64,000 nucleotides of DNA. It comes from Isoetes taiwanensis. Lineage: Eukaryota; Streptophyta; Lycopodiopsida; Isoetales; Isoetaceae. The translations under genes and the position numbers were made by a program. The notes below the pieces were generated by a model, which searched no databases, had not been told where the DNA came from, and worked only from the letters and a program-made list of their open reading frames with translations. Shown here in pieces: positions 1 to 64,000 of this stretch. Position 1 is the stretch's first letter, and each line of letters starts with the position of its first letter. The stretch spans positions 1,703,487 to 1,767,486 of the forward strand of contig JAJEKV010000049.1 in NCBI GenBank assembly GCA_021234155.1, given 5' to 3'.

Positions 1-1320
1 ACCACTGAATGTGACAATTTTCCCCTAGCCTTCACTGATCAGGTTCTTAAAGAGGTTGTGGGTCATATAATATGTTCCTTTATGAATGGTTTTTTCAGGC
101 TACAATCTGATATCTATTATACGAGAAGATTGATAAATTATGCTGACAAAGTGGTTTCCTTCGGATTCTTAAATTCTTTTTCCAACTTTCAACGCATTAT
201 GCTTTCTGTCTTTTCATGGAAAATAATGCCTTAAAATAATGCCTTTTTACAAGATTTTCAAGATGATTTTTCTGCTTACAGTTCTATTCCAAACTGTAAC
301 TTGTTTTTCAAAAATGTGATGATTCAGATATCAGTCTCAATCCAGAAAAGTACAATTTTTTGTAGTACATTTAATGTTCATCTGGGACATGTGGTCAGCC
401 ATTATAGCATCACCACGGGTTTTGCCAAAATCAGTTGTGTGCTCAAAGCTTATGCACCCACTAATACCAAAGAAACCAGGTCCCTTTTGGCAAAGTCAAT
501 TACTATTCCACTTTCATTCTGGACTTAGCTTGCTAAAGTAGATCCTTGGTGATGAAGCTACTTGGGCTTAGAATTCCCAAGCTAAAGCAACTTATTCAAT
601 AATTAAGGATTCTGTTCACACAGGCCCCTGTCCTGTTGCTTCTCGATAGGATAAAACCTTCTACGTCATGTTGATATGTTATGATTTGCCATTGGTGTTA
701 TTTTATCTCGCGAACATACATTACATTAGAAAAGATATATTCGTTTTGCCAGTTGAAAGTTAAATCCTACCGAGAAGAATTATTCTGCCAAGGCTGGATC
801 TCATCTTTTGCATCCAACGCTTCCAAAATTTTATCTTTTGGATAGCCAAATCAAAATTTATGTGGATCATCAAGCTCTCCTACATCTTATCAATAAGTCT
901 ACGTCGACGAGAAGGATTGCCCATTGGGTCCTCTCTCTAAGAATTTGCTCCATTTGAGATCATTCATAAACCAAGAAAGTCTCATACTATTCCGAATTAT
1001 CTTTCATGCATACATGCATACAACTGATCCTTCTTCAAAAGTCTCTGATACCTTTCATGATACTCAAGTCTTTTTGGTCATGGCCATGCCACATTGGTTC
1101 CATCAGTATTCAGTAGCTGAAACCTTTCCTCTTGAAGACTCTTCCATGTCTCCTAAGAAGCTTCGAGCATGCCATCTTCAATTGCTCCGCGAAGTGCGTG
1201 ACTACAAAGCATGGTTGCAGGCCATCTATACAAACGAGGTAAGGACATGGTTTTGTGCTGACGTTTTCTTCCTCGTGTGATTCAAAAATATGTTCATTAG
1301 GCCCACGACAGCCTTGGAGG
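1..1320 (+). pseudogene. Decayed Ty3/Gypsy pol: reverse transcriptase to RNase H
   Basis: Remnant of an LTR retrotransposon polyprotein that enters from the left edge. Reading across frames, 90-210 resembles the RT block with a 'GF..LQSDI' stretch, and 370-520 reads LGHVVSHYSITT...K followed by PTNTKETRSLL, the standard Gypsy linker after the RT palm. Positions 850-985 give YVDHQALLHLINKS and then RIAHWVLSL and FEIIHKP, the RNase H signature. Positions 1060-1210 resemble the spacer before the integrase. Stops and frameshifts occur throughout, so no product is expected. The pol reading resumes after the MITE at 1651. No LTR, PBS or coding gag is visible in the window. The Gypsy assignment rests on family motifs recognised by eye. 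Confidence 0.75.
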
Positions 1321-1651
1321 TGGATGAAAGCATATCAGAATATACGAGTTTTGGAACCCGCCAAAGTACCTACACTAGAAACCCACTAGGTAGTTCAGAA
1401 ATGAGTGCTTTCTCCTTTTCCTTTTCATTAAATCCCATTCAAAAGTTAAAATAAATGTCAAAGACATGTTACTATTCAAAGTTAAGACAAAGACATTACC
1501 ATCAAAGGCCAAAATAAATATATTAATTATACAACTTACTTCTTATTTGGTTATTATGCAAGTACCCAGTACCCAATGTTGGCTACTTTTTTGGGTACTT
1601 TTATGGTTCCTACATGATACATTTAAGACACATCCTAGCATGCTTTTGCCT
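1321..1651 (-). mobile_element. MITE, old copy of the 22-bp-TIR family
   Basis: This stretch aligns along its whole length with the reverse complement of the MITE at 31730-32050. Shared landmarks are the degenerate ends (GGATGAAAGCATAT... and ...AGCATGCTTTTGCC), the block TTCAAAGTTAAGA, and AAGTACCCAGTACCCA. It interrupts Gypsy pol: RNase H and spacer lie to the left and the integrase zinc-binding segment starts just to the right. It has no coding capacity. Its ends have diverged far more than those of the other copy, so it is the older insertion; the flanking target duplication is no longer clear. Confidence 0.7.
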
Positions 1652-1659
1652 AGATGGTC

Positions 1660-2190
1660 ATTTTAGTGTTGACAACACGACCTATAAAATTCCCTTGCCA
1701 GGATATTATTGGCCCATGCTGTTCAAACGTGCACCTGTAATGCTTACCAGTGGGTAAGCCGACCCATGGCTTGTGACGCTCTTTTATTAACACCAGTTAC
1801 GATATGGCAATGACTTGGGTTGGCAATAGACAATGTCTAGGGTTGCACTAGTTTCTGAGGTCTTCCAACTAAAATGGGGAATTTACTCTTTAAGCTATAC
1901 CGATTTGCAGGATTATGATATCTCGGAGATGGTCAAGACTGTTTATACTTCCAAAGTTAAACTCGCTCATGTAGATATTGCACATGATGGCTTCGTTAAG
2001 TTTTTATGGCAAAATTTCTAGGCCACTCTATGAAAAATACTTCAATCAATGGACACTTCTATAATAATGCCCTAGTTGCACTCCGTGCTAAAATCGTTTC
2101 CTTCAAGTCTGCTCACCCCCATTCTAGTTCACACCCCTCAGCTTTTCATAACATTGTGATCAACCCCAATCTAAACGAGAACCAATAACC
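1660..2190 (+). pseudogene. Decayed Ty3/Gypsy integrase N-terminus and downstream remnant
   Basis: Positions 1667-1755 read TTYKIPLPGYYWPMLFKRA, matching the conserved GYYWP segment of the Gypsy integrase zinc-binding domain that normally follows RNase H. It is the continuation of the pol pseudogene to the left of the MITE. After about 1760 the frames are short and broken (1833-2021 and 2006-2188), and I cannot assign the catalytic core. The sequence probably belongs to the same dead element. Confidence 0.55.
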
Positions 2191-2191
2191 T

Positions 2192-3617
2192 CTTCATCCA
2201 CACAAGTCTTTTATGAATTTTAGCAATCTGTCAAAGTTATAATGCTCAACTGTAAGATTTACAGAAGAAACTCATGAGTGTAATTCAAACATAAATAGAT
2301 GGTGTTGATGATGTTCGAAAAGAAAATCAGTAGTTACAAATTGATGTTGAGGGTCTTAAAATTCAACATGTTATGCATCTGAGTCATGCAAGAATTTGCT
2401 GCTATCCAAGGCCAACTCCAGTATGACATTGCAAGGTATCCACATGGCCCTTACAAATGAATTCTATCACCTCACGGCTTCTGACAAAGAGAAAGCCCAG
2501 TAGTTATTGTTTGCCCAAGTTGAGATCAAGTCTCTTAAGGATCAACTCGGTGTTTATGCACATACTCACACCATGCATCAAAAGCATATAGCTCATTTAG
2601 AGGCTTCTCAGATTGGAGCTCATTAGACTGAGATTAAGGCATATATATATTTGAGACACTGATAACATCGGCCCAACTGTAGGGGTCGGAGGTGTGGGGG
2701 GCAGGTCTACAAGATGGCAAATGGAAGAAACAGGAAAGCATATTTCTTCAGTGGCACTGCCAAGAATTCAAGGTTCGCACAAATACACCTTCAGCCATCA
2801 CAATATATGAGACATGGGAGAAACCCATGGAAATCAAGGTTTGGAAAAAGAACAATCAGATACCTCATAAAGGACAATGGGAACATGAACCCAGACAAAC
2901 TATCGACTATAGCCATCTGGGCATCGGCCAAACAACACCTACTCATAGGCCAAAAGCATAGTGGACAAGGAAAATGGGGCTTAGTCCGAGCCATAACTTT
3001 AAGCGAAGCAAAATGGAATGAGGATTGGACACAACAAGCAATGTAGACATGGCTAGACAAATGAACAGAAGAGAAATCACAATGACTGTTGGACACGTTC
3101 AACGGCGAACATCATATGGTCAAGGAATGCACATAGATACCAAACTAGGGAAAACAAGAAGAGACACTCGACACAGTTTATGATGGGAAGCCATGATCTG
3201 AAAATTGAAAAGAAAAGATGGAGGGAAGAAGGCAAACAAGACCATATATATAAACTCCATGACACCGGAAAGGTAGAGGTCGAATGTCAAAAGGTCAGAT
3301 AGAACTACCTAATTCCAATGATCATGATCCAAGACAACCAGCTGATGGAACTGGCAGATGCCATCGGGGAGATGACATTGAGACACCGGGTGTGCACTAA
3401 GAAAGAGGACTCATAAGACACATCTAGATGTGGATCAATGAGCCCCAATGTACGACTCAAAATTGAAGATATCGATGTTCATTCACATAACCACGAAGCC
3501 AAGTAGTAGTAGTGTACACGTACTTAAAGGAACAAGCTAAGCCCCCCAGATGGCTACATTAAATCACAGCATTGTGTGGCGGAAGTGACCCCTTGGGAGA
3601 GCCCGCCAATGCTACAC
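2192..3617. other. Unassigned region with short open frames
   Basis: No gene is recognised. Overlapping frames at 2692-2961 and 2714-3046 (+) and a weak open stretch around 3320-3510 (+) look partly coding, but they match nothing I know and are separated by stops. The area lies between the Gypsy remnant and a TATTC-tailed sequence at 3618, so it may be the body of an old retroelement. That is inference only. Confidence 0.3.
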
Positions 3618-3690
3618 AAGTTCCATGGTCTTCTCGTCTTAGGGATACAAATGCATTCTACTCTATTCTATTTTAGTCTATTCTAATGCC
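3618..3690 (+). repeat. Retroposon-like 3' tail with TATTC repeats
   Basis: The sequence GGTCTTCTCGTCTTAGGGAT followed by a CTATTCTATT run resembles the ends at 6341-6390 (reverse orientation) and 28104-28160. All three share a GGTCTcCGTgGatg-like block followed by tandem TATTC pentamers. This is typical of a SINE or LINE 3' end with a simple-repeat tail. The body is not defined. Confidence 0.35.
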
Positions 3691-4503
3691 CTTCCACTGC
3701 CCATTCATTCATTAGCTCGAGCCCTGCAAGAACTTACTCTGCAACAATATCAACTCAACTTTGTTTCTTGTGCTAATACATTCGATTATTTGCAGCAATA
3801 GAAGATCACCTTATAAAGATGCTGGTTCATATACATGATCAAATTTGAAGAGTTTTTATTTTGCTGAACAACATACTTCTATCTCATTCTTGGCCACTGT
3901 ACTCTAAAAAATGATTTTCTACTTCTCATGAATCACGAAGAAACTAAACATGACCTTAAACTTGAACTGTATACATACAGTGAATGCACAATTACTAAAG
4001 TTCTTTTAGAAGCTTCTGCTTTTGCAAGGAGAGTAGCATATGACCAGTAATACAATGTTAAAACATAAGTTTTCTATCATATATCAACAAATTTATTGAG
4101 TTGAATTGAATTGATTTTTATCATCTGGGAAGACAAGCATTGATTTATTGAAAAAAGGCTTGTTTGGTCCGTTATAAATATCAAAAAGTAGGATCTTCCA
4201 AGCTAATCGTTCTCGCACACACTTTGGTGATGTTTCTTGGATGGCACGATGACATCTCGCCTCAACACCAAAATTGAACATTACACATTATACATATCGC
4301 ACATGGACAGATTTTTGCCTCTTGCAAGTAACGTGGAGAGATCCAAACAAAATTTTCATGGATTTTAAAAGTATTGAACGGGAGAATGTGACCGCAATCA
4401 AGAAGCGTAGGAATATAACATAAGATTTATAGATGTTGTGGTGTGTATTCGTATAGAAATACGTACCTTGCTGATGCTGGACATGGGGATTCGAAATAGA
4501 AGG
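3691..4503. other. Non-coding stretch
   Basis: AT-rich sequence with no convincing gene, RNA or repeat. The open frame at 4093-4281 (-) is short and without recognisable features. Confidence 0.4.
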
Positions 4504-5192
4504 GGTATTTCTGTATTAGAAGGTTTAGGGATGCTGGTTTGGCATGGGCAGATGGCTTGCATTCGGTTTGTTTCCATTCCTACAAGCTGGAGGTGTCGGG
4601 CAACTCGAATTCCTACCTTGAAGGGTCGGCTAAGCTTGATTGCTTGCATGGGAAGCAAGACAAGGATTTGGTCCTTGGTTCTGCTATTCGAACTGCACTG
4701 AAGTAACTCATCGTGAATATGTTTATGAAGAGGGCTGCAAGGAAGGCCAAGGGGGCCGTTGGTCCTGTGCCCTTTGCGCCCTTGTCTTCTGCTATGTCTG
4801 TTTAAATGGATGACTCTTGTGGTGAGCTGAATTTGGAGATCGATTAGGGGGCAATTGATGTATCTGTCACTCTTGGTCTCTCAGGCTAGGATATGCCTCG
4901 TAGTTTCTTTGATGCTTTGTCCTCTTTCTGTGATAAGGGATGTCTTGTTGGGATTGTTCTTGAGAGAGGTGCCTCTAACCATCTTCACTGTCGGGTAGTC
5001 TTGAGAGCACAGTATAAGTCACCTAAGGCTTTGAATGAGGCCACTAAAAGAGACTTCAATTGGCATTCTAAACCTCCTAGTGTTGTATTGAGGTGTAAAG
5101 CTTTGAAAAATAATCAATTTCACTGTTTCGAAGGGGTAGTGAGATACTGCATGAAAGATATGGGGAAGGTTCATTATTCTTGCCACCTTCAT
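4504..5192 (+). pseudogene. Rep-like HUH element, copy A, 5' half
   Basis: First part of a Rep-type (HUH, single-tyrosine) replication transposase gene homologous to copy B at 36302-37237. A start-like ATG at 4719 leads into RAARKAKG, shared in part with copy B. The frame has stops at 4803, 4845 and 4887 and is then open to 5192. HLH at 4980-4988 fits the HUH metal-binding motif, and YCMK with its tyrosine at 5145 fits the nicking motif, the pair found in CRESS-type Rep proteins and Replitrons. The frame stops exactly where a TIR transposon begins and resumes at 15776. The stretch around 4504-4550 partly matches the left end of copy B. Assignment to Replitrons is inference from family knowledge. 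Confidence 0.65.
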
Positions 5193-5221
5193 TAGGGCGG
5201 ATTTGGGGTCTCAAAATGGCC
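5193..5221 (+). repeat. Left terminal inverted repeat
   Basis: Matches the reverse complement of 15744-15772 at 28 of 29 positions; the one difference is G versus A at the seventh base. It directly abuts the histidine codon (CAT) of the Rep frame in copy A. Confidence 0.8.
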
Positions 5222-6340
5222 TCCTATCAGCCATTCCACGTCATATTTCCACTCCTTTTTTCCCATGCCACCTAGGATACCAAAATCTCATAATTACAGA
5301 TTTACTTGGAATATTCTCCCGGAATAAGGGGGATTGCGCATTCATGGCGCCATATGTATTTAATTCTGTTGGTTGTCAGACAGGCTGATGCAACATGTGG
5401 CGCTTCTAAAAAGCCACTTGCATTATAGCATACCAGCAACTCATGACGGTGTCTCTTGGTTTGTCAGATACCAAGCGTGCGTGTCACCGATTCTTGCGCT
5501 TATTTTCATTTAGAGGGCCATGGCCATACAAGCTTTCCCGCCTTCCACATTTCAAAATTTGAATGTGTAGGTTGAAGCTTTGTATCGACTTTCATTTCGA
5601 GGCCACAAGGCCAAGGCTTTATGGGTGGTTCACATGGAGAAGTTTAGGCCCTCTCGGCCGAAGTTCTCGGCGAGTCAAGATCGATTAAAAAATTAAGGCA
5701 CGCATCAGCTACGCTAAGTTGGATCTTGCAAGGGCTGATTTTCCAAAACGGGCTGAATTTTATTGCCTCAGCCCAAGTTCGGCAGGTTTTAAGCCCGGCG
5801 GCCATTAGTCCATGTGAACCCAAAGATTAACCGGGATCTTTACTTCATCCCAATACGGGCTTCCGCCCCTACAATTCGGAAATTTGAATTTGCTTAATGT
5901 ATAAAAGCATGGATTGTAGGAGAATGGACTTTTCAATTTCCATATGCATGTTGCAAATTTCAAAAACGAGGTTAGTAATGCGGACGTTCGGCTCACAAGA
6001 AGTTTAATTGTCTTTGGGGCATACAAATTGTACACCTTCATTTCGCGTCGCGGCGATCCACGCAGTATATGGAAGCTCCAAATGATGTGTGGATAAGGAT
6101 CCAACTGACTCAGGAATATGCTCCAGTCTTCAATCGCAAAAAAGGAGGTCTAAAAAATAAGAACTTAGACCTCGACGTGTTGTGTCTTGCAGGCTCAAAA
6201 AGTGTTGACATCTGGGCGGATGGCAGTTTATATCCATTGGATCCGTTGAGTGGCAAGAAACCGTCATTTCAGGACGTTTCAAGTTTAGTCCGATTTTGTG
6301 GTGACGGTAACTCTGGCCTCCTAGGATATTGTGAGAGATT
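5222..6340. other. Transposon interior, left part, no recognised gene
   Basis: No convincing gene. Two opposing frames (5805-6104 minus, 6069-6353 plus) overlap and match no family I know. The plus frame could be an exon-like captured fragment but has no supporting motif. Confidence 0.35.
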
Positions 6341-6680
6341 GAGAATAGAATAGAATAGGTTTTTAGCGTCCACGGAGACCAATTGGCCTATGGGACCCAA
6401 ACAAAAAAGAGAGAGCAGCAAGCATATTACTGACAGGATTAAAAAACCCCCGCCCCGAAGGGTTTTCGAGGGAAAAACCTTAGCAGTAATAAGCCTGCTG
6501 GCACACTGTACAATTGCATAGGACAGTTCAATACCGTCCCGTAGGACACAAACGAGTCCGTGCATCCATAACCTCCTGGAGGATGACGAGAGGATGACGG
6601 CATTTGGAATCGAATACAATTCCTTGAGATGAGCTGCTTCCGATAAGGAAGGGGAAATGTCCGTGAAGATGCTAATAAAT
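6341..6680 (-). repeat. Retroposon-like repeat with TATTC tail
   Basis: On the minus strand, GGTCTCCGTGGACGCTAAAA is followed by TATTC pentamers ending at about 6341. The same 45 bp end occurs at 28104-28160 on the plus strand. Upstream sequence to about 6680 may be the body of a SINE or truncated LINE, but no polymerase III boxes could be assigned confidently. The 148-codon minus frame here runs through the tail and is not regarded as a gene. Confidence 0.35.
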
Positions 6681-6985
6681 GACATTATACTTTGCAATGC
6701 GAAGGGTTTATACATTCTTAAAGTACAAAGGTTATGGTGTTTGTGTTTAGATACCTCTAATACAAGAAGTCTTTGACTACTTTTAACAATAGATTCCTTT
6801 AAAAATCTATTGCTATTTAAATTATAGCAAAAATGAGTCTTGAAACTCTTTAAGTAGTAGAAGAACTCTTTGACTAGTTATCCATTTGATGACCATTTTT
6901 TAAGAAAATATGATATGTGACATTCTTATATGCAAACATTCATAAAATTTATGAACATTGAAGGTCAAAGCCATCCTTGTTTAAA

Positions 6986-7055
6986 GAGGATTATATGATG
7001 CGAAATCTTCATGCGCAGAAGTAATTGCATATAAGAAATTCGCCTGGTGTGATCC
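6986..7055. repeat. 70 bp foldback repeat
   Basis: Imperfect inverted repeat whose right arm is ATTCGCCTGGTGTGATCC. The family consensus arm is GGATCACACCAAGCGAAT. Related hairpins of 67-68 bp occur at 13929-13995, 14302-14369 and 14892-14959. Confidence 0.6.
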
Positions 7056-10000
7056 TTGCATAAAAAAGTAAATAGAAACACAAATATTGAACTTACAACT
7101 TAGCGTAAGCAAATAGTATTTTAAACCAACACTTTATATACTAACACTTTACACTTTAAATAAGATATTTCTTTCTTTCCTTTTACTTGAAAGCTATTTT
7201 TTTCAAGATGGATCACACCAAGCGAATAATACATATACAAAAAAAACAAGGTGCTACGCACGAGGGGTTGCCCTTCAATACCCAGAGAATAATGTTTTCA
7301 TGGTTTCTATTTTGCTGTTTCGTGCTAGGTGTTTTTTGTTTTTCTGGCATAAATAAAGGTAGTAAGGCAAAACAATGGCGCAGAGATAGGGTAAGCAAAG
7401 GAGGTCCATTGTCGATTTGCGATATAATATTACAAAGAATCCTCCTTCGTCTTCTCCGGTTCTAGCTCTAGGCCAAATTTGTCAATGTTATAGATGTGAA
7501 AAGAAGAATGATGCTAGTTCAGACCATTGGTGCCGGATATGCAAGCTCTGTATTTTCTTTCAAGCCAAACGGAAGGATTTCTCTTCCCAAATGTCCAAGA
7601 AATATCAGATTTTTTTCCGTTGTAACAGCTTTAGAAATAACACTCTGAGAATGTAGCAGATTTCAGTGTTGTAAAGGAATCGATGGATAATCTGAAGCAT
7701 TTCAAAAGAGAAGTTATAAGCTCGCTATATCCCGATCGGCTGCCATATCCCGGTCCAAAGAAAGGGATGCGCCCATGTCCTAGATCAAGCACGGCTACAC
7801 AATGATAGAAGAGCCACAAGACTAACTAGGATGACCACTAGTTTAAGAGATGTACCAAGTTTGGAGAGCTTTTTGAATATACTAGGTATATACCAAAGAT
7901 ATCCTTGGAATATGCTAAGAACCCACCTCTCAAGAAGGGTTTCCCCTAGGGCAAACCCAAAATCACATAGACAGACGCGATTATAAGTCAATACGAGCTT
8001 GATCCGATGTGCAGAAAATGTTTACTTGAAGAAAAGAAATATTTGAATCGAAGTGTCATACTCGGGTTAGGTATAATGTCTGATGGGTCATTGTTCATAG
8101 TCTACATGGCCGCTCCACTTACCAGCTAACAGATTTAGAGTAGGATGTGAAGTGTACATCTACTATAGCATGTTTAAGTTTTTTATAAAGAACCTTTGGG
8201 TGTATATTAGAATGTTTTAACATCTAATGATATTTGGCTGTCTGAGCCATTAGTTTTAGATCAATACACTTATGGGGCTATTTATCCCAAAACATATTTG
8301 TTATGCTTTGATATTAACATTAAGAGTTGGAATAGTTCCAACTTAATGAATTAACATCAGTGTATGGGTAGGCAGTAGGCCACAACAGATGTTATAGAAC
8401 ATTGGTATACTCAGTGAAGTGTGTACATGCCTTGAACAAGGTGTAGACATAGTTCCTAGTAGAAATACTAGTAGTTTGCCAAACTTCATGTACTCAGTCT
8501 GACCATGGTACCAGTTTAGAATTAATGTATCCATGTCTTGCATGAGGGTTTATGAACAAGATAATGTTGAATTCATTTGGGGAGGGCAATAGTAGGCTGG
8601 GCAGTTTTAGGCTTGGATTTAGTTTCTCGTTAGGAAAGCATATAGGAGGCATTTTTTTCGAGTATAACATCTTATCGGCATTAGGCTAGCCATTAAAATG
8701 AAAGGCTAGATTTAAACGTTAGTATGTAAGGATAATTTGTGTAGCTTGACTGAGTCGAAGTTTTGCATGGGCTTGTTTTTGTATGCAAGATTTATAATTG
8801 GAAGGGTTCTTGAATGGTCTCCATGTTGTTGGATTGTAAAACAATTATAATTTTGCAACCAAGAGGCAAGCGTTTAGTTTTAACAAACATATATTTATGG
8901 TGCATTGACTTCATAAATACATACTTAAAAAAAAGAGGTTTAACCTATTCGACAGTTACTAAAAAGAATACTTTTAGATAAAGAGAATACTTTTACAATG
9001 GTATTATTAAACTGATATAATGAAAAATATATTTTGCGATGCCTGTATGCTTTCATATCTTCTTCACATTCGTGATATCTTCACCCCAAACCTTTCAAAG
9101 CAATCTTTCACCACATCTTTTAGAAAAAGAAGCACGTGCCCATGGGGTAGGTGAATGTTGTGATTGATGACCGAGTAAAAGTCCCTTGGTTTTTTGCCTC
9201 GATTGAGAACATCCATGCCTAATAGCCCGACCGAATCATATAACGTGATGAGGCAACTTGATTATCAAATAAGCAAGCAAGCCATCACCCAGACATAATG
9301 GTGAATATATACAAAGTGTGATAGTTTCGAGGAGGCGAGCAAAGCCTTTGATGTGTTGAAATCTCAAAATGAAATACCATGGGTTGCAAAAATCTCAAGA
9401 TATGCTCCAAGGAATGCTCTTTCATCTTAAGACGTTTGGGAAAGATGTCTTAAAATGTTTGGAAAAGATGCAAGAAGATAAAGTAAATATTAAATATAAC
9501 AGACATCATATATGTTGAGCAATTGCTAAAGTACGTGCTAGTTTAGGAGCCATGTAGGTCGCAAGTAGATGGCAACTAGAAGTATAGATGCACACGTGAA
9601 ATTAGCCATTTAATCCAATGATTTCACTATATTCAATTGTTTGCCAGCAAGTTTGTCAAAACGAGAACACAATAACCGTTATCAGCCTTCGCATTATTCA
9701 TGATTTATTCATGCCATTAGCAAGATCCAGTCTCTGTATCTTTCACTCATGTTGAAATTGGAACCAAGGTAATAAGCTAAAATGCTTAGCAACGTAAAAA
9801 AATTCAAGATTCTTGATCCCCTGGAAAGGCGAATCCCTTGCTGCAGCATAAATTCTGCAGAATTAAGTTGATGAGCTGAAAAAAACAGAGTCATCCTTGC
9901 TAATCGAGGTTAGTAATGCATAAAATAGCATGTTCGACAATTCATATGTTGCCTTGAATGTATTCCAAAAACAATGTCATATCCCTTGGCACTTTGATTA

Positions 10001-10358
10001 TAAACTAACAACAAGATGAAACTCTAGACATGTATAGAGCCTTACTTTTGCCAACTAGGCATTTATGAATAATTACTGTATTAGAACAATGATAGGTCTG
10101 AGAGAAAAAACATTGAACAAATCTGCATCATAGTATATCAACAACATTGATAGTCTGATATGCACAAGGTGTAAGTTAAAAGAAATGTTCATTAAACAAT
10201 GAGAGATGTCAAAAAATATTGTGCACCTCAGCCCTTCACGATAGTCTGCTTATTCGATACTCCAAATCCAACAATAGAACTACAAAGGGGATGCTTTCCA
10301 TACACCTAATATTCACCGTGTCAACTTATTACAGAAAATAAAAAGGGCTTTCTTAATC
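7056..10358. other. Transposon interior without recognised genes
   Basis: AT-rich and non-coding by inspection. A single copy of the foldback arm lies at 7210-7227, and a 197 bp segment at 7808-8004 recurs at 13545-13772. Short frames (for example 7187-7465, 8343-8543 and 9709-9894) show no motif. Confidence 0.4.
7808..8004 (+). repeat. Dispersed direct repeat, copy 1
   Basis: Shares a block (ACTAACTAGGATGACC, then AATATACTAGGTATATACCA, then AAGAACCCACCTC) and an ACAGACGCGATTAT block with 13545-13772. The two blocks are in the opposite order in the second copy, as if both were cut from a tandem array or circularly permuted. Confidence 0.65.
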
Positions 10359-10502
10359 AGTTTAATACTCGGCATGGAAATGGGTATAAGGCCAGATGAT
10401 GTTACCATTATTGGCATCTTATGTGCCTATAGGATTTTGAAAAGCCTAGAAGTAGGGAAATTGTTACATGCAATAGGCAAAGTTGGTTCAAATGGAATAT
10501 GA
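10359..10502 (+). pseudogene. PPR gene fragment inside the TIR transposon
   Basis: An open stretch of 47 codons ends at TGA (10500-10502). It reads GMEMGIRPDDVTIIGIL, then AYRILKSLEVGKLLHAI. This is the canonical end of an L-type PPR repeat followed by the 'sLe.GK..Ha' start of the next motif in plant PLS-class PPR proteins. Nothing before or after continues the protein, so it is a captured or relict fragment. It is not an obvious copy of the PPR gene at 40103-42796, judging by the residues at these positions. Confidence 0.7.
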
Positions 10503-10596
10503 AGATATGACACTTCAATCCACCCAACCACGACAATGAGTAAAGGAAAGTATGCTCACAAACCATGGATCTAACCAAATATTAAAAGAATAAGAT

Positions 10597-10690
10597 GAAC
10601 CTATTTGTAACTTGTTTTCTAGAACTGTATCAGGCTAATGAAGGAACCTATTTGTAAGCCGTTTTCTAGAACTGTATAAGGCTAATGAAG
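10597..10690 (+). repeat. 47 bp tandem duplication
   Basis: Two adjacent copies of a unit beginning GAACCTATTTGTAA and ending GGCTAATGAAG differ at only a few bases. Non-coding. Confidence 0.75.
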
Positions 10691-10915
10691 GAGACATTTC
10701 TCCAAATACATTGGGGGCTTTAATCACAATGCTTCCAATGGACGCAATGGTAACTCTATCTAAGTGGTCCAAGGTAAGCTTATGCATAGGTATCATGACC
10801 TGATTAATTTTAATATCTCAAAAGCAGTTTCAAATAGCAGTGAACCTACATCAGAATCCATCGCCCATTTGCAGGCTTCAAACACCCATTTAACAATATG
10901 AAAGAACAAAGTCAA

Positions 10916-10993
10916 AGAGCTTACCAGAACAGATGAATCATTGAATATGAAGCAGAGAGCTTACCAGAAGAGATGAATCATTGAATATGAAGC
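10916..10993 (+). repeat. 40 bp tandem duplication
   Basis: Two copies of AGAGCTTACCAGAA(C/G)AGATGAATC... in direct tandem. On the minus strand the unit includes a splice-donor-like GGTAAGCTCT, so an exon-intron junction of the neighbouring lipase fragment may have been duplicated. That last point is speculative. Confidence 0.65.
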
Positions 10994-11312
10994 ACATTGG
11001 CATACACGATTCATTAGAAACAGCCCGATTTGAGAATAGATCGGACTACCAAGATTAGCAGCTCCTTTTAGACCTGATAGATTTCTTAATACTGGGGAAG
11101 CAGAGCTGAGATAAGCATTAAAATAACAACAAAGAGCTTTAACCCTACTCTCTTGACCATCATAAGCATATTTGCTTCATGTACTAACGTTAGCATATGT
11201 GGCACGCAGCGTAAAGAAGCAAAGAGCAGAACTACAAAATAGCATATAGTATTAGTTAATTACAGCACAATTCTTGTCACTAGAACTTGAGACGTCTCTG
11301 ACAAGACATTAC

Positions 11313-12375
11313 ATAAACTTTCCTTCTTCGCTGTCTGAAGCCATACGCAAAAGAAGTAAAAGCTCACTGGCTTTCACGTCTGTCAAAAACAACTGCCAAC
11401 CAGTACGATCAATTAGGAAAGGTGCTAATGGAGCTGCAATTCTCTCCAGCACAAGCACTCCCAATAGAATAGGGAGCTATTGGGTCAGATCCATATATCT
11501 TCATGTCATATTACAAATGAGAAAATAGATGTTTATAATATTACCTGTTACTTTCATTCAGCTCTAACATGTGGAAATCTTGAAAAATAAAGCAATGGAA
11601 CAAAGTCATATAACATTTTCCTTTCCTTTCTTTTCTGGGAGACGAGTCTTTCCTTTTCAATTCGGTTTTCAGATGTTTCTAGTACTCTTTGACTAGTAGA
11701 TCATTAAAGGTCAAGAAATTTAGCTTGCAACAGGTTATGTGACTAGCCATAGCCTAGCCATAGCCAATTTTGCATGTCTTCACAAATTTGTGTACAAACA
11801 AAGTTAGGAACACTTAAAACGCTTGGCACAGAATTAAAGTTCTCCACTTTATAAGATAGTGAATCACATTGAAACATTGAAGTTCCATATCTAGAATGCA
11901 ACAGTACATAACATCTATTTATCTTTGAAAATGGCCAAGCGCTCTCCAGCAACGTCTATCCCATATGTTATATGCAAGTAGGAATTCACGGTGCTGGCTG
12001 CATGCATGCTTTACAGGCATCAGTCTTGAAGACAGTAATCTCCAGAGTATAGAGACTAAATATGGCATATATGTATTATCATGAATAAGAAACTTACTTC
12101 CAAGCCTCACTTTCAGCTCAGCTTTTACATAGTTCCAATCGCTTGGGCTGCAATTATAAGAATAAAAAATTTTACCATAAAAATGTCCTTCATAAGAAGC
12201 GTAAATTCTCAGCAAATTTCCTAGTTCTTTTTACCTGGCAAGGATACCATGGACAAGGACCAAAAGGTGATTGGGAAAATCACCTGTCAAGCTTTCGCCA
12301 TTTGATAATATCCCATTGGTGGTAAACTCGCTCATTGCTAGAGTACATAGGGCTGGATCACTTGAACAAATCCAT
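11313..12375 (-). pseudogene. DUF676-type lipase/serine esterase gene fragment with introns
   Basis: Three exon-like segments on the minus strand. The first (about 12375-12235) ends HLLVLVHGILA; splicing AG to C across the intron 12234-12148 (donor gtaaaa, acceptor ttgcag) creates a Ser codon. The second (12147 to about 12083) reads PSDWNYVKAELKVRLGS. The joined VHGILAS-PSDW is the oxyanion-hole region of plant DUF676 alpha/beta hydrolases. The third (11476-11313) reads APLAPFLIDRTGWQLFLTD, then RMASDSEEGKF, with a correct acceptor (ccaatag) and donor (gtaatg); it matches a more C-terminal part of the same family. The GxSxG nucleophile region between them is missing. It is a non-functional captured fragment that keeps genuine intron positions. 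Catalysis is known for the family and not expected here. Confidence 0.75.
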
Positions 12376-13130
12376 TTACTATACAATCAAAGAAATTCAT
12401 TAAATCGAGAAACAACAATCTTAGGCAATTTAGAGAGAAAACGAATTTTATACCAGGATGGAAGTAGCACTTGCATGTCCTCTTTTCTTTGCCATGGCCA
12501 GAGCTTGGAACCATCACTCAAGGGCAACAGATAAACAAAATCCATTATTTGAGCGTAGCGGCAAGGGAAACCCTGAACAGAAACTGCAGTGTTTCTCAAA
12601 ACAAAATGTCAGACTGCCAAAACTGATACAGCCAAAATCGGCACAACAGAGGGTCTGATGGATTTCCTTTCTGCACAGTTCCTTCATGGAATGTGCTTAC
12701 AAAAGTGACACATACTTCAGCTTATGAAATAAATCAGAGAGACAGAAGCCATAAGACTAAAGAAGAAAACAAAAATTCTAGTACCTTAAGAAATATCCAG
12801 GGTTTGCCGAATGCCTTGATCTGCTCTGCCATATGAAAGATGATTGCCGAGCGACAAGAAAGAACAAAAGGGGGAGAATCCGTGGCCAGGAATATTTGGC
12901 AAGGCCCACAGGTTCTGGAGTAGCGACGTTCCCTGTGTGCTATTTTTCTCAGCCGTCTTCTTCCTTAGATCTTCATCATTCCATTCCAGATCCTTATTTT
13001 CAAACATCTGTATATTAAAAGAGTTGGATTCTAAGTTAAAGTTTAACCTCTGCCCTTTACCACACAAGTAATCTCTAAGATTTGAAATATAACAATATAA
13101 TTCATACTTTACAACAAACTTGTTCATTGT
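12376..13130 (-). pseudogene. Possible captured exon sequences, unidentified
   Basis: Minus-strand frames at 12599-12387 and 13127-12786 have plausible residue composition. The second contains a charged stretch (ENKDLEWNDEDLRKKTAEKN). They lie just upstream of the lipase exons on the same strand and could be further captured 5' exons or unrelated DNA. No family is recognised and no splice model can be defended. Confidence 0.3.
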
Positions 13131-13382
13131 GGAAGAATGGATTTTTGAGATATAGTCTTACCTCATAGGACATATCCGAGGACTTTGGGGACCTTCTCAT
13201 CCCGAGAAACACGTTAGTGATAATGATAACGCCGCAAAGCATCATAAAGAATAGATTAGACACCAAAGTTTGTTGGTATCATCCAACAAGGTTGTGAGAC
13301 ATGACAAATAGCCAAACCTCGGATGAAGCACTTCAAGCAATGAAAGAACAATCAATGCCAATAAATTTTATTATATGCTCGC

Positions 13383-13537
13383 TTAGAAATCAAAGCGGGG
13401 ATTACTAAAAGCGATATCCAGATCGTGATCATTGGGATATTCAACAAGTATCTCCTGCTCGTCGTCTTCAGGATACTGTACGCATCGTTGCTGATCAATC
13501 CTCCTTTGCTCTGCCGCAAACCGTCTCCATTGCAAAA
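13383..13537 (-). pseudogene. Unidentified C-terminal exon fragment
   Basis: A minus-strand frame of about 50 codons ends in TAA at 13383-13385. It contains WRRFAAEQRRIDQQR, then an acidic stretch YPEDDEQEILVEYPNDHD, and ends NPRFDF. Composition and the clean terminal stop suggest the last exon of a captured gene. Family unknown. Confidence 0.35.
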
Positions 13538-13544
13538 AGGAAAA

Positions 13545-13772
13545 AATCACAAACAGACGCGATTATGTCAATACGAGCCATATCCTTGACTGGCTAACCG
13601 GCTACTCAGTGAAAGAAGAGCCTCGCCGACTAACTAGGATGACCGCCAGTTTAAGGGCTGTACCAAGTTTTTAGCAGTTTTCTGAATATACTAGGTATAT
13701 ACCAGCATATTCTTGAAATATGCTAAGAACCCACCTCAACAAGGGTTTGCCCCCCTAGGGGCAACCCAAAAA
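13545..13772 (+). repeat. Dispersed direct repeat, copy 2
   Basis: Partner of 7808-8004, with the two shared blocks in swapped order. It runs directly into the foldback-repeat array that starts at 13782. Confidence 0.65.
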
Positions 13773-13781
13773 ACTCACTAA

Positions 13782-14390
13782 ATTCGCATGGTGTGATCCA
13801 CTTTCTTATTTGTTGTCAAATTAAAATTAAACACAAGTACTCATTCCTATTTGTATCTAAAATGCTTTAACACTCTTAAGTACATAAGTCATTATCCCTT
13901 TTCAAAGAGCATATTATTTTTCAAGAAGAATCACACCAAGCGAATAGTACATATGCAACAAAAATGGAACACACTAAATTCGCATCGTGTGATCCACTTT
14001 CTTATTTGTTGTCAAATTAAAATTAAACACAAGTACCCCTTCTCATTTAATGCTTTACCACCCCAAGTGCATAAAGTTATTAGTCCTTTTCAAAGAGCAT
14101 ATCTTTTTTTAAGAAGGATCACATCAAGCATCCTATTTGCATCTAAAATACTTTACCAACTCTAGTAGTACATAAAGTTATTAGCTCTTTTCAAAAAGCA
14201 AACACTTTATCAATAAATGAGCACGTCACATATCCACACTTAACTTCAAATAAGACACATATATAAGTAATTTTACTATAGGAAGTCATCTTTTTCCAAA
14301 AAGATCACACCAAGCGAATTTTGTATAAGCTAAAAGGTTGGAATATATTAAATTCGCATGGTGTGATCCACTTTCTTGTTTGTTGTCAAT
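13782..14390 (+). repeat. Tandem array of ~196 bp units with palindromic arms
   Basis: Units beginning ATTCGCATGGTGTGATCCAC followed by TTTCTTATTTGTTGTCAA start at 13782, 13978 and 14352. The inverted arm GGATCACACCAAGCGAAT or close variants lie at 13929, 14116 and 14302. Hairpins of 67-68 bp can form at 13929-13995 and 14302-14369. Confidence 0.7.
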
Positions 14391-14891
14391 AGATAATAAC
14401 ACCAAGCTAATCAAACCTAACAATGTTTCCATATGTGACACTTTGAGTTAACTGATCCAAAAGGCTCATGAAAGCGACATTTTATACAATATGTCTTTGG
14501 AGCTTTTGTGTCGTGGCATTAGTAAACACCTCTAATGGAGCAAATATTTTGTAACTCATTTTTTCAACAACCCTGGATGCACGTCTTATCAAACATTTCT
14601 TCATTGCAAGGACACCATTCTCATAAGGCTTGCACAATTCGCTTAAAAGAGGTCATGGGACGACTTTCAAGCTCGGCTCCCACAACTTTACAACGTAAAA
14701 CTAGATGCCCATTGCCCTGAATGTATATCTTGGAAAAGCATGTCTCTTATGTCCATATGTTAGACAACAACGATGCTAGTAATGCTTTTCCCTAGTCTCA
14801 AATCCCCGACATCTGATAAATATAGCCCAAAGAAAAATATTTGATTAAGTGAGTGAATATAAATCAAGAAAAGGGAAGAAAAAAGAAGCAA
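14391..14891. other. Transposon interior, no recognised gene
   Basis: Non-coding by inspection; the short frame at 14535-14720 has no features. Confidence 0.4.
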
Positions 14892-14959
14892 GGATCACAT
14901 GACGCGAAATCTCACTACACATTTACAAAGTGCATATGCATTTTCGCATGGTGTGATCC
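14892..14959. repeat. 68 bp foldback repeat
   Basis: The left arm is GGATCACATGACGCGAAAT and the right arm is TTCGCATGGTGTGATCC. Same family and nearly the same length as the hairpins at 6986, 13929 and 14302. Confidence 0.6.
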
Positions 14960-15743
14960 ATGTATTATTGAGGGTGCAAATTTGCAAATATCCTCCTCTT
15001 CAAATCCCTTCCCCCCTCCCTTCCCTTTTTTTTTGCAATATACTATCCATAGCATTTATTTTGAACCCTATAGTTCTACCTATTCATTGCGTATGAATGT
15101 CGCTTCCGGGTGATGTAACTCCATAGTCACCCTTCGTTAAGGATAGCATTCTCACCCACGAGCCTATGGATAGATATCCTTCCACCGTCAGATCGATCGG
15201 TCGTTGAATTGTAAGAGTGAATGGCAGGGAGCAATACGATGAATGGGAAGAGCTAAAAAGTAGAAAAACTTTAGAATGAAAATTTGGGTAGTAAAAACAT
15301 GGCATGTAACGTATGTTTTTTTATGCGCACATCGCCTCGCCGTTGTTGCTTAACTCTATGCTCGCACCAAAAAACACGAACACTATTGTAGACTTGGATT
15401 CCAAATGAAGAGCGAAGGCGGAGAGGATGCACGTAGCGGCGCTAATGTGAACAATGGAAATCTTGGTGCCAAAATTTGATAAGGTGGTTGGTGCATGTGG
15501 GCATGTGCACAGTAGGCGGGAAAAATAGCCATTATTTTGGTCCGCGATACGATTTTCGAAAAATGCGGGCCATTAATGTGGTTGCAATGAATGCACAAAC
15601 ATGTCCTATGAAATTTCGCCATGTGGATGCCAAGTAAGCCTGCTCCTCTTTCTACTTGCCAACTAATACTGACTTTGGAAAAAAATGCGCAAACATCATT
15701 GGTCGCGAGAAACATGACGTGGAATTCTGGCATCCAAGATATG
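14960..15743. other. Transposon interior, right part, no recognised gene
   Basis: No convincing coding region. The minus frame at 15383-15733 includes the terminal repeat and is not considered real. Confidence 0.4.
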
Positions 15744-15772
15744 GGCCATTTTGAGACCCCAAATCTGCCCTA
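15744..15772 (-). repeat. Right terminal inverted repeat
   Basis: Reverse complement matches 5193-5221 with one mismatch. It is followed by ATG and then CAT, where the Rep frame of copy A resumes. Confidence 0.8.
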
Positions 15773-15775
15773 ATG

Positions 15776-16640
15776 CATAATATTTCTAAATCTATTATCG
15801 AGAAAGATAAGGACTTGTACTTGAGGTGGGGTGCAGGTGATACTAAAGGGCTTGTTGTGCTGGATAACAGAAATTTACTGAACAAGGCTGCTCACTTTGT
15901 ATTTTACCATGGGAATCAAAGGCTTACTGCAAGTTTAACTTATACATTGTGCAGAATGATCAAATCTAGGAAGTATACACTATCAAGGAATGGGCCAGGG
16001 CATAGATGTTACTGGGATGATTCTATTCCTTGTGTGAAAAGGACGTGAACTTCGAAGATAGCTGAGACCCTTCCTTTAGCCCTGATGTTGTTATTCTAGA
16101 GCCTGGCGTGGATTACATTCCAATCCACACGGGTGATAACATATTGGTTGTGTGGATTGACCTTATATAGTTTTAATTCACCTGTACACTTTGTAATCCG
16201 CTTTGTGAGTTTCGGTTTTGTTCTTGTTTTGGGTAGTTCCTATTGGTAACTTCCTGTTACAGGGTTGTGATGGAGAGCAATAGAGGGAGATGTACAAGGT
16301 CTTGCCCTTTAGTCTTGAGCTTGGAACATTCACTTCTAAGCTTCAGATTTAAGCGTCCCACTCTGATCCACATGCTTACCCTGGTGAATCTGAGGAAGTA
16401 TTTTGTGTTGAAGAGTTTGTTGCTAATGTGATACAGATTGGAACACTTGCCCATAGGATAGTTGCATCTCTTCGAATATTGACAGCTTACTCGTTTCTTT
16501 GATGCTATAGATTACGCAATGTATAGCGTGGGGGGGAATAGCTGGGCTGGGAGTGCCAATTTCTGAACTATATACCTTGAGATCCCACACTAGCCTTGCC
16601 AAAGCTCCGTTGGTACAAGAAATCTGATAGGTTGGCGATG
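15776..16640 (+). pseudogene. Rep-like HUH element, copy A, 3' half
   Basis: The frame resumes mid-protein with HNISKSIIEKDKDLYLRWG, matching HNVSEAAIEKGKDLYLRWG of copy B, then LLNKAAHF and RRYWDD-like blocks to about 16050. Relative to copy B it lacks about 45 residues after FTLS (the segment with INEHRVRAAWR), so it is internally deleted. Frameshifts follow; 16085-16135 still reads DVVILEPGVDYIPIHTGD, as in copy B. After an intron-like gap ending TTACAG at 16262, the second domain is recognisable at about 16400-16480 (FVANVIQIG.LAHRIVASLR) and 16545-16625 (LGVPISELYTLRS). Several stops make it non-functional. Confidence 0.65.
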
Positions 16641-16824
16641 TCATTTGGCACGCCCAGTCTGGACCGCCCATGAATTACTGTGTGCTATTATTTTTGGTGC
16701 TTGTACAGGCACATGGACACTTTTCTGTTATGTTGATGTGAATAAACCAATTTATGATTTCTATCCATTTACACTGTATGCTTATGATTGCGTTATCCTA
16801 TTCATATTAACACATCTGAAATTT

Positions 16825-16935
16825 TAGTGGGCTACGACCCCTGGGTATATGGGCAATCCCTTGTGTTAGGATTTCTCCTATGCCCGAATGAGCATGGGCA
16901 TTGTACTGGTGTTCAAATCTCCAGGCTCACTGATG
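16825..16935 (+). repeat. Degenerate three-hairpin tail of copy A
   Basis: Aligns with 38115-38220 of copy B: TTAGTGGGCTACGACCCCTG corresponds to TTAGCGGGCTTCGGCCGCTG, and CTGGTGTTCAAATCTCCAGG to CTGGGGTTCGACTCCCCGGG. The central long stem has decayed more than the other two. Confidence 0.5.
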
Positions 16936-17344
16936 ACGCTCATTTGTTTTCACTTGCAAAACATAGATCATGGTAATTGGGCTCTTGCAATTGAACCTTC
17001 AAGAGCCTTTTGAGTCATTGCCACCATCCGGGAGTATAGAGCTGGAGCTCTCAGGAAGATATGGAGTTAAAGCTTTCAGTCCTCTGAGGTCGCTGAGAGC
17101 ATGAGTGTTCTATGACATCAAACTCAGCGCTCTCAGGGACATAAGAGGCATCTTTGCGCGAGCACTTCAGGTAAGTGGAGAGCATTGGACTCCAATCGGG
17201 ATTCAATTCCCCAAGCTTCCTTGATCTTGGAAAGTTTGGTTTGCTATAGTGTATGTCTGATGTGTTGCATGCGTGTTGGGAGAGGGTAACCATCCGATTG
17301 GGGCTTTTTAAATGCCACTTACAAAACGGGTCAACATGGGGTTG
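16936..17344. other. Copy A 3' region without recognised gene
   Basis: No coding signal. It separates the hairpin region from the conserved 19 bp end motif of the Rep elements. Confidence 0.4.
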
Positions 17345-17383
17345 TTTGACCCCATCTTGACTTGTTTGACCCCATCTTGACTT
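17345..17383 (+). repeat. Duplicated 19-bp Rep-element end motif
   Basis: TTTGACCCCATCTTGACTT occurs twice in tandem, one base apart. One identical copy lies at 38409-38427 beyond copy B. It probably marks the 3' boundary of these elements. It ends 199 bp before the start codon of the gene at 17582. Confidence 0.6.
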
Positions 17384-17581
17384 GGAACGGACGCCCACAT
17401 GAATCGTTGGGGAATATTCTGCAGAATGTCATCAGTCCACAGAAAATCAAAACACACGCCCTACCCAAGAAAGCTCAGGTCCTTGAACCACTAGAATGCA
17501 AAAAAGAAAAAAAGAAAAAAGAGAAAAAGAAAAAATTGCGCTTTTAAATAAGATGCAAGAAAATGGACGCCTGCATTATCC
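17384..17581 (+). promoter_or_regulatory. Putative promoter and 5' UTR of the plastid-protein gene
   Basis: A purine-rich A/G tract at 17500-17536 is followed by TTTTAAATAAG (about 17541), which could serve as a weak TATA-like element about 35-40 bp before the ATG. The close upstream neighbour is the Rep-element end motif at 17345-17383, so element sequence may form part of the promoter. No transcription start evidence is available. Confidence 0.3.
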
Positions 17582-19394
17582 ATGGCTTTGGCTTCTCCGG
17601 TTTCTCAAGCGAGCTCTTGCATTTCACCGTTTTACCCTAAACCATGCCTAATAATCCATCCCCAAACCAGAAAGCGATTGTTATGCTTCAGCTCCATGGC
17701 CAGCCACAACGGAAACTCCAAAAACCAGCCCAATAAGAAAGCCATGCATGTTGTAATGCCATTACTTGCAGCTGCTTTTGTAGGTTGTTGCTTCCCCGAA
17801 AGTTCTTTTTTTTTTCCTTGGGGTATTAGGCTAAATAGCTGATTCTGCAGGATGTATGCAACCGGCCCAGGGTCTGGAATGGCCAGACCTTGCTTTGAAA
17901 CCCGTGGTAGCAGATGCGGAACTTCAGAGCCCATCCACAGATGATGCTTATCAAAAACTACTTCAAAAAATCAAGGTAATTGCCAGTATGTTTGTGAGTC
18001 TATGTTCCTGGAGAGGACGTGTTCAACCTGCATTTCCAGGAAAATTGGGCTTTGTCTTCTGTGAATCTGCGTGCTCCCTGAAATGACGAGCGTAGTTTGC
18101 ATTTTAGGAAAAGAAGGCCCAAAGAATAGGTGGGCAGAGAGCAGCAGAAAGTCCATTAACAACTTCAATAGGTGGGCAGAGAGCAACAGAAAGTCCATCA
18201 ACAAGTTCAAATGTGGTAAGCCATCTGACCATTGACTTAGTTTTGTGGTTATTGATAGTTTCTGATGCTAATCAGATGAGCGGGCATCTTTTGTGTCATG
18301 AAGTCTAAAGAAATGCTACAAAAAGATGAGAAAGTCAAGGAGGCACCCCGAAATTCAAGAACTCCATCAGTACCAAAGGTACTATTTCTAGTTCAATTTT
18401 TTTCTGAGGTAGTTAGTTTCAATGGGGATAATTAGCAGTATCATAGAGCAACAGACAATTCAGATATTTTTTCTTATGTTAGGTTGGTAATGTCTAATAT
18501 GACAACGTAGGAATTCCTCCAATTATCAAGCACCTGAACACGAGGAAGTTCTTACATGCACAGTTGCAACATGCTTGTCATATATTGATCTCTTAGGATT
18601 TTTGTAGCCTTTATCTTCTTTTATTTAAGGATGACATGGAAAATGGCATATCAAAACATGGAGTGGAATTTTACTGTCATAGACCACTTTGGACGGGACA
18701 AAGGCAGCGCATGCTATCTGTCTACAGATCAATGATGTCAAGGGTGAAGAGAGGCGTTGACTTAATTAGCATCTTATATATGATTTTGCAGGCACAGGTT
18801 GTATCATCAGGAAAGCAGAGAACCCATGGCTACATGCCATTGTTCTTGGCGCAGTTTCTAATGTTTCTTGGGACTGCAGGAGGTGCAGTGGCAGTTTTTA
18901 TATTTCCAGAGCAAGTTAGTGAGGTAATTTACTAGTGCATCACAACATCTATACTTCTGTTGTGGACCCTTAATTGATTTACTAAATGGGGCATTCAGAA
19001 ATTAAATGACTTCCTTGATAAGACACAACCATATGTGGAAAAGGCGCAACCTATAGCTTCCCAGGTTCAACATTCTTGGGCAGTGCTTTTTAATGTTCCT
19101 TTGCTTGATGGTTTTGATTGTGCTTATTGGTTGATTTCATAGGCGATGAAAACAGGGCAAGAGTTAGCTATACAAGCGCAACCATATATTCAAAAAGCTT
19201 GGGTATCTTCTAAGCCCCTGGCAAAGAAAGCGTTGGAAACTTCAATTCCCTTGGTGAAAAATACTATCGAGGCTTCGAAACCAATTTTAAAAGATGCTTT
19301 TGAAGCTTCAAAGCCACTTATCAAGCAAGTTCAATCTAAAGCAACAACTTCACTACAAGAGATTCAAGAAAAGGCAAAGAACTTGAATCAATAA
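17582..19394 (+). CDS. Seven-exon gene: putative plastid membrane protein with 11-residue amphipathic repeats
   Basis: Splice model: 17582-17783, 17851-17975, 18108-18215, 18304-18378, 18792-18923, 18999-19064, 19143-19394. All introns are GT-AG and every join keeps frame, giving 319 residues. The start (ccATGGct) is the first ATG of the frame. Residues 1-55 are Ser/Ala/Lys-rich with few acids, like a plastid transit peptide, followed by a hydrophobic stretch at 56-68. Exon 3 holds a 14-residue duplication (IGGQRA.ESP). Residues 185-208 (MPLFLAQFLMFLGTAGG...) form a likely transmembrane helix. Residues about 220-319 repeat an 11-residue pattern (SKPLAKKALET, SIPLVKNTIEA, SKPILKDAFEA, SKPLIKQVQSK), like lipid-binding 11-mer helices. 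I do not recognise the family. It appears intact and is the best host gene candidate besides the PPR gene. Confidence 0.8.
18630..18743 (+). other. Possible in-frame cassette exon
   Basis: Within intron 4, an acceptor (ttatttaag) at 18629 and a donor (agg|gtgaag) at 18743/18744 bound 114 bases, 38 codons, with no stop and phase 0 on both sides. The encoded segment (DDMENGISKHG...) shows no resemblance to the rest of the protein. It could be an alternative exon adding 38 residues just before the transmembrane exon, or chance. Confidence 0.3.
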
Positions 19395-20153
19395 TCAGTT
19401 GAAATGGTCTTAGAGGTATAAAGAGACATTACGACAAATTTCAGGAATATATAAAAAATTTGTACACGAATTTGCAGGAAAGATCAAACAATGTTAATTG
19501 ATGGCTGATGCTTGAGAATATTCAGAATGAGAGAGAAGTTCTGAAGTGTCAAATCTGAAAAATGTCTTAGGCCTTTTGAACTTTGGCCAGTTCTGGTTTT
19601 GTTGTAGTGACATGATTTGCCATGCTTGTCAATGCAAATAAGAATAACAAAAACTTGTTAAGATTCGACTGTGTGGACCTGTTTATGAGAATTCCAGAAT
19701 TGTGTTCTTGAGATATCAGAATATAACAGAGAAGATTAACTGAAAAGAAGAAAGGCGTGCAATGCTGGAGCTTTTCATTACGAACGCACATATTGTTCCT
19801 TTTAAGCACGGATTGGATTGGACTGGAGGGTGCAAAATCCATTTAGATGCGTTGAAGCATGGGTTCACTTCTGTATACAAGAATGACTCTTTGGTTGTAC
19901 ACTTTGACACGCCAGAATTACAACCAAAGAGTCATTAGTGTAATGTGAAGTTTTTTGTTAGGTTTAATTCTATGGCCAGGTTTTCCTTTCTCTTTGGCTA
20001 TGGCATAGAATCTGTGCTTTGGCTTTGGCGCTTGAGGTTGATAGTGGCTAGTTTGTGGCTTTGGCTTGCCGAATGAATGGTGTTGGCATTTGTGTTTCAA
20101 GATTTGACCTTTTTGTTCAAGATTGAAGGTTTTCTTAAATTTTTTTATATTTC
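19395..20153. other. 3' UTR and downstream spacer
   Basis: Probably contains the 3' UTR and poly(A) site of the plastid-protein gene. No clear AATAAA is placed near the stop. Small minus-strand frames (19567-19842 and 19918-20100) carry no recognisable features. Confidence 0.4.
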
Positions 20154-20156
20154 TTA

Positions 20157-20655
20157 GGGTACATTCGCACCTGTGGTTAAGTTAAGTTAAACTATGGTTG
20201 AAATTTACATTCGCACTACTAGTTAAGTTAGCATTTAGTTAAGAAATTTAGTTAAGAATTTAGTTAACTTTTAACCAAAAACACTAACTAAACTTGTCGT
20301 CGCACCTTGTTCCGTTAACTTAGCCAAAATTAACTAAAAGTTAATCAAATTAGAAATTAGCACCAAAAGTTAAATCATCCCATTGAGGTCACTTTAAGTT
20401 TAGTTAGAGGTGCTTATAATTTCTTATGTCTTTGGCTAACTTAACTAGACATGTTCAAAAGCATTTAATTAACTAGTTAAGTTATTTTTTGACCAAATTT
20501 TTTAGCTAAACGAGTGCGAAATAGTTTTTTGTTAAGTTAGCCTAGCTAAAAGTTTTAGCTAGCTTTGGTGTGAAGGCAATCATCAGGTTAGTGTTAACTT
20601 AACTTAACAGTAAAAGTTAAGTTAACTAAACTTAAGCATGGGTGCGAATAGACCC
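20157..20655. mobile_element. Tourist-like (PIF/Harbinger) MITE
   Basis: A 499 bp element flanked by TTA on both sides (20154-20156 and 20656-20658). The inverted ends are GGGTACATTCGCACC and GGGTCTATTCGCACC. The interior is packed with GTTAAGTTAAC-type inverted and direct motifs, especially in the first and last 80 bp. The TTA target duplication and GGG-starting TIR are hallmarks of PIF/Harbinger-derived MITEs. No coding capacity. Confidence 0.85.
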
Positions 20656-20658
20656 TTA

Positions 20659-22139
20659 TCTGTAGCAATGTTTTACCTTCTTGCTTACCGCCTTTCAGGT
20701 TCAATCTGTCTTTCAGGTTCAAAATCCACTAATCTTGAGGCAGAAGAAGCAGGAACCAAGACATCCAGTTCTTTCTTTGAGGGACTATTTTCTTGTTTGA
20801 GCATATTTACCTTGCTTCATACATTTCTTGGCGATACCATGCCGGCGCAGCTCTGTTTCGACCAAAATAGCCTCTAAATCTGAGAAACATAGGTTCAAAT
20901 GTAAGCATCCTTTTTGTGACTATATCTTCTGTTTGCTAACAATTTGTTTTGGGTAGTTATACATCAACCTTTGTAGTTTATTCAGTAAATAATATGGCAT
21001 TGGTTTTTGTTTGTGCACTACTTTGCATCTTCTTTGTGCATGCAATAGCTGGATTTGGAATTCTTGAAGTGAAAGCATACCTAAATGGTCTTGATGTATC
21101 TGAGTTGTTCTCTTTGGAAGTTCTTCTTGTAAAGTTAACAAATTAATCAAGTCTTCGAACATATAACAACTTGGAATACTACATTGAAAAACACAAGTTG
21201 ATAGAATTGTAAGAGAGCAAAAGATGCTGGTTATTGCCATGGTTCTATTGTGATAGCAATAAAACCGACATTCCTTAGTTGGGACGCCTTATCTCACATC
21301 TCTTGTTTATCATGTCTCTTCTCTCATTTTTCATTCATCGGCATTCTCTTGAGCTAGATTTCTCATCCTTCTTACCTCTTTCGCTTGTAAAGATTTTCCC
21401 TTCAGTCCTAGAAGGCAGTGGACATTCAGTTCCAGTTTATGATTATGAAAACTATTCTTTCAATTTCGGTGCAGGAGTAGTATTATAGTTTTAGGAATTC
21501 CAGTCTGAGTCTGCAATGGATCATTTGTGATGGCTAAAGCAATTCAATTTATTGAATAACGATATGTTCTTGGCAGTTATTCTATTTCATTTTCCTTTTT
21601 CTCATTTTTGCAAATAGGGCTCCCTTTCTTTTTGCATGTTCATAGCTTTGATGCGGGCTGAAGGATGGCGCCAGGATGCCTATATATGGTCGATTGCAGT
21701 GAGATGGATAGAGACTTGTCTGATGAGCTAGAAACCTACCATACATAAGAGGTTTTTTGTTCTTTATCGATTCAAATTTCGTTTACTTTGGCCTTTGATT
21801 TCTTCAGAGCTTGGATGAATAGGTTAGTCTACTTCATCAGGCCGAATTTCATCATAGCATGGTAGGATAGGAAGGAATTGCATTGAATTTTAAGTTGTCT
21901 CTGGTGTTGTCTTGCATTTTTTTGGTAAATTGGTAGGTGCTACACCGCTCTTATTTTCTGCGTGTCATGCTGCAAAGTGACCTGCCACAGTTCTAGTGCC
22001 TAATTTTTTTTTGCAGATTTTACTTTGTCGGCGATCCCTTGGGTTCAGGACTAGCATCATTCATTAATCCTGTATATTTATCCAAAATCTTCTGGAATTT
22101 TGCCATGGGACTAGATTCAAGGGAAGATCTGAGTGTTTG
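20659..22139. other. Intergenic, no recognised gene
   Basis: AT-rich sequence with small frames on both strands (20638-20877, 20949-21146, 20920-21240 minus, 21279-21488) that lack motifs. It may hold the 3' end of the Helitron that follows, but no CTRR-hairpin terminus was identified. Confidence 0.4.
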
Positions 22140-22149
22140 CATAAACCGC

Positions 22150-24351
22150 TTTCAATCTTTTGCATAGCTGTAGTGCCTTTCTCTTTTCCCTTTCCATTCT
22201 ACGTCTATAGAGTGGGTAGACGTTGCTAATCATAGTCTGCTCCAGAAATTGCTTTGGGTACCCTTCACTGCAGACCCCATCAACCATATAGGGAGCATTA
22301 GGATACGTGCCCCCTTGTGATTTCTGACCACTTTGGGTTGGCAGTCATAGTGATGAACAAATCTGGTCGGCCAAGCTCTCGAACAATTGCCATTGCATCT
22401 TTGTAGAGTTGAGTCATATAACATGTGCTTCCAATAAATGTTGCTGGTAGAATGACACGGTGCCCAATGGAATTCCCATCATGCCCAGTGGAATCCACAA
22501 TACCACTATACAATTCGCTACGTAGTTGAGCTTGGTTTAGTTGTACCCACCCAATCTTGACTGCCACATCTTAGCAAACATGTCACAAATGTACTCATGG
22601 AACAACCTCCCAGTGATATGCAATGGTGATAATGTGCCATTGCGTACCTAGAGATGATACTTATAGAATTGCAAGATAGTTACACCATTTGAACTGTTAA
22701 CTTGTTGGATCCCCGTCAGTTCCATAGGGAAAGAGGAGTGCAAAGTGCTGAGCATCGTATGATGAATGCAATGCGTCAATATATGCCTGATTCCTCCTTC
22801 TTTAGAATGTACCACAATGTCTCTGAGATTGTCTTTTGGGCCAGTGTCAACTGGCATCAATATTGCTATCTCATTTGCAGATGGAGCACTATACCATCAT
22901 CTACGTGAATCATGCATGTTTGCACTTGGAATTCGAAGATGCATGTCAATAGATGGACTTGCATGCATGACCTCAGCCGCTGAGCGAAATATACGAACAA
23001 GAGGATTTACGTCTGCCATCATGCGTTGAAGACACGCCATTGTATCACGTCGTGTACCACCACTAAATGATGTATGACGATCTAGCTGCAACTCATTGCC
23101 ATCCATGATATAAATTTGTGCAAAATACGCACTATTGTCCTGGCTATCAGGTAGCAAAGTTCCCATCATGTGACACATGTGACCGTTGACTCTGAAAGTG
23201 TATGCACCTCCAATGGAGTTTGTCAAGGAGGCATCGAGTTTGACAGCCAATGAGGCAAATGCAAGGGCATTGTTATATTTTCTAATACCAGATCGGAAGT
23301 CCTTTCCAATGTCATCCCTCCTTGTGTATAGATCCATGAGAGCTGGAGGGGGGCGGGGGGACAGGGAAAGGTGGCAATGAAATCTTCCCGTTTGAACAAC
23401 AAAATGTACCAAGTTCATCCTTCCACATCAAGGCCCCACAATGCTTGCATTTTCCCGCATCACAATATTGCGGGGCTATTGCACTCCAAGCTATTTTCCA
23501 AAATCCAACCGTTCTCCTTACTACTGCCTCAGTTTGTGGTGCATCTCCATCATTATCTCGGAATGCCTCTACATGCCTTAGATTCATCCTTCTCATGCTA
23601 ACACGTGCTCCAATGCTACTTGGTTCTTCATGAGGCACATTGGCAACAGGATTTAAATGCGATACCACTTCCACTGCGTCACCCTGAACAATGATACTCT
23701 CACTCTGTATGGGGATGGTGGGCTGCACTATGTCGCCAAGTTTAAAACACTCACCCAACGTTGATTCCATGTTACCTCCATTGAACACATTCTCACCCTG
23801 GTCTGACATACATGATGCCATTGCTATGCTTCTGGGAGTTAAGCTAACATTCTCAAATTCTCTAGCTAATGCTCTAGCCTTGGCCACACATCTTCGTATC
23901 TGACGCCTGCTTTTCTCCAACACAGTCTCCAATCTTTTAGGTGTTTGATAAGACGGATTTTGCCGGATAGCATCTGGGTTTGAGCAAGGTTCAAAGGAGT
24001 GTTATGCATAGTTACATGCGTTGGTAGACCCCCAACATGGTCGTCATGAACAATTTTACTTGGCAATGAACTCACAACATCCATACTTAGTGATGCATGG
24101 ACTGATATACACTCGTCCAGTTCCTCTTGCAAGTTTCTGGCAGTACTTCCATAGGCAATTCCATCTCCCTCGCATGTGTAATCATCCACAGTACTGTCTC
24201 CCCTCGTTGCACGTGCTCGTGCTCTCCATGTTAATTTATGTTTGCGGGCCAGATGTCTCTCCCTTGCTGACTTTGATTCTTGTTCGGGTGTGGCATGTGT
24301 TGCCATGCCATCTTTATAAATTCTAGGACTCATGGTTTTTGATGTCACCAT
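22150..24351 (-). pseudogene. Helitron Rep/helicase transposase, N-terminal part, broken
   Basis: Rolling-circle transposon protein. In order on the minus strand: a basic N-terminus (24351-23866); a Cys motif CKHCGALMWKDE...CC (about 23430); DFRSGIRKYNNALAF (about 23290); NGHMCHMMGTLLP (about 23180); and the Helitron-like N domain with GHRVILPATFIGSTCYMTQL and RELGRPDLFITMTANPKW (22470-22320). Three or more frameshifts break it, one in a G-rich run at 23341-23365. After NPKWSEI the sequence jumps to PYMVDGVCSEGYPKQF and VYPLYRRR (22280-22180). The roughly 100 residues that normally hold the HUH motif are therefore deleted, and no helicase domain follows. Non-functional. Confidence 0.85.
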
Positions 24352-24880
24352 ACCCTGAACATGTAGATGAGGTTATGGATCCAATGGGGCGTCTCGGCCA
24401 AGAGTCTATTAAGCAGACAAATTTATACCCATGTATCTTTTGATCTAAAACAACATAATCCAATAATATAACATGAACGCATTTTGACTTTACATAAGCC
24501 CAAAGCCTTAACCCCTAGAGTAATATTAGACACTGGTAAACAAAAATCTACTTGTAGGGAAAGACCTCATATATACTATGTCTCCATGTCAGTGCGAAAC
24601 CAAACTCACAATCTAGAAGAGCCCTAAACGTCCTATCGAATGACCCATAGAACGACTATTGCTCTAGTATTCTCATGTGATGTGGCCATGCACCCTAAAA
24701 AGGTAGTGGAAGAAATAACAATGCAAAGCAATAAAAGAACCTCCCAAAAATGAAAATTGAGCTTGGTTACCATTGTGATCCACAATGAGTACGTATGAAA
24801 CTCATTAATTTTGAATGAAAGGAGGGCAAATGGTTGTTTTTACCGCAACGAACCAATAATATCTGCCTTCATGTTTTAGC
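24352..24880. other. Spacer upstream of the Helitron pseudogene
   Basis: Non-coding. It ends in a run of about 19 A residues at 24882-24900, next to the first long direct repeat. Confidence 0.4.
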
Positions 24881-25639
24881 CAAAAAAAAAAAAAAAAAAA
24901 TGCCTGAAGTCTAGTATAGTCCTAAGACCTTTAGACTCTTAGTGATACCAATCCCATTTGGGAAATTAACCACTCAATTGGCAGCCTTACTAAAGGATAG
25001 GTGCACTCTTTTAGTAAGCCTTGATCTGAATAAAATTATGTCTCAAAGAAAGAATTAAAACATCTAGTTATGCAGTATAATATAATGCCTTTATTCCTCT
25101 CTTACTGGCTTTTTACAGAATCAAAGTTATCTACATCTATCCTTGGCAATGAATTTCAATTCACATTAATACCCATTAACCCAAAATTTGACTTACTATT
25201 TTCTGAAAATGTAGGTTGCATAAAAAACATTTTATCTCATCAAATATAGACCGAAAACAAACCAACAATTTATTCTATTTTCTGAATGGCAAAACTCATG
25301 AATACATTGCATAAACCAGTAAATTAGCATGGATAATTCATATAGTAACAAAATCCATTCCATAAAAATATGATCACTGTTTTTAGATTATTCCAGAAGC
25401 AAACTTATCCATGCTCGCATCTTGAAAGCTTCAAAAAGGAGAGAGTAGGAGAGATAGACCCGGTTACTTGCAGCAAAAACAAATGCATATTAGCCTTTTG
25501 GGGTAATAACATAAGCTGCTAGCAGGTAAGCATTGGGGCTATCTGGCTTTTCGCCCTTCACCCATTTATCTTTAGTATATTAGTACCATCACATGTTTTA
25601 CGCAAGGCTTACAAGCTAGAGGCATATTCATAGATTCAT

Positions 25640-25990
25640 ATCTATGTCAGTTTTATCTGCTCTATTCCAGCAGGACATCTTACCTTATGCCCTTATAAGT
25701 CCCAAACAAACATTACTCATTAAATTTATCATCATTGCCTTCTTATTCCTTGTGCAGTCCATGAAAGCAATTAAGTTACGTAATTATTGGTCTCATGATC
25801 ATCCCAGATTTGTCATACCTATGTCAGTTTTATCTGATCTATTCTAGCAGGATATCTTACCTTATGCCATTATATGTCCCAAACAAACATTAGTCCTTAT
25901 ATTTATCATCTTTACCTTCTTATTCCTGGTGCAGTCTATGCAAGCAATTTAGTAATGCAGTCCTTGGTCTCATGATCCTCTCAGATCTGA
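25640..25990 (+). repeat. ~176 bp tandem subrepeat within direct repeat 1
   Basis: Two units beginning TATGTCAGTTTTATCTG(C/A)TC with AGCAGGA(C/T)ATCTTACCTTAT. The same pair occurs in direct repeat 2 at about 32204-32555. Confidence 0.75.
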
Positions 25991-26082
25991 CCTATAGTCT
26001 AATTCTATTATGCTGCTCCATATCCTATTTCCCTAAATCGTTTAACTCATCTTCTATTATTGCCAGCATTTATAATATCAAA

Positions 26083-26590
26083 TCAAACCTGGTTGTCTTG
26101 GCTTGTTACTAGTTTGCCAGCATGTTTGTCCATGGATGTGTATTTGCCCACCAAATCTTCATTATTTTTTGTCACCATTCCTGAATCAGCTGCAGTAATT
26201 TTGTTAATGGCAGTGCATGCATCTTCCGGATTCTGGCTCAGCTCATCAGTCTCATTGATTTTTGCCCTGGTGCTTGTGTTACCTTCCAGGCTTATGATAA
26301 TCATACAGATTCTTTCTTTTTGCAGCCTTTTTCTTTTCTGTCTCCATTTTTTCCATGGTGGATCTGTTAAAGCCTCCTTTCCGTCTGCCCATGAAGCATG
26401 AGATCACCTCTGATCCATCATTCCGGCAGCATACAGAGGAATACACAACGAATATGTTTTTGCTAGCTGATACTGGATATAAATAGAGAACCAGCTTTAG
26501 TTCATACCTTCCAATCGTCCGTTGTAGGTCGCCTAATCTTCCATGCCATTTCATTTCTTGTTCCGTTAGGTTTAGATCCATCCTGGCCAC
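26083..26590 (-). pseudogene. Terminal-repeat ORF, frameshifted copy
   Basis: Copy of the ORF at 32646-33155. It starts MARMDLNLTEQEMK and is frame-disrupted after KNLYDYHKP; the rest (NTSTRAKINETDELSQNPED) continues in another frame at 26304-26083. Short indels relative to the other copy lie near 26285-26300. Function unknown. Confidence 0.5.
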
Positions 26591-26857
26591 GTACCATGTG
26601 TTTTTGCCCTAATTTTTATCTTCTTTCTTTTGTCTACTCTTACGAAAGGGTAAGTCCCCCCTTTTTTTAAAACCAAACTCTATATCTTATTCAACCATTC
26701 CCATATGGTTCATTATCTACATCCTCTATATCTTATTCAACCATTCCCATATGGTGCAATCATATCATCTAGCAACTACAAATAAAAAATCCTGCCTCCT
26801 TCCACAGTTCAGGGGGCTCCTATTTTCATGTTAGCATTTTTTGTTACATCAGGGAGA

Positions 26858-26888
26858 GTAGGGCCCTGCTGTAACACAGGGGCCCTAC
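26858..26888. other. Strong hairpin just inside direct repeat 1
   Basis: GTAGGGCCC and GGGCCCTAC are inverted around an inner CTGT/ACAG stem with a short loop. It lies in the 3' untranslated part of the element on its minus-strand reading. Possibly an RNA structure for RT recognition; that role is speculation. Confidence 0.5.
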
Positions 26889-27951
26889 CCTTACCGTCTA
26901 GAGTCTACTCTTATTATTTTATATAACCCAGCAATAAGATACTTACATTAGTTTGAGCAGCGTTCTTGTTAGGTCTCCAACATCATACGGGAGTCCTGGG
27001 AATCTGTTATTCTTCAAAGCCTGTAGTACTATCCTGTAGATGTTTGTTTTATTGAAGCCGTTGTCACAAAAAGTTAAAATGAGTTTATGAATATCAATGG
27101 CTGCTGTATCTGCTGAAGAGTGTGCATACACATATGGGATGACTTGTGATATAATCACTTTGCTAGCCTGCCCATAGGGTCTGCAACTACATGCTTTAAT
27201 GAACTTGCATACTTCAAATGGCAGTTTATTCCTTTTGTCATATCTAGAGTACTTGTACAGGCCTGCATGTTTATCCATCACTATAATCGTGATGTTTAAG
27301 AAATTCACTTGTTGGCCCCATCTTTTTCCATCTTGCAGAAACTTTCCATATATTGTTTCGTCTTTGATTCCCAAATGTTTCATGTTGTATATTGTACATT
27401 CAGAATCTTTATCAAAGAACTCCTGCAGGTCTCCTCCATTTATAATATTAAGATCATCTATGTATCTTGCTGCGAATTGGAATCTCGGGATATCTTTTAA
27501 TCTGTTCATGTGTGCCAGTTTTTTTATAAACTGGAGCTCATACCATGCTAGGTACAGATTGCACCACGCAGGGCTGCATGCAAATCCCATAGGAATACCT
27601 TTTCTTTGTCTCCAGATTTCCTGTCCCATCCTTAAATAGCAGTGGCTTAGCAGCCATTCATTGACTTTTTTGAAGAAATCTCTAGTTATCAGTATTCTGC
27701 TTTTTGCTCTTTCCTCATCTAATTTCTCCCATTCCGTCTTGTAGCCTCATACTTTCTTTTGCTATACATACGTTCTCTTGGTGTTGTGTGCAGTTTATAA
27801 TCCCAGACTAGATCAACTATATCATTTATAATTTCAATTATGCCATCCCTACCAAAAATTGGGATATTTTCGTAGCATTTCGTGATATCTGCTGAAAAAA
27901 CATTGTTAACCTTAGTTGGCAGGTTCAAGATCACATCATATGAAGAGTTCA

Positions 27952-28113
27952 CCATCCAGCTTGCATTGACTTTATTGGGTAGCCAAATTCTTATTTCAGT
28001 CGTGTTCCATTGGCTTACTTCTGGCCATATCTCCATCCAGCTTGCATTGACTTTATTGGGTAGCCAAATTCTTATTTCAGTCGTGTTCCATTGGCTTACT
28101 TCTGGCCAGTTGG
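27952..28113 (-). repeat. 81 bp in-frame tandem duplication in the RT
   Basis: Two adjacent units starting at 27952 and 28033 are near-identical over 81 bp, adding 27 codons to the RT frame. The second unit abuts the TATTC-tailed insertion. Confidence 0.8.
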
Positions 28114-28160
28114 TCTCCGTGGATGATAAAATCATATTCTATTCTATTCTATTCTATGCA
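28104..28160 (+). repeat. Truncated TATTC-tailed retroposon end
   Basis: GGTCTCCGTGGATGATAAAA followed by TATTC pentamers, the same end as at 6341-6390. It interrupts the RT frame between the HK..YRWIT block and motif A, so it looks like a 5'-truncated insertion or a filler at the duplication. Confidence 0.5.
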
Positions 28161-29488
28161 TTTGCCAAGAATACTAGTTACCAAATCAGCCACTTGGATG
28201 AAGGCAGTTTCATGTGCATTAGTTATCCATCGATACTCAGCTTTATGCGCCTTAAATATTCCTAGTAAATACGGTAATTTATCAATGTGTTTTTCTGTGG
28301 TATCAATAGCCATTTGAATATCCAGCATACATTCATTCTTGATAGCTTCCTCACTGCACTGTATCTTCTCAAAATCTTGGCTGTTTAGCCTATTCATTGC
28401 CATTTCTCTAATATGTTTTTGGCATATAAATGACGCATTGTTTCCCGCTTTATCCAGCCCAGCAATGTAAAGGTTCTCATTTAGCCATTGTAAGTTCTTT
28501 TTAACCCCTGCATCATTCCATAAAAATCTCTTTTTTTGAAGCTTGGCCTTATGCTCCTCAATTCTCAGATGAGCTTCTTTCATAACTAGATTCTTTATGT
28601 ACTTAATTCCTTCCTCTTCAATATGTAGCAGGCTATAATAGTGGACCATAAAGAATTGGTCAACTGTCTTAGTAAATTCCTCCATGAACTGTTCAATGGT
28701 GAAGCTACAATCTGGGATATGGTTCAATCCCATGGCAAAGGCATCCCTTAACTTTTTGCAATGGATAATTTGCAAGTCTGTGGTCCTGATATGACCAATT
28801 TTTTTATCCAAAAATCTTTCTAAACTGGGATTTCAGCATGGGCATTTGTTGTTACTACCATCTGCAAAGATATTATAAGGTTTATATACCTTATCTTTAA
28901 TTTGCTCAACATATCTCCATCCGAAGATGGTATTTTCTAAAAGTTCCTCAGCTGTTCCAGGTATTGTACTCTGTAATGTATCTAAGAATATATTTCTGAC
29001 AGAAAATCTTTCCATTGATTTGGATAAAAAGGTACAGTGAACTATCTTTGCTTTCTGTTTGTCCTTAGAGACCTTAAGGTGTCTTTTCCTGTTGCAATCT
29101 CTGACAATGAATCTTGTATTTGCAGCAGGTACCTACATAAATTTGATGTGTATCAGTATTGTGGTTTGCAGAACGTATCCTTCCATTTTACCTTTCCCAA
29201 GATACTTCTGTCTTTTTGCATGAAAATTCTGATTTTCATGTCACTGGTAGTATGTACCAGTAAGATTTATAGTAGGAAAAGTTTTTTCTCTTTTAGTCAT
29301 ATAGGGGGAAAACTTTTTCCATAAAAAACCCCCTTATGTACTTTTTTGGTTATGGCTATAATAACCATATTAAGAGTGTTTTATTTTCAGAATATGGACC
29401 TTCTTACTTACATAGAGTATAAATATGCAAAACATGAGAAATTACTTTGATAGTTCTAAAAATTCAATACGAAAGCTTGTTTCAAGAC

Positions 29489-30868
29489 TTACTTGGAATT
29501 AGCCATATAGTTCAGTTTGTTGGGCGGACTGTCCTCCAGGTTGATGATTTTGTTGCCACCTTTTGTGACTGAGTACTCATCTTCATTTATGGCCATGTCC
29601 TGAGTGTCCTTGCTGATAGTTTTGCTACGTGGGTCCATAGTGACACGAGGAGGTCCTCTTGGTGTGTAACTGGGTGTACCCATGCTGCTGCTTCCTTTTT
29701 GTTTTGCCCATGCAAATTTGTTCTTCTGTTTTGGTCTCTGCTCTGTCATAAAAGTCTTTGGCCTGAGTGTTTTTTCTGTAATTTCAGCCAGTCTAGTGTT
29801 CCCAAAAGCTGCCTTCAGGTCTTTATCAGGATTGTTAGCATAGTATAATGTCATTTCAATCATAACCTTCCTTACTTCTAAATAAGCAAAGTATGCAAGA
29901 ACAGCAGGCCTAATGACGTTATAAACCAATTTTGTAAAGCATACCATTTTAACCATAGGTGTGGCACCTGGGTATAATTCCTCTAAGTTGTTGAGTATGT
30001 ACCATACAGCGTGGTCTATCCAGATAATGCCACTACCACATTGATCTTTGTCTTTGTCTTTTTTCTTGGTTTTGATGCAGCCACATGTCAAGAAAGGGCA
30101 GTGAGTTCTCCATATTTTCTTTAAGTAGAAGCCATCCCTTTTATCGTCACTAAAAGCCATGTTTCCTTTCTGGCTCACGTGAATCCCGGTATTTTTGTCA
30201 CAAGACTGCTGCTCAAAGATAGGTAATGTCATTTCCTTTTTTGTGAAGTGTTTGTCGAGCTTTTCTGCCTTAATTTTTGCATTTCTGATATCATCATCAG
30301 TAATTCCAGCCAAGGCTTTCCACGTTTCAATGTTGATTGGGGCTAGAGCCCCAAAATTCTGACTTCTCCACAAGGCCTGACCATAGGTTAAACCATAACA
30401 TTCAACTCCATGTCCTGATATCAAAGGAAATCTAGCTGAATTTCCCAAAGTTAGAGTAGGAACTTGTTCTGCATCAGGACTATCATCTTCATTTTTTCCG
30501 GAGTTATTTTTCAAGCCCCCTTCAAGGCTCAAAGACTCCTCTTCTGTGAGATCATCCTCCGAAAATAAACAGTGACGAACTTCTTCTTGTAAATAATGTG
30601 GGGTAGCTTCTTTTATCTCCTCGGTTTTCAAAGATGATACAATATCATGTACACTTTCCAAGGCATTCAGGCCTATCATGAATTTTTGTCCCATTTCATC
30701 ATCAAAACATGTCCTAGCATACAGTATACTAGGCATCTCATTGTACACTGTTGCAAATATAGTTTTGCATGTTTCCACATGAAAGCTTGCTTTCTTCATT
30801 AGTTGGAACATTTTGAACCAGCCACAAAAACCCAGGTAGCTAACTGGTGATTTCTCCTTATCTATCAA
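29489..30868 (-). CDS. 459-residue ORF of the Penelope-like element, function unknown
   Basis: The longest open frame of the retroelement, intact, on the RT strand and 5' of it, with a 473 bp gap between them. It has an acidic, Ser-rich segment at about 100-140 (EDDLTEEESLSLEGG), a segment with SGHGVECYGLTYGQALWRS at about 155-175, a Cys/His cluster HCPFLTCGC before a Lys-rich stretch (KTKKKDKDKDQ) at about 255-275, a hydrophobic helical region at about 280-340, and a basic, Pro-rich tail (RPKQKNKFAWAKQKG). The composition suits a nucleic-acid-binding ORF1-type protein, but I recognise no domain. Unlike the RT, it has no break, so it is recently inactivated or still translated. Confidence 0.55.
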   Translation of the reverse strand: MIDKEKSPVSYLGFCGWFKMFQLMKKASFHVETCKTIFATVYNEMPSILYARTCFDDEMGQKFMIGLNALESVHDIVSSLKTEEIKEATPHYLQEEVRHCLFSEDDLTEEESLSLEGGLKNNSGKNEDDSPDAEQVPTLTLGNSARFPLISGHGVECYGLTYGQALWRSQNFGALAPINIETWKALAGITDDDIRNAKIKAEKLDKHFTKKEMTLPIFEQQSCDKNTGIHVSQKGNMAFSDDKRDGFYLKKIWRTHCPFLTCGCIKTKKKDKDKDQCGSGIIWIDHAVWYILNNLEELYPGATPMVKMVCFTKLVYNVIRPAVLAYFAYLEVRKVMIEMTLYYANNPDKDLKAAFGNTRLAEITEKTLRPKTFMTEQRPKQKNKFAWAKQKGSSSMGTPSYTPRGPPRVTMDPRSKTISKDTQDMAINEDEYSVTKGGNKIINLEDSPPNKLNYMANSK

Positions 30869-31729
30869 ACCTTTTTCTTTGAAAATAATCTATTCATGTA
30901 CCTCAACTGGTTTAATGCAAGCAATCACAGTTTGTACGGCAGCATTTGGACTTGTAATTTGGCATGCATCATATTGTAGCATCTTCAGTTCTTTTATCCA
31001 TAAGTTGCCATAGTCTTATTCCTCGTCTTGTATTGTATCCTGCATATAGATCTCATTTCAAAAGTTTTTTAACAAAGAAAAAGCACCTTTACTCAAATCA
31101 AGGTTCCTGGTTATACCAGGAAACTGGATAAACATAAAAAAATGCCTGAAGTCTAGTATAGTCCTAAGACCTTTAGACTCTTAGTGATACCAATCCCATT
31201 TGGGAAATTAACCACTCAATTGGCAGCCTTACTAAAGGATAGGTGCACTCTTTTAGTAAGCCTTGATCTGAATAAAATTATGTCTCAAAGAATTAAAACA
31301 TCTAGTTATGCAGTATAATATAATGCCTTTATTCCTCTCTTACTGGCTTTTTACAGAATCAAAGTTATCTACATCTATCCTTGGCAATGAATTTCAATTC
31401 ACATTAATACCCATTAACCCAAAATTTGACTTACTATTTTCTGAAAATGTAGGTTGCATAAAAAGCATTTTATCTCATGAAATATAGACCGAAAACAAAC
31501 CAACAATTTATTCTATTTTCTGAATGGCAAAACTCATGAATACATTGCATAAACCAGTAAATTAGCATGGATAATTCATATAGTAACAAAATCCATTCCA
31601 TAAAAATATGATCACTGTTTTTAGATTATTCCAGAAGCAAACTTATCCATGCTCGCATCTTGAAAGCTTCAAAAAAGAGAGAGTAGGAGAGATACCCCCA
31701 GTTACCTGCAGCAAAAACAAATGCATATT

Positions 31730-32050
31730 GGGTAAAAGCATGTTAGGGTGTCCCTTAAAAAGTATTATTTAGTGACCAAAAAAGTACCTAAAAAGGTACC
31801 CAGGACTGGGTACTGGGTACCTATGTAATATCCCAATAAAAGGTACATTCTAGAACTTTTATATATATTTTGGTCTCCGGTAGCATTATCTTTATCTTAA
31901 CTTTGAATATTAATGTGTTCTTGACTTTTATTTTGGATATTTGTACTAGCTTTAATGAAAATAAACATGAGAAAGTACCCAGTTCTAAAGTACCTAGTGT
32001 ATGTACTTTTGCAGGTTCCAAAAGTGGTACACCCTAACATGCTTTTACCC
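31730..32050. mobile_element. MITE with perfect 22 bp TIRs and TATT target duplication
   Basis: A 321 bp element. The ends GGGTAAAAGCATGTTAGGGT (first 20 of 22) are perfectly inverted at the other side. TATT is duplicated at 31726-31729 and 32051-32054; the empty site is preserved in the sister repeat (GCATATTAGCC near 25487). The interior is AT-rich with repeated GGTACC-type blocks (GTACCCAGGACTGGGTACTG) and no gene. A second, older copy lies at 1321-1651. Four-base duplications are unusual for common plant MITEs. Confidence 0.9.
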
Positions 32051-32203
32051 TATTAGCCTTTTGGGGTAATAACATAAGCTGCTAGCAGGTAAGCATTGGG
32101 GCTATCTGGCTTTTCGCCCTTCACCCATTTATCTTTAGTATATTAGTACCATCACATGTTTTACGCAAGGCTTACAAGCTAGAGGCATATTCATAGATTC
32201 ATA

Positions 32204-32555
32204 TCTATGTCAGTTTTATCTGCTCTATTCCAGCAGGACATCTTACCTTATGCCCTTATAAGTCCCAAACAAACATTACTCATTAAATTTATCATCATTG
32301 CCTTCTTATTCCTTGTGCAGTCCATGAAAGCAATTAAGTTACGTAATTATTGGTCTCATGATCATCCCAGATTTGTCATACCTATGTTAGTTTTATCTGG
32401 TCTATTCCAGCAGGATATCTTACCTTATGCCATTATATGTTCCAAACAAACATTAGTCCTTATATTTATCATCTTTACCTTCTTATTCCTGGTGCAGTCT
32501 ATGCAAGCAATTTAGTAATGCAGTCCTTGGTCTCATGATCCTCTCAGATCTGACC
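32204..32555 (+). repeat. ~176 bp tandem subrepeat within direct repeat 2
   Basis: Second occurrence of the two-unit subrepeat seen at 25640-25990; both units are retained with few changes. Confidence 0.75.
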
Positions 32556-32645
32556 TGTAGTCTAATTCTATTATGCTGCTCCATATCCTATTTCCCTAAA
32601 TCGTTTAACTCATCTTCTATTATTGCCAGCATTTATAATATCAAA

Positions 32646-33155
32646 TCAAACCTGGTTGTCTTGGCTTGTTACTAGTTTGCCAGCATGTTTGTCCATGGAT
32701 GTGTATTTGCCCATCAAATCTTCATTATTTTTTGTCACCATTCCTGAAGTAATTTTGTTAATGGCAGTGCATGCATCTTCCGGATTCTGGCTCAGCTCAT
32801 CAGTCTCATTGATTTTTGCCCTGGTGCTTGTGTTACCTTCCATGCTGCCAACAGGCTTATGATAATCATACAGATTCTTTCTTTTTGCAGCCTTTTTCTT
32901 TTCTATCTCCATTTTTTCCATGGTGGATCTGTTAAAGCCTCCTTTCCGTCTGCCCATGAAGCATGAGATCACCTCTGATCCATCATTCCGGTAGCATACA
33001 GAGGAATACACAACGAATATGTTTTTGCTAGCTGATACTGGATATAAATAGAGAACCAGCTTTAGTTCATACCTTCCAATTGTCCGCTGTAGGTCGCCTA
33101 ATCTTCCATGCCGTTTCATTTCTTGTTCCGTTAGGTTTAGATCCATCCTAGCCAC
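32646..33155 (-). CDS. 169-residue ORF carried in the terminal repeat
   Basis: An open frame starting MARMDLNLTEQEMKRHGRLG. It has a basic, Lys-rich middle (MEKMEIEKKKAAKRKNLYDY) and a polar acidic C-terminal part (INETDELSQNPEDACTAINK). No known domain. It lies in the 5' repeat of the Penelope-like element, upstream of the 459-residue ORF on the same strand, and recurs with a frameshift in the other repeat. It may be a leader-encoded element protein or the N-terminal part of a longer frame; no function is assigned. Confidence 0.45.
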   Translation of the reverse strand: MARMDLNLTEQEMKRHGRLGDLQRTIGRYELKLVLYLYPVSASKNIFVVYSSVCYRNDGSEVISCFMGRRKGGFNRSTMEKMEIEKKKAAKRKNLYDYHKPVGSMEGNTSTRAKINETDELSQNPEDACTAINKITSGMVTKNNEDLMGKYTSMDKHAGKLVTSQDNQV

Positions 33156-33376
33156 GTACCATGTGTTTTTGCCCTAATTTTTATCTTGTCTTTCTTTTGT
33201 CTACTCTTACGAAAGGGTAAGTCCCCCTTTTTTTTAAAACCAAACTCTATATCTTATTCAACCATTCCCATATGGTTCATTATCTACATCCTCTATATCT
33301 TATTCAACCATTCCCATATGGTGCAATCATATCATCTAGCAACTATAAATAAATAAAAAAAAAAAAAAAAAAAAAC

Positions 33377-33679
33377 TTTCTAACGGAAAATAAAGAAGGA
33401 AAAAAGAAAAAGAAGAAATAAAAAAGAGATGGAGAATCTCAAGGTAAATAACAATAGAATGAACTGCCATTAATAGATAAGCTATTTATCCATTGACCCT
33501 ATTGTTGGATTATATCAATAGGGTACATAAGGCATGTACCTCATAATATTGATAAAGTACAATATAAGAGTACTCTAAAGAGATACTCGTTTATCACAAA
33601 AAAAAGGGTGCTACAGCCGCACCTTCAAAAGGACTACCTATATACAAAAAAACCAGCATTATGCGGCATCCCTAAGCCC
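33377..33679. other. Flank of the Penelope-like element
   Basis: A/G-rich tract (33357-33430) and AT-rich spacer. No gene seen. Confidence 0.4.
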
Positions 33680-34009
33680 TCAATCCATGTTTCTATCCGA
33701 ACCATCTACCCCATTTTTGAACTGAAACAACATGTCATCAATGACTTGTTTGACGTCTTTTACTTCCACAAAAGTACCTTCGCTGTTTTTTTTTTCAAGC
33801 TTGACAATAAGCTTCTCGATATCAACACTTGTCACTCATGCACACACTTTGGACATGGCTTCCAAGGTTGCCATTCATACCACGACCCTAAGGTTTTGAC
33901 AACAAAAGAGATGCGACTGATGTGCACTTCTTTTCGAATCGAACATTCGGCAACATGGCCGCCAAAAGCATACCATGGCACCAAGATTTTCACCATCTAC
34001 ATGAAATAG
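33680..34009 (-). pseudogene. Unidentified degenerate coding region
   Basis: Two minus-strand frames join across a frameshift near 33832. The first (34009-33835) includes FGGHVAECSIRKEVHISRIS and a C..C-like end (PWKPCPKCVHE). The second (33832-33680) reads VDIEKLIVKLEKKNSEGTFV, then DVKQVIDDMLFQFKNG, ending at a stop. This looks more like real protein than the plus-strand frame at 33608-34009. Family unknown; possibly a small transposon or host gene remnant. Confidence 0.4.
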
Positions 34010-34419
34010 GAAAATAAATTAGACCAAGTTCGGGCACGGACTGGCATGGACACATGTGTAGTAGAGGACAACTTGAAGGCAACATTACTTGGACACTATA
34101 TTCAACTCAATTCACTCATTATAATCACCTCAATTCAACTCTCTAAATCTATAAAGACTCGAAACTGAAATTCTAACTGAAGTTTATTAAATCCACTAAA
34201 TGCTATTGGCATTCACATAACTTTTGATGCCAATCATAGCAGAACAGAACAACCCTTTGACTCAATATACAAAATATTGGACATTCTACACTAAACTCTT
34301 ATTGACGTACCCTTCAAAAAATGAAGCAATAAATAAAAATAAAAATTCCAACTAACCTTGCAAGAACAATCAAATGAGTAGCCAAACTTGAATAGTCAAA
34401 TCACAATCACAATCACAAC

Positions 34420-34526
34420 TTGATTATCTCCTGCAGAACCACAAAAGCATTGCTTAGCATCATGTTTTTGTGGTTCTGCAGGTTTGATTATCTCCTGCAG
34501 AACCACAAAAACATGATGCTAAGCAA
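34420..34526. repeat. Direct plus inverted local duplication
   Basis: A block TTGATTATCTCCTGCAGAAC with CACAAAA occurs at 34420-34446 and 34484-34510, and its inverted copy (TTTTTGTGGTTCTGCAGG) lies between them at 34465-34482. The inverted copy also includes the neighbouring TTAGCATCATG, which recurs inverted at 34510-34522. The whole can fold into a long hairpin. Confidence 0.75.
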
Positions 34527-34847
34527 GATAAAGATCAGTTTGGACGAATATACATCTTCAGCAACAACCTCTGGTCGAGTCTAAGTAAGAGGGCTACAAC
34601 CCTGCAAAATCAGTGCTCTTGGTTTGTACGGTTCATATAGTAATGGTCTACTCTTTGCTGAAATTTGGACCTGTCAAGCAGTAAACTTACCTGAATGCAT
34701 AAAGTATGGAGCATTTATCAGTCATATGCAGCAGTAATCTAGCTTTTCATATTGAAACAATCCAATCAATGCTGCCACTTTTTAAGGTAGAACTTACGTC
34801 AGTTGCCATAAAAAGAAATCAGCTTTCATTATCTAGGTCATTACTTT

Positions 34848-35236
34848 GGTCCTTTGCTGGTCATTTCTTTTTTGCAGACAATGTGTCTAAAGCTGTCAAG
34901 CTTTTTGGATAATAAACTTCAGTTCTAGCTTTTGGAATTACACTGGATAAAGCATACTTCATGAATTTTCTATTTTACTACTAAGGTAAAAGCTGGAAAA
35001 TACTTTTGCAAATATAATTTACAATCTAGAACAACTGAACATCACGATTATCAATTTGCAGATGCAATGCAGGTCCTTTGCTGCTTACTTCTTTTTTGCA
35101 GACAATGTGTCTAAAGCTGTCAAGTTTTCTGAATAATACCATGTACCTTCAGTTCTAGCTTTGGACTGGATAAAGCATACTTCATGAATTCTCTATTTTA
35201 TTACTAAGTTACGTTCTTACAAAAGCTGGAAAATAC
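34848..35236 (+). repeat. ~224 bp period direct duplication
   Basis: Copies at 34848-35003 and 35072-35236 share TTGCAGACAATGTGTCTAAA, GCATACTTCATGAATT and AAAGCTGGAAAATAC. Each includes a splice-acceptor-like TTTTTTGCAG. Non-coding or a relict intron-exon region. Confidence 0.7.
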
Positions 35237-35948
35237 AATCCGAACATCATAGAAGTAAGGCCGGCTCCAGAAACAAGATCAGAGAAGCAAGGTCGGCTCT
35301 AGAAGCAAGATCAGAACACAAAACCTGAAAAAAAAATCTTATTAACTTAGTTTTTTAGCACCATCTGACCAGCTCAGTTCTGTACTCATCTTTCCAATCC
35401 GAGAATGAGATGGATGCCAAAGGAGACGGTGGAGAAAGCTGAGCTCAAAATTCGTATAGAATGAAGCCATCCCAATTTTTTGCTCTAGATTTTCTCATTC
35501 AATACTTGCGGGCCATTCAAATTTGCATTTAGTTCCGTCAACTGGGATCCCGTAGGGGGAACTTTGATCTGCCCGAGAGGGGAGGGGGGGTGGGGGAGGG
35601 GGATTACATGCGGCATTCCCTGGCATACATACTAAAGCCCTCCTAAAATAAAAAAGAAGATGTGATACTTTGGAAAGTCAACAATGTATTCATTTAATTT
35701 TTTAAGGTTAAAAAGACCACATAAATTGTAGATCCACATCAGCGGGCAAACGTTGTGTTTGATGGCTCGGATGTAGATCTTGGCACACATGCCACAGAAT
35801 ATGATATGATTCAAAAGCTGAAATACACCGAGAAAGGACTAATTTTTAGTCCATAACTCCAAATTGGTTTTTATTTTTCCACAAACAATCTAGAGGAGGC
35901 ATTTTGTGTTGTTGTTTTGTGTGTGATTATGTGGGCAAAGTTGGAAAG
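35237..35948. other. Spacer before Rep element B
   Basis: Contains a short internal repeat (AAGTAAGGCCGGCTCCAGAA and AAGCAAGGTCGGCTCTAGAA) and a G-rich run at 35576-35602. No gene seen. Confidence 0.4.
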
Positions 35949-35988
35949 GGTATTTTTATAACCTAAGGTTTGGAATGGTTAGTATTGG
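35949..35988 (+). repeat. Left direct repeat of Rep element B
   Basis: GGTATTTTTATAACCTAAGG followed by TTTGGAATGGTTAGTATTGG. It pairs with 38346-38383 in direct orientation, and weakly with about 4504-4550 at the start of copy A. Confidence 0.6.
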
Positions 35989-36301
35989 TATTCGTATGCA
36001 AAGAGGATAGGAGATGACGGTGGCACTGTGGATTCCAAACTTTGGAATCTAGAACATGCATCTGTTGCTCGGTTGGCCAGAACTGGTAGTCCTCACGTGG
36101 TCTGTTCCATAGATGGCGGAAACAGCAATGGCGGCGCCAGGTATGTGTCTTGGCTGTGAGCTTCTTTCTGTTTTGGGGCATGTAAGATAAGGAGGGGTCG
36201 TGTTGGTTGTTCCGGAGCGCATCTGCAGTCTTGTGCTAGGGGATTTTTGTTAGAGGTAAGATGGGTCTGTTGCTCTTGTTTTGTTTATAATGTCTTTGTA
36301 G

Positions 36302-37237
36302 AGAGCAACGAGGAAAGGGAAGGGTGTTGCTTGTTCTGTGCCTTCTTCTCTGAGTTGTTTAAACATCGGGTCTTCTGATTCTGGAAAGCCTGAGACTGGG
36401 GGACATGCTGGTTGTTCTCTTGGGTAGGATTGGAGTGCTATAGACGTGAATGTGACCTTGGGTTTGTCTGGGCAAGATGTGCCCATGAGTTTTTATGATG
36501 CTCTTGTGGGGTTTTGCAATCGAAGGTGTTTGGCTGGGGCTGTGGCCATGGAGCGTGGTGCGAGTGTTGATCACTTGCATTGCTAGGCTGTTTTTAGAGC
36601 CCGGTTCAAGAGTCCCAGGGCCATGAATGATGCCATAAAAAGAGATTTCAATTGGGTTTCAAAGCCACTTGGTGTGATATTGGTATGCAAAGCCCTTACG
36701 AACACTCGCCTTCATTGTTTTGAAGGCATGATTGGGTATTGTATGAAGGATGTTGGAAAAGTTCATTATGTTTGCCATCTCCATAATGTGAGTGAGGCTG
36801 CTATTGAGAAAGGAAAAGACTTGTATTTGAGATGGGGAGTTGGTGACATGAAAAATTTAGTTGTGCTTCATAATAAAAACCTCTTGAATCGAGCTGCACA
36901 TTTTGTGAATTACCATGGGAACCGTAGATTGACTGCTAGTTTGATGTATACATTGGCCAGGATGATTCGATCTGAAAAATTTACCTTGTCTAGTTCCTGG
37001 ATTATCCCTTCAAACACGGCCCATATCAATGAGCACCGTGTCCGGGCTGCGTGGAGAGTGTTGCTCAATCCTAGTCACTGCATGCCGTCGGATATGAGGA
37101 CCATTCTATTTGGCTTGCCAGCAGGTTTTGTATCTGTGGAAAGGAATGGGCCTGGGCGGAGGCGGTATTGGGATGATGTTATCCCTGCTGATGAGGAAGA
37201 CAATAACTTTGAGGACATTCATGATCCTTCTTATATA
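36302..37237 (+). pseudogene. Rep-like HUH/Y1 transposase, copy B
   Basis: The frame runs from RATRKGKG after an acceptor-like TTTGTAG to YI-stop at 37237, about 312 codons with two internal stops (one directly after the HUH motif at 36584-36586). HLH at 36572-36580 fits the HUH motif. The tyrosine codon at 36737 in YCMKDVGK fits the Rep nicking motif with its conserved Lys. C-terminal conserved blocks are KGKDLYLRWG, NYHGNRRLTASLMYTL and PGRRRYWDDVIP. After 37237 the protein continues in another frame (PDVLILEPGVDYIPVHKGDR to 37300), so a frameshift is present. Copy A shares all these blocks except one internal deletion. Relation to CRESS Rep/Replitron proteins is judged from motifs only. 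Confidence 0.7.
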
Positions 37238-37337
37238 TAGTGCAGATATTCCTGATGTCCTGATACTTGAGCCTGGGGTAGATTACATCCCTGTGCACAA
37301 GGGTGATCGTACCATGGTTGTTGGCTGATGAACTTGC

Positions 37338-37817
37338 TTGGGTGTTGGTTGTACAGTGGAGTTTCTTTGTTTTCATGCTTTTGTTTGTTTTATAGTTGCA
37401 AGAGTTATGGAGACTGATCCAGAACCAGTTGTTGGCATGGAGCAGCATGTTGTGTCCTTGCCTGAATCTTTCATTTCATCTGCCGTAGAGGCATCCCATC
37501 TCGACCCTGTTGTGTTTTCAGCTGAACCAGAGGCAGCATTCTCCGCTCAGGAGTTTGCGAATAATGTTATTCAGGTTGGGACTGAGGCGCATAGGATTGC
37601 GGCATCACTGCGCTTGCTTAGCCGGCTGCTTAGAGCGTTCTATGTGTCCATTGACAGTGCTATATCTGTTGTGGAGTGGGAGCATTTGGGTGTGCCTGTT
37701 TCTGAATTGCACATATTACGTTCTCTTATGAGCCTTGCAAGGGCATTACTTGTGCAGGAAATACGGCAATTAGATACGGTCATAAGGCATGCACATAGTG
37801 GCTCGGCTATGAACTGA
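37338..37817 (+). CDS. Second domain of the Rep element, copy B
   Basis: An open frame from which METDPEPVVGMEQHVV (ATG at 37407) to SGSAMN-stop is shared with copy A. An intron-like pyrimidine-rich stretch ending TTTTATAG lies just before it (about 37396), so it is probably the last exon of the Rep gene. The helical segment FANNVIQVGTEAHRIAASLR and the segment LGVPVSELHILRSLMSLARA are conserved in copy A at 16400-16625. The helical, Leu-rich character suits an oligomerisation domain, which has been proposed for Replitron proteins; that role is inference. The frame itself is uninterrupted. Confidence 0.55.
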   Translation: MGVGCTVEFLCFHAFVCFIVARVMETDPEPVVGMEQHVVSLPESFISSAVEASHLDPVVFSAEPEAAFSAQEFANNVIQVGTEAHRIAASLRLLSRLLRAFYVSIDSAISVVEWEHLGVPVSELHILRSLMSLARALLVQEIRQLDTVIRHAHSGSAMN

Positions 37818-38114
37818 TTTATTTCTATATTTATATTTTGTTAGTTTGTGATTCCTATATGAAGTTCATGAACCTTGATCTAGATTTGTATTGTAGTGCT
37901 TGCAAGAGCACCTTGGTGTTGGGAAGCTCAACTTCGTTCACCTGGTTGAGTGTCCTTCAACATTGTAAAGTTTCTTTTGAGTTATTAATGTCTAGGTATG
38001 GTTTGCTGGTTATGGGAAATGCTTCTGAATTTGGTTAAGGGCAATTGTGTTATGGGCTGGATTGTTATTGATATTTCATTGTGTAAAGTAATGGGGCTAA
38101 CTTGTTTGCTATGT
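37818..38114. other. 3' UTR of Rep element B
   Basis: Non-coding sequence between the second domain and the hairpin tail. Confidence 0.4.
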
Positions 38115-38220
38115 TAGCGGGCTTCGGCCGCTGGGCATACCAGACATCCCTCTTGTGGGATGCCTGGTATGCTTGGAAGAGCATGGGAATTTCTACTGGG
38201 GTTCGACTCCCCGGGTTCAT
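38115..38220 (+). repeat. Three-hairpin, tRNA-like tail of Rep element B
   Basis: Three consecutive stem-loops. The first is AGCGGGCTTCGGCCGCT (TTCG loop). The second is GCATACCAGACATCCC paired with GGGATGCCTGGTATGC at 38135-38172 (15 of 16 pairs, 6-base loop). The third is GGGGTTCGACTCCCC at 38198-38212, which matches a tRNA T-arm and the Pol III B box (GGTTCGANTCC). The order and outer hairpins are conserved in copy A at 16825-16935. No full tRNA fold is evident. It may be a Rep recognition structure or a tRNA-derived segment. Confidence 0.6.
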
Positions 38221-38345
38221 TGTAATTTATGTGGTGGTTGGTGATTCAATCATTTGCGAATGAAGTTATTGTTGTGGGATTAATCATTGGGCAAATCTTG
38301 AAATGGTATTTTTTTTATTTTTTTTTTATTGAAGGCGTAAGAAAT

Positions 38346-38383
38346 GGTATTTTATAAGGTGAGGTTTTGAATGGTTAATATTG
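38346..38383 (+). repeat. Right direct repeat of Rep element B
   Basis: Direct repeat of 35949-35988. The 19-base TTTGACCCCATCTTGACTT follows at 38409-38427, identical to the tandem pair beyond copy A. Confidence 0.6.
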
Positions 38384-38427
38384 TGAGGGCTAGGTCAAAC
38401 AGAAGGGATTTGACCCCATCTTGACTT

Positions 38428-39299
38428 CAATTAGAGGGCTGCAATTTGATGACCTGGAATATGCCATGCAATGTGCTTGCATCCAATGGTTCCAAAAAAA
38501 ATTAATAATGATAATACACCCCAAATGTACAAACTATGTGTTTGAAATCTATGTATGCAAGAGGTCGATGTCACGTAAATATTGTTTTTGGAAATATGAT
38601 GGTTTTCTGAGGCCAATGGTTGTTTATGTTCAATGTGCACCATTGTGATTTGCGTGGGGTCGTGTGGAAAAAAATTGTGATCCTTCATTTGGCACAATGC
38701 AAGGAATATTCGTCCCATCCATGGCCTAAAAACAAAGTTGAAAACATCCCATAGGGCTCGTTAGCATTTAATGGAGGTCTCAAATTGGGTGAAATATGCT
38801 CCCTTCTCTCCATCGATGTCCATGGATTTCAATACCGAGATGCTTACCGAGATGCTGACACGTTGAATCGATCAAAGAGTTTTTTACTGCTTCAGGTTCT
38901 CCGTTCATCATAAATGCCAGGCACTAGGCACAACATCCCGAACAAACACCTACAGAAGGAAAATAATCCAAGTTCAAATCCAAGCCAGTTTTTTTTCCCA
39001 AATCTGGAAGATATGCCGGAAAATGAAGACTTGAGTACCTGATTATAATTGAGAGCCTCTTCGTTTGGGTCCAAAGCTGCAATTGTTCCCACAGGTTTGG
39101 CTTAGTTCTGCATCAAGAAGAACAGGAGCTAAATTGAAATAGCTTTGTAGATGAAATATTAGGGCCAATGCACGAATCCTGTAAAGCCAATGCACGAATC
39201 CTCGTGTTTCCTGTAAGCATATAACACTCTTTTTCAAGAGTCTATAAAGGTCGAATCACAATTTCAAATAGGCTTCATAAAATCCAGAAAGTTAAAGTG
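38428..39299. other. Spacer, no recognised gene
   Basis: Small frames on both strands (38421-38648, 38431-38718 minus, 38892-39092 minus) show no motif. Confidence 0.4.
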
Positions 39300-39826
39300 A
39301 GATATATTTATTCGTCCTTGGGAGAAAAGGAATACGATGAATCCACTTCCCTTGCATCTCAATCAAATCTGAGTGAGGGGAGATGCAAGGAAAGAACGAC
39401 CCACGTATGTAGCAGAACACAAGGACGACTCATGGCTAGGGGTTATAAAAGATGGTCCTAGAGCCAAAATGTTCTTTCTCGAAGAGAGCTAGAAACTCTT
39501 ATTAGAACCTCCAGTAACTGTTAGTTACAGGTCTTATGTAATATGAAAAGTCCTATAATACAACAGAAACAGAAGCATATATCCTTTGTTAGTCGGAACC
39601 CCCAGGTCCATAATGCTGCAAGTAGTTTGTCTTTGGAGATCTGCTGGTGTAAAGTGGTTTAAACTGCTTCAATAAGGCTACTGTGCTGCTACACAACCCA
39701 TTGCGCCAAAGATGAGCATGTTAGCATGTTGGTTCAGTCCCGATTGACACAGGCAAAGCATTTAGCTTTAGAGACATCTTTTTGGTTCTAAATGTATTTA
39801 GAACCTTAACACACCGCCCCTCAAGT
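39300..39826 (-). mobile_element. Probable Copia-type 3' LTR end with polypurine tract
   Basis: On the minus strand, CTTGAGGGGCGG (39826-39815) is followed by TGTGTTAAGG at 39813. This resembles the polypurine tract and TGTTA-starting 3' LTR of Ty1/Copia elements. The following 500 bp has LTR-like sequence but no defined end, and no pol gene is present. It is probably a truncated remnant. The left boundary is a guess. Confidence 0.4.
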
Positions 39827-40102
39827 TTATTGTGATCCAACGGTTGAGATCAATCTTGATCAGTGGTTTACTGGAGCCATAACACACTGCTACTTCATAA
39901 CACCCTAGGCTGTTATGAAAATGGAGGATTTAGATCAATTTCGATGGTGATCGGATGGCCCAAAACTCTCGGGGCGCGCAAGCACGAGCCATTTTTATGG
40001 CCCGAAATTTTTTTTTTCCAATAACATCCAAGGGCCAGGGCGTTATCTACACCATAATCTAAGTGTTCCAATAGGCATCCGAGTTATGCCAGAACAAGCA
40101 CA
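39827..40102. other. 3' flank of the PPR gene
   Basis: No gene. It contains a small hairpin (CATAACA...TGTTATG near 39897) and a T-rich run at 40010. The 3' UTR of the PPR gene probably lies here. Confidence 0.4.
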
Positions 40103-42796
40103 TCAAGCTAGTACATCATCATAAAATGAGGCATATGTGTTTGACAGCAACACATATACTGCTGCATTCTCGGGGTCCAACATAGAGACATTTTTGGCAG
40201 CGCGGTTTCCTCGTTCAACATCAAGAAACCTTCTGCAAGCTCCAAGCAGAGTGAGCCATGGTCCAGATTGCTTCAATGGCATATTGTTAATAAAGTCCTC
40301 TGCATCATCAAGCCAACCCATACGCCCAAGAAGATCTATCATGCAATCAAGATGCATCCATGTCGGGGTTATTGCATGATCTCTGCTCATACCAAAACAA
40401 TAGAAGCCATCATCCACTAACCCAACATGGCTACATGAAGAAAGAATGCTTACAATTGTTATAGCATTTGCCATCACTCCCTCGACATTCATTTGCTGCA
40501 GCAATTGCATGGCCATTTTCACATGTCCATGCTGACTATATGCAGAAACCAAGGTATTCCATGAGATGATGTTCCTTTTAGGCATTCTATCAAATGCTAG
40601 ACATGCGTCCTTGAGGTTCCCACACTTTCCATACATGTTAACAAGGGCTGTACCCACCATCAGATCTAAGTGAAATCTGCTTCGTAATATATGCTCGTGC
40701 ATACATTTACCTCTTGTCAAAGCTATCTGGCTAGCACATGCATCAAGAACTCCAATAACTGTAAACTCATCTGGAAGGATATACTCCTCCTGCATTTTCC
40801 CAAAGAGTTGAAAGACCTTGCTTTCATGTCCATGCTGCATATATGCTGCAATCATTGTGTTCCATGAGACAGTATCATGCTGTGGCATTTCCACAAACAA
40901 TTTGCATGCATCTTCAAACTTACCACAGTAAGCATAGACTGAAATCATGGCGTTCCATGTCACTATATTCCGGTTATGCATTTTTCTAAATAAGCTCTCT
41001 GCATCTTCTAATCTCCTGCACTTCCCATACATGCTGATAAGGGCTGTACTCACCATGACATCTGATTCAAGTCTGCTATGCACAATCATGTCATGTAGCA
41101 ACTTGCCTTCACTCAAACAAACGTTATGGGCACAAGCATCAAGGGCACTTATGAAGGTAGCCTTGTCTGGTACAAAGCCTTCAAACTGCATTCTCTTGAA
41201 TAGATGCAGTGTTTCCTTGCCTTGCCCATGTTGGGAATATGCTGCAATAATTACATTCCACGAAACTAGATCACGCAAAACCATACTATCAAACATCTTT
41301 CGTGCAGTTGAAAGGTCACCACATTTAGCACATGCTGCAATCATTGCATTCCACGATACAATATTACGTTCAGGCATTGTATTAAATACCTCCCATGCCT
41401 CTTCTATGATTCCAAAGCGGGCATAAATTGATATCATGGAAGTCCATGAAACAACATTGCGCTCTGGCATTTTATCAAAGATTGCACTAGCATCATGTAG
41501 GCTGTTGTACTTACCATACATATTGACAAGTGCAGTACCCACAACAACATCCAACTCATACCCATTCTCGACAATAAGCTCATGCATCTCCTTCACCTCT
41601 CTCAAACTGGAACATGCATCAAGGATAGTGATAAAGGTTACTTTGTTCGGCACAATACCTTCCAGTTGCATTTGATGAAAGAGCTGATGGGCCTGCTTCT
41701 TCTGTCCATATTTGGTGCATGCAGAAATCATTGCATTCCATGATACTACATCTCGCTGTGGCATCCTAGCAAACATTTTCCATGCATTTTCTAAATTTCC
41801 ATGTTCTATATGTGCTGAAACCATTGCAGACCACAAAACTATCCCTTGTCCTGGTATTCTGTCAAATGTTTCTTGGGCATCATCAATACTACCACATCTC
41901 AAATACATGTTGACAAGAGCCGTTGCTACATCAGCATCTGCTTCAAATCCACTGCAGATAATCTGCTGGTGTATGTCCTTGCCTTTAAGTAAAGCTTCCC
42001 TAGTATCACAAGCTTCAAGGATAATTACATATGTTATTTTGTCTGGAGTAATACTTCCCATCTTCATCCTCTCAAAAAGCTGCAAGGCCTCTCTTACGTG
42101 TCCATGATGAATATATGATGCAAGAATGGCATTCCATGAAACAACATCATGCTGGGGAAGCGATGCAAATATAGTCTGGACATTCCTTAGACTATTACAT
42201 TTGCTATACATATTGATAAGAACAGTACCAGTAACAATATCTAAAGAATGCTTCTGTAGTAAATTGCAGTGAAAATATTTTCCTTTAGCTAAGGCTGTGT
42301 GATTGGTACATACCTCGAGAATAGCAACGAAAGTAGCAGCCTCAGGTACCACGCCCTCTATTTGCATTTGTTGGAAGAATTGAAAGGATTTTTTACCCTG
42401 ATCGGTTTCACCATGTGCTGTGATCATGGCAGTCCATGAGACTACATTCCTCTCTGGCATTCCTTCAAAAAGTTTCTGGGCACCTTCCAATTGCCCACAT
42501 TGCACAAAGGCCACAACCATCATAGTCCAAGTAAACACATTTCTATGAGGCATTATATCAAACAATTTTCTGGCACCCTCCATATCCCCACATTTTCCAT
42601 ACATTTGAACAAGAAAATTCCCAAGGTATCTGTTCCATTCATACCCTGCTTTGATCACTTGGACATGGATTAGCTTGCCCTTTAACAGCGCTCCTGAACT
42701 GCCATACTGGCGCAAGAGGGAAGCACAGCATGCCACGAAGTCGGGCTTGACCATGCATGTGACAGGACAAGGTTTTTGGTTACTGACTTTTAACAT
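40103..42796 (-). CDS. PLS-class pentatricopeptide repeat protein, intronless
   Basis: 897 residues in one exon. Tandem P, L and S repeats run from about residue 35 to the end; typical units are ARKLFDIMPHRNVFTWTMMV, AQKLFEGMPERNVVSWTAMI and FERMKMGSITPDKITYVIIL. Such proteins bind organellar RNA with one repeat per base and act in editing, splicing or stability in plastids or mitochondria. The C-terminus has the start of an E1 motif (PLKQSGPWLTLLGACRRFLD, then VYVLLSNTYASF) but stops at once after YDDVLA, with no E2 or DYW domain, so it ends early relative to most family members. A targeting sequence is not obvious in the short N-terminus (MLKVSNQKPCPV). Organelle is therefore unknown. The frame is fully open, so it is probably functional. 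Confidence 0.9.
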   Translation of the reverse strand: MLKVSNQKPCPVTCMVKPDFVACCASLLRQYGSSGALLKGKLIHVQVIKAGYEWNRYLGNFLVQMYGKCGDMEGARKLFDIMPHRNVFTWTMMVVAFVQCGQLEGAQKLFEGMPERNVVSWTAMITAHGETDQGKKSFQFFQQMQIEGVVPEAATFVAILEVCTNHTALAKGKYFHCNLLQKHSLDIVTGTVLINMYSKCNSLRNVQTIFASLPQHDVVSWNAILASYIHHGHVREALQLFERMKMGSITPDKITYVIILEACDTREALLKGKDIHQQIICSGFEADADVATALVNMYLRCGSIDDAQETFDRIPGQGIVLWSAMVSAHIEHGNLENAWKMFARMPQRDVVSWNAMISACTKYGQKKQAHQLFHQMQLEGIVPNKVTFITILDACSSLREVKEMHELIVENGYELDVVVGTALVNMYGKYNSLHDASAIFDKMPERNVVSWTSMISIYARFGIIEEAWEVFNTMPERNIVSWNAMIAACAKCGDLSTARKMFDSMVLRDLVSWNVIIAAYSQHGQGKETLHLFKRMQFEGFVPDKATFISALDACAHNVCLSEGKLLHDMIVHSRLESDVMVSTALISMYGKCRRLEDAESLFRKMHNRNIVTWNAMISVYAYCGKFEDACKLFVEMPQHDTVSWNTMIAAYMQHGHESKVFQLFGKMQEEYILPDEFTVIGVLDACASQIALTRGKCMHEHILRSRFHLDLMVGTALVNMYGKCGNLKDACLAFDRMPKRNIISWNTLVSAYSQHGHVKMAMQLLQQMNVEGVMANAITIVSILSSCSHVGLVDDGFYCFGMSRDHAITPTWMHLDCMIDLLGRMGWLDDAEDFINNMPLKQSGPWLTLLGACRRFLDVERGNRAAKNVSMLDPENAAVYVLLSNTYASFYDDVLA

Positions 42797-42889
42797 TGCA
42801 TTTTCTTTTCTTCAGGCCTAGCAGTGCTAGCACGCTTGCCTAAACACGAAGCACCAACTTTACTGGGCCTTTTTAACTGACAACCACGG
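42797..42889 (-). promoter_or_regulatory. Immediate 5' flank of the PPR gene
   Basis: Only about 93 bp separate the PPR start codon from the tandem repeat array at 42890. No TATA box is obvious, so transcription may start within or beyond the array. Confidence 0.3.
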
Positions 42890-43805
42890 GATTGTCATAA
42901 GCCAATCCACTGAGCATCCACTGGGTTGTCCGTCACTGAGCATCCACGTGGATTGTCCGTGGGTGTCCAGGCCGTATGTTAGGGCCAAAGGGCATCACTT
43001 GTTTCGCTTATAGTGATGGGGCACCTATGATTTTGAAATATGAAATTCGAGCTTGTCTAAGGTTTTGATGGATTGTTATAAGCCAATCCACTGAGCATCC
43101 ACTGGGTTGTCTGTCACTGAGCATCCACGTGGATTGTTCGTGGGTGTCCAGGCTGTATGTTCGCTTATAGTCATTTATGATGGGGCACCTATGATTTTGA
43201 AATATGAAATACGAGCTTGTCTAAGGTTTTGATGGATTGTTATAAGCCAATCCACTGAGCATCCACTGGGTTGTCCATCACTGAGCATCCACGTGGATTG
43301 TCCATGGGTGTCCAGGCCGTATGTTAGAGCCAAAGGGCATCACTTGTTTCGCTTGTAGTCATTTATGATGGGGGCTTGTCTAAGGTTTTAGAATATGAAA
43401 TACGATGACTATATGATGGAGCACCTATGATTTTGAAATATGAAATACGAGCTTGTCTAAGGTTTTGATGGATTGTTATAAGCCAATCCACTGAGCATCC
43501 ACTGGGTTGTTTGTCACTGAGCATCCACGTGGATTGTCCGTGGGTGTCTAGGCCGTATGTTCGCTTATAGTCATTTATGATGGGGCACCTATGATTTTGA
43601 AATATGAAATACGAGCTTGTCTAAGGTTTTGATGGATTGTTATAAGCCAATCCACTGAGCATCCACTGGGTTGTCCGTCACTGAGCATCCACGTGGATTG
43701 TCCGTGGGTGTCCAGGCCGTATGTTAGAGCCAAAGGGCATCACTTGTTTCGCTTGTAGTCATTTATGATGGGGGCTTGTCTAAGGTTTTAGAATATGAAA
43801 TACGA
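42890..43805 (+). repeat. Five-unit tandem array upstream of the PPR gene
   Basis: Units starting GATTGT(C/T)ATAAGCCAATCC lie at 42890, 43071, 43235, 43471 and 43635; unit lengths are 164-236 bp because some contain an extra block (GAGCCAAAGGGCATCACTTG). Inside each unit CACTGAGCATCCAC occurs twice, giving a nested repeat. The array is homogeneous and so recently amplified. It may be a minisatellite or satellite seed. Confidence 0.9.
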
Positions 43806-44054
43806 GGGCTCGAACCTCTATCAAAATACGAACCTCTACCAAAATAATTTAATGACCTAATAAGCTACTTTGACCACTATAACCAGTAAGCTAACATGAT
43901 TATTTTTTATCTTAAGTCGATATTTTTTTTATCTCTAATATATAATTGTAATATGGAAGGTAAGGAGCCAGCTTTTAGGCGCTGGTGCCTTTAATAGGAA
44001 TTTATGATATGAATTATACACGTGTCTAGATACAAAAATTTTGGAAGACGGTAG
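43806..44054. other. Spacer
   Basis: AT-rich, no gene seen. Confidence 0.4.
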
Positions 44055-44142
44055 TTTCTTCTAGAGGTTTCAGGTATGTAGCTGAAGCTTTCGCCAATTT
44101 TCTGGAAGTTTCCAGCCTATTCTTTCAACCGTTATATATAAA
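44055..44142 (+). promoter_or_regulatory. Heat-shock-type promoter: HSEs, CCAAT box, TATA box
   Basis: TTCTTCTAGAGGTTTC (44057-44072) is a near-perfect heat-shock element. CCAAT lies at 44094-44098, directly before TTCTGGAAGTTTCC (44100-44113), a perfect three-pentamer HSE. TATATATAAA follows at 44133-44142. This compact order is typical of heat-inducible promoters and of some heat-activated LTRs. Transcription would run to the right from about 44165. Confidence 0.5.
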
Positions 44143-45004
44143 GGAACAAAGCTGAGGTCCATCCTTAGTTTACCGGATGCGTCAGGAGGAACAAGGGATG
44201 CGCCGGAAGCAGGGCCTGTAGTTACCACCACATCAGGGCCAGTCGGATTGCATGCGGAGGCTATAGCCAGATATGGAGCGCCTCCTATCAGCAGATAATT
44301 GCAGCAGCGAGATAAAGAGGAAGCCAGAGTAGAATTGATTTAGTTGAGTGAGGGCAAGGCTCTAGGTTTCCCAAGAGCGGCACTTGAAGACTCCAAATAC
44401 CTTGGTCTGCAGTAAAGGATTCGGTATTGATGAGGTATCTCGATTATTCATATCCAAGAAATTGTGACAGTGCTTATGACAGTGGAAGCCAGAATTTTCC
44501 TAGGTAAATTGGAGCTGCCCTTATGGCGGTGGAAGCAAAAGATCTTTGTCTAAAAACCCAAAGACAAAATCAAGCTGTAGTTTGCACAATCGAAATCAAG
44601 CAGTAGATTGGACAGTCGAAATCAAGCTGTAGTTTGCGAGGTAAAAGACGCTTCGCTTTTGAGAACAAGGAGGGATTAATATTTTCTTAACTAGATTGAT
44701 GTTTTCGGTTGTAGTTGAGGGTTTTCAGACTGTCAGCCAAATACAGAGAGGTGTATGTATAAATACAGATTGGATTCAGACGGGATGTTATCCCATTGCT
44801 CTACTTTTCATGAATTGAGAGTTTACAGATACCCAATCATATTCTGTTTGTGCAGGTGTGAAGCTTAATGTCATTGGCTCTCAGTTTATATGAACTACAA
44901 TCGTAACAGATGATGCAGCTGCCAATACTCTCATGAATGCATGGGACAACATTATTAGGTGAAAAGATATTGTTAATCTGCCGCAGCATGGTAGATCTGA
45001 GCTT
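44143..45004 (+). other. Putative transcribed leader downstream of the heat-shock promoter
   Basis: No long frame. A small internal repeat (AATCAAGC(T/A)GTAG twice to three times) lies at 44570-44640. It could be the leader of a transcript or the R/U5 part of an LTR element; neither is proven. Confidence 0.3.
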
Positions 45005-45148
45005 ATGGCTAATGGTCCACCGCAACCTCAGTTTGAGCCTAAGTTTATGCGGTGGGGTCTTCCCAGTGGCATTGCAATTTTCTCATTCCTTACAATGTTA
45101 ACTGATCAGACCACCTATTGGACAAATGCTTTTATAGTTTCATTATAA
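45005..45148 (+). CDS. Possible 47-residue small membrane protein
   Basis: ATG in good context (ctgagcttATGGCT) opens a 47-codon frame: MANGPPQPQFEPKFMRWGLP, then a hydrophobic helix (SGIAIFSFLTML), then DQTTYWTNAF, ending at TAA. Codon and residue composition look real, and the frame is also open upstream to about 44960. It lies about 860 bp downstream of the heat-shock-type promoter. I do not recognise it. It could be a small organellar membrane protein, a microprotein or a gene fragment. Confidence 0.3.
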   Translation: MANGPPQPQFEPKFMRWGLPSGIAIFSFLTMLTDQTTYWTNAFIVSL

Positions 45149-46240
45149 ACTACAAGAAATATACTTACTGCAGTTATTATTTCTGCAACAAGGGCATAAT
45201 TTTCCTTCATAGCAAAGAAAGGCAGGCAAGTTCTGGATTTTGTGAGAAGCAACAAGATCTGACATAGCAAGGCAGACACTTTTGCATCCCACAGGATAGC
45301 CATGGGCATTTTTTATGCTAAAGCTTGTGGGCATACGTTAATATCCACCACATATTCAGATATGATAAACCTGGTTTAGGAAAGACCGTGAAGAAAGGTT
45401 AAATCGATCAGCTAAAGAAATGTCACAGAAGTTCCTTATATCGTTGTTATGGAAGAGCCCAGCGAATGTAGAAGCCCTCCTTCGCCATCAGAGCAGTCCA
45501 GATGTAGCCAAGATGTGTTTAGGCTCCATAACCTATTTTGGATCATGTCTAGAAGTTTCTAGGAGTCTATTAGAAGCTGATAATAGCTCGAGAAGCAGGA
45601 TAAAAGGAATAAGCAGGTGTTGTTGCACCCAATTGCATTTTTGAAGCATTGGATGGTATTATACAATTTGAGCATATTGCCAGCTGCAAGAATTTTCCAT
45701 CCAGGTGGTAAATATTTGTCCATAATATATCCATTGCCTAGTTAAAGCTGGTGTTAACACTTGATATTGCTTAACTCATTGCCCAATCCATGTTGTTGAC
45801 GGACAGATTTAATTTAAGGATACCGAGCCAATATAAACAGGTGATGTTGATAATACTTGAGCCTGGCTTATCGTATATTTATAATGATGTTGGTAATAAA
45901 TCAACAAGATTCATATTCTTGGGGTCGATTTAGGTTCTACATGCTGGGTTCTCTGCCAGAATTGTTTTGCGCACAAGGGAAGCTTGCTCGCATTTTCAAC
46001 CTCGTCTAATGCTCCGACAGATACTTTGGATGGTACTTTGTTCCTCTGTCCAGAGTAAGGCTTCCAATCTTAATTTACCAGTCTCTATTGTATCAGCGGC
46101 ATACAGTTTGCTTTATTATGCAAATTAAGTTGCAGAATGCCCGGTGTTTTTTATGTATGCAAACCCACAAGGTAAGTATAATTAAGTATAGTCTATGGCA
46201 ATATGTACATATCATACATCATAAGCATTTTCGAACACAA
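45149..46240. other. Spacer and 3' flank of the LINE fragment
   Basis: The plus frame 45420-45644 (MSQKFLISLLWKSPANVEAL...) has plausible composition but no known family. The rest is non-coding. Confidence 0.35.
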
Positions 46241-46573
46241 TTAGCGTTCATGAGCTACTTTCATCTCCTGCATATAATCATAAAATGCAATTATCTCCGT
46301 TCTTTCCTTATATACCTTTTTGATGTAGGCACTCAGTTTCCTTGGTTGAACTTCCATAAGCTCTCGCAAGCTACTGCATGTAATTCTAAAGTCCCCCCGA
46401 ATATCCTCATATGCAGGACATTCAATGAAAGCATGTATCTCATTCTCAATTTGTACCAAACAGCATGGACAAAGGCGGTATTCCCGTGGAATACGATGCC
46501 ACCTACCTACTTCAATGGCCAAATGATGCGATGACAGTCTCAGTTGCAAAATCAATTGCCGCTCTTTAAACAC
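46241..46573 (-). pseudogene. LINE reverse transcriptase C-terminal fragment
   Basis: 110 residues reading LRLSSHHLAIEVGRWHRIPR, then LCPCC, ENEIHAFIECPAYEDIR..F. This is the conserved zinc-finger-like tail (C..C...E.E.H....CP.Y...R) at the C-terminus of many non-LTR retrotransposon ORF2 proteins. The preceding RT and endonuclease are absent, as expected for a 5'-truncated insertion. It ends at a stop at 46241. Confidence 0.75.
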
Positions 46574-47039
46574 TTAGTGACATTTGTAACGTATTTGTCC
46601 CATCAACGATCACATAGTTACTGCCCTTGCTACTGCAATTATATCATTCTATTTAAGTTCCACATCATAAAGTTTTTTATATGTTACCTTTGGCAATCAT
46701 AGTATTGACTCTAAATTTCCTGTCATAGATCTTACATTTTAGTTTCACCTACTAGTTCCATATAGCTTTTCTTTTTTTTTGAACCCACAAACTGCTAACT
46801 ATTTTAAATAAATTCCACACATTTGAGTTTTTCTAATGGAATGTTTTAGTTATTTTGCCCATTAGTGGTATGTAGCTACAACAAAGTCATGATCCCATGT
46901 ACCTGCAACATCCAGCTTCAAAAACTATAATGTCTGCTTCATATGAATAATATGGATAGCCAATAAGATGAACATTTTTTTACGCATTTGAACACACACT
47001 AGGCACTTGAATACATCACGTGTTCCCAACTAAAAATCA
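46574..47039. other. Spacer
   Basis: AT-rich, no gene seen. Confidence 0.4.
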
Positions 47040-47067
47040 CTAGTTATGGTGCCCGGCGTTGCCGGGC
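47040..47067 (-). mobile_element. Helitron 3' terminus
   Basis: On the minus strand a perfect GC-rich hairpin (GCCCGGC-aac-GCCGGGC, 47067-47051) is followed by ACCATAA and CTAG, then a host T at 47039. Hairpin, short spacer, CTRR and T is the standard Helitron 3' end. The element would extend to higher coordinates; its 5' TC end was not found, so its length is unknown. Confidence 0.6.
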
Positions 47068-49849
47068 TTTGAAGTTTTCAAGTTCAATTCGAATATCTTT
47101 TCTTAGGTATTTAAAAGTAAGAGAGTTGACCCAAGGAAATGTCATTAGGGAAATTTGAAAATGCAGCGCGAAAGGAATGCGAAGCACCCGATCTCATGTA
47201 TGCCAATACCATTGCATGCCTATCAAGTTTATTATATTGTGTAAGCTTACTCATAAGGCAATGATAGTAACCATAATAAAACGTAAATAACTTATCAAGT
47301 TTATTATATTGTGTAAGCTTACTCATACAAAGATGTAAGGTATAAGGCAATGATAGTAACCATAGGGAAAGTGAGATATTTGAAGAAACCTCAAGAAAAA
47401 TATAACATATCAAACTTGCTAGGTGGCATTGGAAGTGATACCTCATGAGAAATATGGTATACTCAAACTTGCTAGATGGCATTGGAAGGGTGCCAGCTAG
47501 CGTGTCTGCTAAATGCCATCATGTTATATATAGGACTTTTGAAGATCAATCGCGAACTTCAATATTGCATTGGAGCAACACTTTTTCATTATTTATCAAA
47601 TCGAGATTGGATTGGTGTTCATTGATGAGATTAAATGTAGTTTGTTCTGAAGATGCTTGTAAGATATAAAGGATCGAATGCTTAATAGACATCTTATACG
47701 CGTCAGTCTCTTTCATGTGCTTTATATGAATAATCATCTTTCTTTCCTTACGTTCCTTGCTCTTGCACCTTATATTAATTGATTATAAAATTTGTGATGA
47801 CATTAGTTTATAGATTGATGCCACCACATACATTACATGTTAATGCAATAGATAATAAAAATGTGGAAATAAAGCCTCGGTTTACATATTCAGATATAAA
47901 AATTCAGCAAATGTAGGTATGCTTTAACTACATCTAACTGGGAGTTCCAATTTTGACATGGTGTTTGCTATATGTAGTTGACAGCACCTGCAGCATAAAG
48001 TTGCATCCCCTTTCATGTAAGCGATTCTAGCATGAAGCCAGATGAAGGGACGTATGGGTCAGACATGAACAAACGTATTGTTCAAATATAATTGTTCATC
48101 GACAAATGCATCGTTTATCTTTGTATCAGCCTTCTAAACGTTCAAGAAATATAATTTGCATATGTATTGCACATGCTAGGGAATAAAAAGCATGAGATGT
48201 TAAGAAGCAAGCAGATAATCAGAGATATGGGACTGTGTAGATGTGGTAAACATATGGACACAGAAATTCACTGCTCAAACTAATTGTTGTAACCAACTCA
48301 ATGGGCACTATTTGAGTGAACTAAATAAGAATATCAATTCAATTCCACACGTGGATAATGTTGCGAGATAATAAACAATAGTTCGATCGGGGTATGTCGA
48401 AAATGTGAAAATAACGTCATTTTGAGCCAAATTCAGGTAGGTGGCAGCTAAAAGGCATTGTAAAGCCCATATACCTCAAGTCTATCCATGTCACCTGAAC
48501 TCAAATTATCATGAGAAATTAAAAGCCATGAACTGTCAGTTCTAATGTATGTCACTATATGCTAAAAGTCAAGGTACTACAGATTGTCTGCAACGACATA
48601 AGACTGCCAGCTTTGAGTAACCTCTATAGCCACTTCAGAATTCTGTATTACCCTTGTACCTTCTCTTCCGTATGGTCTAGACAATCAACAAATATGTGTA
48701 TACATTCAGAACAGAATTAAAATGTATTGAGTTTTGCATAGTGGGATGCAGGACCGATAAAAGCACGAATCGGATCACAGTACATCAGTCTACTCCAAGT
48801 CCAAAAGGCACATATGTATTAGACTTTAGATTAGTGGCAGAATAGGAAGACCTTGCATATTCGTAAGCTTACAGAAATAATCGAAGTTAATGTGGATAAA
48901 CTACAAAGGCTAGTGAGCTACAATATGCTGCCGCTTAGAGAAACATGAACTGTCAATAATTTCCTCAGCTCAATGAACCAAATGACTAATGCTAACTGTA
49001 ATTTTGTTTCAAGAACTTGGAAGAGACAAATAATGAACAACTTGTACCAGCCATACCTGATGTTCCCAGTTTGCTTGCAACTAAGACGCACAGCTAGCAA
49101 GTTGACATTGCTCAATATAAACTCCAAGTACGTCCAAATTTGGAACTTTTAAAAGATTTAGAGAAAGTGGAGACGTTATAGGTTGTATAACCTGGAGGAA
49201 CAAAGATCATGCATATTACTGTGTGGATATCATTTCACAGCACATATAGAGAAGAGGGACAACAACAGGTAAAATGAATTATAAAAAGTGTGAATAATAG
49301 CAAGCATTGAATGTTCTGTTTTGTTATTGCTAGCATTCTCCATTTTTTGACCTGAAAAACTAAGGCTGTTGTAATTCCCAATAGTCTGCTAATGATGAGA
49401 ATCTTTCAAGAATGGCCTCATAACTTGAGATATGTCCCTAGGATGACCAAATGAACGTGTAAGAATAAACTATCATCCTAGAATAACATATATGTTTTGC
49501 ATCATCCTAAGTAGTGTCATATATGTTATTACACTTATTCTTATGCTAAGAATAAACTATCTCTTAGCATCTTGATTTGCATCTGATGCTGTTTGCTGTC
49601 CAAGTACTATACTAAATAATATAATGTGGTACAGCTGCATGACACACTATAAAATGGAAATGAGTTGCCACTCTTTACATTTGCAAAAGGAAACATAGCA
49701 ACACGAATATAAGCAGACATGAATGAGAAGCATGAAATTTTTATGCAGCAGATTGACTATAAAAGCATTAGAGAGACAAAGAGTTAGCACAAATTTCGTC
49801 AGAAAGAGGAGGAATTAGCACAAATTTGAGTTTGGATGGCAAGTAGCAA
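47068..49849. other. Region without recognised gene, possibly Helitron body
   Basis: AT-rich, short unsupported frames only. A local duplication lies at 47221-47364. If the Helitron end at 47040 is genuine, some of this is non-autonomous Helitron sequence. Confidence 0.35.
47221..47364 (+). repeat. ~72 bp period tandem duplication
   Basis: TATCAAGTTTATTATATTGT, GTAAGCTTACTCATA and AAGGCAATGATAGTAACC occur in both copies (from 47221 and 47293); the second has a 13-base insertion. Confidence 0.75.
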
Positions 49850-50475
49850 CAGCCCAACATGGAATAACAGTTCTGCGGCAATGTGTTACATTAGCTGGTT
49901 TGAGTATGGATGGGAAGTAGCAACAGCCCAACACGAAATAGCAGCTCTGCGGCAATGTGTCACATTAGATGGATAAAGAATTTATTCTCCCTTAGAGTGC
50001 CTGGGAACTCCATAAGCATCACATTCTAATAACTCATCTAATTATAATTATGGCAATGGCACAGTCAACAAAATTGATAGGTGGATAAAGAATTTATTCT
50101 CCCTTAGAGTGCTTGGGAACTCCATAGGCATCACATTCTAATAACTCATCTAATTATAATTATGGCAATGGCACAGTCAACAAAATTGATAATTGCTGGA
50201 AAAAAGCTCACTTGTGAAGGTTATGAGTAGCCGTAGCTCTTTCGCAGCTGTGTTGTTGCATTTATACCTTGTTCACAGCACAACATTCGAGCATATCGCT
50301 GCACGGTAGTGAAATTTTGCGATCTAAGCCACATTCTAATAACTCATCTAATTATAGTTATGGCAATGACACAGTCAACAAAATTGATAATTGCTGAAAA
50401 GAAGCTCACTTGTGAAGGTTATGAGTAGCCGTAGCTAGTCTGTTGTTGCATTTATACCTTGTTCGCAGTACAACA
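49850..50475 (+). repeat. Cluster of local duplications
   Basis: A 112 bp unit (GGATAAAGAATTTATTCTCC...) is tandemly duplicated at 49971 and 50083, and its second half recurs at 50330-50395. The stretch AAGCTCACTTGTGAAGGTTA with GAGTAGCCGTAGCT occurs near 50205 and 50400. A 65 bp unit with TCTGCGGCAATGTGT is duplicated at 49870-49970. These are non-coding stepwise duplications. Confidence 0.8.
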
Positions 50476-50519
50476 TTCGACCATATCACTGTATGGATGC
50501 AGAGCCCATTGTATTAAAG

Positions 50520-51000
50520 TCATGATTTCACAAAGATTTTGAAGGGAGATCTACCTGTCAACCATGTCTATGTATTCAATCAAAGACCTATGTAACTTGC
50601 ATCACCATAACGTAAAACAATATGCAGCAAGACATGTGACTAAAAGTAGGCGAATAAACTCCATTTTTAAAGGCTCAAATTTGTGGCCTAAAGTAGCTGT
50701 TTCCATATCCTCTTTGCCACACTGGCATTGCTAAGCCACTGGTTGCTCACATAAAGAAGAAACAGAGGAAGATATTACCATGATAATGAAATTTCGTGAT
50801 GTAAGCATGCTTGATGCGGAACCCATTGGATTAAATTCTTGGTTTCACAAAGACTTTGAAGGGCAATCTACCTGTCAACCATGCCTACGTATTCAATCAA
50901 AGACCCAAGACCCATGTAACTTGCATCACCATAACATAAAACAATGTGACTAAAAGTAGGTCAACAAACTCCATTTTTAAGGGGTCAAAGTTATCACATA
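50520..51000 (+). repeat. ~310 bp period duplication
   Basis: 50530-50690 and 50840-50995 share CTACCTGTCAACCATG, GTATTCAATCAAAGACC, AACTTGCATCACCATAAC and AAACTCCATTTTTAA. No gene. Confidence 0.7.
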
Positions 51001-51281
51001 TGGCCTAAAGTAGCAAAACTATCATAGGCATTAGCAGATATACTACTATCGTTTCATGCATTGAATTGTTATGCATGTTTTCATATCCTCTCACACTGGC
51101 ATTAAAAAACTAATGCAAACCACTGGCTGCTAACATAAAGAAAAAACAGATGAACCTACTACCGTGGCAATGTAAATTTCAAATAGAAAAAGTGATGTCC
51201 AATACAGAAAAGCCTTCTTGCCTGAGAATAATGTGAAACAAACTGTTAAGAGCTAAATCACCTTTCATGCACATGGGTTGT

Positions 51282-51981
51282 TGTGACGTTCCAAGGAAAT
51301 ATACGCCATAAATACGTATATTCCTGGACTCGTCACCATACAAGTCTACCTAGGTAGCCTTGTATGCCTCGGATAAGCGGCAAGGGGTGCACATCTAAGT
51401 TAATTGTTAACTTAGATAACCTTAGGATAAGGCCCATTTCCACATGACCTTATCCTATTGGGCAACCGCCACACGGCCTTATTTTAGTGGTGCCACATGG
51501 CATCCCACGTGGACCCACACCTATATGAGCCCTAACCCTAACCCTAACCCTAGACCCTTTTTCCTGACCTAGCACCTGAGCTCTCATCCACGTGCCCGAA
51601 ACCTCGTTTCGAGCACCGATTAAATCATAGTCTAGCACTGAACAGCAGCCCACGGAAGGTGTGTATGATCAGAGAGGGAGCAAGCCTTGAACCACGCCTA
51701 GGAGCATGGAGACGCCAGGGATGGGAGGAAGCACTTCTGGAGGAGGTAGGTTGAGTAGAGTTCATGTTAGTTCATCTGGAAGTTAGCACTCCAGAGGGGT
51801 TAGTGATTTGTGTCTAGAGTAGAGCCCCTTAGATCCTTTGTTGAACATCTTGAACCCTAATCAAGGAACCCTAACTGTTAGCTAGCTATGTATGTTAGGT
51901 TAAGATGTTCATATGATATTGATATTGATCATGATGTGATGTATGTGATATTGGTTGATCATGTGCTCCTCTTGTATTGGG
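51282..51981 (+). mobile_element. Outer (older) LTR, left part
   Basis: Starts TGTGACGTTCC, like the inner LTR, and runs to the insertion point at 51981; the other part resumes at 63552. Shared landmarks with the inner LTR include CTCCTTGTATTGGGAAGGGG near the breakpoint. It contains a short telomere-like run at 51530. Related but clearly diverged, so it is an older member of the same family. Confidence 0.65.
51530..51552 (+). repeat. Short CCCTAA repeat
   Basis: Three full CCCTAA units plus CCCTA. Most plants have TTTAGGG telomeres, and this lies within LTR leader sequence, so it is not a telomere. Confidence 0.7.
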
Positions 51982-53686
51982 TGTGACGTTCCGGCCACGA
52001 TATACGCTCGGGACGTATATTGTCTTTGCCATGTCAGCGTACACACCCCCCGACGACGGCGTGTCGCCAGCGTGTAGTAAGTGGGTAGCCCCTAGGGGGC
52101 AACTTGCTAAGAATGTGCATTAGTATTAATGTGCACATTTTCCAATGTACACATTAATGTGGGCACACATTTCCATGTGGCCACTTGATGCCAAGTGGGC
52201 CATACCCATAGGTGCAATTAATGTGCACATTTTCCAATGTACACATTCATTAATGTGCACACATTTCCATGTAAGCACATTTGGGTGCACACATTTCCAT
52301 GTGGGCACATTTGGCCACCTAGCCCTTAAAGGCAAGTGGGCCCATTTCCAATTATCCCACATGCCTAAAGGGGATAATTGGAAACCCTAGCCAACCCCCT
52401 TGTCTATTTAAGTAGGAGAACCCTAACTTGCCCATTTTCGTTTCTAGGGTTTTAGAACTCTGTTTTGGCTGCCTCAACATCCAAAACCGCCTCCCAGACT
52501 CTGCCTGAGAGGATTGCAACGTTAGTTTCCCTTGATTCAAAGCGTTTCAGCAGGATGGTCGAGCTCGGTCGAGGAGGAGGAACTCAAGGATGGGGTATTT
52601 AGGCAATTTAGTAGTCTAAACCCCATTTCAGCCATCGAATCAGTAGGTTTAGCCTCTTAAATTGCCCATAGCAGCCCTCTAGATCTCTAGATAGCAGATT
52701 CTAACTAAAGAACCTAACTCTATGATGTAGATTAGATCTAGTTCTTTAGTTCTCTGTGTGAATATATGTATGATGTATCTCTATGAACTCCTTGTATTGG
52801 GAAGGGGGTAGAGACCTAAAGCTTTGTAGTTGATGCTCCTAGAGTAGCCTCTCTAGCACTGCTTGTAGATGCGACTGTGCACAAGAGCCACACCCGGGTT
52901 GTGGGTGAAGGGGCGGGGCGGCTTATAAGGAGATTAGGTGTTCGACTCTTGAGCGATCCCTATGGTGTGTTAGTGCTGCCGGGGATCATTGTGACTAGGT
53001 CTAATGGCTTGCCAGCTGCGTGTGGGCAAGGCATGGGCTCGACACTCGTGAGGTAGTGGATATGACCTTCCATTGAGTTCAAGTCGAATCTGGGGCGGTG
53101 GCCCTCTAGTCACCTTGAGTCGGCATGTAGATCTACGGAGGGAGTGATCCCTACCTGCCCCATCGGGCGGGGAGATGAAACCGAGGGAATAGCCCTTTGG
53201 CTATGCATCCGGCGGACTCTGTCGAGTCCCAACACTTTTCAGCCTACCGCAAAGTGTGCACAGGAGGGGCGGATGGAGTGGACAACCCTAAGCCATGTTC
53301 TTATGCCGGCCAAATCCATTGCCATGAATTGCATGCGCAATGAACTCACGGAGACCCAAGCGCATGATCCTCCCTTTGAGTCCCGAGCCTTGGGTAGGAT
53401 TTCCTCTATGCATTGTCTTTGATCATTGTCTTTTTGCAGATGTGATGTGCCACCCGAAGGGTGGGTATATGTGTTGCTCTTATATCTTGACATGTATGTT
53501 TTACGCTTCCGCAGCTAGGTAGGCCCTGAGGGAGACGGGGTACAATGACCCTTTCACTCTTCCCACTGGAACCCGTCACGGTTGCAGTGTTATGTGAAGG
53601 GCCCTGTATCGGCATGGAGCTGGTATGGGGGAAGAACTCCTGTTTGTATACGGTGAGTGCACCGTATGCGAGTAGGGGGCGTCCGC
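51982..53686 (+). repeat. 5' LTR
   Basis: Contains a palindrome-rich zone (52110-52290) with repeated ATGTGCACATTTTCC and CACATTTCCATGT blocks, a TATA-like TATTTAAG at 52405-52412, and a leader with CCCTAACTTGCCC. The right end is less sharply defined (GCGTCCGC rather than CA). Confidence 0.9.
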
Positions 53687-53688
53687 GG

Positions 53689-53700
53689 TGGTATCAGAGC
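53689..53700 (+). promoter_or_regulatory. Primer-binding site (initiator tRNA-Met type)
   Basis: TGGTATCAGAGC directly follows the 5' LTR. It is complementary to the 3' end of plant initiator methionine tRNA, the commonest primer of plant LTR retrotransposons. Confidence 0.9.
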
Positions 53701-53918
53701 AATGTTCTTGGAGACCAAGAGCAAAGCACTGACCATGCTCCCAGTAGTACTAACTTGATAGGATCCTCAAACCTCCCACTAACTTGATAGGATCCTCAAA
53801 CCTCGAGTAGCGGGAAATTTTTTTCCTGGGGTAGAGCTAGTAATTATCTAAGATTAGGATAATTAGAGAACATAGGCACTTAAGAGATCCTACTAAATTT
53901 CAGGCACTCTTGGCCAAT

Positions 53919-55018
53919 GACTCCAAGAGTGCGCCAGGAGCATGTTAGGTTCAGACCTAATGGCCCTCTCGCGCACTCTTAGAGTAGTCACCCTATATGA
54001 ACCCTAGAACTTGGCCTTAGGAACTCCAAATGGTAAAATAAAAGATGAAATCCCAATCAAAAAGCTCGAAATAGCTAGAATTATATGTTAAAACATCGAA
54101 AAACATTAAGTACAAGTCACTTTTGGAACAATGACTCCAAGAGTGCGCCAGAGTATAGTTAGGTCCCGACCTAACCCCCTCCTCGCGCACTCTTAGAGTC
54201 ATCCCTAAAAGTGACCTCAAAAATTGATCATAACTTACTCAAATGGTAAAGGTAATAATAGAATCTTGTTTATAATGATTAAATTAGTGGGAAACGCATG
54301 TTAAATTGTGTAAAGGGGATAAGTTTAGAGCGGAAAGGGACAACACCTCTAAGGGTGCGCGGGGCATAGTTAGAGTCGGACCTAATACCCTCCTCGCGCA
54401 TGCTTAGAGGGGTTCGAGAGAAAATAGTTGAAGAAGACCTAGCCGATTCGAGATATGGAGGATTTCATCAACAAACCAAGAAATTAAGCAAGGCTGAGAG
54501 ATGGAGGTGGCGTGCAACACTTGAAGACTCATTGGCGTGCACGCTCCACATAAAAACACCAGAGACATGAGGCTGGCGAAGTACATCAAGAGGACGAGGA
54601 TAAATAGAACACAAGTCGCTTTTTGTAACTAACGAGGTTTATATGTGATGTATGAAAATTTCGAATAATAAAGATATATAGTCCTTTTTAAAATGTGTAT
54701 TCATTAGTGCGATGATCACGGAGCAAATGCGATATTTTGACCAACGACTCCAAGAGTGCGCCTTGAGCATAGTTAGGTCCCAACCTAACCCCCTCCTCGC
54801 GCACTCTTAGAGTCATCGAAACCCAACGGGGCCTTGATTAGCCCTACTTGCTCCAAGCGTAGTAATAAACAAAGAAACTTGCATTTAGGAAGAAAACTAA
54901 TAGGAATTTACCCCTCAGATTCTTGGCATCCATTAGGCGAGATAGGCCAATGACTCCAAGAGTGCGCCAGAGGCCACTTAGGTCCCAATCTAACACCCCC
55001 CTCGCGCACTCTTAGAGG
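53919..55018 (+). repeat. Five periodic palindromic hairpins in the element leader
   Basis: Copies at 53919-53987, 54133-54200, 54346-54410, 54746-54814 and 54952-55018. The typical left arm is GACTCCAAGAGTGCGCC and the right arm GCGCACTCTTAGAGTC, with an inner TTAGGTC-GACCTAA-type palindrome. Centres are 214, 212, 402 and 205 bp apart, so one unit seems missing in the middle. Sequence between hairpins is weakly repeated (CTCCAAATGG or CTCCAAATCG after the hairpin). It is a decayed ~210 bp tandem repeat in which only the hairpins are conserved. Confidence 0.85.
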
Positions 55019-55740
55019 CGTCCAATTTTTCAAACCCCATAACTTGAGCTACAGAGCTCCAAATCGCTTGAAATTTGTTGCAATAGGACCGTTAGACAGC
55101 CTAGAATCCATTTATGACCTCAAATTAGGCTAGAAATGTCAAACTTTAGCTCAAAATGACCAAAATTGCTCAAACCCTTGAATTGTTTTTCCAAACTATG
55201 GTTTGTTTGTAAATAGAAGCATACCCCATTAGTACCACAAGTATTGCTCTCGGCCCAAAGCTGATGCCTTACTCCAAGGTAGAAGTGCCCAAGAACACCC
55301 CTTTGTTATAGTCATCTAAACCTCAGCATAGCAACCGAAGTCCAACTGTTGGTACATCACCTCTGCTCATGCCAAAAGCATAAACATTGACCTAATTTTG
55401 TGTCCTTCTAATAGAGTTTGACCTATCTGGGCCATACATTCACACTCCCTATTGCCAGGATACCTAGTAAGGAGCTAGAGTCTAGAGCTGCCCAAGTCAC
55501 TCCGTGTGTAGAGATTGGACCCCCCCAAACCAACTTTGCTAGGACCTTAGAGTATGCCTCAAACATCAGGGAGGTCCTGCAAAACAAACCCTCATTTCAT
55601 GCCATACCACACGGCCTAATGTCCATAGACTTGTAGATTAAAGAGATGTCTCCAATAATGCTGTTCGAGCCATCTTGCTTGCTTATAGAGCCCAAAAAGG
55701 TAGGAGAGCCCTTCAAGTAGACCCTTAGACTCTAGGATAT
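55019..55740. other. Element leader, unassigned
   Basis: The plus frame 55418-55636 has no recognised motif. No other feature seen. Confidence 0.35.
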
Positions 55741-57620
55741 CTGAGAGTTGCTTTCGGGAAATCTGAGGGCGAGCCCCGCACGAGCGGCGAGAGGCGCAAC
55801 TTCTTGAAGACATCAAGGTCCCGGCCGATGTACAAGCAGGATAAGAAGAGGAGACCGAAAAGCGGACCCAAGAGAGGGAAGCACAGCGACAAGCACCTCA
55901 GCAGAGCAAGCAGTAGAAACAGGACACCACCGACCTATCATCAATCTCCATCAAATGGGAAGAATATTGGTAACCAAGCGGCACCAAGAATGTTCTAGAT
56001 GTCAACCTCCGGCTACCCCGTCCACGAGCTCACATCGGAAAAGAGGATCTCAGCGCCTTCACCAACTTCGGCGCACATGAGTTTCAAATGGAAGAAGCGA
56101 GACAACAAAATACAGTGCAGGGGAAGATGTTAGGCATCGATGTGGCGTTAGCATCACGAGCTAGGGCGAGAGGGCATAATCTTCCGTCGAGGAGACAACT
56201 CATGGCGACACGAGGCGGCGTATAGAAACCGGAGGGAAGATCACCCGACCAAAAGCCCGGCAGGCTCAAAGCGCCAACATCAACAAAAGGAGTAACCAAG
56301 CTAGGCAACCACAAAGCACCTAAAAGGCTGACCAAGATGAGCCTCGGCTCCCTTGCACCAGCGGGGAGAACTTTCATCGGTTCCAAAAGGTAGGAGACCA
56401 TGAGAGGGAGGAGACGCATATCAAGGAACATTTCGACTTCGAAGGCTGTGATCAGCACTAGGGGCAAGACCAAGGAGGAGAATATTCTGCTCAAGCAGAA
56501 TTCGGACCCGGGGAACACCTAGAAACCAAAGGAAGGGCGGCTTTACTCGTCACGCCCAAGGGGTGTGGACTTCGAATGGTTAGGACCCAAAGGGCCGGAG
56601 GAGACCTAGCCTGGCAGGTAGAAATCGCATAAAAGGCGACCCGGAAGAGCTCACGGTAAGTGCAATGGAGATGACCACTTCCGAGCCGCAGGGAGAGCCA
56701 CCTCCGGAATGAAGCAAAGCCCAAGCAGCGAGAGCGCTCTGAAATTCAACTGCGGGGAATGACAATGCACGCCTACCGACCCGCGATCTCGAGCCGAAGA
56801 CATTCAAGAATGCCCGGCTGCAGCAGCCGGGTGACCCTACTCAAGCTCGATCAATGGCACCCAATCAGCAATCTTGCAACAACACCGCATGTAGGGGCGT
56901 GGCGGTTACGCATTCCTCGCGGCGAACATACACAACAAGGAGGAGCATCTTTTTCAAGGGATCACATCGGCGAACACTCTCCCGCAACTTGGGGTGATCA
57001 GCTTCGGATCGAACATAAAGCTCAACAATAGTAGCGAGCATCTCAAAGGAATCGGAGTCAACTGAGCGAAGAAGATGCAAAGCAAACCGAAGAATCAAAT
57101 GCGATAGGAGGAAGGGAAAACCTAGAGGAGTATAAATAATTAGGTAGATCTTAAGTAGTTGTTTTGCAAAAGTGGATGAATTAAAATCCCAATGTAAATG
57201 CGTATATGTCTATTGTATATCTAGGATGTCCACATATATAGTGGAGAAACATGGGTTTAAAGTCATGTTTTACGGTTTAGCGCTTAGATCGGGAAGCTCC
57301 TTCACCGACTACCAAAGGAGGAAGCAAGGAGGCACAACTATAGCCCAAGATCAAAATGGAAGAGCAACTACGAGGGGAGAAACGGCGAGAGGCCAAGCAA
57401 ACCTTCAACTCCAAACACTTGGGAAATGCCCTCAAGCGGAAGGCCGCCGCCACCCAATGTTAGAATAAGAGACAACACCGATCATGTCAAGATCATCAGC
57501 GGCACCGGGACATCGTCCGGCAACACTACCTCTTGTAGCGGTGGCGGCGCCTTGCGAACTTATGACATGAGTGGCCTCAACAATGGAAGGAGGAACACCC
57601 CGAGGCATCAGCGAGCCAAC
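55741..57620 (+). pseudogene. Degraded Gag-like region of the LTR element
   Basis: Plus-strand frames rich in Arg, Lys, Gln and Glu: KRTQEREAQRQAPQQSKQ near 55860, and FQMEEARQQNTVQGKMLGID then SRARARGHNLPSRRQLMATR near 56080-56210. They are broken by stops and frame changes. Composition fits a Gag-type RNA-binding protein, but no CCHC zinc knuckle was found. Opposite-strand frames here are considered shadows. Confidence 0.3.
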
Positions 57621-59235
57621 TAAGAAGGCAACATCTCGGCGACCATAATCCCACCTTGTGGTAATATAGGGTGATGCGCTATGACACGTGTATTAGATGG
57701 AGATGCACTACGAAAGGCACGCGATGAGGAGACATGCCTCCAACAACTAGGTGGCGGCTTCGTCGGTACTCCTACCGGTAATTAGAAGAGAAGAAGCCGA
57801 CCATATCTCCGGACATGTGGCACGTCAAGCGCCCAAGGTAGAAGCATTCGACACCTTAACGACAAGGATAGCAACTGAAGCACCGGCCGAAAAAAAAAGA
57901 GTTCAAGATAATAGCCAAGCTATTCAACGACAAGAGTATATCTAAGGCAGGTACTTCTTCAACTCAAGGGTCAAGGCGTGGGATATAAGGATCCATCATC
58001 CCGACAATATAGCCAGTGAGGGAGGAGAGCCATGATGCTTTACTTGCCGGAGAGACCGACATGCATAGAGGGACAAAGGTCGAGGAGGCGAAAGCTGGAG
58101 AAGTGCTAGCAACCGACTTCTTCCACGAGCTCCTAGAGGAGCGGGAGGACCAAAGCGAAGAGCACAATCAAAGCCACCGGAGGGTACCTCAAGGCAAGAA
58201 GACGGCATAGCAGCGTGGAGCGTGTTAGCGTCCAAAGCCATGCGATCGAGGGGATCAAAGCGAGGAAGTTTGGAAGCTCGATGGAGAACCAACTAGGTGA
58301 GGCGAGCCGATGACTTGCCTGTGACCTTGCATGCAACTTGGTGAACCAAGGATGAGCGATTCAAAGAACAAGCTGCGAAGAGAACAACTCGGAGGAGTAT
58401 AGCCAAAGGAATCGCGCGCCTGACCTCAAAGAGGCGCCTCCAAATAGCTTCAAGTATCATGAAGGGGAACAATTATTGCGAAACGGGATCAAAGAAGCGA
58501 CTGAAATGTCGAAGCATCAGCGACAAGCACACCTTAGTTAGAATGTGATGCAAAAGCGGTTGTGCCATAAGCCGACAAGCGTCGGAGGGGCCAGAAAATA
58601 TTTCAACAAGTTACCGGGAGTATGGTGGCGTACAAATAGGAGGATATAGATCGTCAACACCATTGCACGGGAGGAACACCGATGACATTGCCAAGGAGTA
58701 GGTCGCGCCTTCGAAGGGGAGGCACAAGGGAGACCTAATAGCTCTAGTAGTATAATTGTAATTATGTAAGCTATATGTTTTGCATGTATAGTTCCCTTGT
58801 TATTCCTTCCCTCCCATAAGCGTATGAGATCAAAGGAAGAGATGTTATGCAAGTTGCGAGGGTGAAGCAATCAACATCGTCAACACTCTTGAACCTTCGG
58901 CGTATGAGGCATCGATGGAGTCGAAGAAACAATATCGGATCTTGAGTCGTCCTTTAGCTGCCAAGACAAAGAGTTCAAGATGAAAGATCTCTTTTCAGCG
59001 GTGCCACCTTCAGGGCTTTTGAAAGCGGCATGGAAGATTTCAAGTGATCAACTTCGCCATCAAAGCCACCAGCAATGAGAGGCTCCTAGCGAACAACGTC
59101 AACCTCTACTTCAAAGAGCAGCCACTGTCAAGGAGGCTGAAGTATCGGCGACTTCGGAAGAAGCGTTACCTTGCTCCTTCAAAGCGCAACTTGGCGGATG
59201 AGCTTCTAGCAAGCTCAAAGATCTAAGACCCGCGG
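57621..59235 (+). other. Element interior with unidentified short frames
   Basis: Frames at 57751-57945, 58016-58210 and 59044-59226 (ending LADELLASSKI) have coding-like composition but no known pol domain. Possibly further pieces of one degraded element ORF. Confidence 0.3.
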
Positions 59236-61230
59236 GGCCTAGTAGGTTAAATGTATGGATGGTAACATCCATATTGGGATAGAAGGCATTTCGGATATTC
59301 TCATTTGAAAGGATTGCCCCAATATTGAGCTAAAGCGTCCAAGATTGGGAAGAAATGCATAGGAGTAACTATAATTATACGATTGTTTGCTTGAGACATC
59401 CAATGTATTGAAACCACTTGGTGAGATTGATCTCCTCACTAAGAAGGAATCATTACTAGGATAATTGTTGACCATGTATAAATCTAGTATCTCCTAAAGA
59501 ATAATCAGCTGAAAGAAAAAAAAGTAATCTAACAAGTCAGGCCAACTTGTTACGATGACATCAATTGATTGGTAGGAATATTCCAAGAGTTTAAATAACT
59601 AAGAAAGGGGAATCTCTAGAATAATAAAATAATAGTACATGCAAGGTACATCTAAAATAAAATTATAGTAATCAAATAGTCTTTTGAGACAAAAAGGAAT
59701 TGTCATGATGACAAAACCTTGTGGTTTAGAATCGTTCTAACTAAGTAGGTAACCCATGCGAAATAAGAAGCGTATAACCTCTTAAGGGGGGAGAATAGAT
59801 ATGGCGTTGTGTACAAGCGTCATTGAAGAATGCAGGACCAATTTCTTTTAGAAGAAAGTGGGAGGGCTCAATCTTATGATTGAGCGTGCTTGTATCGAAT
59901 TGACCGACCCGTAGAATAGAGTTCACTCGGCAATGGCGAAGCGAATAGGCGTAAAATAGATAGATACCTTAGGCTCGGGAGGCCTTCAGCGTCTTGGACC
60001 GGCGTAGTAGCTAACTACACCAATGAAGTGGAGCAAAACTATGGGAGCAATGCAGCGACCAAGTCATCTCCAAAGTACTCACGCTTGACTCAATGGGTGG
60101 ATCGTTCTAGCCTTAGGTAAGGTGTGCGCATGTATTATAAGCTTTAATGTGTCTTATTGATAAGTTAAATATAGATCCTAATAAGCTGCATAGAAATTGT
60201 TGCATGTATATGTATCATAGGGAAATAAGTTAAATAACAACGATAATGTGAGGTAGCATGTTAATTGATCCTTAGCAGGGGGCTTAATTCCTTCAAGGAT
60301 AGCTATATGACCTCGGGGTCCTTATAAATATAGATAGAAAATAGAATTGGATATACTTAAGTATATCTTAGGGATATATTTCCAAAGGGTAATGCGGGAC
60401 CAAGGAAGAGAATAAAAGCACATCTAATTCTTGTGTATGATAATTAAAACCTTGTCTATGTAACAATAGGTCGGAAGTAGGGTTATTGTTTTAAATAATG
60501 CGATCTAAAAGTCGTTAAATATTGCAAAGCTTAGAGTAAATTTAATTGTACTATCGGAGTAATATATCAATACTATGATAATGTTAATTCATAAATATTA
60601 CCTTAGGGTAATTATGTTAATCACATGCATTAAAGGGGCGAAAAAAAAAAAAAAAATTGGCTCGGGCATGTCGATTTGTGTTTAGATTAGTTTCATGTGT
60701 AGTTAAGATTAATCTGCGCATGCAACCTATGCTTGGTATGGATTGCATGCGTTGTTACCCGATGATGAGACCACTACGGTGATCTCTAGGCGTGGTGTAA
60801 TGTCAATGTAGGCATGACAGCGTTTCACTTGGGCGAGTGGAAGGTAGATTAGAAAGTCTACTTACGTCCCACGAGTAGATGACCTCGAGAGAAAGGAGGT
60901 CATTAAGGAATGCATTGATAGGAAAGGCACCTTTAGCCCCATATATGCTTTGATAGGAGGAATCTATCCTTCCGCCCCCCGCGGGGGAAGGATATCCTCT
61001 GTTGGCAACTAGAGGTGTAGGCATGGCGGCATATAGGCATATAGGCTTTGTTCCCGGCCATAATGGAAGATCCACCCTCTTCCTGTGGGAGATTAGCCAT
61101 GCATCCATGTAGATAGGTGGGGTGGTCACCATATAACCAAAATTTTTTGTAATAATTAATAATAGGTAGTGTCGACTGCGAGGGCCAATAGAGTGCTCAG
61201 GAGGGCAAGGAGGTCGAACTTCTGAGGCTT
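59236..61230. other. Element interior, non-coding
   Basis: AT-rich with an A run at 60641-60655. Recurrent blocks of the type ACCTTAG(G/A)GTAAT(T/C) occur near 60600, 61428 and 61693, suggesting old tandem repeats toward the 3' end. Confidence 0.35.
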
Positions 61231-61545
61231 ACAACACAAATTTTGTTATAATGTGTTGCAAGGGATGAAGGGTACCTTAGAAGTGTAAATTTTGTATGAA
61301 ATTGATAAACTTTGATAAACTTAAATGTTGTATTAAGTAAGGTTAATAATTACCTTGCGTGGATTAAGTTATGATGTGATAAGTTAATAGGATAGCGAAA
61401 TAGTAATGTCTTAAACATTACCTTAGAGTAATTCTAATAATTAAGATAGTAAGTATGTAATTATAGATATTGTAAAATTAATGCGGGGATTTTAAGGTCG
61501 AAGACCTGCAACACAAATTTTGTTGGAATGTGTTGCAAGGAATGA
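61231..61545 (+). repeat. 277 bp period repeat with ACAACACA hairpin
   Basis: CAACACAAATTTTGTT followed by ATGTGTTGCAAGG occurs at 61231-61270 and 61508-61545. Each copy folds through CAACACA and TGTGTTG. Both are followed by a GTACCTTA block. Confidence 0.7.
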
Positions 61546-61833
61546 AAGAGTACCTTAAATAATAATTGTATATGAAAGTGTTAAATTGTGATAAACTAAA
61601 TGTTGTGATAATAGAAACTAATAAGTACCTTATTTTAGTAGAAGTTCTGAATTGACAACTTATTTGATAATGTAATGGCGTAATAATGATTTAAAAATAT
61701 TATCTTAAGGTAATCGTAATAAATGTGTAAGTATTATAGTAGTATATCATTATGCATCGGGTTGATTGCGGGTTAGGAAGATTCAAGGTGGGAAACCGCG
61801 ATCTTTGCGGACGACATCATTTCAAGGTGGGGA

Positions 61834-61846
61834 GAATGTGGCGTTC
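61834..61846 (+). promoter_or_regulatory. Polypurine tract
   Basis: AAGGTGGGGAGAA directly precedes the 3' LTR start (TGTGGCG), as needed for plus-strand priming. Confidence 0.85.
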
Positions 61847-63551
61847 GGCCGCGATTATCACGCTCGGGGCGTATATTATCTTTGCCATGTCGCAGCGTAC
61901 CGCCACCCGTGGCGATAATGCATAGCGTGTAGCCAAGTGGGTAGCCCCTAGGGGGCAACTTGCTAGAATGTGCATTAGTATTAATGTGCACATTTTCCAA
62001 TGTACACATTAATGTGGGCACACATTTCCATGTGGCCACTTGATGCCAAGTGGGCCATACCCATAGGTGCAATTAATGTGCACATTTTCCAATGTACACA
62101 TTCATTAATGTGCACACATTTCCATGTAAGCACATTTGGGTGCACACATTTCCATGTGGGCACATTTGGCCACCTAGCCCTTAAAGGCAAGTGGGCCCAT
62201 TTCCAATTATCCCACATGCCTAAAGGGGATAATTGGAAACCCTAGCCAACCCCTTGTCTATTTAAGTAGGAGAACCCTAACTTGCCCATTTTCGTTTCTA
62301 GGGTTTTAGAACTTCTGTTTTTGGCTGCCTCAGCGGCCAAAGCCGCCTCGAACTTCTGCTGAGAGGATTGCAGCGTTAGTTTCCCTTGATTCAAGCGTTT
62401 TGTGGGATGGTGGGAGCTCAGGTCGGGAGGAGGAACTCAAGGATCAGGTATTTAGGCAATTTAGTAGTCTAAACCCCATTTCAGCCATCGAATCAGTAGG
62501 TTTAGCCTCTTAAATTGCCCATAGCAGCCCTCTAGATCTCTAGATAGCAGATTCTAACTAAAGAACCTAACTCTATGATGTAGATTAGATCTAGTTCTTT
62601 AGTTCTCTGTGAAGTATATGTATGATGTATCTCTATGAACTCCTTGTATTGGGAAGGGGGGTAGAGACCTAAAGCTTTGTAGTTGATGCTCCTAGAGTAG
62701 CCTCTCTAGCACACTGTAGATGCGGCCTGTGCACAAGAGCCACACCAGGTTGTGGGTGAAGGGGCAGACTGGCTTATAAGGAGATTCGTGTTCTGACTCT
62801 TGAGCGATCCTATGGTGTGTTAGTCTTGCTTGGGGATCATTGTGACTAGGTCTAATGGCTTGCCCGCTGCGTGTGGGCAAGGCATGGGCTCGACACCTTC
62901 GTGAGGTAGTGGATATGACCTTCCATTGAGTTCAAGTCGATCACAGGCGGTGGCCCTCTAGTCACCTTGAGTCGGCATGTAGATCACGGACGGAGGGGTG
63001 ATCCCTACCGCCCCCATCGGGCTTGGGGAGATGAAACCCGGGGAATAGCCCCTTTGGCTATGCATCCGTGAGGCTCTGATCAGTCCCAACACTTTTCAGC
63101 CTACTGCGCAAAGTGTGCCACGGGGGAGGGGCGGATGGAGTGGACAACCCTAAGCCATGTTCTTATGCCGGCCAAATCCATTGCCATGAATTACATGCGC
63201 AATAAACTCACGGAGACCAAGCCGTCAGTCCTCCCTTTGAGTCCGAGCCTTGGGTAGGATTTCCTCTATGCATTGTCTTGATCATTGTCTTTTGCGGATG
63301 TGATGTGCCACCCGGAAGGGTGGGTATATGTGTTGCTCTTATATCTTACGACATGTATGTTTACGCTTCCGGCTGACTAGGTAGGCCCGAGGGAGGCGGG
63401 GGTACAATGACCCTTTCACTCTTCCCACTTTGGAACCCGTCCACGGTTTGCGGTTTTATGTGAAGGGCCCCAGTATGTCGGCATGGAGCTGGTATGGGGA
63501 AGAACTCTGTTTGTATACGGTGAGTGCAGGTATGCGAGTAGGGGCGTCACA
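61847..63551 (+). repeat. 3' LTR
   Basis: Same length as the 5' LTR and ends GCGTCACA. The palindrome-rich zone is identical to that of the 5' LTR over nearly 300 bp, while other stretches differ in clusters of small substitutions and indels. Confidence 0.9.
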
Positions 63552-64000
63552 TTGGGAAGGGGGTAGAGACCTAGGGCCATATGTAGTATGCTCCTAGTGT
63601 AGATCCCTTAGTTCCTATTACTTTGCGGCACGTGCATAGGAACCCATAGGGCTATGGAAGCTATGATGTGACTCGGCACCACACAAGCGGGGCTAGAGGC
63701 AAGATGGAGGGTGGATCCCGCCCGAGTGGGGGCCGGGGGATCCCACAGTGGGGCTAGGCTTATGGTCGGTCACTTAGGTGTGGGCGAGCATGGGTCCGAA
63801 ACACCTCTTGGGGCAATGGTGTGCCCTGCCTCTCAAGAGTTGCAAGTGTCGGCTTGGCTCTTGTTTTGGGGGTTTGGTCAGTGCAGAATGGTGTGTGCGC
63901 CCACGATTCTCTAGCGCCCGTGGAGCCTCTAGACCCGGGGGGAAGGGGAGATGCAACCCTTCCTACCTCGTCGGACGGGGAGATGCAACTGGAGTAGTCC
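63552..64000 (+). mobile_element. Outer (older) LTR, right part
   Basis: Continues the LTR interrupted at 51981: TTGGGAAGGGGGTAGAGACC, then GATGCTCCTAG-like and GGACGGGGAGATG blocks comparable to 52797-53180 of the inner LTR. It runs off the window edge. Confidence 0.6.

What the first reader, a model, noticed from the sequence alone, without database searches (positions are those of the whole stretch)
35949..38427. Replitron-like Rep transposon with direct-repeat ends
Seen: a reading frame with an HLH (HUH) motif and a YCMK tyrosine motif, a second helical domain after a likely intron, flanking ~40 bp direct repeats, no TIRs and no helicase. Known: Replitrons are eukaryotic Y1-HUH transposons with short terminal direct repeats, common in non-seed plants. 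Inference: this is a Replitron-type element and the direct repeats are its ends.
Basis: partly seen in the sequence, partly recalled or inferred. Interest (0 to 1): 0.85.

Follow-up and report, generated by a model that had tools for sequence, protein, structure and literature searches.

The report
Replitron with tRNA-like right-end module
This is a decayed copy of a Replitron, a known kind of plant jumping gene, but its real right end lies beyond the repeat first taken for it, and near that end its family carries a conserved folded module that looks like part of a transfer RNA, whose job is unknown.

Summary
The element is a Replitron: the Rep frames match Pfam Replitron_HUH, and at least 150 such domains are scored in this 1.66-Gb genome. 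The copy is dead (TAG at 36584-36586 just after HLH). Related copies and an empty site put its ends at 35926/35927 and about 38525. The left direct repeat is the left end; the right one is subterminal, with about 140 bp and a (CACCCCAAATGATAATA)n tail beyond it (18 of 20 further copies have that segment). Four insertions with empty sites show no target duplication over 2 bp. No report found in the papers searched: a 116-nt module (38106-38221) with a UUCG hairpin, a covarying long hairpin and an acceptor/T-arm-like minihelix. It is a conservation island shared by three diverged families, one of them a second Replitron in this window, and was not detected in 15 loci of other clades. A non-autonomous family that captured polyphenol-oxidase sequence spread without it, so it is probably not needed in cis; I favour an RNA-level role, not shown. 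New variant of a known kind.

The parts
35927..38525 (+). whole element, a decayed clade-A Replitron of about 2.6 kb (base 35926 'A' may be element or target)
   Evidence: Family copies, right ends, empty-site relatives L047-L050
35926..35987 (+). left terminus ATTATGTGGGC... = left direct repeat
   Evidence: boundary; alignment to the right repeat
36290..37325 (+). Rep coding region, decayed (tblastn matches 36290-37213 and 37257-37325 to the open frame of L034)
36452..36826 (+). HUH endonuclease domain; HLH 36572-36580, stop TAG 36584-36586, catalytic-type tyrosine 36737-36739
   Evidence: Pfam PF21859 at G000:C1055:1739938-1740312, 73.1 bits, 1 TAG
37407..37817 (+). second coding exon or ORF2, helical domain conserved in clades A, B and E
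   Evidence: blastp of the frame 37332-37814: 8.8e-76 (L034), 6.8e-50 (L036), 7.0e-7 (L041); single-sequence AlphaFold helices, mean pLDDT 64
38106..38221 (+). 116-nt structured right-end module
38119..38130 (+). module hairpin 1 (GGGC-TTCG-GCCC in most copies; outermost pair broken in this copy)
38131..38176 (+). module hairpin 2, 18-20 bp, compensatory changes
38177..38220 (+). acceptor/T-arm-like minihelix; T-like loop TTCGACT at 38202-38208
   Evidence: Rfam tmRNA model positions 348-362 at 38198-38212, 12.8 bits against gathering 47, E 0.0057
38288..38383 (+). right, subterminal copy of the left-end repeat, with an insert at about 38314-38340
38384..38525 (+). right terminal segment ending in the (CACCCCAAATGATAATA)n tail
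4385..5192 (+). second Replitron of the window, left part (left end and HUH half)
15764..17430 (+). second Replitron, right part: Rep C-part, ORF2 relics, module at 16816-16931 (85.4 bits, not used to build the model), weak second T-arm-like site 17134-17221 (16.8 bits)
   Evidence: outer end approximate, read from the sequence

Best explanation
Shown: a dead copy of a Replitron, a Rep (HUH, single tyrosine, no helicase) transposon. Its left terminus is sharp (ATTATGTGG...). Its right terminus is a short tandem tail, and a copy of the left-end repeat lies about 140 bp inside it. The insertions examined leave no target duplication over 2 bp, and at the right junction the target looks like the tail for a few bases. 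Clades A and B carry a conserved structured module between ORF2 and the right repeat, with a tRNA-like acceptor/T-arm minihelix. Inferred: Rep nicks the left end and moves a single-stranded copy by rolling-circle-like copy-and-paste; strand transfer at the right end is guided by short homology between tail and target. The module acts in the element's RNA (3' region of the Rep/ORF2 transcript), most likely for 3'-end formation, stability or processing by tRNA-handling enzymes, rather than as a DNA end needed in cis.
For: Pfam. Boundaries. Empty sites for 4 insertions (L006 from its own flank; window copy; L002 and L012; junction table). Module: model R1 scores 84 bits or more in 12 of 19 clade A/B HUH loci (L033 and L036 of these were in the model, 10 were not); a 13th, L039, keeps only the T-arm half; the other six show no match to 3' non-coding part, module or end in the DNA fetched. 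0 of 15 loci of other clades. Hit outside the model in window element 2, 85.4 bits. Conservation island: module z 10.4-12.6 against -0.5 to 2.6 for the 120 bp on either side. Covariation on 15 family-level sequences: 92.7% of cells paired, score 0.152 against 0.090 shuffled (0 of 500 reach it), slid structures at most 48.9% paired. Plus-strand RNA is hinted by an invariant U-G pair (15 of 15) and G-U intermediates in hairpin 2. RNA rather than cis-DNA role: the polyphenol-oxidase family has Replitron left and right ends (both fetched for three copies) and no module; L097 also lacks it.
Against: No transcript data; the module may never be in an mRNA. A-C mismatches on the plus strand also occur (22 against 32 G-T cells, 15 of those 32 being the one invariant pair), so the RNA-over-DNA hint is weak. 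Weaker covariation controls: pairs changed on both sides are reached by 47 of 500 shuffles on alignment A1 and 9 of 500 on A2, further pair types by 89 and 51 of 500, and related sequences can beat shuffles without structure. The acceptor helix shows no pair changed on both sides, so it rests on conservation. Two of the 12 first-fetched loci (L006, L008) have lost parts of hairpin 2, L005 ends inside the module, and L065 has lost most of the T-arm. The polyphenol-oxidase family could be mobilised by another Replitron with other needs, and L097 may have lost the module after insertion. The microhomology rests on 4 insertions read mostly by eye; paralogous empty sites are 74-91% identical; the script accepts L012 only if one extra A in the tail is allowed, and L002 is the least clear.
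Confidence: 0.5

Rival explanations
1. The module is a DNA structure: single-strand hairpins near the right end that Rep reads as origin or terminator, like the 3' hairpin of Helitrons. The T-arm look is a by-product.
For: It sits near the right end next to the repeat of the left terminus. Hairpin 2 also scores on the minus strand. HUH transposons commonly use end hairpins (established knowledge).
Against: The polyphenol-oxidase family and L097 have the terminal 140-160 bp without the module. A TTCRANY-type loop is not expected for a generic hairpin: 38 of 40 modules fit it from the second loop base on.
Confidence: 0.3
2. The module is a Pol III promoter or TFIIIC site (B box GGTTCRANNCC) that drives a small RNA or recruits TFIIIC.
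For: Exact B box in 34 of 40 modules.
Against: None of 40 modules has an exact A box (TRGYNNARNNG) in the part scanned (best 1 mismatch in 8, 2 in 32), and TTTT follows within 40 nt in only 6 of 40.
Confidence: 0.12
3. The module is a fossil tRNA or SINE fragment captured once, without function.
For: T-arm similarity; ARAGORN finds no complete tRNA in the window.
Against: Nearly the same length and the same order in three diverged families, conserved far above the flanks, with compensatory changes in hairpin 2.
Confidence: 0.05
4. The direct repeats are the two ends and everything outside is flank.
For: L008 lacks the right terminal segment just after the repeat.
Against: The terminal segment is present in 18 of 20 further copies, and the empty sites of the window copy, L002 and L012 lie beyond it.
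Confidence: 0.03

Closest known systems
Replitrons (Craig 2023, PNAS 120:e2301424120, not held, recalled only; review PMC10741241, passages seen)
   Same: Replitron_HUH domain, single tyrosine, no helicase, no TIR, 2.6 kb, many copies in one genome
   Different: About 60-nt subterminal right repeat of the left end instead of the 5-11 bp terminal repeats named in the review; variable tandem right tail; no TSD over 2 bp seen in 4 insertions; tRNA-like module; a derivative family with captured gene sequence
Helitrons (passage in PMC10741241, and recalled)
   Same: No TIR, no clear TSD, insertion at A^T-like sites, hairpin near the right end, gene capture
   Different: No helicase, another Rep family; 5'-TC / CTRR-3' ends (recalled) not seen
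CRESS-DNA virus Reps (recalled)
   Same: HUH Rep
   Different: No SF3 helicase found; transposon with defined ends
tRNA top half (acceptor plus T arm), mascRNA-like tRNA mimics (recalled)
   Same: 12-base continuous 3' strand, 7-nt TTCRANY-type loop
   Different: No D or anticodon arm; 12-13-nt bulge instead; long hairpin in front

Membership tests
Replitron | Replitron-type HUH endonuclease domain | tested here: met
   PF21859 on window frames, (73.1 bits whole domain); open frames of three relatives 73.9-79.2 bits against cut-off 28.5
Replitron | HUH motif and single catalytic-type tyrosine | tested here: met
   HLH 36572-36580, Y 36737-36739; relatives keep HLH and the YC-KD tyrosine, nearly all of those printed
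Replitron | Replitron C-terminal domain (PF21860) | tested here: inconclusive
   15.0 bits, E 0.033, cut-off 27; L034 14.6 and L036 16.4 bits
Replitron | No helicase domain | tested here: met
   Pfam on the three window frames and on relatives: none
Replitron | No terminal inverted repeats | tested here: met
Replitron | Short terminal direct repeats, 5-11 bp (per review) | tested here: inconclusive
   Longest exact direct match between the outermost 25 and 41 nt is 4 nt; but the right terminus is a variable tail, and a longer subterminal repeat exists
Replitron | TSD of 2-8 bp (per review) | tested here: inconclusive
   3 of 4 insertions compatible with a 2-bp duplication or with none; L002 with at most 1 bp (read)
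Replitron | Length 0.9-4 kb (per review) | tested here: met
   2599 bp
Replitron | Host is a green alga or non-seed plant (per review) | tested here: inconclusive
   Organism not given; dynein heavy chains present (16 matches), which fits a plant with flagellated sperm
Helitron | Rep fused to Pif1-type helicase | tested here: not met
tRNA gene | Complete cloverleaf | tested here: not met
   ARAGORN 0 genes in the window; Rfam only a tmRNA T-arm fragment below gathering
tRNA-derived SINE | A box and B box at the head of a Pol III unit | tested here: not met
   B box 34 of 40, exact A box 0 of 40

The most novel reading that the evidence does not exclude
A lineage of Rep transposons carries an RNA mimic of the tRNA acceptor/T-arm behind a covarying hairpin; RNase P/Z or another tRNA-handling factor acts on it to form or protect the 3' end of the Rep mRNA. 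As far as I know this would be the first tRNA-like element in a eukaryotic Rep transposon.
Probability: 0.27. Interest if true: 0.75.

Novelty: new variant of a known kind. Interest (0 to 1): 0.5.

Why it matters
Replitrons were described only recently and how their ends work is little known. This family gives insertions with empty sites, right junctions that seem homology-guided, a natural deletion (gene-capturing derivatives that keep the ends but not the module) and a structured module that makes a specific prediction: tRNA enzymes or TFIIIC act on a Rep transposon. It also points to gene capture by a helicase-free Rep element.

Tried and rejected
Structure prediction of the HUH half (read through its stop, single sequence) failed, mean pLDDT 38; ORF2 gave a helical model of middling confidence (mean 64), not searched further. 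A PDB sequence search of the second Rep frame gave only chance-level hits (best E 0.93). The Rfam matches are below gathering thresholds; the hairpin between the two T-arms of L036 matches miRNA models only as a long hairpin. Pol III promoter: tested and disfavoured. A resemblance of TTAGTATT in the repeat to the circovirus nonanucleotide (recalled) was dropped because the boundary is not there. The joined flank of L011 found mainly its repeated left flank, no clear empty site. The minisatellite-like tail means that no single last base can be named.

Counting notes. In one search the loop strings were cut one base late, so the script's own count reads 0 of 40; the printed strings give 38 of 40 with TCRANY (the other two TTGACT) after an unprinted base, which is T in the loop columns of alignments A1 and A2. 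Those 40 modules include near-duplicates (L013/L014) and not L065, whose T-arm is deleted. Model R1 was built from 30 modules that a pattern found, out of 31 printed plus L033 and L036; L004, L006 and L008 were left out by that pattern (a variant base, hairpin deletions) and L005 before it (truncated), which favours the structure; L001 is the window itself. Alignment A2 holds all 8 new full hits, L034, L046, L036, both window modules and two more clade-A copies; L033 and L039 were left out. Of 63 exact hits of a clade-B core pattern, 5 were fetched and all 5 match the right part of L036, L102 only from position 3349 on. The HUH tree separates A+B from the other clades with support 1.000 but does not resolve A against B. 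One search was not used for the left boundary because its query starts at 35926. Copy numbers are lower bounds because only 40 or 150 candidates are scored per genome search.

Full report
What was checked. The two half frames match Pfam Replitron_HUH (26.1 bits, E 1.2e-5, just under the cut-off of 28.5; and 36.5 bits, E 7.4e-9). In the genome scan the whole domain at this locus scores 73.1 bits with one TAG, and all 150 scored candidates (of 2165 in the first look) pass the cut-off, against 0 of 14 control genomes. Open frames of three relatives score 73.9-79.2 bits. The C-terminal Replitron model matches only weakly (15.0 bits, cut-off 27). No helicase and no terminal inverted repeats were found. 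The second domain is conserved in clade A (L034, 8.8e-76), clade B (L036, 6.8e-50) and, distantly, clade E (L041, 7.0e-7).

Ends. The left boundary: with a query that starts at 35900, 27 of the 39 other copies scored begin at 35922-35926, 11 further in and 1 at 35903 (second pieces counted). In an alignment of 10 other copies the flanks differ up to ATTATG, apart from L003 and L004, which share a flank by segmental duplication. The right repeat is not the end. Of the 11 other first-fetched loci, 5 align on to 38500-38507, and most printed right ends run about 140 bp beyond the repeat to a tail of CACCCCAAATGATAATA units. Among 20 further module-bearing copies, 18 have the terminal segment. L008 lacks it. 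The window copy sits in a repeat whose uninterrupted relatives (L047-L050) read, in L048, TGTGTGTAAATGATGTACAAAC, against TGTGTGTG|ATTATG...CACCCCAAATGTACAAAC here, so the element spans 35926/35927 to about 38525.

Insertion. Four insertions have empty sites: the window copy, L006 from a tandem copy of its own flank, L012 and L002. None shows a target duplication longer than 2 bp; three are compatible with AT or with none, L002 with at most one base. By eye, the bases after the last CACCCC follow both the tail unit (AAATGATAA) and the target for 3-5 bases in each. A script that allows one mismatch bears this out for the window copy, L002 and L006, and for L012 only if one extra A in the tail is allowed. 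I read this as strand transfer guided by short homology; it rests on four cases and on paralogous sites 74-91% identical.

The module. Between ORF2 and the right repeat lies a block of 116 nt (38106-38221). In 30 copies (29 distinct) 94.0% of the cells of the proposed structure pair, against 91.5% in shuffles and at most 47.5% when slid; pairs changed on both sides (5) are reached by 47 of 500 shuffles. On 15 family-level sequences it is 92.7%, with 7 pairs changed on both sides (9 of 500 shuffles reach that) and covariation 0.152 against 0.090 (0 of 500), slid at most 48.9%. The changes on both sides are in hairpin 2 (6 pairs) and the T stem (1 pair); the acceptor helix is conserved rather than covarying. 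Between the window element, L036 and the second Replitron of the window, the module aligns with z 10.4-12.6, the 120 bp on each side with -0.5 to 2.6. The loop of the last arm fits TCRANY from its second base on in 38 of 40 modules and the B box GGTTCRANNCC is exact in 34 of 40. Rfam places 38198-38212 on the T-arm end of the tmRNA model at E 0.0057, 12.8 bits, far below gathering.

Distribution. Of 34 HUH loci chosen (14, 20), 19 belong to clades A and B by sequence. Twelve carry the module at 84 bits or more; two of these, L033 and L036, had been used in the model. L039 has only its T-arm half, and six show no match to the 3' non-coding part, module or end in the DNA fetched. L065 has the hairpins but has lost most of the T-arm. 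None of the 15 loci of other clades scores. I looked for the module outside Replitrons in a limited way: 5 of 63 exact hits of a clade-B core were fetched and all 5 match the right part of L036.

A natural deletion test. Six loci that match only the terminal 38369-38525 (L085-L090) turned out to belong to a non-autonomous family of about 1.25 kb. For three of them the left end was fetched (L091-L093): that of L092 is 70% identical over 137 nt to the left end in the window. Between the ends is polyphenol-oxidase sequence, tested on L086 (PPO1_DWL E 4.6e-12; Tyrosinase E 2.4e-4, just under its cut-off), to which the other five align. Seven places, the query included, match 72% or more of it at 86-100%, one of them without the right end; five more match 50-57% of it at 68-75%. 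None of L085-L093 has the module, and L097 is an element-type copy without it, though it may have lost it after insertion. So both ends, not the module, seem enough for spread. This is why I place the module's work at the RNA level, at even odds at best.

Literature. Only passages on Replitrons in a review could be read (PMC10741241). The founding paper is not held and what I say of it is recalled. Searches for 'Replitron' and 'replitrons' gave three papers (of the other two I saw the listing only), and 'HUH endonuclease' with 'transposon' and 'tRNA-like' gave one review on wheat CRISPR (listing only). None of what I saw reports a tRNA-like structure in these elements; subscription journals are mostly not in that library, so this is weak evidence of novelty.

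Noticed in passing
window 4385-5192 and 15764-17430: A second Replitron, nearest clade B, split by an insert of about 10.6 kb whose ends read as an inverted repeat (AGGGCGGATTTGGGGTCTCAAAATGGCC, 27 of 28 by eye); it carries its own module at 16816-16931.
   Followed up: partly
L085-L093: Non-autonomous Replitrons of about 1.25 kb carrying captured polyphenol-oxidase sequence, with close copies and more diverged ones.
   Followed up: partly
L033, L036, L055 and window about 17134-17221: Clade-B-type elements have a second T-arm-like minihelix about 195 nt after the first (less clear in the window copy), with a long hairpin between them in L036.
   Followed up: no
L003, L004, L010-L012: Some clade-A copies have extra DNA of about 50-200 bp at 38024/38025, partly made of repeated element pieces, with a left-end fragment in L003 and L004.
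   Followed up: no
window 34848-35211: Duplicate blocks of 67 and 47 nt (91-94%) about 224 bp apart, left of the element.
   Followed up: no
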